Assembly: GCA_947585615.1 (NCBI GenBank)
Contig: CANPXD010000007.1
Location: 1-42,079, forward strand
Length of the DNA: 42,079 nt
Direction of reading: 5' to 3'
From: an uncultured Clostridia bacterium
GTDB lineage: Bacteria; Bacillota; Clostridia; Oscillospirales; Acutalibacteraceae
Part shown: piece by piece, positions 1 to 42,079 of the stretch
Numbering within the stretch: the first letter of the stretch is position 1
Layout: each line of letters begins with the position of its first letter
The notes under the pieces: generated by a model
Database searches by the model: none
What the model was told of the DNA's origin: nothing
Seen by the model: the letters and a program-made list of their open reading frames with translations, nothing else
Made by a program: the position numbers and the translations under genes

Positions 1-1658
1 AGATCAACACGCAGAGAGCCTGCCGCTTTTTTCATCGCCTTTGTCTGCGCGGCGCCGCCTACACGGGAAACGGAAAGCCCAACGTTTACCGCCGGTCGCT
101 GTCCGCTGAAAAACAGACTGCTTTCAAGAAAAATCTGTCCGTCCGTTATTGATATTACGTTTGTCGGAATATACGCGGAAACGTCTCCTGCCTGCGTTTC
201 TATAATCGGAAGCGCAGTGATGGAACCGCCGCCCAGCTCGGGAGAAAGCCTTGATGAGCGTTCAAGAAGTCTTGAATGCAGATAAAATACGTCACCCGGA
301 TAAGCCTCTCGTCCCGGAGAACGCTCAAGAAGAAGCGAAAGGGCGCGATAAGCTACGGCGTGCTTGCTGAGATCATCATAGACAATCAGCACGTCTTTGC
401 CCTTATACATAAAATATTCTGCCATGGAAGTTGCTGAATACGGTGAAATATACTGCAAAGAAGCAGAATCCGACGCTGTTGAACAGACAACAACGGTATA
501 CTCCATAGCGCCGTGTTTTTCAAGCGTGTTCACAAGCTGAGCCACGGTGGATGATTTCTGACCGATCGCATTATAGATGCAGATACAGTCCTTGCCCTTC
601 TGATTTATTATTGTATCAAGAGCAATTGAGGTTTTTCCCGTCTGCCTGTCTCCGATAATAAGCTCGCGCTGTCCGCGCCCTATGGGGAACATTGAATCTA
701 TTGCAAGAATTCCCGTTTCAAGCGGAACGGAAACCGATTTGCGCTCAATGATAGACGGTGCCGTATGCTCAACAGCACGATACTCCTGAGCGGCAATTTC
801 TCCTCTGCCGTCTATCGGTTCACCAAGAGAATTAACAACTCTGCCTATAAAAGCGTCGCCTACGGGAACACCTGCCATCCGGTACGATCTTTTTACTCTT
901 GTACCCTCGTGGATCTCGTTATCGTCTCCGAAAAGGATACAACCAACGGTGCTTTTTTTAATATCCTGCACCATTCCTTTAATTCCGCTTTCAAAGATTA
1001 CGATTTCCCCATACATAGCGTGCTCAAGTCCACGGATATTCGCAATACCGTCACCGACTGTTAGAACAGTTCCGAGTTCTTCACCCGATGTCTCAAAATC
1101 AAACTCCTTTATCTCACTTCTGAGTATGGAAATAATTTTGTCTGTATCAACTGAATTGGACTTTCCGGCGTTATCCGCGATTTTTGCCTTTATCTGGGAT
1201 ATTTTTCTTTTAAGGCTTCTGTCGTACCGCTTGTTTCCCACCTGAATTACAAAGCCGCCAATAAGGCTTTCGTCCTTAACGATTTCTATTTGCGCGGAAG
1301 CGCAGTTTTCCTCTTTGCAAACAAATTCCTCTATACCTTCAAGCTGCTTTTCATCAGGCTCTGTAACGCAGAAAACAGTTGCTCTTGCAACTCTGTTCTT
1401 TTTATCAACGGCTTCAACATACGCTTCTGTAATTTCCTTCAGACTTTCTGTTGAACACTCTGCGGAAAGTGAGCACATAAGCGACTTTACAGAGGACGGA
1501 AAAATCTCCGCAATAACCCTTTTCTTTTCCTCCGCAGAAACAGACGGACTGTTCAATATCTGCACAAGCTCCTCTGATGAGGAGAGGATTTCCTTTGCCC
1601 TGTCTAGCTCTGATACACTGACTTCGGAAGAAAGCAGCATATCAATATAATCATCCAT
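1..1658 (-). CDS. atpHA: F1 ATP synthase delta-alpha fusion (atpH-atpA in one frame), 3' end beyond window
   Basis: A single open frame of 552 codons reads from an ATG at 1658 off the left edge. Residues 1 to about 160 are the delta (OSCP) subunit, ending in the conserved [15 protein letters not shown] segment. Residues 161-173 form a short polar linker ([12 protein letters not shown]). From about 174 the sequence is the alpha subunit, starting with its N-terminal helix and the [11 protein letters not shown] beta-barrel. Walker A GDRQTGKT lies at residues 336-343, an offset of about 167 from E. coli alpha, so nothing is lost at the joint. I translated the joint codon by codon and found no stop. 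There is no in-frame ATG, GTG or TTG between the delta residue V140 region and Met215 of alpha, so a separate alpha start is not evident. The gene overlaps atpF by 8 bp. The last ~130 alpha residues are outside the window. Confidence 0.88.
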
Positions 1659-2151
1659 TCTGAGACTCATTGCTTTCACTGCTTTCCTTTAAAAATTCAT
1701 CAAAAATATCGCTGTTTATTTTATCCGAGACATTTGCGCCAAGAACCTTTTCGGCAGCCTCCATCGCTATATCAGCTATACTTTCACGGGCTGCGCGGAC
1801 TGCGTTCTCACGTTCCGTGTCCGCCTGCTTTTTAGCTTCGTCTTTCAGCTTCTGAGCGTCCGTCTCAGCTTTGATAAGAATTTTTCCGTACTCGGCTCTG
1901 GCATTTTCCTTTGCCTCATTTATAATACGGTCGGATTCTTCGCCGGCATTCCGGATTTTTTCCTCATACTGCTTTTTTAAATCATTTGCCTGCTCATTTG
2001 CGTTTTCGGCATCCTTGAACTGCTTATCAATCATTTCCCTGCGCCTGTCCATCACCCTCATAATAGGCTTAAACAGAAACCTTTTCATCAGCAAATAAAA
2101 AATCACAAGGTTGATAAGCATAAAAAGAAAATTCCAGTCAAATTTAAGCAT
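1651..2151 (-). CDS. atpF: F1Fo ATP synthase subunit b
   Basis: Subunit b of the peripheral stalk, which links the membrane stator to F1. The 166-aa product has one N-terminal membrane helix (about residues 8-25, [14 protein letters not shown]) followed by a long charged coiled coil rich in Glu, Lys and Ala, the usual architecture and length for the family. The start at 2151 is preceded by GAAAGGA. It lies between atpE and the atpH-atpA frame, with its stop overlapping the latter's start by 8 bp, so translation is probably coupled. Order B-E-F-H-A is the standard bacterial one. Confidence 0.95.
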
Positions 2152-2208
2152 AAACTGTTTTCCTTTCAGTATGTGATTTGCGGTTCTTTTTAGGCTTTCC
2201 TACATTTA

Positions 2209-3163
<955 letters not shown>

Positions 3164-3193
3164 TATATATCCACCCCCTGCTGTTTAATGTTG

Positions 3194-3222
3194 ATTATAG
3201 CACCGTATATTTGAATTTTCAA
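3194..3222 (-). promoter_or_regulatory. Sigma-A promoter of the atp operon
   Basis: On the minus strand, TTGAAA (3217-3222) and TATAAT (3194-3199) are separated by exactly 17 bp, with transcription directed into atpB. Confidence 0.8.
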
Positions 3223-3299
3223 TAAGCAAAAAGCTAAATGAAATTAAAATCCATAAAATTATTATTATAAAAGTCGATAAAATTTATAGAAAAATCATA

Positions 3300-3328
3300 T
3301 TTACATATTCTTTCGTTTGGTTTATAAT
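3300..3328 (+). promoter_or_regulatory. Sigma-A promoter of proS
   Basis: TTTACA (3300-3305), 17-bp spacer, TATAAT (3323-3328). The proS start is about 35 bp downstream, and this promoter diverges from the atp promoter. No T-box-like leader fits in this short space. Confidence 0.72.
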
Positions 3329-3362
3329 GTTTTGTACTGATTTTTACCTAAGGAGTTCAATT

Positions 3363-4805
3363 ATGGCAAAAGATCAAAAGAAAATGGTAAATGACATCAC
3401 ATCCATGGATGAAGATTTTGCAAAATGGTACACCGATATATGCAAAAAGGCTGAGCTTATCGAATACACAAGCGTGAAGGGCTGCATGGTCATACGCCCC
3501 TACGGCTACGCCATCTGGGAAAACATCCAGAGGATTCTTGATTCCATGTTCAAGGAAACCGGTCACGAAAATGTTTGTATGCCTATGTTTATACCCGAAA
3601 GCCTTCTCCAGAAAGAAAAGGACCACGTTGAAGGCTTCGCGCCCGAATGCGCGTGGGTCACGATGGGCGGAAGCGAGAAACTTGAAGAGCGCCTCTGTGT
3701 CAGACCTACCTCTGAAACGCTTTTTTGCGAACATTTCAAAAGCATCGTTCATTCATACCGCGATCTGCCAAAGCTCTATAATCAGTGGGTTTCGGTCGTG
3801 AGATGGGAAAAAACAACAAGGCCGTTTCTGCGTTCGCGCGAATTTCTCTGGCAGGAGGGACACACGCTTCACGCAACAGCCGACGAAGCGATTGAAGAGA
3901 CGGAAAGAATGCTTAATGTTTACACTAAATTCTGTCAGGAATATCTCGCGATTCCCGTTGTTCAGGGAATGAAAACGGAAAATGACAAATTTGCCGGAGC
4001 AGAGCGCACCTACTGTATTGAGGCTCTTATGCACGACGGTAAGGCTCTTCAGGCGGGAACTTCCCATTATTTCGGCGACGGATTTGCAAGAGCTTTTGAA
4101 ATTCAATATTCCGATAAGGAAAACAAGCTTGTTTATCCCCATCAGACCTCGTGGGGTATGACCACCCGTTTGATAGGCGCAATTATAATGACGCACGGAG
4201 ACAATAACGGTCTTGTTCTGCCGCCCGCCGTCGCTCCGGTTCAGGTCATGGTTATTCCGGTTGCCCAGCACAAAGAGGGCGTTCTCGAAAAAGCAAATGA
4301 AATCTGCGGCAGGCTCAGGAAAATCTGCCGCGCGAACATAGATGTTTCCGACAATACTCCCGGTTGGAAGTTTGCCGAATACGAGATGAAAGGCGTTCCG
4401 ATAAGAGTTGAAATCGGACCGAGAGACATGGAAAACAATCAGTGCGTTTTGGTGACGCGACACAACAGGGAAAAAACAGTTGTTCCGCTTGACAGTCTTG
4501 AAAACGTAATTCCTCAAAAGCTTCAGGAGGTACGCGACGGTTTATACAATGCGGCTCTTGAAAACAGGGAGCGCAGAACATATGTCTGCAAAACAACTGA
4601 CGAAATCTCCAAGGCGCTTGAAGAAAACGGCGACGGTTTTGTTAAGGCAATGTGGTGCGGAGACCCCGAATGCGAGGATAAGGTCAAGGAACTCACCGGT
4701 GCAGGTTCGCGCTGCATACCGTTTGAGCAGAATCATATTTCAGACGCCTGCGTTTGCTGCGGAAAACCTGCAAAGCATATGCTTTACTGGGGTAAGGCGT
4801 ATTGA
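3363..4805 (+). CDS. proS: Prolyl-tRNA synthetase, short archaeal/eukaryotic type
   Basis: Charges tRNA-Pro with proline in the cytosol. The 480-aa product is the type-3 form without the editing insertion found in E. coli ProRS. Visible class II features include the motif 2 region ([14 protein letters not shown], then [14 protein letters not shown]), [14 protein letters not shown] near motif 3, an anticodon-binding domain from about residue 285, and the zinc-type C-terminal extension with CGDPECEDK and [11 protein letters not shown] ending in YWGKAY. The ATG at 3363 follows AAGGAG; the frame is open further upstream to 3327 but without a ribosome site. galE follows 32 bp downstream, probably in the same transcript. 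Confidence 0.96.
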
Positions 4806-4837
4806 TTATTAATCTATTTTTGAAAGAAGGGTAATTT

Positions 4838-5854
4838 ATGGCAGTTTTGGTAACAGGCGGTGCGGGCTACATCGGAAGTCACACTTGTGTTGAGCTTATG
4901 AACGCAGGTGAAGACGTTGTTATTGTAGATAATTTTTACAACTGCAAAAAATCAAGTCTTGAAAGAATACGCGCGCTTGTAAACAGGGATTTCAAATTCT
5001 ACGAGTGTGATATACGCAATCGCGACGTACTGGATAAAATATTCAGGCAGGAAAAAATAGATTCCGTTATTCATTTTGCAGGTCTCAAAGCGGTGGGAGA
5101 AAGCGTTGAAAAACCGCTTGAATATTTTGACAACAATGTGAACGGGACTCTTGTTCTTCTTGACGTTATGAGAAATAACGGCTGCAAAAAAATTGTTTTT
5201 TCCTCTTCGGCAACCGTATATGGTATGAACAACGTTTCTCCTCTTACAGAGGATATGCAGGTCGGTGGAGTAACAAATCCTTATGGAAGAACAAAGTATA
5301 TGATTGAGTGCATTTTAAAGGATCTCTATACTTCGGACAACGACTGGTCCATCTGCCTGCTCCGCTATTTCAACCCGATCGGCGCCCACAAAAGCGGAAC
5401 TATGGGCGAAGATCCGAATGGTATTCCGAACAATCTTATGCCCTACATAACGCAGGTTGCAATCGGCAAAAGAGACCATCTCAACATTTACGGCAATGAT
5501 TACGACACGCCCGACGGAACAGGTGTAAGAGATTACATACACGTTATTGACCTTGCGCTCGGCCATATAAAGGCGGTTGAAAAGATTAAAAACAGCAGCG
5601 GGCTGTTTATATACAATCTCGGAACGGGCAAGGGTTATTCCGTGCTTGATGTCGTCAGGGCATTTGAAAAGGCAACGGGCGTTGCAATCCCCTATAAAAT
5701 TGGGCCGCGCCGCGCAGGAGACATTGCCGTCTGCTACTCAGACTCGTCAAAAGCATTAAATGAGCTTGGCTGGAAAGCTGAACGGGATATAGAGGAAATG
5801 TGCGAGGACAGCTGGCGCTGGCAGAGTCAGAATCCGAAAGGCTATCCCGACTGA
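4838..5854 (+). CDS. galE: UDP-glucose 4-epimerase
   Basis: Interconverts UDP-glucose and UDP-galactose using bound NAD, supplying UDP-galactose for surface glycans or channelling galactose into glycolysis. The 338-aa product is of normal length. The N-terminal NAD-binding motif is GGAGYIGSH (residues 7-15), the catalytic Ser region is FSSSATVYG, and the YxxxK pair is in NPYGRTKYMIE. The conserved RYFNPIGAH and RDYIHVIDLA blocks are present. The start at 4838 follows GAAAGAAGGG. It lies between proS and a Nudix hydrolase on the same strand. Confidence 0.96.
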   Translation: MAVLVTGGAGYIGSHTCVELMNAGEDVVIVDNFYNCKKSSLERIRALVNRDFKFYECDIRNRDVLDKIFRQEKIDSVIHFAGLKAVGESVEKPLEYFDNNVNGTLVLLDVMRNNGCKKIVFSSSATVYGMNNVSPLTEDMQVGGVTNPYGRTKYMIECILKDLYTSDNDWSICLLRYFNPIGAHKSGTMGEDPNGIPNNLMPYITQVAIGKRDHLNIYGNDYDTPDGTGVRDYIHVIDLALGHIKAVEKIKNSSGLFIYNLGTGKGYSVLDVVRAFEKATGVAIPYKIGPRRAGDIAVCYSDSSKALNELGWKAERDIEEMCEDSWRWQSQNPKGYPD

Positions 5855-5883
5855 TTCCGTCGCCGTTCCGAGGAGGTAAATGT

Positions 5884-6336
5884 ATGCGCAAAAACGAAAA
5901 AGCCGTTTTTATGAATCTATGTATGATCTGCGACGGGGACGGAAACGTTCTTGTGCAGGACCGCACCAAACCCGACTGGCCGGGAATTACCTTTCCGGGA
6001 GGTCACGTTGAACGGGGAGAATCTCTGACTGATTCAGCCATCAGGGAGGTTTATGAAGAAACCGGTCTTACCGTCTCTGAGCTTCAGCTTTGCGGAGTAG
6101 AAGATTGGGTAGACAAAGGCGTGAGAAATGTCATTTTTCTTTACAAGACAAAAAAATTCAGCGGCAATCTTGTTTCATCCGATGAAGGAGAGGTTTTCTG
6201 GCTGCCGCTTGACAAACTTCCCGACGTTAAATTATCAAACGCTATGAAAAATAAACTTGAGCTTTTCGCCAATGAAAAACTTTCAGAAAATTTCTTTGAA
6301 AAGAAAAACGGCAAATGGATAGAAACGCTTAAATAA
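5884..6336 (+). CDS. Nudix hydrolase, MutT/8-oxo-dGTP diphosphatase-like
   Basis: A 150-aa Nudix protein. The Nudix box is complete: Gly40, Glu46, Arg54-Glu55, Glu58-Glu59, Gly61 (GGHVERGES then REVYEETGL), so it should bind a divalent metal and cleave a nucleoside diphosphate linked to another group. The preceding WPGITFPGG matches the MutT-like subgroup that acts on 8-oxo-dGTP or similar nucleotides, but the substrate cannot be read from the sequence. The start at 5884 follows GAGGAGG; a longer frame from 5800 overlaps galE and is unlikely. It is the last gene of the proS-galE-nudix run. Confidence 0.88.
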   Translation: MRKNEKAVFMNLCMICDGDGNVLVQDRTKPDWPGITFPGGHVERGESLTDSAIREVYEETGLTVSELQLCGVEDWVDKGVRNVIFLYKTKKFSGNLVSSDEGEVFWLPLDKLPDVKLSNAMKNKLELFANEKLSENFFEKKNGKWIETLK

Positions 6337-6350
6337 CAGATACTATTTTG

Positions 6351-6405
6351 TAAGCATATTTTTTACAATCCGTAAAAATTTATGCTTACTTTTTTTCTTT
6401 TTTTA
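6351..6405 (+). terminator. Rho-independent terminator after the Nudix gene
   Basis: A/T-rich inverted repeat, TAAGCATA...TTTAC pairing with GTAAA...TATGCTTA around an AATCC loop, followed by a long T-rich tract. A TATAAT at 6409-6414 just beyond may serve the next gene, though its -35 is poor. Confidence 0.6.
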
Positions 6406-6513
6406 TGTTATAATTGAATAAGAAATACGAAAACAGGGATAATTCCCTTCAAAATAATACTATAGGTTATATAAATTTCCCTTTTTCGACAAAAATGCAA
6501 CAGAGGTATTAAA

Positions 6514-7017
6514 ATGTATAAAATCGGTGATAAGTTTGTATACGGAATCAGCGGTGCCTGTAAAATTGTGGACATAAAGAAAGAAAAGTTCGGCAGCAGT
6601 GAAAAAACATACTATATTCTTTCTCCCTTTTCCGATCTTAAGGAAACAATTTTTGTCCCTGTTGACAACGAACGTCTTGTTTCAAAAATGAAAAAAATAT
6701 TGTCTCCGGAGGAGATGGAAAGTCTTATAAAAACCATTCCGTCAAGAAAGAGCGTCTGGATAGAAAACGTTAATCTCAGACATGAAAAATACAGGAGTAT
6801 TATAAATAAGGCAAACCGAGAGGAACTGATTACACTGCTTAAAACGCTCCACGAACGCAGAATTGAACTGAAACGGACAGGCAAAAACCTTTCAACCAAT
6901 GACGAGCGTTTTTTGCGCCAGGCGCAGAATATCATTCACAGCGAGATTTCACTTGTTCTGCAGATTCCACCGGAGGAAGTTGTGCCGTATATTGAAAAAA
7001 CTATAAAAATCGCATAA
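6514..7017 (+). CDS. CarD family transcriptional regulator
   Basis: A 167-aa protein with the CarD/CdnL/TRCF RNA polymerase-interaction fold at residues 1-60 (MYKIGDKFVYGISGACKIVDI, then TYYILSPF and FVPVDN), followed by a helical C-terminal domain to about residue 160. Proteins of this family bind the beta subunit of RNA polymerase and stabilise open promoter complexes. Length and domain layout match the Firmicutes members. The start at 6514 follows GAGGT. It stands alone between two terminators, so it is probably monocistronic. Which promoters it affects cannot be inferred here. Confidence 0.88.
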   Translation: MYKIGDKFVYGISGACKIVDIKKEKFGSSEKTYYILSPFSDLKETIFVPVDNERLVSKMKKILSPEEMESLIKTIPSRKSVWIENVNLRHEKYRSIINKANREELITLLKTLHERRIELKRTGKNLSTNDERFLRQAQNIIHSEISLVLQIPPEEVVPYIEKTIKIA

Positions 7018-7092
7018 ACAATAAACACCGTATTTTCGGCAGATTTAGAGAAAAGGAACTGAATTTGCCTTTTGCATAGCCGACAGAGTCTG

Positions 7093-7125
7093 AGCGCCGC
7101 ACTGAGAACAGTGCGGCGCTTTAAT
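7093..7125 (+). terminator. Terminator after the carD-like gene
   Basis: Perfect 12-bp stem, AGCGCCGCACTG / CAGTGCGGCGCT with an AGAA loop, followed by TTTAATTCTT. It separates convergent genes and may also slow transcription from the ABC operon. Confidence 0.8.
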
Positions 7126-7127
7126 TC

Positions 7128-7850
7128 TTATAAAACCTTTGAAAGAAAATCCTTTAATCTTGAATTTTGAGGATTTGTGAAAAATTCCGCAGGAGTGTTT
7201 TCCTCCTGAATATATCCCGCATCCATAAAAACAACTCTTGAACCAACCTCGCGTGCAAAACCCATTTCGTGTGTAACAACCACCATTGTCATTCCGTCGT
7301 CTGCAAGATTTTTCATAACCTGCAAAACCTCGCCGACCATTTCGGGATCCAGCGCAGATGTAGGCTCATCAAAAAGCATAACCTTAGGATTCATCGCAAG
7401 CGAGCGAACGATTGCCGCGCGCTGCTTCTGTCCTCCTGAAAGAGAACTTGGATAGGCGTCCGCCTTATCCGCGAGACCAACTGTTTTCAGAAGCCGAAGC
7501 GCGTTTTCACAGGCTTCCTCCTTGCTCATCAGCTTCAGCTTAACAGGAGCAAGGGTTATATTTTTCATAATGGTGAGATTATTAAAAAGATTGAAATGCT
7601 GAAAAACCATTCCCATATGCTTGCGCACTTCGTTTATATCCGTTTTTTTATCGGTTATAAGCTGTCCGTCAAACCAGATTTCACCTTCGGTAGGCGTTTC
7701 AAGCAGATTGAGACAGCGCAGAAAGGTGGATTTGCCTGAGCCGGACGGACCGATTATAACGATTTTATCTCCCTTGTGAATTTCATAATCAATACCGCGA
7801 AGAACGTGATTGTCCCCGAAGCTTTTCTTTAAATTACAAACTTTTATCAC
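7128..7850 (-). CDS. Polar amino acid ABC transporter, ATP-binding protein (GlnQ-like)
   Basis: ATPase of an amino acid importer, 240 aa, the normal length for GlnQ/HisP. Walker A is GPSGSGKST (about residues 34-42), the Q-loop is in MVFQHFNLF, the ABC signature is LSGGQKQR, Walker B is [13 protein letters not shown], and the switch His is in VVTHEMGFA. It overlaps the permease gene upstream by 17 bp, so the two are translationally coupled. The substrate is a polar amino acid by family; which one is not readable. Confidence 0.94.
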
Positions 7851-8544
7851 TTTTCCTCAAGCTCCTTTCCATAATTCTGATAAGCAGCGTAATGATAAGC
7901 ACCAGTACAATATATATCAAAGCCATAACAAGATACGGAACCATAAATTCATAACTGTTACTGCCTATGTAGTTGAAAGCAACGTACAAATCCATTGCTC
8001 CGACAAAGCTTACAACGGATGTTTCTTTAATCAGGGCAATAAATTCATTACCGAGAGTCGGAAGTATGTTTTTTACGGCCTGTGGAATAATAATCTTCAT
8101 CATTGTTGTTCCGTAGCCCAGACCTACCGAACGACCGCCTTCCATCTGACCCGGATCAACGGAAAGGATTCCTCCGCGCATAATCTCGGAAATATACGCT
8201 CCGCTGTTCAGACCAAACACACATACTGCAACAGAAACCGATGTCATTTTCAGCCCGAGTATCGGCAGCATAACATAATAGAAAAGAAGCAGCTGAACAA
8301 CGATCGGAGTTCCCCTGAAAAAGCCGACATAAAGACTGCACAATGAATTCAGAAAGCCTGTCACACCGTTCTTTTTCGGAAGAACACGGATTGTTGCGAT
8401 AACCGTTCCTATAAGTATGCCTATTATAAGACCCATTACCGCTATAAGCATTGTGTTTTTTAAACCGGTAACAACATTTCTGTAGCCTCCGGCGTTTACG
8501 AACACGTTTATAAAAGTCTCTATTTTCTTTTCAAAATTACCCAT
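7834..8544 (-). CDS. Polar amino acid ABC transporter, permease (HisM/GlnP-like)
   Basis: Integral membrane permease, 236 aa from the ATG at 8544, which has AAGGAT upstream. A GTG at 8610 extends the frame, but it lies inside a terminator-like hairpin with no ribosome site. About five membrane helices are visible, beginning with [19 protein letters not shown]. The cytoplasmic coupling (EAA-type) loop is [14 protein letters not shown]...IIPQA, where the usual Ala-Ala is Gly-Gly. It follows the binding-protein gene and precedes the ATPase gene in one operon. Confidence 0.92.
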
Positions 8545-8592
8545 TTCAGTTATATCCTTATACAGGGAAACTTCCCTTGATTTAAAAACAAA

Positions 8593-8632
8593 GTGAAAGG
8601 ACTCAAGCACAACAAGGTTTAAGTCCTTTCAC
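8593..8632 (-). terminator. Intercistronic terminator/attenuator between binding protein and permease genes
   Basis: On the minus strand GTGAAAGGACTTAA pairs with TTGAGTCCTTTCAC (one wobble) around a 12-nt loop, followed by TTTGTTTTT. It sits inside the operon after the binding-protein gene, where a leaky terminator would give more binding protein than permease. Confidence 0.65.
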
Positions 8633-8679
8633 CCCTTGCCTCACCGTAGCCGCGATAAGGTTATTTATATTTAATAAAA

Positions 8680-9564
8680 TTATGCCACGCTGTTTATAGC
8701 TTCTGTAATACAGTCGGCAGGTGCTGAGTCAATGATTACGTAATTGAGGTTACCGTTTACAAGATCCTGAACCGCAAGAGAACCGTTTTTATAGCCTACG
8801 CAGGTTGCAGGAAGTCCGTCAAAGCCCCATTCAGCGTCGCCCTCAACAAAGAACTGACCTGTTGTTCCGTTTTGAACGCCGATTTTTGTTGTGCTGTCCT
8901 TTGCGTTGAGGATGGCAACAACATCGTCCGCTGTGGCACAACTGTCAAATTCGGTATCATCCGCTGCAACAATAAGCTTCTGAGCGGCTGAATAATACGA
9001 CTCCGAGAAAGTGACATATTCTTTTCTTTCTTCATTTATCGTTAGTCCTGCCATCGCAATGTCGCTCTTGTGCTGACCAACCGAAAGACAAACGGAATCA
9101 AAATCCATATTCTGGATAACAAGCTCCTTATCAAGCTTCTGAGCGAGAAGCGACGCGATTTCCATATCTATACCAAGATACTGATCGCCGCTTGTATACT
9201 CAAACGGCTCGAATGCGGCATTTGTTGCCACAAGAAGCTGATCCTTTGAGGGGTCAAGAGCGGCAGATGTAACAGGAGTGGGCGTACCGTCACCGAAATA
9301 CTTATTGCAGATTTCGTCAAACATTCCCGAATCCTTAATCTCGGCTATGAATTCATTTACGGAAGCAAGCAGATCTGCTTGATCCTTGTCAACGCCGAAA
9401 GCATATTCCTCAGATGTGAGGTCTACATCAATTACCTTTACTTTAGCGGCCTGCGCGGCGTCACCGCCATTTGATGAAGTGCTCTGATTTGCGGAGCAAG
9501 CGGCGAAACCTGCAACCAATGCAAAGCAAAGAAGGATTGAAAGTACCTTAGAAAGCTTTTTCAT
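8680..9564 (-). CDS. Amino acid ABC transporter substrate-binding lipoprotein, circularly permuted
   Basis: Extracellular solute receptor of the importer, 294 aa. Residues 1-22 are a lipoprotein signal peptide with lipobox GFAAC and lipidated Cys23. The domain order is unusual. Residues 41-90 (VKVIDVDLTSEEYAFGV to DEICNKYF) match the segment that ends ordinary family-3 binding proteins. Residues 110-294 match the segment that normally starts them (LLVATNAAFEPFEY, GIDMEIA, MDFDSV, DIAMAGLTINEER, GVQNGTTG) and end at VIIDSAPADCITEAINSVA, where a usual protein would go on to the strand now at residues 43-48. A Pro/Thr/Ser linker (91-109) joins the old C and N termini. The start follows AAGGAG. 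Ligand residues appear kept, so it is probably functional. Confidence 0.88.
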   Translation of the reverse strand: MKKLSKVLSILLCFALVAGFAACSANQSTSSNGGDAAQAAKVKVIDVDLTSEEYAFGVDKDQADLLASVNEFIAEIKDSGMFDEICNKYFGDGTPTPVTSAALDPSKDQLLVATNAAFEPFEYTSGDQYLGIDMEIASLLAQKLDKELVIQNMDFDSVCLSVGQHKSDIAMAGLTINEERKEYVTFSESYYSAAQKLIVAADDTEFDSCATADDVVAILNAKDSTTKIGVQNGTTGQFFVEGDAEWGFDGLPATCVGYKNGSLAVQDLVNGNLNYVIIDSAPADCITEAINSVA

Positions 9565-9595
9565 AAGAATTCTCCTTAATTTATTATTTTACACA

Positions 9596-9624
9596 ATTAT
9601 AGTATATTTTTACAAAAAAAGCAA
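9596..9624 (-). promoter_or_regulatory. Sigma-A promoter of the amino acid ABC operon
   Basis: Minus strand TTGCTT (9619-9624), 17-bp spacer, TATAAT (9596-9601), about 30 bp upstream of the binding-protein start. Confidence 0.78.
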
Positions 9625-9632
9625 GTATGTTA

Positions 9633-9661
9633 TTGAATATTTATTCAAGCTATGATAATAT
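9633..9661 (+). promoter_or_regulatory. Putative GNAT-operon promoter overlapping a 16-bp palindrome
   Basis: TTGAAT (9633-9638), 17-bp spacer, TAATAT (9656-9661). The -35 is the left half of the perfect palindrome TTGAATATTTATTCAA (9633-9648), an operator-like site lying between divergent promoters. Confidence 0.45.
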
Positions 9662-9728
9662 TATGTAAAATTATTCGCGTCTTCAGAATATTGCTGACCG
9701 CACGCAAATGTAAGAGGTTGTCAACAAA

Positions 9729-10151
9729 ATGAATAGGATAGATTTTTTTGATTTCCGCACCGAAGAGGCAGCGCGTATAAGGCAAAAGGTTTTTATAGAA
9801 GAGCAGGGTTTCAGATATGAATTTGATGAAACAGACGCAGTTTCGCTTCATATAATTATTTACAGCGGCGGTATTGCCGCAGGAACAGGAAGAATGTTTA
9901 CCGAGGACGGCGGAAAATCATATCATCTCGGCAGAATTGCCGTTTTGCCGGAATACAGGCATCTTCGTTTAGGCTCGGAAATCGTGAACGCAATGTGCGG
10001 CAAGGCAAAAGCGCTCGGGGCAGAGCTTTGTGTGCTTTCCGCTCAGTGCAGAGCAAAGGAGTTTTATAAAAAGCTCGGATTTAAGGAAAAGGGGGAAATC
10101 TATTATGATGAGGACTGCCCCCACATTCATATGGAAAAAACGCTGTTATGA
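9729..10151 (+). CDS. GNAT family N-acetyltransferase (ElaA/YjcF-like)
   Basis: A 140-aa acetyl-CoA-dependent acetyltransferase. The IRQKVFIEEQG segment near residue 18 is typical of the ElaA/YjcF subgroup. The acetyl-CoA loop region is LGRIAVLPEYRHLRLGSEIV, and the C-terminal FYKKLGFKEKGEIYYDEDCPHIHM closes the fold. The acceptor is unknown. Its stop overlaps the start of the GH30 gene by 4 bp (ATGA), so the two are translationally coupled, but no functional link can be read from that. Confidence 0.86.
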   Translation: MNRIDFFDFRTEEAARIRQKVFIEEQGFRYEFDETDAVSLHIIIYSGGIAAGTGRMFTEDGGKSYHLGRIAVLPEYRHLRLGSEIVNAMCGKAKALGAELCVLSAQCRAKEFYKKLGFKEKGEIYYDEDCPHIHMEKTLL

Positions 10152-11533
10152 TTAGTATTGACTTAAAAAATGCCGCACAAAAGCAGACTTTAAAAGGCTT
10201 CGGCACATCTGCCTGCTGGTGGAGTCAGAATGTTGCGGACAAAAAGACCGCCGATGAATTATCCGACCTGCTCTACACGGACAAGGGACTCAATCTTAAT
10301 ATTTACAGATTTAACGTCGGCGGCGGCTGGAACGATGAAAACTGCCGCGTCGCAAACCCGTGGAGAAAATGCGAATCGTTTTATATTTATGACGACAAAA
10401 ATGAGGAGGAAGGGTATCACGGCGGCGGTTATGACTTTTCAAGAGATAAAAACGCATATGACTTTATGAAACTCTGCATCAGTAAAGGCAGCATAGATAC
10501 CGTTATCCTTTTTGCAAATTCTCCGCATTATTCATTTACCGGCAGCGGTCAGGCAAGCGGCAGTCTTATGCACCACACCTGCAATCTTCCCGAGAGCAAC
10601 TACAGGCGTTTCGCCGAATATTTTCTTGATATTACGGAACATTTTATTGCCGACGGGATTCCCGTAAACTATATAAGCCCGATAAATGAGCCGCAGTGGA
10701 AGTGGGGCGGCAGTTATGTCTGGCAGGAGGGATGCCATTATGAGCCTGAAGAAATGCTCAAAGTTTTTCATATTTTTGCCGAAGAACTTGAAAAGAGAAA
10801 GCTTAACGTTAAACTTTACGGTCCCGAAAGCGGCGAAATCGGCGGTTTTACCGAAAGATACCTTGAACTGTTTCTCGGAGACAGTCTGATTATGAAGCAT
10901 CTCGGTGCTTTTGCGCTTCATTCCTACCATGTGGACAATAATACAGAAATCAGAGAAAACTTCAGGGAAAAGGTTATTGAAAAGCATCCGGAAATACGCT
11001 TTGATATGAGCGAATGGTGTGAACTGCCGTGCAAAAGCCACACAAAAACAATAAAAAGCGCGCTGATTATCGCCAGAATAATCGGCTGGGATTTATCGCT
11101 GCTCGGCACGGAAAGCTGGACATCGTGGGTTGCCGTGAATCAAATATCAAATAGGGAAAACAACGAAAAGGACTTTTCCGACGGTCTTCTGTCGGCAACA
11201 GATGATTTCAGTTATTACTACATAGCAAAAAGATACTACGGCTTTCTTCACTTTACAAAATTCCTGCCTGCCGGCTCAGTTGTAACCGATACAGGATACG
11301 AAGCGGAGGACGGACTTAATGTATTTACTTTTCTCGGCCGAAACAACGAGGAGATTGCCGTTTTTGTAAACGAGGGCGGAGCAAAAGACGTTTCCATCAT
11401 CTCAGATTCAGAGAATATGAACATATACTGCACGACTCAGCAAAAGAATTTCAACCGCGATTACAACGGCAGATTTAACGGCGCAGTGCATATCAAACGC
11501 AATTCTGTCACAACGGTGGTATTATGGAAATAA
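10148..11533 (+). CDS. Glycoside hydrolase family 30 protein, cytosolic
   Basis: A 461-aa GH30 enzyme: a (beta/alpha)8 barrel followed by a small beta-sandwich domain at about residues 385-461. The acid/base Glu181 is in SPINEPQW and the nucleophile Glu289 is in DMSEWCE. The N-terminal GFGTSACWWSQ resembles the GH30 branch that contains endo-beta-1,6-galactanases, so a beta-linked galactan or related glycan is a reasonable guess. There is no signal peptide, so the substrate must be imported short oligosaccharides or an intracellular glycoconjugate. It overlaps GNAT by 4 bp and trmO by 10 bp. Confidence 0.87.
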   Translation: MISIDLKNAAQKQTLKGFGTSACWWSQNVADKKTADELSDLLYTDKGLNLNIYRFNVGGGWNDENCRVANPWRKCESFYIYDDKNEEEGYHGGGYDFSRDKNAYDFMKLCISKGSIDTVILFANSPHYSFTGSGQASGSLMHHTCNLPESNYRRFAEYFLDITEHFIADGIPVNYISPINEPQWKWGGSYVWQEGCHYEPEEMLKVFHIFAEELEKRKLNVKLYGPESGEIGGFTERYLELFLGDSLIMKHLGAFALHSYHVDNNTEIRENFREKVIEKHPEIRFDMSEWCELPCKSHTKTIKSALIIARIIGWDLSLLGTESWTSWVAVNQISNRENNEKDFSDGLLSATDDFSYYYIAKRYYGFLHFTKFLPAGSVVTDTGYEAEDGLNVFTFLGRNNEEIAVFVNEGGAKDVSIISDSENMNIYCTTQQKNFNRDYNGRFNGAVHIKRNSVTTVVLWK

Positions 11534-12219
11534 AACCGATTGCCGAAATTTACACAGACTTTCCCGAAAAATTCGGAATCCCGAGGCAAAGCGGACGTGT
11601 GAAGGAACTTATCGGAACTGTTGTTTTTAAAAAAGAATACAAAAACGATGAGGCTCTGCGCGGCATAGGGCAGTATTCACATCTCTGGTTTATTTGGGGT
11701 TTTTCCGAAAACACCGATACAATCTCCGACAACCGCGCCCTTACTGTGCGTCCCCCGCGTCTCGGAGGCAATAAAAGACTCGGAGTTTTTGCAACACGTT
11801 CACCTTTCAGACCGAATTTTCTTGGACTTTCCTGCGTTAAGCTTGAAAGAATAGAGAAAAGAAAAAAATACGGAACTGTTCTTATTGTAAGCGGCATTGA
11901 TATGATGAACAAAACGCCGATTTATGACATAAAGCCGTATATTCCTTATACGGACCGCATTGATAACGCAGCAGGCGGTTTCGCCGAGGAATACAGGAAT
12001 TACAAAATCGAATGTGAAATACCGTCCCATCTGTTAAATTTAATTCCCGAAGAAAAAAGAACGGCGCTCAGAACCGTTCTTGAGGATGACCCGCGTCCCG
12101 CATATAAGAAAGACAGTGACAGGGAATACGCGTTTTTATTTGCCGGCTTTGAAATTAAATTCGTCTGTAATAGAAGTAAAATAACCGTTACAAGCATCAA
12201 ACGCGTAAATGAAAATTAA
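11524..12219 (+). CDS. trmO: tRNA (N6-threonylcarbamoyladenosine-37) methyltransferase TrmO (TsaA family)
   Basis: SAM-dependent enzyme that methylates t6A37 in threonine tRNA. The 231-aa product has the TsaA/UPF0066 beta-barrel: PIAEIYTDFPEKFGIPRQ at the N terminus, YSHLWFIWGF, then the signature TRSPFRPNFLGLSCVKLE, and DMMNKTPIYDIKPYIPYTD. The C-terminal part (from about residue 160) is the smaller domain found in full-length TrmO, including DDPRPAYKKDSDREYAF. It overlaps the GH30 gene by 10 bp and ends the three-gene run before a terminator. Confidence 0.92.
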   Translation: MEIKPIAEIYTDFPEKFGIPRQSGRVKELIGTVVFKKEYKNDEALRGIGQYSHLWFIWGFSENTDTISDNRALTVRPPRLGGNKRLGVFATRSPFRPNFLGLSCVKLERIEKRKKYGTVLIVSGIDMMNKTPIYDIKPYIPYTDRIDNAAGGFAEEYRNYKIECEIPSHLLNLIPEEKRTALRTVLEDDPRPAYKKDSDREYAFLFAGFEIKFVCNRSKITVTSIKRVNEN

Positions 12220-12251
12220 CGTTATAACAACTAAATTTTTTAAGTATACAA

Positions 12252-12285
12252 AAGAACGGCTGCAAAACGCAGCCGTTCTTATTAT
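12252..12285. terminator. Bidirectional terminator between trmO and the ferredoxin gene
   Basis: Perfect 12-bp stem AAGAACGGCTGC / GCAGCCGTTCTT with an AAAAC loop; T-rich sequence follows on both strands. The genes on either side converge on it. Confidence 0.8.
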
Positions 12286-12301
12286 TATGTATTGATTCCG
12301 A

Positions 12302-12472
12302 TTAGTCCTCAGAAGGAGCACCGACTGGGCAAGTGCTTGCGCAAGCACCACACTCAATGCAAGTATCAGCATCAATTTCAAACTTGCCGTCGCCCTCTGA
12401 AATTGCCTCTACCGGACATTCAGCAGCACAAGCTCCGCATGAAATGCAATCATCTGAAATTTTGTATGCCAT
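12302..12472 (-). CDS. 2[4Fe-4S] ferredoxin, clostridial type
   Basis: Small cytosolic electron carrier of 56 aa, starting MAYKISDDCISCGACAAECP. Two cluster motifs are complete: Cys9-Cys12-Cys15 with Cys19-Pro, and Cys38-Cys41-Cys44 with Cys48-Pro, the pattern and length of clostridial ferredoxins that serve pyruvate:ferredoxin oxidoreductase and hydrogenase. The ATG at 12472 is preceded by AGGAGGTG at ideal distance. It has its own likely promoter and a terminator, so it is probably expressed alone at high level. Confidence 0.95.
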   Translation of the reverse strand: MAYKISDDCISCGACAAECPVEAISEGDGKFEIDADTCIECGACASTCPVGAPSED

Positions 12473-12505
12473 CCTGTAACACCTCCTGTTTCAAATCTTA
12501 ATTCT

Positions 12506-12533
12506 AATATAACACAATATTTTCAATTTGCAA
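12506..12533 (-). promoter_or_regulatory. Putative promoter of the ferredoxin gene
   Basis: Minus strand TTGCAA (12528-12533), 16-bp spacer, TATATT (12506-12511), about 35 bp upstream of the ferredoxin start. Confidence 0.55.
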
Positions 12534-12556
12534 GCAGAAAATATGGTTAGTCTGCG

Positions 12557-13429
12557 CTAATTTTTTTCAAGATGTTTAAGTTCTTCTTCTTCCTTTTTGG
12601 AAACACTCTGACGTTTTCCGTCTCTGACCACAACAACCTCGTCACGGCTGACAACAACGGGTGCGCCTTCGGGATTGCTGTCAAGGCTTACTTTGAGTCT
12701 GCCTGTAAGAAGCGAAGCGTCCACAACAGTTCCTCTGCCCTCACGGCAATCCACTATAGCGCCCTTTCTGGGCGTGATTTTTTGGAGATAATCGTATGAA
12801 TTCTGCTCATACTTGAGACAGCACATCAGTCTGCCGCAAGTGCCGCTGATTTTTCCGGGAGAAAGGCTGAGCCCCTGCTCTTTCGCCATTTTAATTGAAA
12901 CGGAATGAAAATCATTGAGAAATGTTGAGCAACAAAACGGTCTGCCGCAAATTCCGAGTCCTCCTATCATTTTGGACTCATCTCTTACGCCTATCTGGCG
13001 AAGCTCGATTCTTGAATGAAAGGTTCCGGCAAGATCCTTGACAAGCTCGCGGAAATCTATTCTTCCGTCGGCAGTAAAGTAAAAAATAATTTTTGAACGG
13101 TCAAAGGCATACTCAACCTCTGTGAGATTCATTTCAAGATTGTGCTTCTCTATCTTTTTAAGGCAGATTTCATATGCTTCTTTTTCCTTTTTCTTGTTTT
13201 CTTCTATTATTTCGAGGTCTTTCTCATCGGCAACCCTTTTGACGGATTTAAGGGGAGCTACGATTTCCTCATCGTCAACCATCTTGTTCCCCCACGCGGC
13301 AATTCCGCATTCAGTCCCCTTGGCGGTTTCAACTATAACAGAATCTCCCGCTTTAATTATAAGTCCGTCTGGGTCAAAATAATAGACCTTTCCTGTATCC
13401 TTGAAGCGGACTCCAACAACCTGTGTCAT
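12557..13429 (-). CDS. ricT: RicT (YaaT), PSP1-domain regulatory iron-sulfur protein
   Basis: 290-aa member of the YaaT/PSP1 family. In Bacillus subtilis RicT forms a complex with RicA and RicF that carries [4Fe-4S] clusters, affects RNase Y-dependent mRNA maturation and is needed for sporulation and competence. The cysteine-rich core is visible: GGLGICGRPFCCSTFL and GTCGRLMCCLKYE. The N-terminal half is the PSP1 domain (MTQVVGVRFKDTGKVYYFD); the C-terminal tail is charged. The start follows AGGAGG. It lies directly downstream of holB and darA, as in the yaaQ-holB-yaaT order of Firmicutes. Confidence 0.92.
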   Translation of the reverse strand: MTQVVGVRFKDTGKVYYFDPDGLIIKAGDSVIVETAKGTECGIAAWGNKMVDDEEIVAPLKSVKRVADEKDLEIIEENKKKEKEAYEICLKKIEKHNLEMNLTEVEYAFDRSKIIFYFTADGRIDFRELVKDLAGTFHSRIELRQIGVRDESKMIGGLGICGRPFCCSTFLNDFHSVSIKMAKEQGLSLSPGKISGTCGRLMCCLKYEQNSYDYLQKITPRKGAIVDCREGRGTVVDASLLTGRLKVSLDSNPEGAPVVVSRDEVVVVRDGKRQSVSKKEEEELKHLEKN

Positions 13430-13442
13430 TTATATGTTCCTC

Positions 13443-14429
13443 CTATCTGCCTGCCGCTCTTCGCAGTGAATAGCAGATTTTAGTGATAAGCAAAGCGTGA
13501 TTCGCATTTTTATCGGCATCGCTGAGCAGTTCATCCACCGCAGTGTATAATTTCATAAGTGCCGATTGCGTCAGTCTCTGTTTAAGATTTTTAACAGTCT
13601 GTTCCCGTCCGGACAAAATCTCGCCGCTCTGTCCCCCTGCAAGGGCATCTCTGAAAACGGTTTTAAGCAGAGTCAGAACAATGATAAGTTCCTGCCTGTC
13701 CTTTCCGAGAACACTCGTGCATTTAATAAGCTCATATTCGTTGTTCGCAGTGATTGCAGAGCAGATATTATCCGCAAGCTGCGTGATTTTCTTCATTTTT
13801 CCGTCCGCAAGGCTCCGGATTGCCGCGCCGATATTGCCATTCATGGTATTTACAGCCTCAAACGCCTGATTGTAGCTGACCTCCTCATGCTCAGCCGCAA
13901 TATACTCGGCGCCGACGCGCGCGTCAACGCCTGTAACACTGAGCACAACGGAGCGTGAAAGCACTGTCGGCAACAGCATTGACCTGCTCTGCACCGTCAG
14001 TATAAACACTGCATACGCAGGCGGCTCCTCAAGCACCTTGAGAATCGCATTCTGAGCATTTTCATTCATACAGTGGGCATTTCCGAGAATATAAATCTTG
14101 TATTCGGCTTCATTCGGGGACATATAAACATGATTTACAACATCTCTGACAACATCAATATGAAACGATCTTGCGCCGCCCGGTGCGCTGTATTCAAAAA
14201 TATCGGGATGCAAGCTCTTTTCCGCCTTTATACACTGCGTGCATTTTCCGCACGGTTGTTCTTCGTCTGCTCTGCAAACGATTGCCTGCGCAAGCTCACG
14301 CGCAAGCGTGCGTTTTCCAAGTCCGCTTTCCCCTTCCAGAACAATGGCGTGCGGAAGTCTGCCCGAGGAAAGCATATACGTAAGCTGCTCCTTGATTTTT
14401 TCGTTGCCGAAAAATTTATTGAAACTCAT
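13443..14429 (-). CDS. holB: DNA polymerase III subunit delta'
   Basis: Clamp-loader subunit, 328 aa. The N-terminal AAA+ domain has a Walker A-like loop GESGLGKRT (about residues 34-42) and the four-cysteine zinc module (C...CGKCTQC). The delta'-type sensor region is VLEEPPAYAVFILTVQSRSMLLPTVLSR. A C-terminal helical collar domain follows. It starts 3 bp after darA ends and is followed by ricT after 13 bp, the conserved Firmicutes cluster. Confidence 0.93.
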   Translation of the reverse strand: MSFNKFFGNEKIKEQLTYMLSSGRLPHAIVLEGESGLGKRTLARELAQAIVCRADEEQPCGKCTQCIKAEKSLHPDIFEYSAPGGARSFHIDVVRDVVNHVYMSPNEAEYKIYILGNAHCMNENAQNAILKVLEEPPAYAVFILTVQSRSMLLPTVLSRSVVLSVTGVDARVGAEYIAAEHEEVSYNQAFEAVNTMNGNIGAAIRSLADGKMKKITQLADNICSAITANNEYELIKCTSVLGKDRQELIIVLTLLKTVFRDALAGGQSGEILSGREQTVKNLKQRLTQSALMKLYTAVDELLSDADKNANHALLITKICYSLRRAAGR

Positions 14430-14432
14430 AAA

Positions 14433-14756
14433 TCAAAACTTTCTGAAATCCTCAACATCTATAACAAAGGCTGTTCCGCCATACTCCTCTACATCAACAG
14501 GCTGTGTTAAAAGCGTGCCTGCAAGCGTGCTGTTCACACCGTGGCGGCGCACTATTCTTTTAGTGACATTCTTCTTGAGCAGCGTAAATACATCCTCTGT
14601 TTTTTCTTTTTCAATCCCAATGAAAATACAGGAATGACCGCCCTCAAGAAACTGCCCCGTCGTCGAAATCTTTGTGGCAAATATTCCCGCTCTGCTTAAA
14701 GCTTCAAGCACTCTTTCTATATCCTTATTTGAAATAATGGTAATAATCAATTTCAC
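14433..14756 (-). CDS. darA: Cyclic di-AMP receptor DarA/PstA (PII-like, YaaQ family)
   Basis: 107-aa PII-like trimeric receptor for the second messenger cyclic di-AMP. The N-terminal MKLIITIISNKD, the ligand-site segment TKISTTGQFLEGGHSCIFIG, and the C-terminal GGTAFVIDVEDFRKF align with B. subtilis DarA (TKLATTGGFL region). The GTG start at 14756 is preceded by AAGGAG. It heads the darA-holB-ricT operon; tmk, which often lies upstream of it, is not here. Confidence 0.92.
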   Translation of the reverse strand: MKLIITIISNKDIERVLEALSRAGIFATKISTTGQFLEGGHSCIFIGIEKEKTEDVFTLLKKNVTKRIVRRHGVNSTLAGTLLTQPVDVEEYGGTAFVIDVEDFRKF

Positions 14757-14813
14757 TGCATCATCTCCTTAAATTAAAATCGGTCTGTCGTTTAATCCAT
14801 CTAAAGCAATATA

Positions 14814-14843
14814 ATTATACTCCAAGTAAACAGCACTTTACAA
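14814..14843 (-). promoter_or_regulatory. Putative promoter of darA-holB-ricT
   Basis: Minus strand TTGTAA (14838-14843), 18-bp spacer, TATAAT (14814-14819), about 50 bp upstream of darA. Confidence 0.6.
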
Positions 14844-14927
14844 TCCGTTTTATATTAAATTAAAATAAAATTTACAGTTCCGTTAAAAAAGTTTATGGCT
14901 CGGCGGCATAATTCGGCGCTTTCGGCA

Positions 14928-15860
14928 CTACGCAACAGACGCGAGCGCAACGATTACGGGCATTGATAGAATGGACAGAATGCTCGACTGCGCCGCCGCT
15001 TCAGAGCCGAGAGCTATATCGTTTGAGTATTTTGATGCGTACATTGCCGTATTGGTTGCCGTTGGCGCGGACGCTGAAATAATCATTGACACGAGCAAAT
15101 CCCCTCTGACTCCGCATAATCTGAAGATTCCGAGCATACAAAGAGGAATCAAAACAAGTCTTAAAAAAGATGTCAGATAAAGCTCTTTTTTTACGAACAT
15201 TCTTTTAAAATCGGCATTCGCAAGAAATGTGCCGAAAACAATCATTGCAAGCGGCGAATTTGTTGAACCGACAAGGCTCATGGGATAAGTTATAAAATAA
15301 GGGATTCTCGGCTGAAGTAAAAAAAGCGGAATTCCGATTATAACCGAAATAGAGCCGGGATTGAGAATGATTTTTTTCAAATCTATTTTTGCCGTATGCC
15401 CGCTTATTTCATAAATGCCGTATGTAAAGGCAATTATATTGAATACGCCTACATAAACCGCGCAATAAAAAACGCCTTCACTGCCGACAACGCTTTTTGC
15501 AAGCGGCAGAGCAAGAAACGCAGCGTTTGAGAGAACCGCGGCATAGCGGTAAATACCTCTTTCAAGCGAATTCAGGCGTTTCCCGAAGGCTATTCCCGCG
15601 GCGAATATTCCGAATATATGCGTTGCCGCCGCACAGACAAATGCAATAAAAATCCCCCTGACGTGCTCCTCTGTATATTCCATCGTCATAAAGGTATGGA
15701 TTATTGCTATGGGCAGTATTATGTTAAAAAGCAGGTCGATAACACGCCTTGCATCGTCTTTGGAAAAGATTTTTGCCTTATCGGCAACAAATCCGATTCC
15801 TGCAATAATATAAAGCATACCGACCTGAACAGCAATGGTTTTCAGATTTTCAAGAAACAA
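14928..15860 (-). CDS. AEC family transporter (auxin efflux carrier-like)
   Basis: 310-aa membrane protein with about ten helices in the two-half layout of the AEC/BART superfamily. It opens with VGMLYIIAGIGFVADKAKIFS and has the conserved LLFNIILPIAIIHTFM segment and a second half with NSPLAMIVFGTFLA and ISASAPTATNTAMYASKY. Bacterial members export or import small organic acids such as malate or malonate; the substrate here is unknown. The TTG at 15860 follows AAGGAT. It lies 5 bp after the unknown membrane protein gene and probably shares the citrate synthase transcript, which would fit a carboxylate substrate, though that is inference. Confidence 0.87.
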   Translation of the reverse strand: MFLENLKTIAVQVGMLYIIAGIGFVADKAKIFSKDDARRVIDLLFNIILPIAIIHTFMTMEYTEEHVRGIFIAFVCAAATHIFGIFAAGIAFGKRLNSLERGIYRYAAVLSNAAFLALPLAKSVVGSEGVFYCAVYVGVFNIIAFTYGIYEISGHTAKIDLKKIILNPGSISVIIGIPLFLLQPRIPYFITYPMSLVGSTNSPLAMIVFGTFLANADFKRMFVKKELYLTSFLRLVLIPLCMLGIFRLCGVRGDLLVSMIISASAPTATNTAMYASKYSNDIALGSEAAAQSSILSILSMPVIVALASVA

Positions 15861-15865
15861 ACGTT

Positions 15866-16723
15866 TTATCCTTCTTTTGATTTATCTTTTTTTATTACTT
15901 GCACACAAAGAATGAGCGCAAACACTCCTGTCAACAAATATGCCAACGAGGAAAAGGTTACAGGATACACCTGAATCTTTAAAATTACCGCGCCAATCCT
16001 TGGAAGCGCCAAAATAATGCTGAGCAAACCATAGGAAACGCCTGAGAAACACAAAAGCTTCAGGCTGTCAGCACCGCCGTCAATACACCTTGCGGCAGAG
16101 AGGAAAAATATTATTCCGAATATGATAACGGCATAGTGCAGTATACTTTCAACGGCGTAAATGCCGTCGTCATATCTTGTAAGCCTTGTAACCAGCGTGC
16201 ACAAAAGCCAAAATACAGGCGCAAGATGAAAGGTTCTGAAGTTTCTGAAATCATATTTGTCAGTGTTAAAGGAAATGCTTAAAATTATAAAATAAAACGA
16301 ACAAAGAAGCGCTGACACTGCGGAAAAGCACAGCGGAATAAAATAATTCAGCTCAAAAAACGATGTTTTGATGATATACGCGTAACTGTTGAGGCATTGA
16401 TGGATAAAATCATAAAACATTGCCGCCGCGGCAAAAGCTCCTGCTGCGGCAAAGGTTTTACTTTTATATAGGTCATAGGGATTTGTATTTATGTCTGAAA
16501 GAAAAAACCTGACGCCGCACAGTCCGACAAAGAAGACACACAATACAAAAAACGCACCGACTGCCGCCTCAGAACCTTTTACGGCGAATCCCGTTGACGA
16601 ATCTGTGAGATAAGACATCTGCACGAATCTGAGAACCGCGGCAAAAAGAGAAGCGATGATTATGAAACCATTGATTATTTTTTCCGCCTTTTCCGGCAGC
16701 TGCTTACCATCCTGATTCAGCAT
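15866..16723 (-). CDS. Unknown multi-pass membrane protein
   Basis: 285 aa with about seven to eight hydrophobic helices spread over the whole length (for example FIIIASLFAAVLRF, VGAFFVLCVFFVGLCGV, FAAAGAFAAAAMFYDFI, FVPL-type segments and LTGVFALILCVQVI) and a short charged tail KKDKSKEG. I recognise no family motif or catalytic residues. It starts 2 bp after the citrate synthase stop codon and ends 5 bp before the AEC transporter start, so it is almost certainly co-expressed with both. A sensor or transporter accessory role is possible, but the sequence does not show one. Confidence 0.75.
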   Translation of the reverse strand: MLNQDGKQLPEKAEKIINGFIIIASLFAAVLRFVQMSYLTDSSTGFAVKGSEAAVGAFFVLCVFFVGLCGVRFFLSDINTNPYDLYKSKTFAAAGAFAAAAMFYDFIHQCLNSYAYIIKTSFFELNYFIPLCFSAVSALLCSFYFIILSISFNTDKYDFRNFRTFHLAPVFWLLCTLVTRLTRYDDGIYAVESILHYAVIIFGIIFFLSAARCIDGGADSLKLLCFSGVSYGLLSIILALPRIGAVILKIQVYPVTFSSLAYLLTGVFALILCVQVIKKDKSKEG

Positions 16724-16725
16724 TT

Positions 16726-18093
16726 TTATCTGTCCTTCAAAGAAACGTAATCCCTTTTCCGAGAAACGCTTTTATATGCAGGTCTTATGATTTTGTTACT
16801 TGTTGTAAGCTCTTCAATTCTGTGCGCACACCATCCGACTATTCTTGCGCTTGCAAAAAGAGGTGTATACAAATCTTCGGGAATTCCGAGAATTTTATAA
16901 ACAAGTCCCGAATACAGATCGACATTTGCGCATATTTCCTTATTTTCTCCCTTGATTTCTCTAAGGAGATCGGGCGTGAGTTTTTCGACACTTTCAAGAA
17001 TATGAAATTCCTTTTCATAGCCTGATTTATACGCAAGTTCACGGGCGCAGTTCTTGAGAATAACCGCGCGCGGGTCGGAAAGAGTGTAAACGGCGTGACC
17101 CATGCCGTAGATGAGTCCCATACCGTCTCCTGCCTCTTTTTTAAGAATTTTAACAAGATAATCTTTCATCTGTCCCTCGTCTTCGGGGTCGGCAACATTT
17201 GCGAGAATATCGTTCATCATATGCGCAGCGCTTATATTTGCTCCGCCATGCCGCGGTCCTTTAAGAGAGCCAAAGCCTGCTGTTATCGCTGAATATGTAT
17301 CGGTACCGCTCGAGGTGAGCACTCTTGTTGAAAACGTTGAGTTATTACCGCCGCCGTGGTCTGCGTGAAGCATAAGCATAATATCAAGTAATTTTGCTTC
17401 CTCGTCGGTGAATTTTTTATCGGAACGTATCTGATTCAAAATATACTCAGCCGTTGACTGACTTTTATCTATAGGATGAAGATACATTGTCTTGCCGTAA
17501 AAAGTTCTTCTCTTGACCTGATAGGCGGCATTCATAATGCTCGGCACCTGCGCGATAAGCTGCAGGCTCTGGCGCAAAACATTTGCCGTTGAAATATCGT
17601 CGGGATTTTCGTCGTAAGAATAAAGACACATTATACAGCGCGCCATTTTATTCATGATGTCCTTTGAGGCGTGATTCATGATCATATCCTCAATAAAATC
17701 CTCCGGCAGTTCCCTGCACGCGGCAAGCACCTCGTGGAGCGACGCAAGCTGGTCCTCGGTCGGAAGATTTCCGAACAAAAGCAGCCATACAACCTCTTCA
17801 AAGCCGAACCTGTTATCTTTCAGGCATGACGAAACAATCTGATTAATATCATATCCCCTGTATGAAAGCTTTCCCTCCTTGGCCACACGTTCGCCGTCCA
17901 GAATATAATATCCTTCAACAGAACAGATCCTCGTCAGTCCTGCCATAACACCTGTTCCGTCTTCATTTCGCAGACCTCTTTTAACATGATAGCGCACGAA
18001 GTCGCTTTTGCTTACGGAGTTATTTTTATTAAGCTCGCCGCATAAGCTTGAAATAGCATCCATAGATATCGGTGAAATATAATTTGCCGACAT
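16726..18093 (-). CDS. gltA: Citrate synthase
   Basis: Condenses oxaloacetate with acetyl-CoA to citrate. The 455-aa product carries the catalytic histidines in LHADHGGGNNSTF and YGMGHAVYTLSDPRA and the catalytic Asp in CANVDLYSGLVYKILG, followed by RIVGWCAHRIEE. The N-terminal extension of about 60 residues is longer than in the minimal bacterial enzymes and fits the clostridial form. 2-Methylcitrate synthase activity is possible for this fold. The start follows AAGGAG, and a strong promoter lies just upstream. In an anaerobe of this kind it probably feeds glutamate synthesis through a partial TCA branch. Confidence 0.93.
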   Translation of the reverse strand: MSANYISPISMDAISSLCGELNKNNSVSKSDFVRYHVKRGLRNEDGTGVMAGLTRICSVEGYYILDGERVAKEGKLSYRGYDINQIVSSCLKDNRFGFEEVVWLLLFGNLPTEDQLASLHEVLAACRELPEDFIEDMIMNHASKDIMNKMARCIMCLYSYDENPDDISTANVLRQSLQLIAQVPSIMNAAYQVKRRTFYGKTMYLHPIDKSQSTAEYILNQIRSDKKFTDEEAKLLDIMLMLHADHGGGNNSTFSTRVLTSSGTDTYSAITAGFGSLKGPRHGGANISAAHMMNDILANVADPEDEGQMKDYLVKILKKEAGDGMGLIYGMGHAVYTLSDPRAVILKNCARELAYKSGYEKEFHILESVEKLTPDLLREIKGENKEICANVDLYSGLVYKILGIPEDLYTPLFASARIVGWCAHRIEELTTSNKIIRPAYKSVSRKRDYVSLKDR

Positions 18094-18151
18094 TAATATC
18101 TCTCCTTAACATATTTTCAAATTTGTTATTTATATAATCTCTTAGGGAGAT

Positions 18152-18181
18152 ATTATAACTTATTTCAGTATATAAAGTCAA
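18152..18181 (-). promoter_or_regulatory. Sigma-A promoter of the citrate synthase operon
   Basis: Minus strand TTGACT (18176-18181), 18-bp spacer, TATAAT (18152-18157). The -35 overlaps the ribosome site of the small plus-strand ORF at 18194. Confidence 0.78.
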
Positions 18182-18193
18182 GGAGGCGACAAT

Positions 18194-18346
18194 TTGAAAA
18201 AGGCTTTGATTATTTTCGCTGTGCTTTTTGCGCTGACTCTTGCGGTTCCGGCATTCGCGGCGTTCACGGGCAATTCTGCCGAGAGCACCGGGGAGCTTGT
18301 TACGCTGTTTACAAGCAGCATCAGCTGCCCTTTGAGTTTTCATTGA
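18194..18346 (+). CDS. Possible 50-aa secreted peptide
   Basis: Short frame starting with TTG at 18194 behind a strong AAGGAGG at correct distance. The product begins MKKALIIFAVLFALTLAVPA and continues FAAFTGNSAES; it has a textbook signal peptide (two Lys, hydrophobic core, A-F-A cleavage) and would release a mature peptide of about 27-28 residues with one Cys. It ends CPLSFH. The last 26 bp overlap the 3' end of the gerAC-like gene on the other strand. I recognise no family. It could be a real secreted peptide or the truncated start of a former exported protein; no convincing plus-strand promoter was found. Confidence 0.42.
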   Translation: MKKALIIFAVLFALTLAVPAFAAFTGNSAESTGELVTLFTSSISCPLSFH

Positions 18347-19442
18347 TTTTTTTAAGCTCGCAGGTAACATTTACCTCAAGCTTCGCTTCGGGAACAACAT
18401 CGTCCCAATTATCGCTCAGCTTGTCATAATCCTTCGGGCTTGACATCGCAAGCCTTTCGCCTATTCGCAGACAGTCACTTCCGTTTGTGACGCAGTCATT
18501 AAACGCACGCGTACACATTTTTGTTATCTCGTCCTGTGTAAGCTTTTCGATTTCTCTTAAGTGCCGTCTTGTCAATGTGGTTGTAAGACCGTTTTCAACC
18601 GCGTCAAGCATTAGCTGCGCCTTGATGTCGGCGTGAAGCAGCGGTACTCCGTTGTCCGTCGAAGCGCGCAGCTTTGTTTTTGATTTTATTATTTCAACTC
18701 CTATATTCCCGAGTTCCGGACTTTTAACATTCATAAGTCCCGAATCAATCTTATTCAGTAAAAAAAGAAAGCCGAATGTTGAGCTGTCATCAAGTATTTT
18801 TACAAGCTTTTCATTGCTGTATACTGCAATTCCCGATACGGATACACTTTCTTCGTCGGAGGAAACTACCGGAAGATATATATCGGAGGTTTTATCAAGA
18901 TAAAGATTGAGAAGCTCGTGGGTGGTGACATCTGCGGCAAAGCCTCTTTCCTCTCCTGTTTTGAGCAGAGAGGTTATTGACTGTGCAGGCACAAGCGCGT
19001 CATTTTCCTTGCTTTCAAGCACAGAAGCAGCGTCTTTTTCGGAAATACACAGAGTAATATCAGACCTTGATTCGGCACTGCGCAGGAGGTAATCAAGGTT
19101 TTTTTCAATATGGTTTTCCGCCATATCCTTTCCGAAAACAATTATTCTGTTCTGCCCGAAAAAAAGTTTTTTTGAAAGGCTTTCCGTGACATTTTCTATC
19201 GCCTCGGAAATATTGATTCCGGTGCCGGAGGATGTCATCGTTACATTTCCCGAAAGCGCTTCGGCGCCGCTTCCTTCCTTTGCGAGATTGAGCGTCTGGA
19301 TTGTCAGAGCGACCTCACCGTTTTTATAGTCTATTCCCATTCCCTCAACAACGCTTAATTCACTCAGATTGTTTCTTTCCGTACAGCCTGCAAAAAGCAT
19401 AAGGACAAGCAGTACACACAGTATAATTTTAAAGTTTTTCAA
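18321..19442 (-). CDS. gerAC: Ger(x)C family spore germination lipoprotein
   Basis: C subunit of a GerA-type germinant receptor in the inner membrane of the spore. The 373-aa product has a lipoprotein signal with lipobox MLFAGC (Cys at about residue 20). The N-terminal part has the Ger(x)C hallmark SVVEGMGIDYKNGEVALTIQ and KLFFGQNRIIVFGKDMAE; the C-terminal domain includes the alpha/beta LTRRHLREIEKLTQDEI region. The TTG start at 19442 is preceded by AAAGGAG and overlaps the B-subunit gene by 14 bp. Confidence 0.92.
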   Translation of the reverse strand: MKNFKIILCVLLVLMLFAGCTERNNLSELSVVEGMGIDYKNGEVALTIQTLNLAKEGSGAEALSGNVTMTSSGTGINISEAIENVTESLSKKLFFGQNRIIVFGKDMAENHIEKNLDYLLRSAESRSDITLCISEKDAASVLESKENDALVPAQSITSLLKTGEERGFAADVTTHELLNLYLDKTSDIYLPVVSSDEESVSVSGIAVYSNEKLVKILDDSSTFGFLFLLNKIDSGLMNVKSPELGNIGVEIIKSKTKLRASTDNGVPLLHADIKAQLMLDAVENGLTTTLTRRHLREIEKLTQDEITKMCTRAFNDCVTNGSDCLRIGERLAMSSPKDYDKLSDNWDDVVPEAKLEVNVTCELKKINENSKGS

Positions 19443-20475
19443 GCAAGATTTCTCCTTTACTCTTTTTTCTGAATAAAAGATACCCTATCGGAATGACCAG
19501 AGAAAAAATTATAAAAGGTGCGATAATTGCAATATTTTGAACGCGAAGGAAAAATCCGAGTTCTCCGATTCCCCAGACAATGGCAAACAGGATAATTCCC
19601 GATAAAACCGTACCTCGACCTCTGCCTTTGATTTTGAAGCACTCCGAAGCGCTGTACAAAAACAGAGAGCCTTTGAGAAAGACGACAAAAATCCAAAACG
19701 CCGTGTAAATTGAATCGAGTCTGGAATATTCGGAGAATTTTGCAAGCTGGGATAACTCATAAAACGGGAATGATGTTGCGGAAGCCGTATTTCCGAGAAC
19801 GGCAATTGAGAAAAAAAACAGCAAGGCACAAACCAAAAAGGACAATCCTACAGCCCAGTAAAACGGCTTTATTATTCTGCCGTTTACTTTCTTTGAAAGA
19901 ACGGTAAGGAATATAATTTCATTTGTCTCACAGGCAAAGCTGAGTGAATTCATCAATATATCTTCCGTTGAATTCTGCGTAAACGGAAAAAGATTAAGCA
20001 GTGAAAATTCCTTCATTTCAAAGCCAATCACACTGACTACTCCTATAATGGTTATAGCAAGCACAAAAGAGCCGAAACGCGAAAGAGGTTCTATCCCAAG
20101 CCACGCCGCATAAATGCAGGCGCAGATTATAATAAAAGCCAAGAAAAGCGAATTTGTGCTTTCGTTAAGCTCCATAGATGCAAAAAACGAAAATCTGCCT
20201 ATGGTGACCGAACCGAGATAGAGAAAATATATTCCGTACAAAATGGAAATCCATTTCTTTTCCAGCAAGTCACGCTCTTTAACGGCGGAATACACTATCG
20301 GAACGGAAAAAAGCAGTGCGAGCAAAAAGCCAAGTACCGTGCTTATCAGCAGATCCGATGTATACTTTCCGAGCGAGGTTACGTTGCACAGCGTAAAAAC
20401 CACAAGCACACGGCTTGAAAAAAACATTGCAAAAAGGCTGAACTGCGAAATTTTTCCGCGCTTATATTTTGTCAA
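19429..20475 (-). CDS. gerAB: GerAB/GerB family germinant receptor permease subunit
   Basis: B subunit of the receptor, an APC-superfamily integral membrane protein that binds the germinant in the homologous systems. About ten membrane helices, 348 aa from the TTG at 20475, which has AGAGGTG at the right distance; a GTG at 20484 is too close to that site. Typical features include ISQFSLFAMFFSSRVL and EFSLLNLFPFTQNSTEDIL (compare P-F in helix 5) and a second half with VVFLKGSLFLYSASECF. It overlaps the A-subunit gene upstream and the C-subunit gene downstream, so all three are coupled. Confidence 0.92.
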   Translation of the reverse strand: MTKYKRGKISQFSLFAMFFSSRVLVVFTLCNVTSLGKYTSDLLISTVLGFLLALLFSVPIVYSAVKERDLLEKKWISILYGIYFLYLGSVTIGRFSFFASMELNESTNSLFLAFIIICACIYAAWLGIEPLSRFGSFVLAITIIGVVSVIGFEMKEFSLLNLFPFTQNSTEDILMNSLSFACETNEIIFLTVLSKKVNGRIIKPFYWAVGLSFLVCALLFFFSIAVLGNTASATSFPFYELSQLAKFSEYSRLDSIYTAFWIFVVFLKGSLFLYSASECFKIKGRGRGTVLSGIILFAIVWGIGELGFFLRVQNIAIIAPFIIFSLVIPIGYLLFRKKSKGEILLEKL

Positions 20476-21940
20476 TCTGAGCACCTCTTAAATTCTGTAT
20501 TCTGACTTTCCGCCTTGCAAGCTTTCTCCAGCTTTCACGGTAGAAAAGATCGCCGAGACTTTTGACGCTTAGTGGTGAAATCGGTGCGGAATAAGGCACT
20601 CCATAGGGATTGAGCGCAGCTATATTCACGCATATAACACACGTTCCGAGAACAATACCGTAGATTCCCGTAAAGCCTCCAAGAAGTATAAAAGCCAAAC
20701 GCAGCACCGAAATACTTTCATACAGCGGATAGATAACATAAGATGAAATTGCCGTTATCGCAACAACAACGAGCATAGGCGTACCTATCAGTCCGGCGTT
20801 CACAACGGCGTCGCCGATTACAAGAGCGCCTATAATGGAAACCGCGTGCCCTATCATTTTCGGCAGTCTTATTCCTGCCTCTCGCATTATCTCATAAAGA
20901 ACAAGCACAATCAGCGCCTCCTGCATAAGCGAAAACGGCGTCGTTGCTTCGGCAGAGGCAATAGTATACATCAGCGACGTCGGTATGACCTCCTGGTGAA
21001 ACGTTCCGGCGGCAACATAAAAGCCGGGAAAAACAATTGAAAGAACAAACGAAAAGTATTTCAGAAGTCTGTTCAGCGAGGCATAAAAAGGCAGATTGTC
21101 ATAATCATCGACGGTTGAGAAAGCGTCCGAAAACAGACAGGGTACATAAACAGCGAACGGCGAACCGTCCATAATGACCCCGATACGTCCCTCAAGCAGC
21201 TTTGAGCAGAGAGTATCGGGTCTTTCGGTATTTCCGACAGCCGAAAAATATGAGCTTATTTCCGAATCAAGAAACGATGCGATCTCTCCGAAATCCTGAA
21301 GCTTGTCTATAGCAGCCGAAACAATTCTCCTTTCAACCTCTCTGACAAGCTCATCGTCGGCAATTCCTTTTATATAGGCTATAACAACAGAAGTTTTGAC
21401 CGATTCCCCCACTTTTATCTGCTTCAGCTTAAGATCCGGTGTTTTGATTCTTCGCCTGATCGTCGCCTTGTTATCGTTGAGTGTTTCGGTAAAGCATTCC
21501 TTTGCTCCTTTGATGTCCGCCTCTGTCGGCGGTTCGTCGGTCGTTCTTTTTGTAAAGCCCTGAATTCCGAGAGCAAGGCATTTTGCAACACCGTCAATAA
21601 AAACCACGGCAAATCCCGATGCAAGGAAAAAATACGCGTCCTCAAACGTATTTACCTCGTTCATCTCAAGAGAATTAATAACAGCTTTTTTTATTGTATC
21701 AAAAAGCTCTGCTGAAGTTTTGTATTTACCGTCAAATTTGAGCATCGGCTCCATTATCATATGGGAAAGCTGAAGTGAATCCACCATTCCGTCAAGTACG
21801 CAGACTATACAATCCGTTCCGTTCACCACACATTCGCGCAGCAGAAAATCCGAACAGTCCGTAAAATCGGTTTCAATTCTGTTTTTATTGTCTTTAACTG
21901 AGGAATATATTTTTTCCATAGCCAGATACGGAAACTCCAC
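20462..21940 (-). CDS. gerAA: GerAA/GerA family germinant receptor subunit A
   Basis: A subunit of the receptor, 492 aa. A hydrophilic N-terminal region (about residues 1-280) carries the GerA signature blocks (DCLVR-type RECVVNGTDCIVCVLDGMVD, KVGESVKTSVVIAYIKGIAD, LLEGRIGVIMDGSPFAVYVPCLF), followed by five to six membrane helices (residues about 290-430) and a short basic tail. The start is uncertain: the GTG at 21940 has no good ribosome site, and an ATG at 21919 lies 15 bp after a GGAG. An in-frame TAA lies 15 bp before the GTG, so the start cannot be further upstream. The operon should be transcribed in the forespore, but I could not place a sigma-G promoter. Confidence 0.92.
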   Translation of the reverse strand: MEFPYLAMEKIYSSVKDNKNRIETDFTDCSDFLLRECVVNGTDCIVCVLDGMVDSLQLSHMIMEPMLKFDGKYKTSAELFDTIKKAVINSLEMNEVNTFEDAYFFLASGFAVVFIDGVAKCLALGIQGFTKRTTDEPPTEADIKGAKECFTETLNDNKATIRRRIKTPDLKLKQIKVGESVKTSVVIAYIKGIADDELVREVERRIVSAAIDKLQDFGEIASFLDSEISSYFSAVGNTERPDTLCSKLLEGRIGVIMDGSPFAVYVPCLFSDAFSTVDDYDNLPFYASLNRLLKYFSFVLSIVFPGFYVAAGTFHQEVIPTSLMYTIASAEATTPFSLMQEALIVLVLYEIMREAGIRLPKMIGHAVSIIGALVIGDAVVNAGLIGTPMLVVVAITAISSYVIYPLYESISVLRLAFILLGGFTGIYGIVLGTCVICVNIAALNPYGVPYSAPISPLSVKSLGDLFYRESWRKLARRKVRIQNLRGAQIDKI

Positions 21941-22076
21941 GGCGTGTGTTTTTTACCGCTGCCGTGATTTCCTTTTTCCTTTCGCACAAAATCCTGTGCC
22001 TTAACAGCACACAATAACAAAATTATTTTTTTCAATAATCACAAATTTTATGCAAAGAATATTTGAGGTGATCAAA

Positions 22077-22757
22077 TTGAGCATAACATTGATAAGAGCC
22101 GTTATCATTTATGTAACGGTAATAACAGCAGTACGAATAATGGGTAAAAGGCAAATCGGCGAACTGAAGCCGCACGAGCTTGTCATAACGGTACTTGTAT
22201 CTCAAGTCGCAAGTATTCCTCTTGAGGACAACAGTATTCCTCTTGCGAATATGATTGTGCCGATACTGATCTTTGTTTCCTTTGAAATAATTGTTTCCGC
22301 TGTTTCTATGAAAAGCCTGAAATTCAGAAACCTTATTCAGGGAAAACCCATTTTTGTTATCAGAAACGGCAGGCTTGATGAAAAACAAATGAAAAGGCTT
22401 CGATTTACCGTTGACGACCTTGTGGACGCTGTCCGCCAAAAAGATGTTTTTGACATTTCAACGGTTCAGGACGCAATCATTGAAACAAACGGGAGCGTTT
22501 CCGTTCTCCAGAAAGCGGAATCTTCACCCGTAACCCCGAAACAGCTTAAGCTTGACGTTGACAAAATTTCCGCTCCGATCGTTATTGTTATGGACGGAAA
22601 GCCGATAACGGAATACTTCGGTGAGGAAAAAATTTCCGAAAGCGCAATAAATCTTATTCTCAAAAATGAGGGCGAGGAGGCAAAAAACATTATGCTGCTC
22701 ACGATTGACGACGACGGCAATACCTTTATTATTCCGAAAAGAGGTGACAGCCAATGA
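22077..22757 (+). CDS. DUF421 (YetF/YcaP family) membrane protein
   Basis: 226-aa protein with three N-terminal membrane helices (about residues 1-75, LIRAVIIYVTVITAVRIMGKRQ then MIVPILIFVSFEIIV) and a soluble DUF421 domain containing the conserved GKPIFVIRNGRLDEKQMKRLRF and DLVDAVRQKDVFDISTVQDAIIE. The TTG at 22077 follows TGAGGTGA; the ATG at 22050 has no ribosome site. Relatives occur in spores and cell envelopes of Firmicutes but their molecular role is not settled. Its stop overlaps the DUF4363 gene by 4 bp. Confidence 0.88.
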   Translation: MSITLIRAVIIYVTVITAVRIMGKRQIGELKPHELVITVLVSQVASIPLEDNSIPLANMIVPILIFVSFEIIVSAVSMKSLKFRNLIQGKPIFVIRNGRLDEKQMKRLRFTVDDLVDAVRQKDVFDISTVQDAIIETNGSVSVLQKAESSPVTPKQLKLDVDKISAPIVIVMDGKPITEYFGEEKISESAINLILKNEGEEAKNIMLLTIDDDGNTFIIPKRGDSQ

Positions 22758-23122
22758 AAAGACTGTGGTTTGCCGTGATTTTTCTCACAGCCGCTGCCTG
22801 CGCCTGCATATATGAGCAGTACACCGTAAAAACAGCTTACAAAGAAATAACCGCGGTAATTGACGAAGCGGTTTCAGCTGAAAATGAAAACGTAAAAATC
22901 AAATACTGCGATGAAATAACAAAAAAATGGGAGAAAAGTTATAAAACAATTTCCCTTGTGTCCGACCATTCGGTATTTCAGAACGCGGATATTTCCTTCG
23001 GAATGATAAGCGCTCTTGCCGAGGAGGGCAGCGACAGCATAAACGATACTCTGATACAGGCAAAAAGCGAGCTTTCGCAGATTTATGACAGCTCAAAAAT
23101 CAATCTTTCAAATATATTTTAA
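22754..23122 (+). CDS. DUF4363 family protein
   Basis: 122-aa protein with an N-terminal hydrophobic segment (residues 4-20, LWFAVIFLTAAACACIY), which could be a membrane anchor or an inefficient signal peptide, and a helical, charged extracytoplasmic remainder (TVKTAYKEITAVIDEAV onward). This is the typical layout of DUF4363, which is commonly encoded next to DUF421 in Clostridia. Function unknown. It is coupled to the DUF421 gene by an ATGA overlap. Confidence 0.8.
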   Translation: MKRLWFAVIFLTAAACACIYEQYTVKTAYKEITAVIDEAVSAENENVKIKYCDEITKKWEKSYKTISLVSDHSVFQNADISFGMISALAEEGSDSINDTLIQAKSELSQIYDSSKINLSNIF

Positions 23123-23141
23123 TACAGATATAATATAAAAT

Positions 23142-23180
23142 GACCCGACTGCGGAAAGGTGCGCAATCGGGTCTGCAAAT
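23142..23180. terminator. Terminator between convergent DUF4363 and HAD genes
   Basis: GACCCGACTGCG pairs with TGCGCAATCGGGTC around GAAAGG. Minus-strand sequence after the stem is T-rich (ATTTTATATT); plus-strand follow-up is only weakly T-rich. Confidence 0.6.
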
Positions 23181-23196
23181 TTAATCAAATCTAATA

Positions 23197-23787
23197 CTAA
23201 AACAATTTTTCGGCAAGCTCGGCAAAGCTGTCAACGGAAAAACCCGAATAAACCGTTTGTCTGCTGTTTAGCATTACGGCTTTCATTCCTGTTTTTTCGG
23301 CAGCTGTCAGATTTTCCTCTCTGTCATCAATATACAGGCAGTCCTTTGCTTCAACGCCCAGTTTTTCAATGGTCAGATAAAAAATACGTTCATCCGGCTT
23401 TTTGATTTTCAGGTCTCCGCTTACACTGATTACATCAAAATATTGATTCAGGCTGAATTTATCACGGATATATCTGCTCCATTCGCTTGAATCATTTGAT
23501 ATTATTGCTGTTTTACAATTCTTTTTAACGGCTCTGATAAAATCAGTAAAACCGTCGTTCAATTCAATGGTATCAAGATAGTCTTTTTCTATTTTTTGAA
23601 GATTGCCTTTATACCCTATACTTGCCCATATCTCAAGCGAAGCCAGTTCTCCGACATCTGCTTTAAGCCAAGGCTCATAAATCTCATTGTGTTTCAAATT
23701 CGGAAAAGTTTGCTGAACATAGGGAACAAAATCGTCTCCGGTCTGTTTAACGATCACTCCGTACATATCAAATATTACAGCTTTCAT
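23197..23787 (-). CDS. HAD superfamily hydrolase
   Basis: 196-aa Rossmann-fold HAD protein. Motif I is FDMYGVIV: the nucleophile Asp is kept, but the second Asp used as acid/base by phosphatases is Tyr, as in haloacid-dehalogenase-like members. Motif II is IISNDSSEW, the motif III Lys is in KIKKPDERIF, and motif IV is YIDDREENL. A helical cap sits at about residues 16-85. The substrate is unknown, and the Tyr makes a standard phosphatase mechanism uncertain. The ATG at 23787 (MKAVIFD) is preferred over one 12 bp upstream. A promoter at 23988-24016 would give a leader of about 190 nt. Confidence 0.83.
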   Translation of the reverse strand: MKAVIFDMYGVIVKQTGDDFVPYVQQTFPNLKHNEIYEPWLKADVGELASLEIWASIGYKGNLQKIEKDYLDTIELNDGFTDFIRAVKKNCKTAIISNDSSEWSRYIRDKFSLNQYFDVISVSGDLKIKKPDERIFYLTIEKLGVEAKDCLYIDDREENLTAAEKTGMKAVMLNSRQTVYSGFSVDSFAELAEKLF

Positions 23788-23904
23788 TCTGCTTTCCATA
23801 ACTTTCCGGCTGAACTATTAAATTTAGCATTTCAATACGCCTTATACAGCCGAACAAGGCATATGGTGGAATTTCAACATTTAGAAATGCCAATGAAAAA
23901 TTCG

Positions 23905-23961
23905 CTTGCGGCCGCGCACAGTAAGCGGCGCAGCTGCAAGACGTGCGCAGGGAATATTTTT
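23905..23961 (-). repeat. 57-bp repeat, intergenic copy
   Basis: Read on the minus strand (AAAAATATTCCCTGCGCACG onward) this matches plus-strand 37081-37137 at 50 of 57 positions. All seven differences are transitions. The frame it shares with the coding copy would read KNIPCARLAAAPLTV. Confidence 0.85.
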
Positions 23962-23987
23962 TATAAACTCAATTTCTCTTTTGCTCA

Positions 23988-24016
23988 ATTATATCATTGA
24001 GGGAAAAATAATTCAA
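23988..24016 (-). promoter_or_regulatory. Promoter of the HAD hydrolase gene
   Basis: Minus strand TTGAAT (24011-24016), 17-bp spacer, TATAAT (23988-23993). The transcript leader would contain the 57-bp repeat. Confidence 0.7.
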
Positions 24017-24043
24017 CAGCGCAATATTTTGCCCATAAATTTG

Positions 24044-24072
24044 TTGCAGTAAACAGTGCCGTATGTTAAAAT
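24044..24072 (+). promoter_or_regulatory. Promoter of nanE-nanA
   Basis: TTGCAG (24044-24049), 17-bp spacer, TAAAAT (24067-24072), about 29 bp before the nanE start. Confidence 0.65.
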
Positions 24073-24100
24073 ATTCCAAAGTACTGCGGAGGTGATTTTA

Positions 24101-24781
24101 TTGGCAAAGCTGAAAAGAGGTCTTATTGTTTCCTGCCAGGCCGTTAAAGGAGAACCCCTCTACGGGCTTGGAATCATGCCTCATTTTGCAAGGGCGGCAG
24201 TTCTCGGCGGTGCAGTGGGGATAAGAGCAAATTACGTCTCCGATATAATCGCCATCAACAAAGAGGTGGACGTTCCGATTATAGGAATAATAAAGGAAGT
24301 ATATGATGACAGCGATGTTTACATCACGCCGACATTGAAAGAAGTAAAAAAGCTGCTCGCCACAGGCTGCGAAGTTATTGCGCTTGACGCAACGGCAAGG
24401 CCCCGCCCGAGCGGAGAAAAGCTTGAAAAACTTGTTGACTATATACGTAAAAACGCTCCCGAAACCGAGATAATGGCAGACTGCTCAAACTTTGAGGAAG
24501 CAAAAGCCGCAGATGAAATGGGTTTTGATTATATCGGCAGTACACTGCGCGGCTACACCGAATATACAAACGGAATGGCTATCCCCGACTGTAATTTTCT
24601 GAGAAAAATGAAAGAGGAACTCAACGCAAAAATTATTGCCGAGGGCGGGATCTGGGAAGTCTCGCAGCTTAATGAAGTGCTTGAATGTGACCCGTATGCC
24701 GTCGTAATAGGCAGCGCCATAACAAGACCTGCCGACATAACAAAAAGATTTGCAAAGGAGTTTGAAAAATGGGGGATTTAA
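24101..24781 (+). CDS. nanE: N-acetylmannosamine-6-phosphate 2-epimerase
   Basis: Converts ManNAc-6-phosphate to GlcNAc-6-phosphate in sialic acid catabolism. The 226-aa TIM-barrel protein shows RGLIVSCQAVKGEPLYG, GGAVGIRAN, IIGIIKEVYDDSDVYITPT, EVIALDATARPRP, DYIGSTLRGYT and IIAEGGIW, all characteristic of NanE. The start is a TTG at 24101 behind GGAGGTGA; the frame is open upstream without a ribosome site. It overlaps nanA by 13 bp, so the two consecutive pathway genes are coupled. Confidence 0.95.
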   Translation: MAKLKRGLIVSCQAVKGEPLYGLGIMPHFARAAVLGGAVGIRANYVSDIIAINKEVDVPIIGIIKEVYDDSDVYITPTLKEVKKLLATGCEVIALDATARPRPSGEKLEKLVDYIRKNAPETEIMADCSNFEEAKAADEMGFDYIGSTLRGYTEYTNGMAIPDCNFLRKMKEELNAKIIAEGGIWEVSQLNEVLECDPYAVVIGSAITRPADITKRFAKEFEKWGI

Positions 24782-25656
24782 ATAAATTCAGGGGTCTTTT
24801 CACCGCGCTTCTGACTCCTTTCAAACGTGACGGTTCAATTCATTTTGACTCGCTTGAAAAGCTTATTGAATTCAACATCGAAAGCGGTGTAGACGGATTT
24901 TATGCAGGCGGCAGCACGGGAGAGGGATTGCTTCTTACAAATGAAGAACGAAAATCCGTCTTCGACTGCGTTGCCTCGGCGGCAAGGGGCAGAGCAACAC
25001 TCATCGCCCATGTTGGCACCATCAGCACCGACGCCGCCTCCGATATGGCGAAACACGCGGAAAAGCTCGGCTTTGACGCGGTATCAGCGGTCGCGCCGTA
25101 TTACTATTCCTTTCCTCCAGAGGCAATTATGAAATATTATAACGATATTTCAGACAGCACCGATTTGCCGATGATTTTATACAACTTTCCTGCCTCGGGC
25201 GGGTTCTCGCTCACAAAAGACGCTGCCGAAAAGCTTTTTGAAAACAAAAAATTCATCGGAATAAAGCACACCTCAAACGATATGTTTGCACTCTGGCAAT
25301 TCAAGCATTTACGCCGCGAAATCATCGTCTACAACGGCTTTGACGAAACGCTCCTTTCAGGTCTTTCAATGGGAGCGGACGGCGCAATCGGAAGCACCTA
25401 TAATTTTATGGGCAAAAAATTTTTACGCCTTATCTCCGCTTTCAAAGCCGGAAACACGGAGCTTGCGCAGGAAATTCAAAACGAAGCAAACGAAATCATC
25501 CTCGAAATGATCAAATACGGCGTTTTTCAGTCCGAAAAGGCTGTTTTAAGCGAAATGGGAATTGATATGGGCGAATGCAGACGACCGTTTATGCCGATAA
25601 GCGAAGAATGCCGCCTTTCTATGAAAAAAATCGCAAAAAAACTTATGGCAGAGTAA
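24769..25656 (+). CDS. nanA: N-acetylneuraminate lyase
   Basis: Cleaves sialic acid to N-acetylmannosamine and pyruvate. The 295-aa DapA/NAL-fold protein has GGSTGEGLLL near residue 46, the catalytic Tyr in ILYNFPASGG, the Schiff-base Lys in FIGIKHTS and YNGFDETLLSG, a NanA-type pattern. Its pairing with nanE argues for sialic acid over dihydrodipicolinate or other pyruvate aldolases. No transporter, sialidase or ManNAc kinase is next to it, so those would have to be elsewhere. Confidence 0.92.
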   Translation: MGDLNKFRGLFTALLTPFKRDGSIHFDSLEKLIEFNIESGVDGFYAGGSTGEGLLLTNEERKSVFDCVASAARGRATLIAHVGTISTDAASDMAKHAEKLGFDAVSAVAPYYYSFPPEAIMKYYNDISDSTDLPMILYNFPASGGFSLTKDAAEKLFENKKFIGIKHTSNDMFALWQFKHLRREIIVYNGFDETLLSGLSMGADGAIGSTYNFMGKKFLRLISAFKAGNTELAQEIQNEANEIILEMIKYGVFQSEKAVLSEMGIDMGECRRPFMPISEECRLSMKKIAKKLMAE

Positions 25657-25673
25657 ATTAATTTTACATATCC

Positions 25674-25702
25674 TTGCAATAAAGGTAAAATTTGTTTATA
25701 AT
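25674..25702 (+). promoter_or_regulatory. Promoter of prfB
   Basis: TTGCAA (25674-25679), 17-bp spacer, TATAAT (25697-25702), about 35 bp upstream of the prfB ATG. Confidence 0.75.
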
Positions 25703-25736
25703 ATTCGTGTTTTTTACGAAAGGCAATGATAATAAT

Positions 25737-26858
25737 ATGATTGAGTTTGAAAATTTAAGATTTCGTCTTCTTGAGTCGGAAAAACCGATTCAAAATTTAA
25801 AAGAGGCTCTTGCAATCGACCTTATAAAAGATGAAATACGTCAGCTTGAGGAAAAGGCGGCTGCTCCCGATTTTTGGGAAAATATGGAAGAAAGCGGAAA
25901 AATCCTTAAAAAAACAGGTACTTTAAAAGCCCGTGTGGCGTCATACGAGGCTTTGAAATCGGATTACGACGATGCTCTCGTGATGATTGAGCTTGCCGAC
26001 GAAGAAGGAGACGCAGGGCTTCTGGAGGACTGCACCGCATCTGTTGACGACATTGAAAGAAGAATAGAAAGCATGACGCTTTCGACTCTGCTCAGCGGAG
26101 AATTTGACGATAAAAACGCTCTTCTCACCTTTCACGCAGGCGCAGGCGGAACCGAAGCGATGGACTGGGCGGAAATGCTTTTCAGAATGTATAATCGCTG
26201 GGGCGAACGCCACGGCTACAAAGTTTCCACGCTCGACTATCTCGATGGAGATGTTGCCGGTCTTAAAAGCGCAACGATTCTTATTGAAGGTGAAAATGCT
26301 TACGGTTATCTCAAGGGTGAAATGGGTATCCACCGTCTTGTAAGGGTTTCGCCGTTTGACTCCTCCGGACGGCGTCACACCTCCTTTGCTTCCCTTGAGG
26401 TAATGCCCGAAATAGACGACGACGTAAACGTTGAAATTAAGGAAGAGGACATCAAAATGGACGTTTACAGAGCCTCGGGAGCAGGCGGTCAGAAAGTAAA
26501 CAAAACATCGTCTGCCGTGCGTCTTACACATATCCCGACAGGGATAGTCGTTTCCTGCCAGATTGAGCGTTCCCAACATCAGAATCGCGAGGTTGCAATG
26601 AGAATGCTCAAATCAAAGCTTGTTGAAATCAAGGAGCGCGAAAATCTTGAAAGGATTGAGGACATCAAGGGCGACCAAAAAGAAATCGCGTGGGGAAGCC
26701 AGATACGCTCATATGTGTTTATGCCCTATACAATGGCAAAAGACCACAGAACAGGCTATGAAATGGGTAATATAAACGCCGTTATGGACGGAGATATTGA
26801 CGGCTTCATAAATGCGTACTTAAAACAAAAAAGCGTTGAAGAAGCCGAAAACAATTAA
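25737..26858 (+). CDS. prfB: Peptide chain release factor 2
   Basis: Recognises UGA and UAA stop codons and triggers peptide release. The 373-aa product has the GGQ motif in RASGAGGQKVNKTSS and the RF2-specific SPF anticodon-like tripeptide in LVRVSPFDSSGRR. The frame is continuous: the usual programmed +1 frameshift site near codon 25 (CUU UGA) is absent, and that part reads ALAIDLIKDEIRQLEE without a stop. The ATG at 25737 is chosen although AAAGG lies 13 bp upstream, slightly far; a GTG at 25707 is the alternative. Confidence 0.94.
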   Translation: MIEFENLRFRLLESEKPIQNLKEALAIDLIKDEIRQLEEKAAAPDFWENMEESGKILKKTGTLKARVASYEALKSDYDDALVMIELADEEGDAGLLEDCTASVDDIERRIESMTLSTLLSGEFDDKNALLTFHAGAGGTEAMDWAEMLFRMYNRWGERHGYKVSTLDYLDGDVAGLKSATILIEGENAYGYLKGEMGIHRLVRVSPFDSSGRRHTSFASLEVMPEIDDDVNVEIKEEDIKMDVYRASGAGGQKVNKTSSAVRLTHIPTGIVVSCQIERSQHQNREVAMRMLKSKLVEIKERENLERIEDIKGDQKEIAWGSQIRSYVFMPYTMAKDHRTGYEMGNINAVMDGDIDGFINAYLKQKSVEEAENN

Positions 26859-26882
26859 AATCTGCCATTTATATTGCATACG

Positions 26883-26916
26883 CCTCCTGCGAAAAATAAT
26901 TGCGGGAGGAATTTTT
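26883..26916 (+). terminator. Hairpin between prfB and pdaA overlapping the pdaA ribosome site
   Basis: CCTCCTGC (26883-26890) pairs with GCGGGAGG (26902-26909), followed by AATTTTTAT. It can act as the prfB terminator; the right arm also contains the GGGAGG ribosome site of pdaA. Confidence 0.6.
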
Positions 26917-26918
26917 AT

Positions 26919-27761
26919 ATGAAAAAAATTTTTGCGGCGCTGACGGCGCTTTCTTTTCTGCTTTGCGGCTGTACGGCGGCAAAAAACACTGATGACGGCA
27001 CAACGCAGAGCAGCAGCGAACCGACAACAAATGTTGCCGAAACAACACTTGAAGCAACAGGCGTGGGACTTGACCTGTCAGGGTACAATACGGAATCAAT
27101 AACATGGGGACCGGGAAACATAACGGACCACAGCAGACCTGTTGATCCCGCAAAACTTCAGCAGCAGTACAGCAAGCTTGGAGGGAAATGGCTGCTTGAT
27201 GATACAAAAACAGTCTGCCTCACCTTTGATGAGGGCTATGAAAACGGCTATACGCCCCAAATTCTTGATACGCTTAAAGAAAAAAACGTTAAAGCTTTTT
27301 TCTTCTGCACCTATGATTATGTTGAGGACAATCCGGAGCTTGTCAAACGTATGATTGACGAGGGACACATTGTTGGCAACCACACCTACAGGCATTACAA
27401 TCTAACTCAGAAAGACCTTGAAACGGCAAGAGACGAAATTACGATTCTTCACGATTACGTTGCCCAGCAGTTCGGATATGAAATGACCTATTTCCGTTTT
27501 CCGGAGGGCGCTTTCAGCGAGCAGACGCTCGCTCTGGCAAAAAGTCTCGGATACGAAACTCTTTTCTGGAGTTTTGCCTATGCCGACTGGGACACAAGCG
27601 CACCGCCTGAACCTGAGGCGGCATATGAGAAAATAACGTCATCAACTCACAACGGCGCCATCATTCTTCTGCACGCCGTAAGCAGCACAAACGCTGATAT
27701 TCTCGGTCGGGTTATAGACAACATCAAAGAACAGGGATACACCTTCACAACCGAAATATAA
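26919..27761 (+). CDS. pdaA: PdaA-like polysaccharide deacetylase lipoprotein (spore cortex delta-lactam synthesis)
   Basis: 280-aa NodB-fold deacetylase. Residues 1-18 are a lipoprotein signal with lipobox LLCGC, then a Thr/Ser-rich linker to about residue 50. The catalytic domain closely resembles B. subtilis PdaA: LTFDEGYENGYT (where PdaA has FDNGYENGYT), GHIVGNHTYRH with the metal His pair, YETLFWSFAYADWD, IILLHAVSSTNA and EQGYTF. PdaA removes the acetyl group from muramic acid during muramic delta-lactam formation in cortex peptidoglycan, which marks it for lysis at germination. The ATG at 26919 follows GGGAGG. A sporulation role agrees with the gerA operon in this window. Confidence 0.88.
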   Translation: MKKIFAALTALSFLLCGCTAAKNTDDGTTQSSSEPTTNVAETTLEATGVGLDLSGYNTESITWGPGNITDHSRPVDPAKLQQQYSKLGGKWLLDDTKTVCLTFDEGYENGYTPQILDTLKEKNVKAFFFCTYDYVEDNPELVKRMIDEGHIVGNHTYRHYNLTQKDLETARDEITILHDYVAQQFGYEMTYFRFPEGAFSEQTLALAKSLGYETLFWSFAYADWDTSAPPEPEAAYEKITSSTHNGAIILLHAVSSTNADILGRVIDNIKEQGYTFTTEI

Positions 27762-27780
27762 AAGTCTGTATGGCAACAGG

Positions 27781-27814
27781 ACTGTCCGAAGCACATTCGG
27801 GCAGTTTGTTTTTG
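27781..27814 (+). terminator. Terminator after pdaA
   Basis: ACTGTCCGAA pairs with TTCGGGCAGT around GCACA (one G-U pair), followed by TTGTTTTTG. Confidence 0.78.
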
Positions 27815-27856
27815 CTGAATTTCTCCAAAAAAAATTATTAATTTTCATTTTAGATA

Positions 27857-27885
27857 TTGTTATGGAAATATATTTAATATATAAT
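27857..27885 (+). promoter_or_regulatory. Promoter of the mre operon
   Basis: TTGTTA (27857-27862), 17-bp spacer, TATAAT (27880-27885). The start of mreB is about 130 bp downstream, so the transcript has a leader of that length in which I see no known riboswitch. Confidence 0.65.
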
Positions 27886-28024
27886 ATAGCTGTGTATTGA
27901 TTCATATGTAAAAGCAACAAAGAGTCGAACAAAATTAGGTACGGAAAAGCGGTTATTTCAGGCTGTTGTGTTCAATTCCCCGTTGCTTAAGGATTGTTTA
28001 GATGCAGAAAGCGAGAGATAATTT

Positions 28025-29005
28025 ATGATTTTAACAAGGGACATCGGCATTGACCTCGGAACCGAAAACACCCTTATATGCGATAAAAAAGGAAAAATTC
28101 TGATAAGAGAGCCATCTGTTGTTGCCGTTGACGTTAAAACACGCAGAGTTCTTGCAACAGGTAAGGACGCTAAGGCAATGATAGGCCGCACTCCCGGCTC
28201 AATCGTTGCCGTCAAGCCTCTTAACGACGGCGTTATCGCAGATTTCGATATGACTGCCGATATGCTCCACGATTTTATTTACCGCTCCTCAAAAAACTCT
28301 GTTTTTGCAAAAACAAGAGCTGTTGTTTCCGTTCCGAGCGGCGTTACGGAGGTTGAAAGAAGAGCAGTTGAAGACGCCGCGCGTTCAGCGGGAGCGCAGG
28401 AAGTTGAACTGATTGAAGAGCCTATGGCGGCTGCTCTCGGAGTAGGTCTCCCTGTATTTGACGCAACAGGTTCTATGATAGTTGATATAGGCGGCGGCAC
28501 TTGTGATATAGCGGTTGTTTCTCTCGGCGGAATCGCCGCAAGAAAGAGCATTCGAGTTGCAGGAAATGCTCTTGATGACGCTATCGTCAACCACATGAAA
28601 AAGAATCATAATCTTCTTATCGGCACTATAACGGCGGAGGATATAAAACTGAAAATAGGCTCTGCGGCTGAATATGACGGCGAGGGAGCGATGGAGGTTC
28701 GAGGAAGGAATCTTGCTGACGGACTCCCGGGGGGAATAGAAATTACATCGGCGGAAATAAGAGAGGTATTATCCGAACCTGTCGGCGAAATCATTTCGGC
28801 AATCCGGGAGACGCTTGAGGTAACACTGCCTGAGCTTTCAGCGGATATTATTGACAGAGGCATTTACATAACAGGCGGAACATCCCTTCTCAGAGGACTT
28901 CCCGAACTTATTTCAAAAGAAACGAAAATCGCGGTTCACACGACTGAAACGCCCCTTGACGCAGTTGCGCTCGGGACATCTGTTAAACTCAGAAGGGCAA
29001 GATAA
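28025..29005 (+). CDS. mreB: Rod shape-determining protein MreB/Mbl
   Basis: Bacterial actin that forms membrane-bound filaments and positions the elongasome. The 326-aa product has actin-fold nucleotide motifs: phosphate 1 DIGIDLGTENTLI, phosphate 2 MIVDIGGGTCDIAVVS, and the adenosine motif IYITGGTSLLRGLPE. The conserved VVSVPSGVTEVERRAV and LIEEPMAAALG are present. It is the first of four consecutive elongation genes; mreC follows without a gap. Confidence 0.95.
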   Translation: MILTRDIGIDLGTENTLICDKKGKILIREPSVVAVDVKTRRVLATGKDAKAMIGRTPGSIVAVKPLNDGVIADFDMTADMLHDFIYRSSKNSVFAKTRAVVSVPSGVTEVERRAVEDAARSAGAQEVELIEEPMAAALGVGLPVFDATGSMIVDIGGGTCDIAVVSLGGIAARKSIRVAGNALDDAIVNHMKKNHNLLIGTITAEDIKLKIGSAAEYDGEGAMEVRGRNLADGLPGGIEITSAEIREVLSEPVGEIISAIRETLEVTLPELSADIIDRGIYITGGTSLLRGLPELISKETKIAVHTTETPLDAVALGTSVKLRRAR

Positions 29006-29848
29006 ATGAAGGAATTTTTCAAAGGCAGCCGTTTCAAGCTCATTTCGGCGATAATTGTGTGCTTTCTTGCCGGTGCTCTCATATGTGCGGCAAACGGCAC
29101 AAGCAAAACGCTTCAGTCAAGTGTTGCAGGCGTTGTTTTCACTCCCGTTGAATGGACTGCGTCCAAAATTTCCTCTGGAATATCCTATATTTTCGGAGAG
29201 GCAAGCGGAAATTCCGAATATCTGAAAAAAATAAACGATCTTGAGCTTCAGGTGGGCGCTCTGCAGGATCGTCTTGCAGATTATGAAAATCTGCGGAGGC
29301 AGAACGCTCTTTACAAAGACGCTCTCCAACTTAAAGAGGAGAATCCCGATTTTACCTTTGCCGAAGCCACCGTAATATCAAGAGACCCCGCAGACATTTT
29401 CGGCTCATACACAATCAACAAGGGAACATCTAACGCTGTTAAAGAGGGCGACGCCGTAATTTACGGGAACTATATTGTCGGCATAATCAGTACCGCTTAT
29501 CCTACACACAGTGTTGTAAAAACGGTTCTTGATCCTGCTTTTTCCGTTTCGGCATATGAAATCGTTTCGGGCGAAATATCGTATGTAACGGGTGACGCGG
29601 AACTTGCTGAAAACGGCAGGTGCAAAATGGCGAATCTCGCTTCAGACACGCCGGTCACATACGGCTCAATCATTTCAACTGCCGGAATCAGCGGAAATAT
29701 TCCCGAAGGACTTATAATAGGAACGGTTGAGGAAATAAATGAAGAAAGAACCTCCATTGCATCATATGCAGTTGTAGTTCCGGGAATAGACGTAAATAAT
29801 ATTTCAAAATGCCTTGTCATAACAGGATATGAAAGCGAGGCAAAGTAG
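29006..29848 (+). CDS. mreC: Rod shape-determining protein MreC
   Basis: 280-aa bitopic protein that links MreB and PBP2. A membrane helix lies at residues 11-30 (LISAIIVCFLAGALICAAN), followed by a coiled coil (about 65-105, KKINDLELQVGALQDRLADYE) and the two-barrel extracellular domain (ATVISRDPADIFGSYTINKG to PGIDVNNISKCLVI). Layout and length are normal. It starts directly after the mreB stop codon and overlaps mreD by 1 bp. Confidence 0.93.
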   Translation: MKEFFKGSRFKLISAIIVCFLAGALICAANGTSKTLQSSVAGVVFTPVEWTASKISSGISYIFGEASGNSEYLKKINDLELQVGALQDRLADYENLRRQNALYKDALQLKEENPDFTFAEATVISRDPADIFGSYTINKGTSNAVKEGDAVIYGNYIVGIISTAYPTHSVVKTVLDPAFSVSAYEIVSGEISYVTGDAELAENGRCKMANLASDTPVTYGSIISTAGISGNIPEGLIIGTVEEINEERTSIASYAVVVPGIDVNNISKCLVITGYESEAK

Positions 29849-30375
29849 TGGAGCTTTCATACAGACGAAAGAGCATAAAGGCAATATGCTATATTCTCAT
29901 TCTTTTCTTTGCCGCTGTTCTCCAGAACACCGAGGGACTTACACTTGAAATAGGCGGCGCGCGCTGTTTTCTTCTTTTACCTGTTACGGTTATTCTCGGA
30001 ATCGGCGAAGATGAAAGATTTGCCGGACTGCTCGGACTCTTCGGCGGAATTCTCTGGGATTCAACAACAACGGTACATCTCGGTTTCAATGCTGTTTTTA
30101 TGTGCGCAGCCTGTTTTTGCAGTGCCGCGCTCGTTACATACATAATAAGAGACACTTTTATAACCTGCATCATATTTTCCGCAGTCACAATCATTTTGTA
30201 TGTATTTCTTTACTGGCTCTTATTCATAATTATAAAAGGAATTCACGGAGCGGAACTGAGCCTGTTTTCCTTTTACATCCCAAGCGCGTTTTACACCTGC
30301 GTTATAACACCGTTAGTATGGCTCTGCTTTAAGCCTGTTAAAAGAAGACTAAACACGCCCGACAAGACTGTTTGA
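29848..30375 (+). CDS. mreD: Rod shape-determining protein MreD
   Basis: 175-aa membrane protein with five to six helices (ICYILILFFAAVLQNTEGLT at the N terminus, FLLLPVTVILGIG, LFGGILWDSTT). The GILWD segment is characteristic of MreD. The GTG start at 29848 overlaps the last base of mreC. PBP2 follows 38 bp downstream. Confidence 0.9.
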   Translation: MELSYRRKSIKAICYILILFFAAVLQNTEGLTLEIGGARCFLLLPVTVILGIGEDERFAGLLGLFGGILWDSTTTVHLGFNAVFMCAACFCSAALVTYIIRDTFITCIIFSAVTIILYVFLYWLLFIIIKGIHGAELSLFSFYIPSAFYTCVITPLVWLCFKPVKRRLNTPDKTV

Positions 30376-30413
30376 TTTAAAAACACGGATTATTTTTAAG
30401 AAAGGAGATTGCC

Positions 30414-32429
30414 ATGAAAAGCAGACACCTGAGCAGCCGCTCTGTAATTGCTGTATTTCTTGTATTGCTTGTGATGTTCGGCTTTGGCTTCAAGCTGTAC
30501 GACATTGAAGTTGTAAACAACAAGTTTTACACGGAGCAGAACAGCACCGCCAAAACGTATACTGTTCCGATAGAAGCGGCACGCGGAGAAATTGTTGACA
30601 GGAACGGCAATCCCCTTGTTACGAACCGACGCGGCAATTCCATTATTCTCAACGCAGCTTATTTTCCGCCGCGCTCCGACAACGAAGCGAGAAATACGAT
30701 CATTCTGAATTTAATAAAGCTGTTTGAAAAAAACGGCGAGGAATATGTAAACAATCTTCCTCTTATTCTTGAGGGCGATTCTATTGTCTTTACAGACGAT
30801 GAAAAAGCAGTTGCCACAATGAAAAGCAAAGATATGTTCAATCTTCAGAACTATGCCACCGCTCAGAACTGCTACGACGCAATGGTAGAGCTTTACGGTC
30901 TTGAAAACTGTGACACACAGACAGCCCTCAAAATCGGCGGTATACGCTATGAGCTGACGCGTCTTCTGTTCTCAATAGAGAATCCCGTAACCATAGCTGA
31001 CGACGTGAGCAATGAAACGGTTGCCGCAATAAAGGAGGACAGCGTAAGCTATCTTGGAGCGGATATTGAACCGATTGCCTATCGTGAATACACTGATCCC
31101 GAGCTTGCTCCGCATATTTTGGGAACAGTGAGAAAAATCAATGCCGAGGAATACTCAAAGCTCAAGGAAAGCGGCTACGGCATCAACGACACAATCGGCG
31201 AAAGCGGAATTGAAGCTGTAATGGAAAGCGATTTGCGGGGAATTCCGGGAGAACTTACCGTTACAATAGACAGTGAAGGGAACGTTTCCGAGAAGATAAC
31301 GAAAAATCCCGTACAGGGAAACACCGTTGTTCTGACTATAGATAAAGACCTGCAGCGGCTTGCGCAGGAAAAACTCAGAGACACCTGCAACGAGGTAAGC
31401 GCCTCGTCAAGTGCGGGAGCAGTCGTTGTTGAAAGTGTAAACAGCGGTGAACTGCTTGCTGCCGCGTCTTATCCGACATATAACTTGAACGACTACTATG
31501 ACAATTATTCCGATCTTATGAATAATTCAAGGCAGCCTCTCTGGAACAGATTTGCTCTCGGTCTTTATGCTCCCGGCTCAACCTTTAAGCCGATGATGGC
31601 GTGCGCGGCACTTGAAGAAGGTATTATAGATGAAAACACTACCTTTACCTGTCACGGCACATGGCAGTACTACGACATTACCTTCAAATGCCTTAACAGC
31701 AACGCGCACGGCAGGGAAAATGTTAAGCAGGCACTTCGCGATTCCTGCAACATATTCTTCTACAACGTTGCTGATCGTTTGAAAATCACCAAGATGAACG
31801 AATACGGCTCGATGTTTGGACTCGGTGAAAAGACAGGCGTTGAAATAAATGAGGCGTCAGGCGTGCTTGCAGGTCTTGCAAGCGCGGAAAGATATAACAG
31901 GAAATGGCAGATGGGTGACACAATTCAAAGCGGTATCGGTCAGTCTGATAACCTTTTCACGCCTCTTCAACTTGCCAATTACTGTGCAACCGTTGCGAAC
32001 AGCGGAACAAGATACGAACTTCATTTTGTTAAATCCGTTATCAATACCTACGACGGCTCAGTTGCAGAGACCGGATACACTGTTGCTGAAGAACTGCCCA
32101 TTTCGGCAGGAACATTTTCCATTGTCAAAGAGGGTATGCGGATGGTTGCAACGAGCGGAGCTCCCGCCAGCGTTTTCGGTCGTCTTGACGTTGACGTTGC
32201 CTGCAAAACAGGTACTTCTCAGGTAAGGCAAAACGGACGAATTGTAAATAACGGCTTTCTTATCACATTTGCACCATACGAAAGCCCCGAAATTTCAATA
32301 GCCTCCGTAATAGAGCTTGCAGGCTCGGGTACTTCCACATCTGAAATCACCTCATCTATTATTGACTATTATTACTCGAACAACACAGACGAAACGCCTG
32401 CCCAGCAGACAGGAGTTCTTCTTGATTAA
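30414..32429 (+). CDS. mrdA: Penicillin-binding protein 2 (elongation-specific transpeptidase)
   Basis: Class B PBP that cross-links peptidoglycan during elongation. The 671-aa product has one N-terminal membrane helix (residues about 10-27), a dimerisation/pedestal domain with AARGEIVDRNGNPL, and a transpeptidase domain. Catalytic motifs are Ser389-x-x-Lys392 (STFK), Ser444-Cys-Asn446 and Lys598-Thr-Gly600. The start follows AAAGGAG. It closes the mreBCD run, a common arrangement; rodA is not adjacent. Confidence 0.93.
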   Translation: MKSRHLSSRSVIAVFLVLLVMFGFGFKLYDIEVVNNKFYTEQNSTAKTYTVPIEAARGEIVDRNGNPLVTNRRGNSIILNAAYFPPRSDNEARNTIILNLIKLFEKNGEEYVNNLPLILEGDSIVFTDDEKAVATMKSKDMFNLQNYATAQNCYDAMVELYGLENCDTQTALKIGGIRYELTRLLFSIENPVTIADDVSNETVAAIKEDSVSYLGADIEPIAYREYTDPELAPHILGTVRKINAEEYSKLKESGYGINDTIGESGIEAVMESDLRGIPGELTVTIDSEGNVSEKITKNPVQGNTVVLTIDKDLQRLAQEKLRDTCNEVSASSSAGAVVVESVNSGELLAAASYPTYNLNDYYDNYSDLMNNSRQPLWNRFALGLYAPGSTFKPMMACAALEEGIIDENTTFTCHGTWQYYDITFKCLNSNAHGRENVKQALRDSCNIFFYNVADRLKITKMNEYGSMFGLGEKTGVEINEASGVLAGLASAERYNRKWQMGDTIQSGIGQSDNLFTPLQLANYCATVANSGTRYELHFVKSVINTYDGSVAETGYTVAEELPISAGTFSIVKEGMRMVATSGAPASVFGRLDVDVACKTGTSQVRQNGRIVNNGFLITFAPYESPEISIASVIELAGSGTSTSEITSSIIDYYYSNNTDETPAQQTGVLLD

Positions 32430-32450
32430 ACAAAATATATAATTTTACTG

Positions 32451-32479
32451 TTGAATAAAGTATATTTTTATGTTATTAT
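32451..32479 (+). promoter_or_regulatory. Promoter of mgsA
   Basis: TTGAAT (32451-32456), 17-bp spacer, TATTAT (32474-32479). The leader then contains a hairpin (CGGCTGCTGC / GCAGACAGCCG, about 32511-32535) followed after 9 nt by seven Ts just ahead of the GGAGG ribosome site, a possible attenuator. Confidence 0.6.
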
Positions 32480-32563
32480 TTAATAAGCAATGGTTTTATC
32501 GCATTCCCCATCGGCTGCTGCTTTTGCAGACAGCCGTATTCATTCTTTTTTTGGAGGTAATTT

Positions 32564-32974
32564 ATGAACATTGCACTTATAGCTCATGACGCAAAAAAGG
32601 AACTTCTTGTTCAGTTCTGCATCGCATATTGCGGTATCATGAGCCGCCATGAGCTGTGCGCTACGGGGACAACTGGAAAGCTTGTTCAGGAAGCGACCGG
32701 ATTAAAAATCAACTGCTTTTTATCAGGCAGTCAGGGCGGCGGTCAGCAGATTGCAAGCAGAATCGCCTGTAATGAAATTGATTTGCTGATTTTTTTCCGT
32801 GACCCTTTAAATCCAAAACCCCACGAGCCAAATGATAATGATTTACTTCGTCTCTGCGACGTTCACAATATTCCGTTTGCAACAAATATAGCAACAGGCG
32901 AGGCCTTAATACGCGGCGTTGAACGCGGTGATTTTGAATGGAGAGAAATAGTAAACCCGCGATATAATATATAA
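32564..32974 (+). CDS. mgsA: Methylglyoxal synthase homologue with altered catalytic site
   Basis: 136-aa MgsA-fold protein. The family enzyme turns dihydroxyacetone phosphate into methylglyoxal and phosphate. Most signature parts are kept: LIAHDAKK, the phosphate loop [35 protein letters not shown]. However, the conserved GGDQQ, whose Asp is the catalytic base (E. coli Asp71), reads GGGQQ here: Gly60, codon GGT at 32741-32743. GAT to GGT is a single-base change. Activity is therefore doubtful unless this is a sequencing error. The start follows GGAGG. It is a single-gene unit ended by a terminator. Confidence 0.88.
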
Positions 32975-32987
32975 GCATTACTAAAGC

Positions 32988-33017
32988 CGGGTGGGCGGAA
33001 ACTCACCCGTTTTTTTG
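32988..33017 (+). terminator. Terminator after mgsA
   Basis: CGGGTG (32988-32993) pairs with CACCCG (33004-33009), then eight Ts. The hisS ribosome site GGAG follows directly, so read-through or a hidden start site must serve hisS. Confidence 0.78.
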
Positions 33018-33031
33018 ATTGGAGAAGACAA

Positions 33032-34384
33032 ATGGCACTTATAACAAAAGCAATAAAAGGCACAAAGGATGTGCTGCCGGGCGAGGTGTATAAAAACCAA
33101 TATATTGAAGCGACCGTTATTGAAGCGGCTGAAAAATACGGCTTTAAGGAAATCAGAACTCCTGTTTTTGAGCATACGGAACTTTTCCGACGCGGCGTAG
33201 GCGATACTACCGATGTTGTTCAGAAGGAAATGTATTCCTTTGACGACAAGGGCGGCAGAAACATAACGCTCCGACCCGAAGGCACTGCGGGCGCGGCGCG
33301 TTCCTTTCTTGAAAACGGTCTTTGCAACGAAACGCTTCCGCAAAAGGTTTGCTATATTACCTCGTGCTACCGCTATGAAAAACCCCAGGCAGGCAGATTG
33401 CGTGAATTTCACCAATTCGGCGTTGAGTGCTTCGGTACACCGTCACCCCTTGCGGACGCAGAAATAATAAGTCTAGCAAAATCTGTTTTCGACACACTCG
33501 GCATTAGGGATTTACATCTTGAAATAAACTCAATAGGCTGTCCCGAATGCCGAAAGAAATTTCATACGGCGCTGAAAGAATATTTCAGTTCCAAAAAAGA
33601 CGAATTGTGCGAAACATGCAGGGATCGGCTTGAAAGAAATCCAATGCGCATTCTCGACTGCAAGTCTCCTATATGCGCTGAAGCTGCAAAGGACGCTCCT
33701 GTTGTTATTGATTATCTCTGCGATGACTGTAAGGCGCACTTTGAAGAGGTAAAAAAATATTTAAAAGCTGAAAATATAGAATTCACCGTAAACCCGAAAA
33801 TTGTACGCGGTCTTGATTATTACACAAAAACCGTTTTTGAATTTATTTCCTCCTCAATAGGCGCACAGGGAACTGTATGCGGAGGGGGACGTTATGACGG
33901 ACTTATTGAGGAACTCGGAGGGCAAAAGACTCCGTCGCTCGGCTTTGGAATGGGACTTGAAAGACTGCTTCTTTTAATGGAAACGCAGGGCTGCGATTTT
34001 CCTGAGGACAGCAAACCCGATTTATTCATAGCCGCTCTCGGTGAAAAGGCAACTCTGAAAGCGGTTAAAATTGCAAAGGATATGAGAGAGGAAGGTTTCT
34101 CGTGCCTGTACGACCTCAACAGACGCAGCCTGCGCGCGCAGATGAAATATGCGGACAGACTGTCTGCCAAATATACCGTTGTTCTCGGCGACAGCGAGGT
34201 TGAGAGCGGTACGGCAAAACTGAAAAATATGCAAAACGGTGAGGAGACGGAGATTGCGCTTGCAACCTTTGTGAGCGGATATTATAATATCACCCTCTCC
34301 GAGCAGCTCAACGATCTTGAAATTAACGGTGAAACGCTTGATTTCAGTTCACTTTTCGGTTTGGGAGATAAAGAAAATGGATAA
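33032..34384 (+). CDS. hisS: Histidyl-tRNA synthetase
   Basis: Class II synthetase, 450 aa. Motif 1 is in EIRTPVFEHTELF, motif 2 is in TLRPEGTAGAAR...CYRYEKPQAGRLREFHQFGVE, the histidine signatures are RGLDYYTKTVFEF and GGGRYDGL, and motif 3 is GFGMGLERLLLLM. The anticodon-binding domain occupies about residues 330-430. The last 8 bp overlap aspS, a gene pair common in Clostridia. It lies just after the mgsA terminator. Confidence 0.96.
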   Translation: MALITKAIKGTKDVLPGEVYKNQYIEATVIEAAEKYGFKEIRTPVFEHTELFRRGVGDTTDVVQKEMYSFDDKGGRNITLRPEGTAGAARSFLENGLCNETLPQKVCYITSCYRYEKPQAGRLREFHQFGVECFGTPSPLADAEIISLAKSVFDTLGIRDLHLEINSIGCPECRKKFHTALKEYFSSKKDELCETCRDRLERNPMRILDCKSPICAEAAKDAPVVIDYLCDDCKAHFEEVKKYLKAENIEFTVNPKIVRGLDYYTKTVFEFISSSIGAQGTVCGGGRYDGLIEELGGQKTPSLGFGMGLERLLLLMETQGCDFPEDSKPDLFIAALGEKATLKAVKIAKDMREEGFSCLYDLNRRSLRAQMKYADRLSAKYTVVLGDSEVESGTAKLKNMQNGEETEIALATFVSGYYNITLSEQLNDLEINGETLDFSSLFGLGDKENG

Positions 34385-36161
34385 AATAAAAGGACTTAAA
34401 AGAACTGATTACTGCGGCGCTCTGCGCCTTTCGGACAGAGAAAAAGAGGTCACCCTTTTCGGTTGGGCACAGCGCAGACGTGACCTCGGTAATCTCCTAT
34501 TTATTGATATGAGGGACAGAACGGGAATTGTTCAGATTTCCTTTAACGACAAAACAGACAGAAAAGTTTTTGAAAAAGCACAGTCCGTACGTTCAGAGTA
34601 TGTACTTGCCGTAAGGGGTATCGTTCGTGAGCGTGAAAGCAAAAATTTCGCAATTTCCACAGGTGAAATTGAAGTTGAGGCAACGGAACTGCGTATCATT
34701 TCCAAGGCACAGACTCCGCCCTTTGAGATTTCAAAGGCAAACGAGGTCTCAGAGGAAACAGCGCTTAAATACCGCTATTTAAACCTCAGGAACGAAAAAA
34801 TCACGCAGAACATCATAATGCGTCACAAAATTGCAAAAATCGCACGTGAATATTTTTATGAAAACGGTTTCATAGAAATTGAAACGCCGATGATGATTAA
34901 ATCAACGCCCGAGGGCGCGCGCGATTATGTTGTTCCGAGCAGAATCCACAACGGAAAATTTTATGCTCTGCCTCAAAGTCCCCAGATTTATAAGCAGCTT
35001 TTGATGGTTGCAGGCTTTGACCGCTACATACAGCTTGCAAGGTGCTTTCGTGATGAGGATCTGCGCGCGGACCGTCAGCCTGAATTTACCCAGATAGACC
35101 TTGAAATGAGCTTTGTTGATACAAGTGACATTATGGAAATGGCGGAAGGCTTTATCAAAAGACTTATGAGGGAAACGCTCGGAATTGAAATCGAATCGCC
35201 AGTTCCGCGTATGACCTTTGCGCAGGCTATGAACAGCTATGGCTCCGACAAGCCGGACACGCGCTTTGCTATGCTCATTAACGACATATCCGAATGGGCG
35301 GCAAAAACCGATTTTCCCGTATTCAAATCCGCGCTGGAAAGCGGAGGTTCCGTCAAGGCAATCGTTGCCGAAAACGCCGCAGGCGAATACACCAGAAAGA
35401 AAATAGATAAGCTGACCGAATATGTTAAAGGAATCGGCGCAAAAGGTCTTGCCTACATAAGATGGGCAGACGACGCGCCCTCGTGTTCGTTTGCAAAATT
35501 CCTGAAAGACGGTGAGCTTGAGACTCTCCTTGAGAAGCTTAATGCAAAAAAAGGCGACTGTATATTTATCGTAAGTGACAAAACAAACCTTGCACTTTCG
35601 GTTATGGGCGCTTTGCGTCTCAGCGTTGCAAAGACTCTCGGCATAATTCCCGAAAACAAATGGAACTATGTTTGGATCACCGAAATGCCTTTCTTTGAAT
35701 ATGACGAGGAAAGCGGCAATTGGCTTGCAATGCACCATCCGTTCACTATGCCGCTTGAGGAATGTCTGCCCTATCTTGATACAGACAAATCAAAAGTGCG
35801 CGCGGAGGCGTTTGACCTTGTTTTAAACGGAACAGAACTTTCTTCAGGCTCTATGAGAATTACTGACTGCGAACTTCAAAATAAAATGTTTGAGTTGCTT
35901 GGAATGGAGCAGGAAGAAATAGATGCAAAATTCGGTTTCCTTGTTGAAGCTTACAAATACGCTTCGCCTCCCCACGGAGGAATGGGAATCGGACTTGACA
36001 GACTTGCCATGCTCATCTGCAAAGCTGACAGCCTGCGTGACGTCACCGCATTTCCGAAAGTCCAGAACGCGAGCGAGCTTATGAGCGGTGCTCCGTCCGA
36101 CATAGACAATATACAGCTCGGGGAGCTGGGAATAGCAATATCCGCAAAGGAAGACAACTGA
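34377..36161 (+). CDS. aspS: Aspartyl-tRNA synthetase
   Basis: 594-aa bacterial-type AspRS. The N-terminal OB-fold anticodon domain (residues 1-110, TLFGWAQRRRDLGNLLFIDMRDRTG) is followed by the class II core with motif 2 RCFRDEDLRADRQPEFTQID, the bacterial GAD insertion (about 285-420) and motif 3 GGMGIGLDRLAML. The start at 34377 overlaps the hisS stop by 8 bp; a longer frame from 34317 lies inside hisS and is rejected. Whether it also charges tRNA-Asn cannot be decided by reading alone. Confidence 0.95.
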   Translation: MDKIKGLKRTDYCGALRLSDREKEVTLFGWAQRRRDLGNLLFIDMRDRTGIVQISFNDKTDRKVFEKAQSVRSEYVLAVRGIVRERESKNFAISTGEIEVEATELRIISKAQTPPFEISKANEVSEETALKYRYLNLRNEKITQNIIMRHKIAKIAREYFYENGFIEIETPMMIKSTPEGARDYVVPSRIHNGKFYALPQSPQIYKQLLMVAGFDRYIQLARCFRDEDLRADRQPEFTQIDLEMSFVDTSDIMEMAEGFIKRLMRETLGIEIESPVPRMTFAQAMNSYGSDKPDTRFAMLINDISEWAAKTDFPVFKSALESGGSVKAIVAENAAGEYTRKKIDKLTEYVKGIGAKGLAYIRWADDAPSCSFAKFLKDGELETLLEKLNAKKGDCIFIVSDKTNLALSVMGALRLSVAKTLGIIPENKWNYVWITEMPFFEYDEESGNWLAMHHPFTMPLEECLPYLDTDKSKVRAEAFDLVLNGTELSSGSMRITDCELQNKMFELLGMEQEEIDAKFGFLVEAYKYASPPHGGMGIGLDRLAMLICKADSLRDVTAFPKVQNASELMSGAPSDIDNIQLGELGIAISAKEDN

Positions 36162-36162
36162 A

Positions 36163-36747
36163 ATGAGCAGTTTTTTTGCAATGATAAACAGAATGAAACT
36201 GATTGACCGCTGGTCTCTGATGAGAAACACGGCAAAGGAAAACATTGCCGAACACAGCCACAGCGTTGCAATCATTGCGCACGCCCTGTGCATTATCGGG
36301 AATAAGAAATTCGGAAAAAATTATAATGCCGAAAGATGCGCTCTGCTTGCCCTTTACCACGATGCAACAGAAGTTATCACAGGCGATATGCCAACTCCCG
36401 TTAAATACTACAACCGTGAAATTATAAATGCTTATAAAGATATTGAAAACATAGCAGGCAAAAGGCTGCTTGCAATGCTGCCCGAAGAATTCAGAGACGA
36501 CTACTCCCCTCTTTTTAATAAAAAGGACGGTGATGAGGAGCTTTGGAAAATCATTAAGGCTGCCGATAAAACGGATGCGCTTATAAAATGTATCAGTGAA
36601 TGCCGTATGGGCAACAGAGAATTTGAAAAGGCGCTTGAAGCGCAGAAACGGCTGATTGATGAAATCAATATGCCCGAGGTTCGCTATTTCAGAGAAAACT
36701 TTCTTCCTGCCTACTACCAGACGCTTGACGAACACACAAAGCAGTAA
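36163..36747 (+). CDS. YfbR-like HD-domain 5'-deoxynucleotidase
   Basis: 194-aa HD hydrolase. Metal residues are in NIAEHSHSVAIIAHAL (His) and ALYHDATEVITGDMPTPVKY (His-Asp), and further conserved positions are in AADKTDALIKCI. The family removes phosphate from deoxynucleoside 5'-monophosphates. It starts one base after the aspS stop codon and is therefore co-translated with the hisS-aspS unit, probably for expression rather than pathway reasons. Confidence 0.87.
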   Translation: MSSFFAMINRMKLIDRWSLMRNTAKENIAEHSHSVAIIAHALCIIGNKKFGKNYNAERCALLALYHDATEVITGDMPTPVKYYNREIINAYKDIENIAGKRLLAMLPEEFRDDYSPLFNKKDGDEELWKIIKAADKTDALIKCISECRMGNREFEKALEAQKRLIDEINMPEVRYFRENFLPAYYQTLDEHTKQ

Positions 36748-36795
36748 AATATCCGTATGTATCTCTTATAATCGAACTGTATCGAGGAGTTGTGT

Positions 36796-37383
36796 ATGAA
36801 GCTTTATCACGGCAGCAATACAGGCGGAATAAAAATTCTTGAACCTCATCTGGCAGACCATGACAGACCGTATATTTATATGACCACGATTGAGATTGTT
36901 TCCGCTTTTTATATCTGCAATGCTGTTGATCGTCCTTTTTACTGGTTTCCCTACGGCTTTACAAAAAGCGGCACACCGATTTATCACGAGCTTTATCCAA
37001 ATGCGCTCAAGGAGGTATCTCAAAACAGGCACGGTTATATCTATGAGGTCAATGCCGAAGAAAGCAAAATGATTCCGTTTAAAAATATTCCCTGCGCACG
37101 TCTTGCAACTGCACCGCTTACTGTGTGCGATTGTAAGGAGATTCCCGATGCTTACGTCTATTTTATGGAGTGCAACAGCAACGGAAAGCTTGAAATCGGA
37201 AAATTTGAGGATAAAACAGAAAGCGAACTGAACCGCTGGTATAAAATGATTTATGATATTCTTAAAGAAAAAAATATGGCGCTCACGCCAGACTGCTCTT
37301 ATGCAAAGTTCGTGCAAAACAAATTTCCGCAAGTTTGGCAGCAATATATAAACAAGGAGAGCAGTACATTTATACTGCTCTGA
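36796..37383 (+). CDS. Hypothetical protein, MKLYHGS family
   Basis: 195-aa soluble protein starting MKLYHGSNTGGIKILEPHLA; the ATG at 36796 follows GAGGAG at 6 bp. It has the conserved look of a family found widely in gut Firmicutes and often seen as a single gene: YHGS near the N terminus, RPYIYMTT, PFYWFPYGF, GYIYEV and a C-terminal helical part ending QYINKES. The YHGS-plus-aromatic pattern is reminiscent of ADP-ribosyltransferase/RES-like folds, but I cannot see a convincing catalytic set. Residues 96-114 (KNIPCARLATAPLTV region) are encoded by the 57-bp repeat. Confidence 0.75.
   Translation: MKLYHGSNTGGIKILEPHLADHDRPYIYMTTIEIVSAFYICNAVDRPFYWFPYGFTKSGTPIYHELYPNALKEVSQNRHGYIYEVNAEESKMIPFKNIPCARLATAPLTVCDCKEIPDAYVYFMECNSNGKLEIGKFEDKTESELNRWYKMIYDILKEKNMALTPDCSYAKFVQNKFPQVWQQYINKESSTFILL
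37081..37137 (+). repeat. 57-bp repeat, copy inside the hypothetical gene
   Basis: Matches minus-strand 23905-23961 at 50 of 57 positions with only transition differences. In this copy it is read in frame as part of the protein. Confidence 0.85.
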
Positions 37384-37512
37384 TTAATATGTCATATATT
37401 TTATTCATTTCTTTAAACAATTTATTCCAAGCGGTTTCTTGTTCCCATTTAATTTTCAAGTTATTTTTATCTATCATTTTTATCGCTGCATTTATTTTAC
37501 CATAATCACGCG
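37384..37512 (-). other. A/T-rich spacer with a short minus-strand frame
   Basis: On the minus strand a frame reads MIDKNNLKIKWEQETAW and continues KLFKEMNKIYDILIRAV before a stop overlapping the end of the hypothetical gene. It looks protein-like, but it has no ribosome site and lies directly behind a strong terminator, so it may be the remnant of a lost gene. Confidence 0.3.
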
Positions 37513-37541
37513 AAAAAGCCCGGCAAGAGCCGGGCTTTTTT
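37513..37541. terminator. Bidirectional terminator
   Basis: Perfect 12-bp stem AAAAAGCCCGGC / GCCGGGCTTTTT with AAGA loop and T tracts on both strands, between the convergent hypothetical gene and the lic operon. Confidence 0.9.
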
Positions 37542-37583
37542 AACACACTGTAACGGCTGCAGCAAAGCAGTCATTTTTTTACT

Positions 37584-39140
37584 TTATTTTTTTAAGTTTT
37601 CTATCTCGGATACTTTATTCGATAAATTTTCCTGTGAGTGTAAATGCTTTTTTGCATCCTTTATAAAGCTTGAAATTATCAGAATTATTACAATCCCTAT
37701 AGGAAATGCAGCAATCATTGATACCGTTTGCAAATTGTTCATACTGTTTTCGTTAAATATTAAGACAATAGGGAGAAGGATTAAAAGGATTGCCCAAAAT
37801 AATTTCATTCCTTTTCCCGCATCCTCATCTGATTCGATTTCCTTATAGCTATATGCCGAAGCAACTAATGTAATAGAATCAAAAGATGTAGCATAGAATG
37901 CTATCATTGAAACAATCAACAGTACAAGCACAATCTGCGGAACAGGAAGTGAATGTATAACCGCAATAATTGTTTGATATAAATCGCCGGTTTTTTCATA
38001 AATTCCCATTACATCAAGTCTGCCGCTTGTTTGAAGTCCGAGACTGTAATTTCCAAGAATAATAAATGAAACAAAGGTAGAACTCAAACCGAACGTGTAG
38101 GCTCCGAGAACCACTTGTTTTACGGTGCGTCCTTTTGATATACTGCCCATAAAAAACGGCGCGGCAACACACCAAACCATCCAGTAAGCCCAATAGAAAA
38201 TAGTCCAGTTCTGTGGAAATCCGGAAGTGCGCAATGCGTCCGTCCAAGTACTTAGTCCAATAAAATTTTGAACCAGATTTCCGATTGCCGTGAATCCTGT
38301 TTCGGCAATATAAATAGCATTTTTTCCAAAAATTAAAACATATATAAGCAGTGCAAAAAAGACATACATACAGATTTTAGCAAGAAACTTAACGCCTCTC
38401 ATACCACGCATAACAGATACAGTATAAATAATACAGATAACTGCCAAAATTCCAATTGTAACCCATTTTGACGCAACAATTCCGAACAGATCGGTCAGCG
38501 CTGCCGAAAGGAGAGGCGTAGCCAGACTGAAAGTAGTGGCTGTTCCCGCAATCAAAGCAATAATAGCAAGAACATCAATGAGTTTGCCAGGCGCCTTATC
38601 TGTATATTTTCCCAATATAGGACGGCATGCTTCAGAATATTTTTGCTTTTTTACACCTCTGACGTGGAGCATAAAGCCGAAAGCAGCAGCCAACACCGCG
38701 TAAAAGCTCCATGGAATAGGTCCCCAATGGAAAAGAGGATATGTTGATGCCCAATCCTGTATAGATCCGAGTTCGGCAATATGTGCCTCGCCCGCATACA
38801 AAATCCATTCACAGAATGAGTAAAAAAGAATATCTGCGGCAAGGCCGGCAGTAAACATCATAGAACCCCAGGTAAAAAAATTATACTTAGGTTCCCCCCC
38901 CCGGTTTCCAAGTCTTATTTTGCCGATGTCCGAAAAAGCAATATAAAGAGAAACGAGCAAAACTCCAAGTCCGACAATTAGATAATAAATACCGAGATCG
39001 CCTTCCAAAAACCCTCTAATTGCCGATAATCCTTTTGTTGAGGAGGTTGGACTGATTACAAAAAATAAGCACAAGACCAAAATGATTGCCATTGGTATTG
39101 CAGTTGTAACTAAATCAATTTTCCTTTTGTTATTTTTCAT
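37584..39140 (-). CDS. BCCT family choline/betaine transporter with a G9 tract
   Basis: 518-aa membrane protein with twelve helices. The BCCT substrate-site signature is NWTIFYWAYWMVWCVAAPFF; FTWGSMMFTAGLAADILFYSF lies in helix 3. The ATG at 39140 follows GGAAGGA; an upstream start at 39164 lacks support. The operon context (LicA-like kinase, LicC) points to choline as substrate, taking the place of the LicB permease of other phosphocholine loci. Codons 79-82 contain nine consecutive G (plus-strand C run 38894-38902) in an otherwise A/T-rich gene; one base of slippage would truncate the protein after about 80 residues. In the present sequence it is in frame. Confidence 0.88.
   Translation of the reverse strand: MKNNKRKIDLVTTAIPMAIILVLCLFFVISPTSSTKGLSAIRGFLEGDLGIYYLIVGLGVLLVSLYIAFSDIGKIRLGNRGGEPKYNFFTWGSMMFTAGLAADILFYSFCEWILYAGEAHIAELGSIQDWASTYPLFHWGPIPWSFYAVLAAAFGFMLHVRGVKKQKYSEACRPILGKYTDKAPGKLIDVLAIIALIAGTATTFSLATPLLSAALTDLFGIVASKWVTIGILAVICIIYTVSVMRGMRGVKFLAKICMYVFFALLIYVLIFGKNAIYIAETGFTAIGNLVQNFIGLSTWTDALRTSGFPQNWTIFYWAYWMVWCVAAPFFMGSISKGRTVKQVVLGAYTFGLSSTFVSFIILGNYSLGLQTSGRLDVMGIYEKTGDLYQTIIAVIHSLPVPQIVLVLLIVSMIAFYATSFDSITLVASAYSYKEIESDEDAGKGMKLFWAILLILLPIVLIFNENSMNNLQTVSMIAAFPIGIVIILIISSFIKDAKKHLHSQENLSNKVSEIENLKK
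38894..38902 (-). repeat. Homopolymeric G9 tract in the BCCT gene
   Basis: Nine Gs on the coding strand, reading Arg-Gly-Gly-Glu in frame, at about codon 80 in a gene of low G+C. A possible slipped-strand contingency site. Confidence 0.85.
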
Positions 39141-39172
39141 TTTGATTATTCCTTCCAAAATCAATATTTTTA

Positions 39173-39874
39173 TTAAATATAACTTGAATCCAATGATGAC
39201 AGGTCTTTAAAAGAATCTATTTCAACCACATCACCCTTTTTCATTTCATGTATTCCTAATTTATAATCATTAAAATAGCAAAACATTACAACATCATCCC
39301 AATATATTTGATAGTTTTTCTTTTTCTCAAATTCTATTTCCAAATGATGACGCAACTTTTTACCGTCTTCACTGTTCCAGCGTGAAATGCCGTATAGCTG
39401 CCAGCCGTGTGCACCACCATTCCTTGAGCAATTTGTTACAACACCATTCTCAACAGTCATCAGCCACTCATCTGTTTGATTGTCTGTCCATATAGCGTTA
39501 TATCCGCTCATTTTAAATTCTCTTGAAAGTACATCGACATTTGAAATTATTTGATCACCGTCTAAAATTATTACATCATCTATGTATTCTCTTGCGACAT
39601 ATAATGAAGAAATATTATTACAGGTATCATAATAAGGATTGTCAATTATTTTAACTCCCTCATATTCCCGTTCAAGGTTGTAAAATTGCTCTTTTAGATA
39701 ACCGACAACAATATATATTTTATTAATATTATTAGCGTGCAGTCCTTTAATAATAGTATCTATCATTCTTACTCCATTAACTCTGACAAGCGGTTTTGGC
39801 GTAGAGTTGGTAACAGGTCTTAACCTGTTGCCTTTACCGGCGGCAATAATAATTGCTTGTTTTATTTGATACAT
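39173..39874 (-). CDS. licC: CTP:phosphocholine cytidylyltransferase-like nucleotidyltransferase (LicC)
   Basis: 233-aa sugar-nucleotidyltransferase-fold protein. The nucleotide motif AIIIAAGKGNRLRPVTNSTPKPL is at residues 7-29, followed by KIYIVVGYLKEQF, a metal Asp in DVIILDGDQII, and the LicC-like HGWQLYGISRW segment. It would activate phosphocholine to CDP-choline for transfer to surface glycans. Its ATG overlaps the last base of the upstream gene's stop codon, and AAAGGA lies at the right distance, so both are translated together. Confidence 0.84.
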   Translation of the reverse strand: MYQIKQAIIIAAGKGNRLRPVTNSTPKPLVRVNGVRMIDTIIKGLHANNINKIYIVVGYLKEQFYNLEREYEGVKIIDNPYYDTCNNISSLYVAREYIDDVIILDGDQIISNVDVLSREFKMSGYNAIWTDNQTDEWLMTVENGVVTNCSRNGGAHGWQLYGISRWNSEDGKKLRHHLEIEFEKKKNYQIYWDDVVMFCYFNDYKLGIHEMKKGDVVEIDSFKDLSSLDSSYI

Positions 39875-41640
39875 TAAATTCCTTTTTCCTCCATCATTTC
39901 ATTAGCTATTTTATAATAATCCTTGGCATATCGGTATTGACGAAGTGCGTATTCGCCAAACTCCACTCCCAAGGTCCGTTTATATTCGCACCAGTTGCTC
40001 CATAAGAGTCCGCAAACAGAAATATAACAGTAAATTTTAAGCTTGAGCATTTCATTAAAATCTTCACGAAGATAAATATGAATCAGTTCATCAATTTGTT
40101 CTCTATTATACATTGCATAAATACAAAACATTGCAATATCAACATGGGGATCCTGCATACCGGCATACTCCCAATCAATCAATTTAATATCCTCATTTCC
40201 GTTTTCATCTTTTGTAAACAAAAAATTATCACAAACTGCATCAATATGAGTAAGGACTTTATCAGCTTGTATCTTGTTAATAAAATTTTTTAAGGATAAA
40301 ACTTTCTTTTTTGTATCCTTATAATCACGATAACAAGAAGAAGTTCCTCCCCTCAGGGATTCATAAAATTCAATCGTGCTGAATAAATCAAATTCATGAC
40401 TGACTTTCAGTTTCATTGAGTGAAAGTTCTTTAATTTATTCATACATTTTATTACATCATTTTTATTAAACGGATCACAGACTTTTGCGTTTTCAATATA
40501 CTCGGTAATTTTGCAGCCGTTTTGCGGGTTAATATATATAACATTGTCACATATACCTTTTCCGTTTATCAATTGATAAACCGCTGCCTCCTGTGCACGG
40601 TTTACCAGCTTGTCCGTTCCTTCTCCAGGTATTCGCATAATATATTTTTTGCCTTTGCTGTTAAATAAAAAGGAGCGGTTTGTCATTCCGTTTTTCAAAG
40701 CGGCAATATCAGTAATGTTTTCAGTATTTACATTCAATGTATGAGCGGCAATCGAAATTGCTTTGGATTTTAGCTGTTTAGAACTACTATCTATTTCACG
40801 AAGCTGTTCATAGGTGTTTATTTCTACATTGTCAGAGGAACGGACTACTCTTGCCGCTAAAATCATTTTATTGTTTTTATATAGAGTTTCTTCCCAAAAT
40901 GCTTTTTTATATCCCCTGCTCTCCACAAGTCTATTCACTGCCTGCCTTACCTGATTTGACTGTTCCTCAAGCAAGTAGGAAATTCCAATCATTGCATTTC
41001 CGCCGTTTTCCTCTTTAATACGGACAAGTTCCTTCTTTCGGTTAGCACGAACCTCGCTTTCATTATCAACAAGATCACTCACCATATACCATGAATAAAG
41101 TTCATACTTCCTAAAAGGGTTTGTGCCACACCATACATCGCTGGGAATTATATATGTATTTGATAGTTTATCAAGAACAAGTTTTAACGAATACAAATTA
41201 TTACATTCGGAATAACGAGTGTTAATAATTAGCTTGACGCCATACTTATCAATTAAATAATCAAAATGCTCTTTCATAAATCCGACAACTATGTAAATAT
41301 CCTTGATACCGACTTCGTGCAGTTGGTCAATTATTCTTTCTATCAACGGCTGAGAGTCAACTTCGAGAAATGCTTTCGGAAGTTCCATATTTATTGGTGC
41401 CATTCTCATTCCTAATCCAGCTGCTAAAATTATGGCATTTTTGGGTGATTTGCAGATTATTTCTTTTTTTGCTGTGTTTGTCAGCTGAATATTTTCATCT
41501 AAATATCCTTTTTCTATAAGAGTTTTTATGGAGCGGTTTACTGTGCCAAGTGAATGACCGCAATGTTCAGATAAAACTCTTTGATTAACATAAGGGTGTA
41601 GAAACAACGTGTTCAAAACATCACATTCTTGTATGTTCAT
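39874..41640 (-). CDS. licA: Three-domain protein: winged helix, nucleotidyltransferase, LicA-type choline kinase
   Basis: 588 aa. Residues 1-64 form a winged helix-turn-helix (HPYVNQRVLSEHCGHSLGTV, then SIKTLIEKGYL). Residues about 68-290 are a nucleotidyltransferase (NAIILAAGLGMRMAP, PKAFLEV, YIVVGFMKEHF, YIIPSDVWCG). Residues about 300-588 are a choline kinase/APH-fold kinase with the Brenner motif LTHIDAVCDNFLF and metal motif LIDWEYAGMQDPHVDIA. The ATG at 41640 is chosen because AGGTGA lies 6 bp upstream; the ATG at 41646 is too close. A LicC-LicA fusion is known from Treponema denticola; here a separate LicC follows as well. The winged helix may bind the palindrome over the promoter. 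Confidence 0.86.
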   Translation of the reverse strand: MNIQECDVLNTLFLHPYVNQRVLSEHCGHSLGTVNRSIKTLIEKGYLDENIQLTNTAKKEIICKSPKNAIILAAGLGMRMAPINMELPKAFLEVDSQPLIERIIDQLHEVGIKDIYIVVGFMKEHFDYLIDKYGVKLIINTRYSECNNLYSLKLVLDKLSNTYIIPSDVWCGTNPFRKYELYSWYMVSDLVDNESEVRANRKKELVRIKEENGGNAMIGISYLLEEQSNQVRQAVNRLVESRGYKKAFWEETLYKNNKMILAARVVRSSDNVEINTYEQLREIDSSSKQLKSKAISIAAHTLNVNTENITDIAALKNGMTNRSFLFNSKGKKYIMRIPGEGTDKLVNRAQEAAVYQLINGKGICDNVIYINPQNGCKITEYIENAKVCDPFNKNDVIKCMNKLKNFHSMKLKVSHEFDLFSTIEFYESLRGGTSSCYRDYKDTKKKVLSLKNFINKIQADKVLTHIDAVCDNFLFTKDENGNEDIKLIDWEYAGMQDPHVDIAMFCIYAMYNREQIDELIHIYLREDFNEMLKLKIYCYISVCGLLWSNWCEYKRTLGVEFGEYALRQYRYAKDYYKIANEMMEEKGI

Positions 41641-41658
41641 AAACATTCACCTCGAGTT

Positions 41659-41684
41659 TTTCGTGAACACAGTGTAAAACGAAA
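41659..41684. promoter_or_regulatory. Putative operator of the lic operon
   Basis: Nested inverted repeats TTTCGT (41659-41664) / ACGAAA (41679-41684) and ACAC-A-GTGT (41667-41675), almost concentric and covering the -10 element. Likely repressor site, possibly for the operon's own winged-helix protein. Confidence 0.5.
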
Positions 41685-41699
41685 TTTCCTTTTTGTCAA
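41671..41699 (-). promoter_or_regulatory. Sigma-A promoter of the lic operon
   Basis: Minus strand consensus TTGACA (41694-41699), 17-bp spacer, TACACT (41671-41676), ending about 30 bp before the first gene. Confidence 0.8.
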
Positions 41700-41867
41700 G
41701 AAGATTAGCTATTAAAAGTCAATAAAAAAGATATTGTAACGAATAATAAGGAAAAAGTAAATAAAAAACGAAGTGTGAAATGCTAAAGTATTTCAACATT
41801 ACACGCCCTGCTTTCTTGAAAGGAATAAAGTAAAGTCCCGATATTTATTTTTAATTTTTGGGTATAA
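41700..41867. other. A/T-rich spacer, nothing recognised
   Basis: Between the lic promoter and the tRNA-associated terminator. I see no gene, RNA or repeat in it. Confidence 0.6.
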
Positions 41868-41898
41868 AAAGCCTCGCAACAGATGTTACGAGGCTTTC
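41862..41898 (-). terminator. Terminator directly after the tRNA fragment
   Basis: Minus strand AAAGCCTCGTAACA pairs with TGTTGCGAGGCTTT around a TC loop (one mismatch), followed by TTTTTAT. It lies 4 bp after the CCA of the tRNA fragment, as expected for the end of a tRNA transcript. Confidence 0.85.
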
Positions 41899-41901
41899 TC
41901 T

Positions 41902-41942
41902 TGGCTCCCCAAGTTGGACTCGAACCAACGACCCTATCGGAT
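41902..41942 (-). tRNA. 3' half of a tRNA, most like tRNA-Asn (fragment or interrupted gene)
   Basis: Read on the minus strand, CCGAT (3' anticodon stem), AGGGTC (variable loop), GTTGG-TTCGAGT-CCAAC (T arm), TTGGGGA, G and CCA. The pattern and G73 fit Firmicutes tRNA-Asn. The matching 5' acceptor strand TCCCCAA and the D arm are not present in the 137 bp upstream within the window; an inverted repeat begins 2 bp away instead. It is either the remnant left by integration of an element into a tRNA gene or the 3' exon of an interrupted tRNA whose 5' half is outside. Confidence 0.65.
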
Positions 41943-41943
41943 T

Positions 41944-41996
41944 GCGGTGCCCAAAATTTTCTATCGCGCCTAAAGACGCTCAAAAATTTTGACCGC
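41944..41996. repeat. Imperfect inverted repeat next to the tRNA fragment
   Basis: GCGGT (41944-41948) with ACCGC (41992-41996), and CAAAATTTT (41952-41960) with AAAATTTTG (41983-41991), enclosing about 22 bp. It can fold into a long hairpin and abuts the tRNA fragment. Confidence 0.65.
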
Positions 41997-42079
41997 TGCA
42001 AATTCTTATTGCTCCCTTCATCCCGCACTGCGGGCGGTCGCAAACGAATCAGTTAACAGCGATGCGGCTGTCAACACGC
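41997..42079. other. Right edge: possible 3' end of an upstream minus-strand gene
   Basis: Two minus-strand frames enter from outside and stop within the window, one ending RVDSRIAVN (stop at 42049-42051) and one ending LTDSFATARSAG (stop at 42018-42020). A small hairpin CCCGCA/TGCGGG follows at about 42020-42034. There is too little sequence to choose. Confidence 0.3.

Follow-up and report, generated by a model that had tools for sequence, protein, structure and literature searches.

A probable natural circular permutant among the family-3 amino-acid receptors of Clostridia, with relatives cut at other sites

The lipoprotein encoded at 8680..9564 on the reverse strand of the window (the whole 42,079-nucleotide stretch of clostridial DNA analysed here) raises the question of whether an amino-acid receptor can carry the segments of its fold in a rotated order, and if so how often this has happened. 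Its 294-residue product matches the solute-binding family PF00497 (SBP_bac_3) with an E value of 3.5e-29 and 101.7 bits, against a cut-off of 26.4, but does so in two stretches; besides it, Pfam at E 0.001 gives just one match, to PF10613, below the cut-off. The first-pass annotation had described this protein as a circularly permuted binding lipoprotein, and its open reading frame, coordinates and sequence were confirmed on rechecking. We conclude that it is very probably the receptor of an amino-acid ABC importer: a family-3 (type II) binding protein that has undergone natural circular permutation.

The neighbouring genes, on the same strand, are those of a cognate importer. The stop codon of the receptor gene is followed after 69 nt by a permease gene (7834..8610; profile match to BPD_transp_1, polar amino acid type) and then by an ATPase gene of GlnQ/TcyN-like type (7128..7850), whose best NCBIfam model, PRK09493, scores 321 bits, below its cut-off of 379. 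The receptor itself, identified by its reading frame, by Pfam and by its match to a profile of canonical relatives, starts with a signal peptide and lipobox ending in FAAC (residues 1-23; 9496..9564), recognized in the sequence and modelled as a helix at residues 4-21. Cys23, presumed to be acylated, is present in all 42 alignment rows that have a letter there, three further rows being gapped. A flexible tether follows (residues 24-40; 9445..9495), with pLDDT below 50 at residues 22-33, and leads into the strand-helix-helix block that is C-terminal in canonical receptors and N-terminal here (the C block; residues 41-93; 9286..9444), placed by profile positions 173-221 and by tblastn. A junction linker between the matched profile ends (residues 94-105; 9250..9285) runs from the old C terminus to the old N terminus. 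It is followed by the canonical first part of lobe 1 (N1; residues 106-200; 8965..9249), placed by PDB and profile matches, and by lobe 2 (L2; residues 201-294; 8683..8964), placed by the same matches and by the model; this lobe ends at the canonical APA helix, the new C terminus. The order is thus C, N1, lobe 2 in place of the family-3 order N1, lobe 2, C, and we file the protein as a topological variant of that family.

Restricting the input to 48 canonical relatives, we built an HMM and ran every one of the 254 rotations of the mature protein against it. In the unrotated protein, residues 108-290 match profile positions 2-170 (165.5 bits) and residues 42-90 match positions 173-221 (42.2 bits), implying that the chain is complete, with no block duplicated or lost. 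The best rotations start at about residues 101-107 and give one domain of 217.7 bits over positions 2-221, as a circularly permuted topology should. Single-domain receptors of known structure give the same crossed pattern in phmmer: residues 106-285 fall on 8-171 of 6svf and residues 48-91 on 185-228, while on AncQR (4zv1) residues 109-283 fall on 11-171 and residues 40-92 on 181-233. The rotated sequence aligns with AncQR in a single collinear match (4-241 on 11-233, 100 bits). The crossed and collinear matches and the rotation scan thus bear out the circular permutation claimed at first pass, and with it the joining of the old termini and the placing of the new ones between the APA helix and the KVIDVD strand; the secondary structure of the model agrees. 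From the position of the new termini it follows that the attachment point of the lipid anchor has moved, as had also been claimed. A second C block concealed by a frameshift, which would have overturned this picture, is excluded: tblastn of the block across the window finds only the block itself (9444-9286), the next best match having an E value of 1.9, and only 69 nt separate the receptor from the permease gene.

Structure prediction, proposed at first pass as a check, gave a confident AlphaFold2 model (pLDDT 89.3) with secondary structure that fits the permutation. Sequential alignment of the model with 4prs_A reaches a TM-score of only 0.43 of the query, which fits either the permutation or an uncertain angle between the lobes. 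In 7 of 50 structure-alignment rows the aligned range starts at model residue 60-63, meaning that in those seven chains a helix of the moved block is paired with something else. We infer that residues 41-90 occupy the canonical C-terminal position in space. PDB entry 5jkq (PfVFT1) aligned to model residues 60..294 over 208 residues at 8% identity, and its chain order is possibly permuted as well.

How far does this order extend? We assigned block order with three block profiles over 263 loci, counting as distinct those ORFs that differ in their last 220 residues, since the loci partly repeat contigs (for example L003 and L059). The order C-N1-L2 was found in 155 distinct ORFs, the window protein included. 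Permease and ATPase genes both lie just downstream in 144 of them; five have a permease gene before the fetched stretch ends, two have the ATPase gene alone, and three show neither, two of these lying near the end of the fetched stretch. In the one remaining case (L108, an ORF of 542 aa) the window-type receptor is fused in frame to the permease, and the ATPase gene follows. Full-length matches occur in 29 of 80 genomes of the window's genus, its own included, and in 34 of 200 genomes of the family sample; a few genomes overlap between the genus, family, class and phylum samples. Homologues with the same order, whose search had been proposed at first pass, were found among named species genomes: the best 80 of 152 relatives (L059-L138; 61-83% identity; many titled Lachnospiraceae or other Clostridia) all match over their full length in the window order. 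An assembly error is unlikely as the source of the order, because these 80 loci all share it, records titled as strains rather than MAGs being among them (L088, L100, L106, L121, L128, L133 and L134). Eight more distant ORFs have the window order too (L184, L189, L192, L195, L197, L198, L199 and L202). The rotated order therefore belongs to a widespread receptor family with an importer operon and is no freak.

Within the window's genus, canonical and permuted receptors seem to replace each other. None of the 29 genomes with the permuted receptor has another match below 1e-8; in 42 other genomes there is a match, with E between 4e-34 and 5e-25, that starts at residue 85 or later, and nine have neither. 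We fetched eight of those 42 matches, and all eight were canonical. The distribution of permuted versus other receptor gives p 3e-14 by Fisher's exact test, uncorrected for the kinship of the genomes. The window's own genome, searched at E 0.001, holds one other match, a distant canonical receptor at 25% identity (L002; G000:C100:4294-4734).

The relatives picked up through the C-linker-N1 junction, at 33-45% identity, proved to be permuted at other sites. One arrangement, L2-C-N1 (type B, the window order being type A), accounts for 38 distinct ORFs, within L139-L158 and, in part, L182-L207; eight of the 38, all single-unit ORFs, are fused to a permease. Among the matches listed for the type-B protein L157, most single-domain PDB receptors are matched by two separate stretches of it. 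Its C-terminal part pairs with the beginning of the chain (residues 166-258 with 11-104 of AncQR), and its N-terminal part, in other rows, with the end (residues 30-145 with 143-261 of 4i62). Two or three type-B units in tandem precede one fused permease in L206 (1000 aa), L249/L259 (779 aa) and L258 (1091 aa). A third type is cut inside lobe 2, so that its chain opens with the second half of L2, continues through C and N1 and closes with the first half of L2; it comprises four distinct ORFs (L208, L239/L261, L244/L262 and L252/L263), three of them outside the window's class, where type B is also present. L207 is by eye a further type B, its lobe 2 not being scored by the profile, and we left it and L256 out of the topology counts. 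We also considered L207 as a mosaic of two tandem domains, which found no support: all three of its segments are nearer to the second domain of a tandem relative.

Among the 293 genomes of the class sample, 23 have a close window-type match and 27 more have a match spanning the junction that we fetched and classed as a permuted receptor of some kind (8 window-order, 16 type B, 1 tandem type B, L207, and 1 cut in lobe 2), so that at least 50 carry one. All three cut sites found fall within lobe 2 or at its edge. The queries were the window protein or its C-linker-N1 junction and favour cuts outside lobe 1; the pattern is thus partly one of construction, and we regard it as a lead, not a rule.

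For trees, all blocks were put back in canonical order before alignment. A quick tree used 103 of 256 reordered rows, with 12 chosen from the 148 window-type rows of the main clade, rows more than 85% alike removed within each topology, and long branches kept; a careful tree of 95 rows left out eight further long-branch rows (from L206, L249, L257 and L258). The topology label changes 10 times on the careful tree, where well-supported branches force at least five changes for type B and two for the window order, and 11 times on the quick tree, where they force five and one. The AU test rejects a single clade for all permuted rows (p 5e-80) and for type B (p 5e-70); its rejection for the window order is weaker (p 0.018). 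Parsimony does not separate gains from losses in these counts, so that some changes may be reversals to canonical order. Close pairs suggest recent changes of topology: canonical L031 and L214 each share 72% identity with type-B L153, and canonical L237 shares 70% with window-order L195. Related receptors seem to have been permuted repeatedly, at three or more cut sites.

We propose that the receptor, permease and ATPase genes form one operon for an amino-acid ABC importer. In its chain the C block and linker come first and N1 and lobe 2 after them, where a canonical chain starts with N1 and closes with the C block; this would make lobe 1 a single continuous stretch with both hinge strands retained, and the lipidated N terminus would be tethered to the lobe-2/hinge edge, formerly to lobe 1. 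A free alpha-amino acid would bind between the lobes, which would then close and deliver it to the permease. Seven residues of the putative ligand site (T175, R180, G229, Q231, G233, T234 and T235) are present in 45 of 45 rows, and D279 in all 44 rows with a letter there. We take Arg180 and Asp279 to hold the carboxylate and the amino group, as in GlnBP and LAO, and their retention points to a free alpha-amino acid as ligand class; together with the operon, the kept residues suggest uptake of such an amino acid. Basic-amino-acid receptors have an acidic residue at the position of Asn115, which is itself present in 45 of 45 rows, and our guess is accordingly a neutral or polar substrate. The median distance from the lipobox cysteine to the first profile match is 13 residues in the window order versus 18 in canonical receptors. 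Three further cysteines, Cys86 (9307-9309), Cys159 (9088-9090) and Cys209 (8938-8940), are conserved in 43, 45 and 42 rows respectively, out of 45; since the first belongs to the moved block and the second to N1, a disulfide between these two might hold the block against lobe 1. Comparison with five close relatives gives dN/dS values of 0.03-0.11, at a dS close to saturation. The most likely origin would be a tandem, in-frame copy of a canonical gene that was then trimmed at both ends; among the relatives collected we found no intermediate of this route.

Why the order changed can be read in more than one way. We give about even chances to the permutation being neutral, in that exposed termini in lobe 2 do no harm, tandem copies of short genes are common and the position of the anchor is without effect. 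Operon and lipobox are alike across the topologies compared, the window type has retained its ligand-site residues, and the two forms seem interchangeable in the window's genus, all of which agrees with neutrality; three cut sites and some ten changes of topology within one receptor family are nevertheless more than one chance event, though not proof of selection. More tentatively, the permutation may be adaptive, the move of the tether from lobe 1 to lobe 2 altering the docking of receptor on permease or permitting fusion of the two. Lobe 1 is left continuous, and the N-terminal tether moved, by all three cuts; permease fusion occurs in 8 of 38 single-unit type-B ORFs and once in the window type (L108); and membrane tethering is raised as a possible reason by the MglB-2 authors in the available part of their report (PMC4990184). 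Against this, the queries themselves favour cuts outside lobe 1, canonical relatives are lipid-anchored too (47 of 48), and they can also be fused to a permease (L093, L255 and L256). It is possible, if somewhat doubtful, that amino-acid receptors of Clostridia and related classes have been cut at no fewer than three sites (one ahead of the last hinge strand, one at the first hinge crossing and one within lobe 2), with several independent origins and some canonical kin about 70% identical, under selection for a lobe-2 tether and a continuous lobe 1. That a separate domain merely resembling the C block has been added at the N terminus of a truncated receptor fold is very improbable: taken alone the block scores modestly (42.2 bits on the canonical profile, about 21 bits on single PDB chains), but the complementary coverage, the top score at the predicted rotation, the crossed PDB matches and the invariance of L49, T50, E52, Y54 and G57 in 45 rows all speak against it.

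Closely related receptors, canonical or with one of the three cuts and with operons of like kind, offer natural pairs for testing what chain order and tether position do to an ABC importer, and the permuted ones are ready-made scaffolds for amino-acid sensors; profile annotation lets them through as ordinary solute-binding proteins. In one open-access collection, searched at record level, we found no account of circularly permuted family-3 receptors.

With the canonical family-3 (type II) receptors such as GlnH, ArgT/LAO, HisJ and ArtJ (PF00497), the window protein shares both lobes by profile, the ligand-site residues, the lipobox (in Gram-positives) and the operon with permease and ATPase; it differs in its rotated blocks, its anchor at the lobe-2/hinge edge and its continuous lobe 1. 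The tandem receptors of GlnPQ (6h30) likewise have a C-linker-N1 junction where their two domains meet, and the unrotated window protein aligns across it. GlnPQ has two full canonical domains and a fused permease, in contrast to the one permuted domain and separate permease here, and a GlnP-type tandem receptor-permease is ruled out by the single domain of 294 residues and the separate permease ORF. The nearest precedent is TpMglB-2 (Tp0684) of Treponema pallidum, which the available part of its report (PMC4990184) presents as a naturally permuted, lipid-anchored type I sugar receptor that has kept ligand binding, with permuted strands in the N lobe and an added fourth hinge crossing. The same part describes one arrangement and places TpMglB-2 and its relatives among 'Type Ic / Cluster Bc' receptors, the name Type Ic being the authors' own proposal. 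By sequence the window protein does not fall in that type: at E 0.001 its only Pfam match above the cut-off is to PF00497. It resembles TpMglB-2 in being a natural permutant of a lipid-anchored ABC receptor and differs from it in fold class. Natural permutation of such a receptor was thus already known, and what surprises more is the wider series of cut sites.
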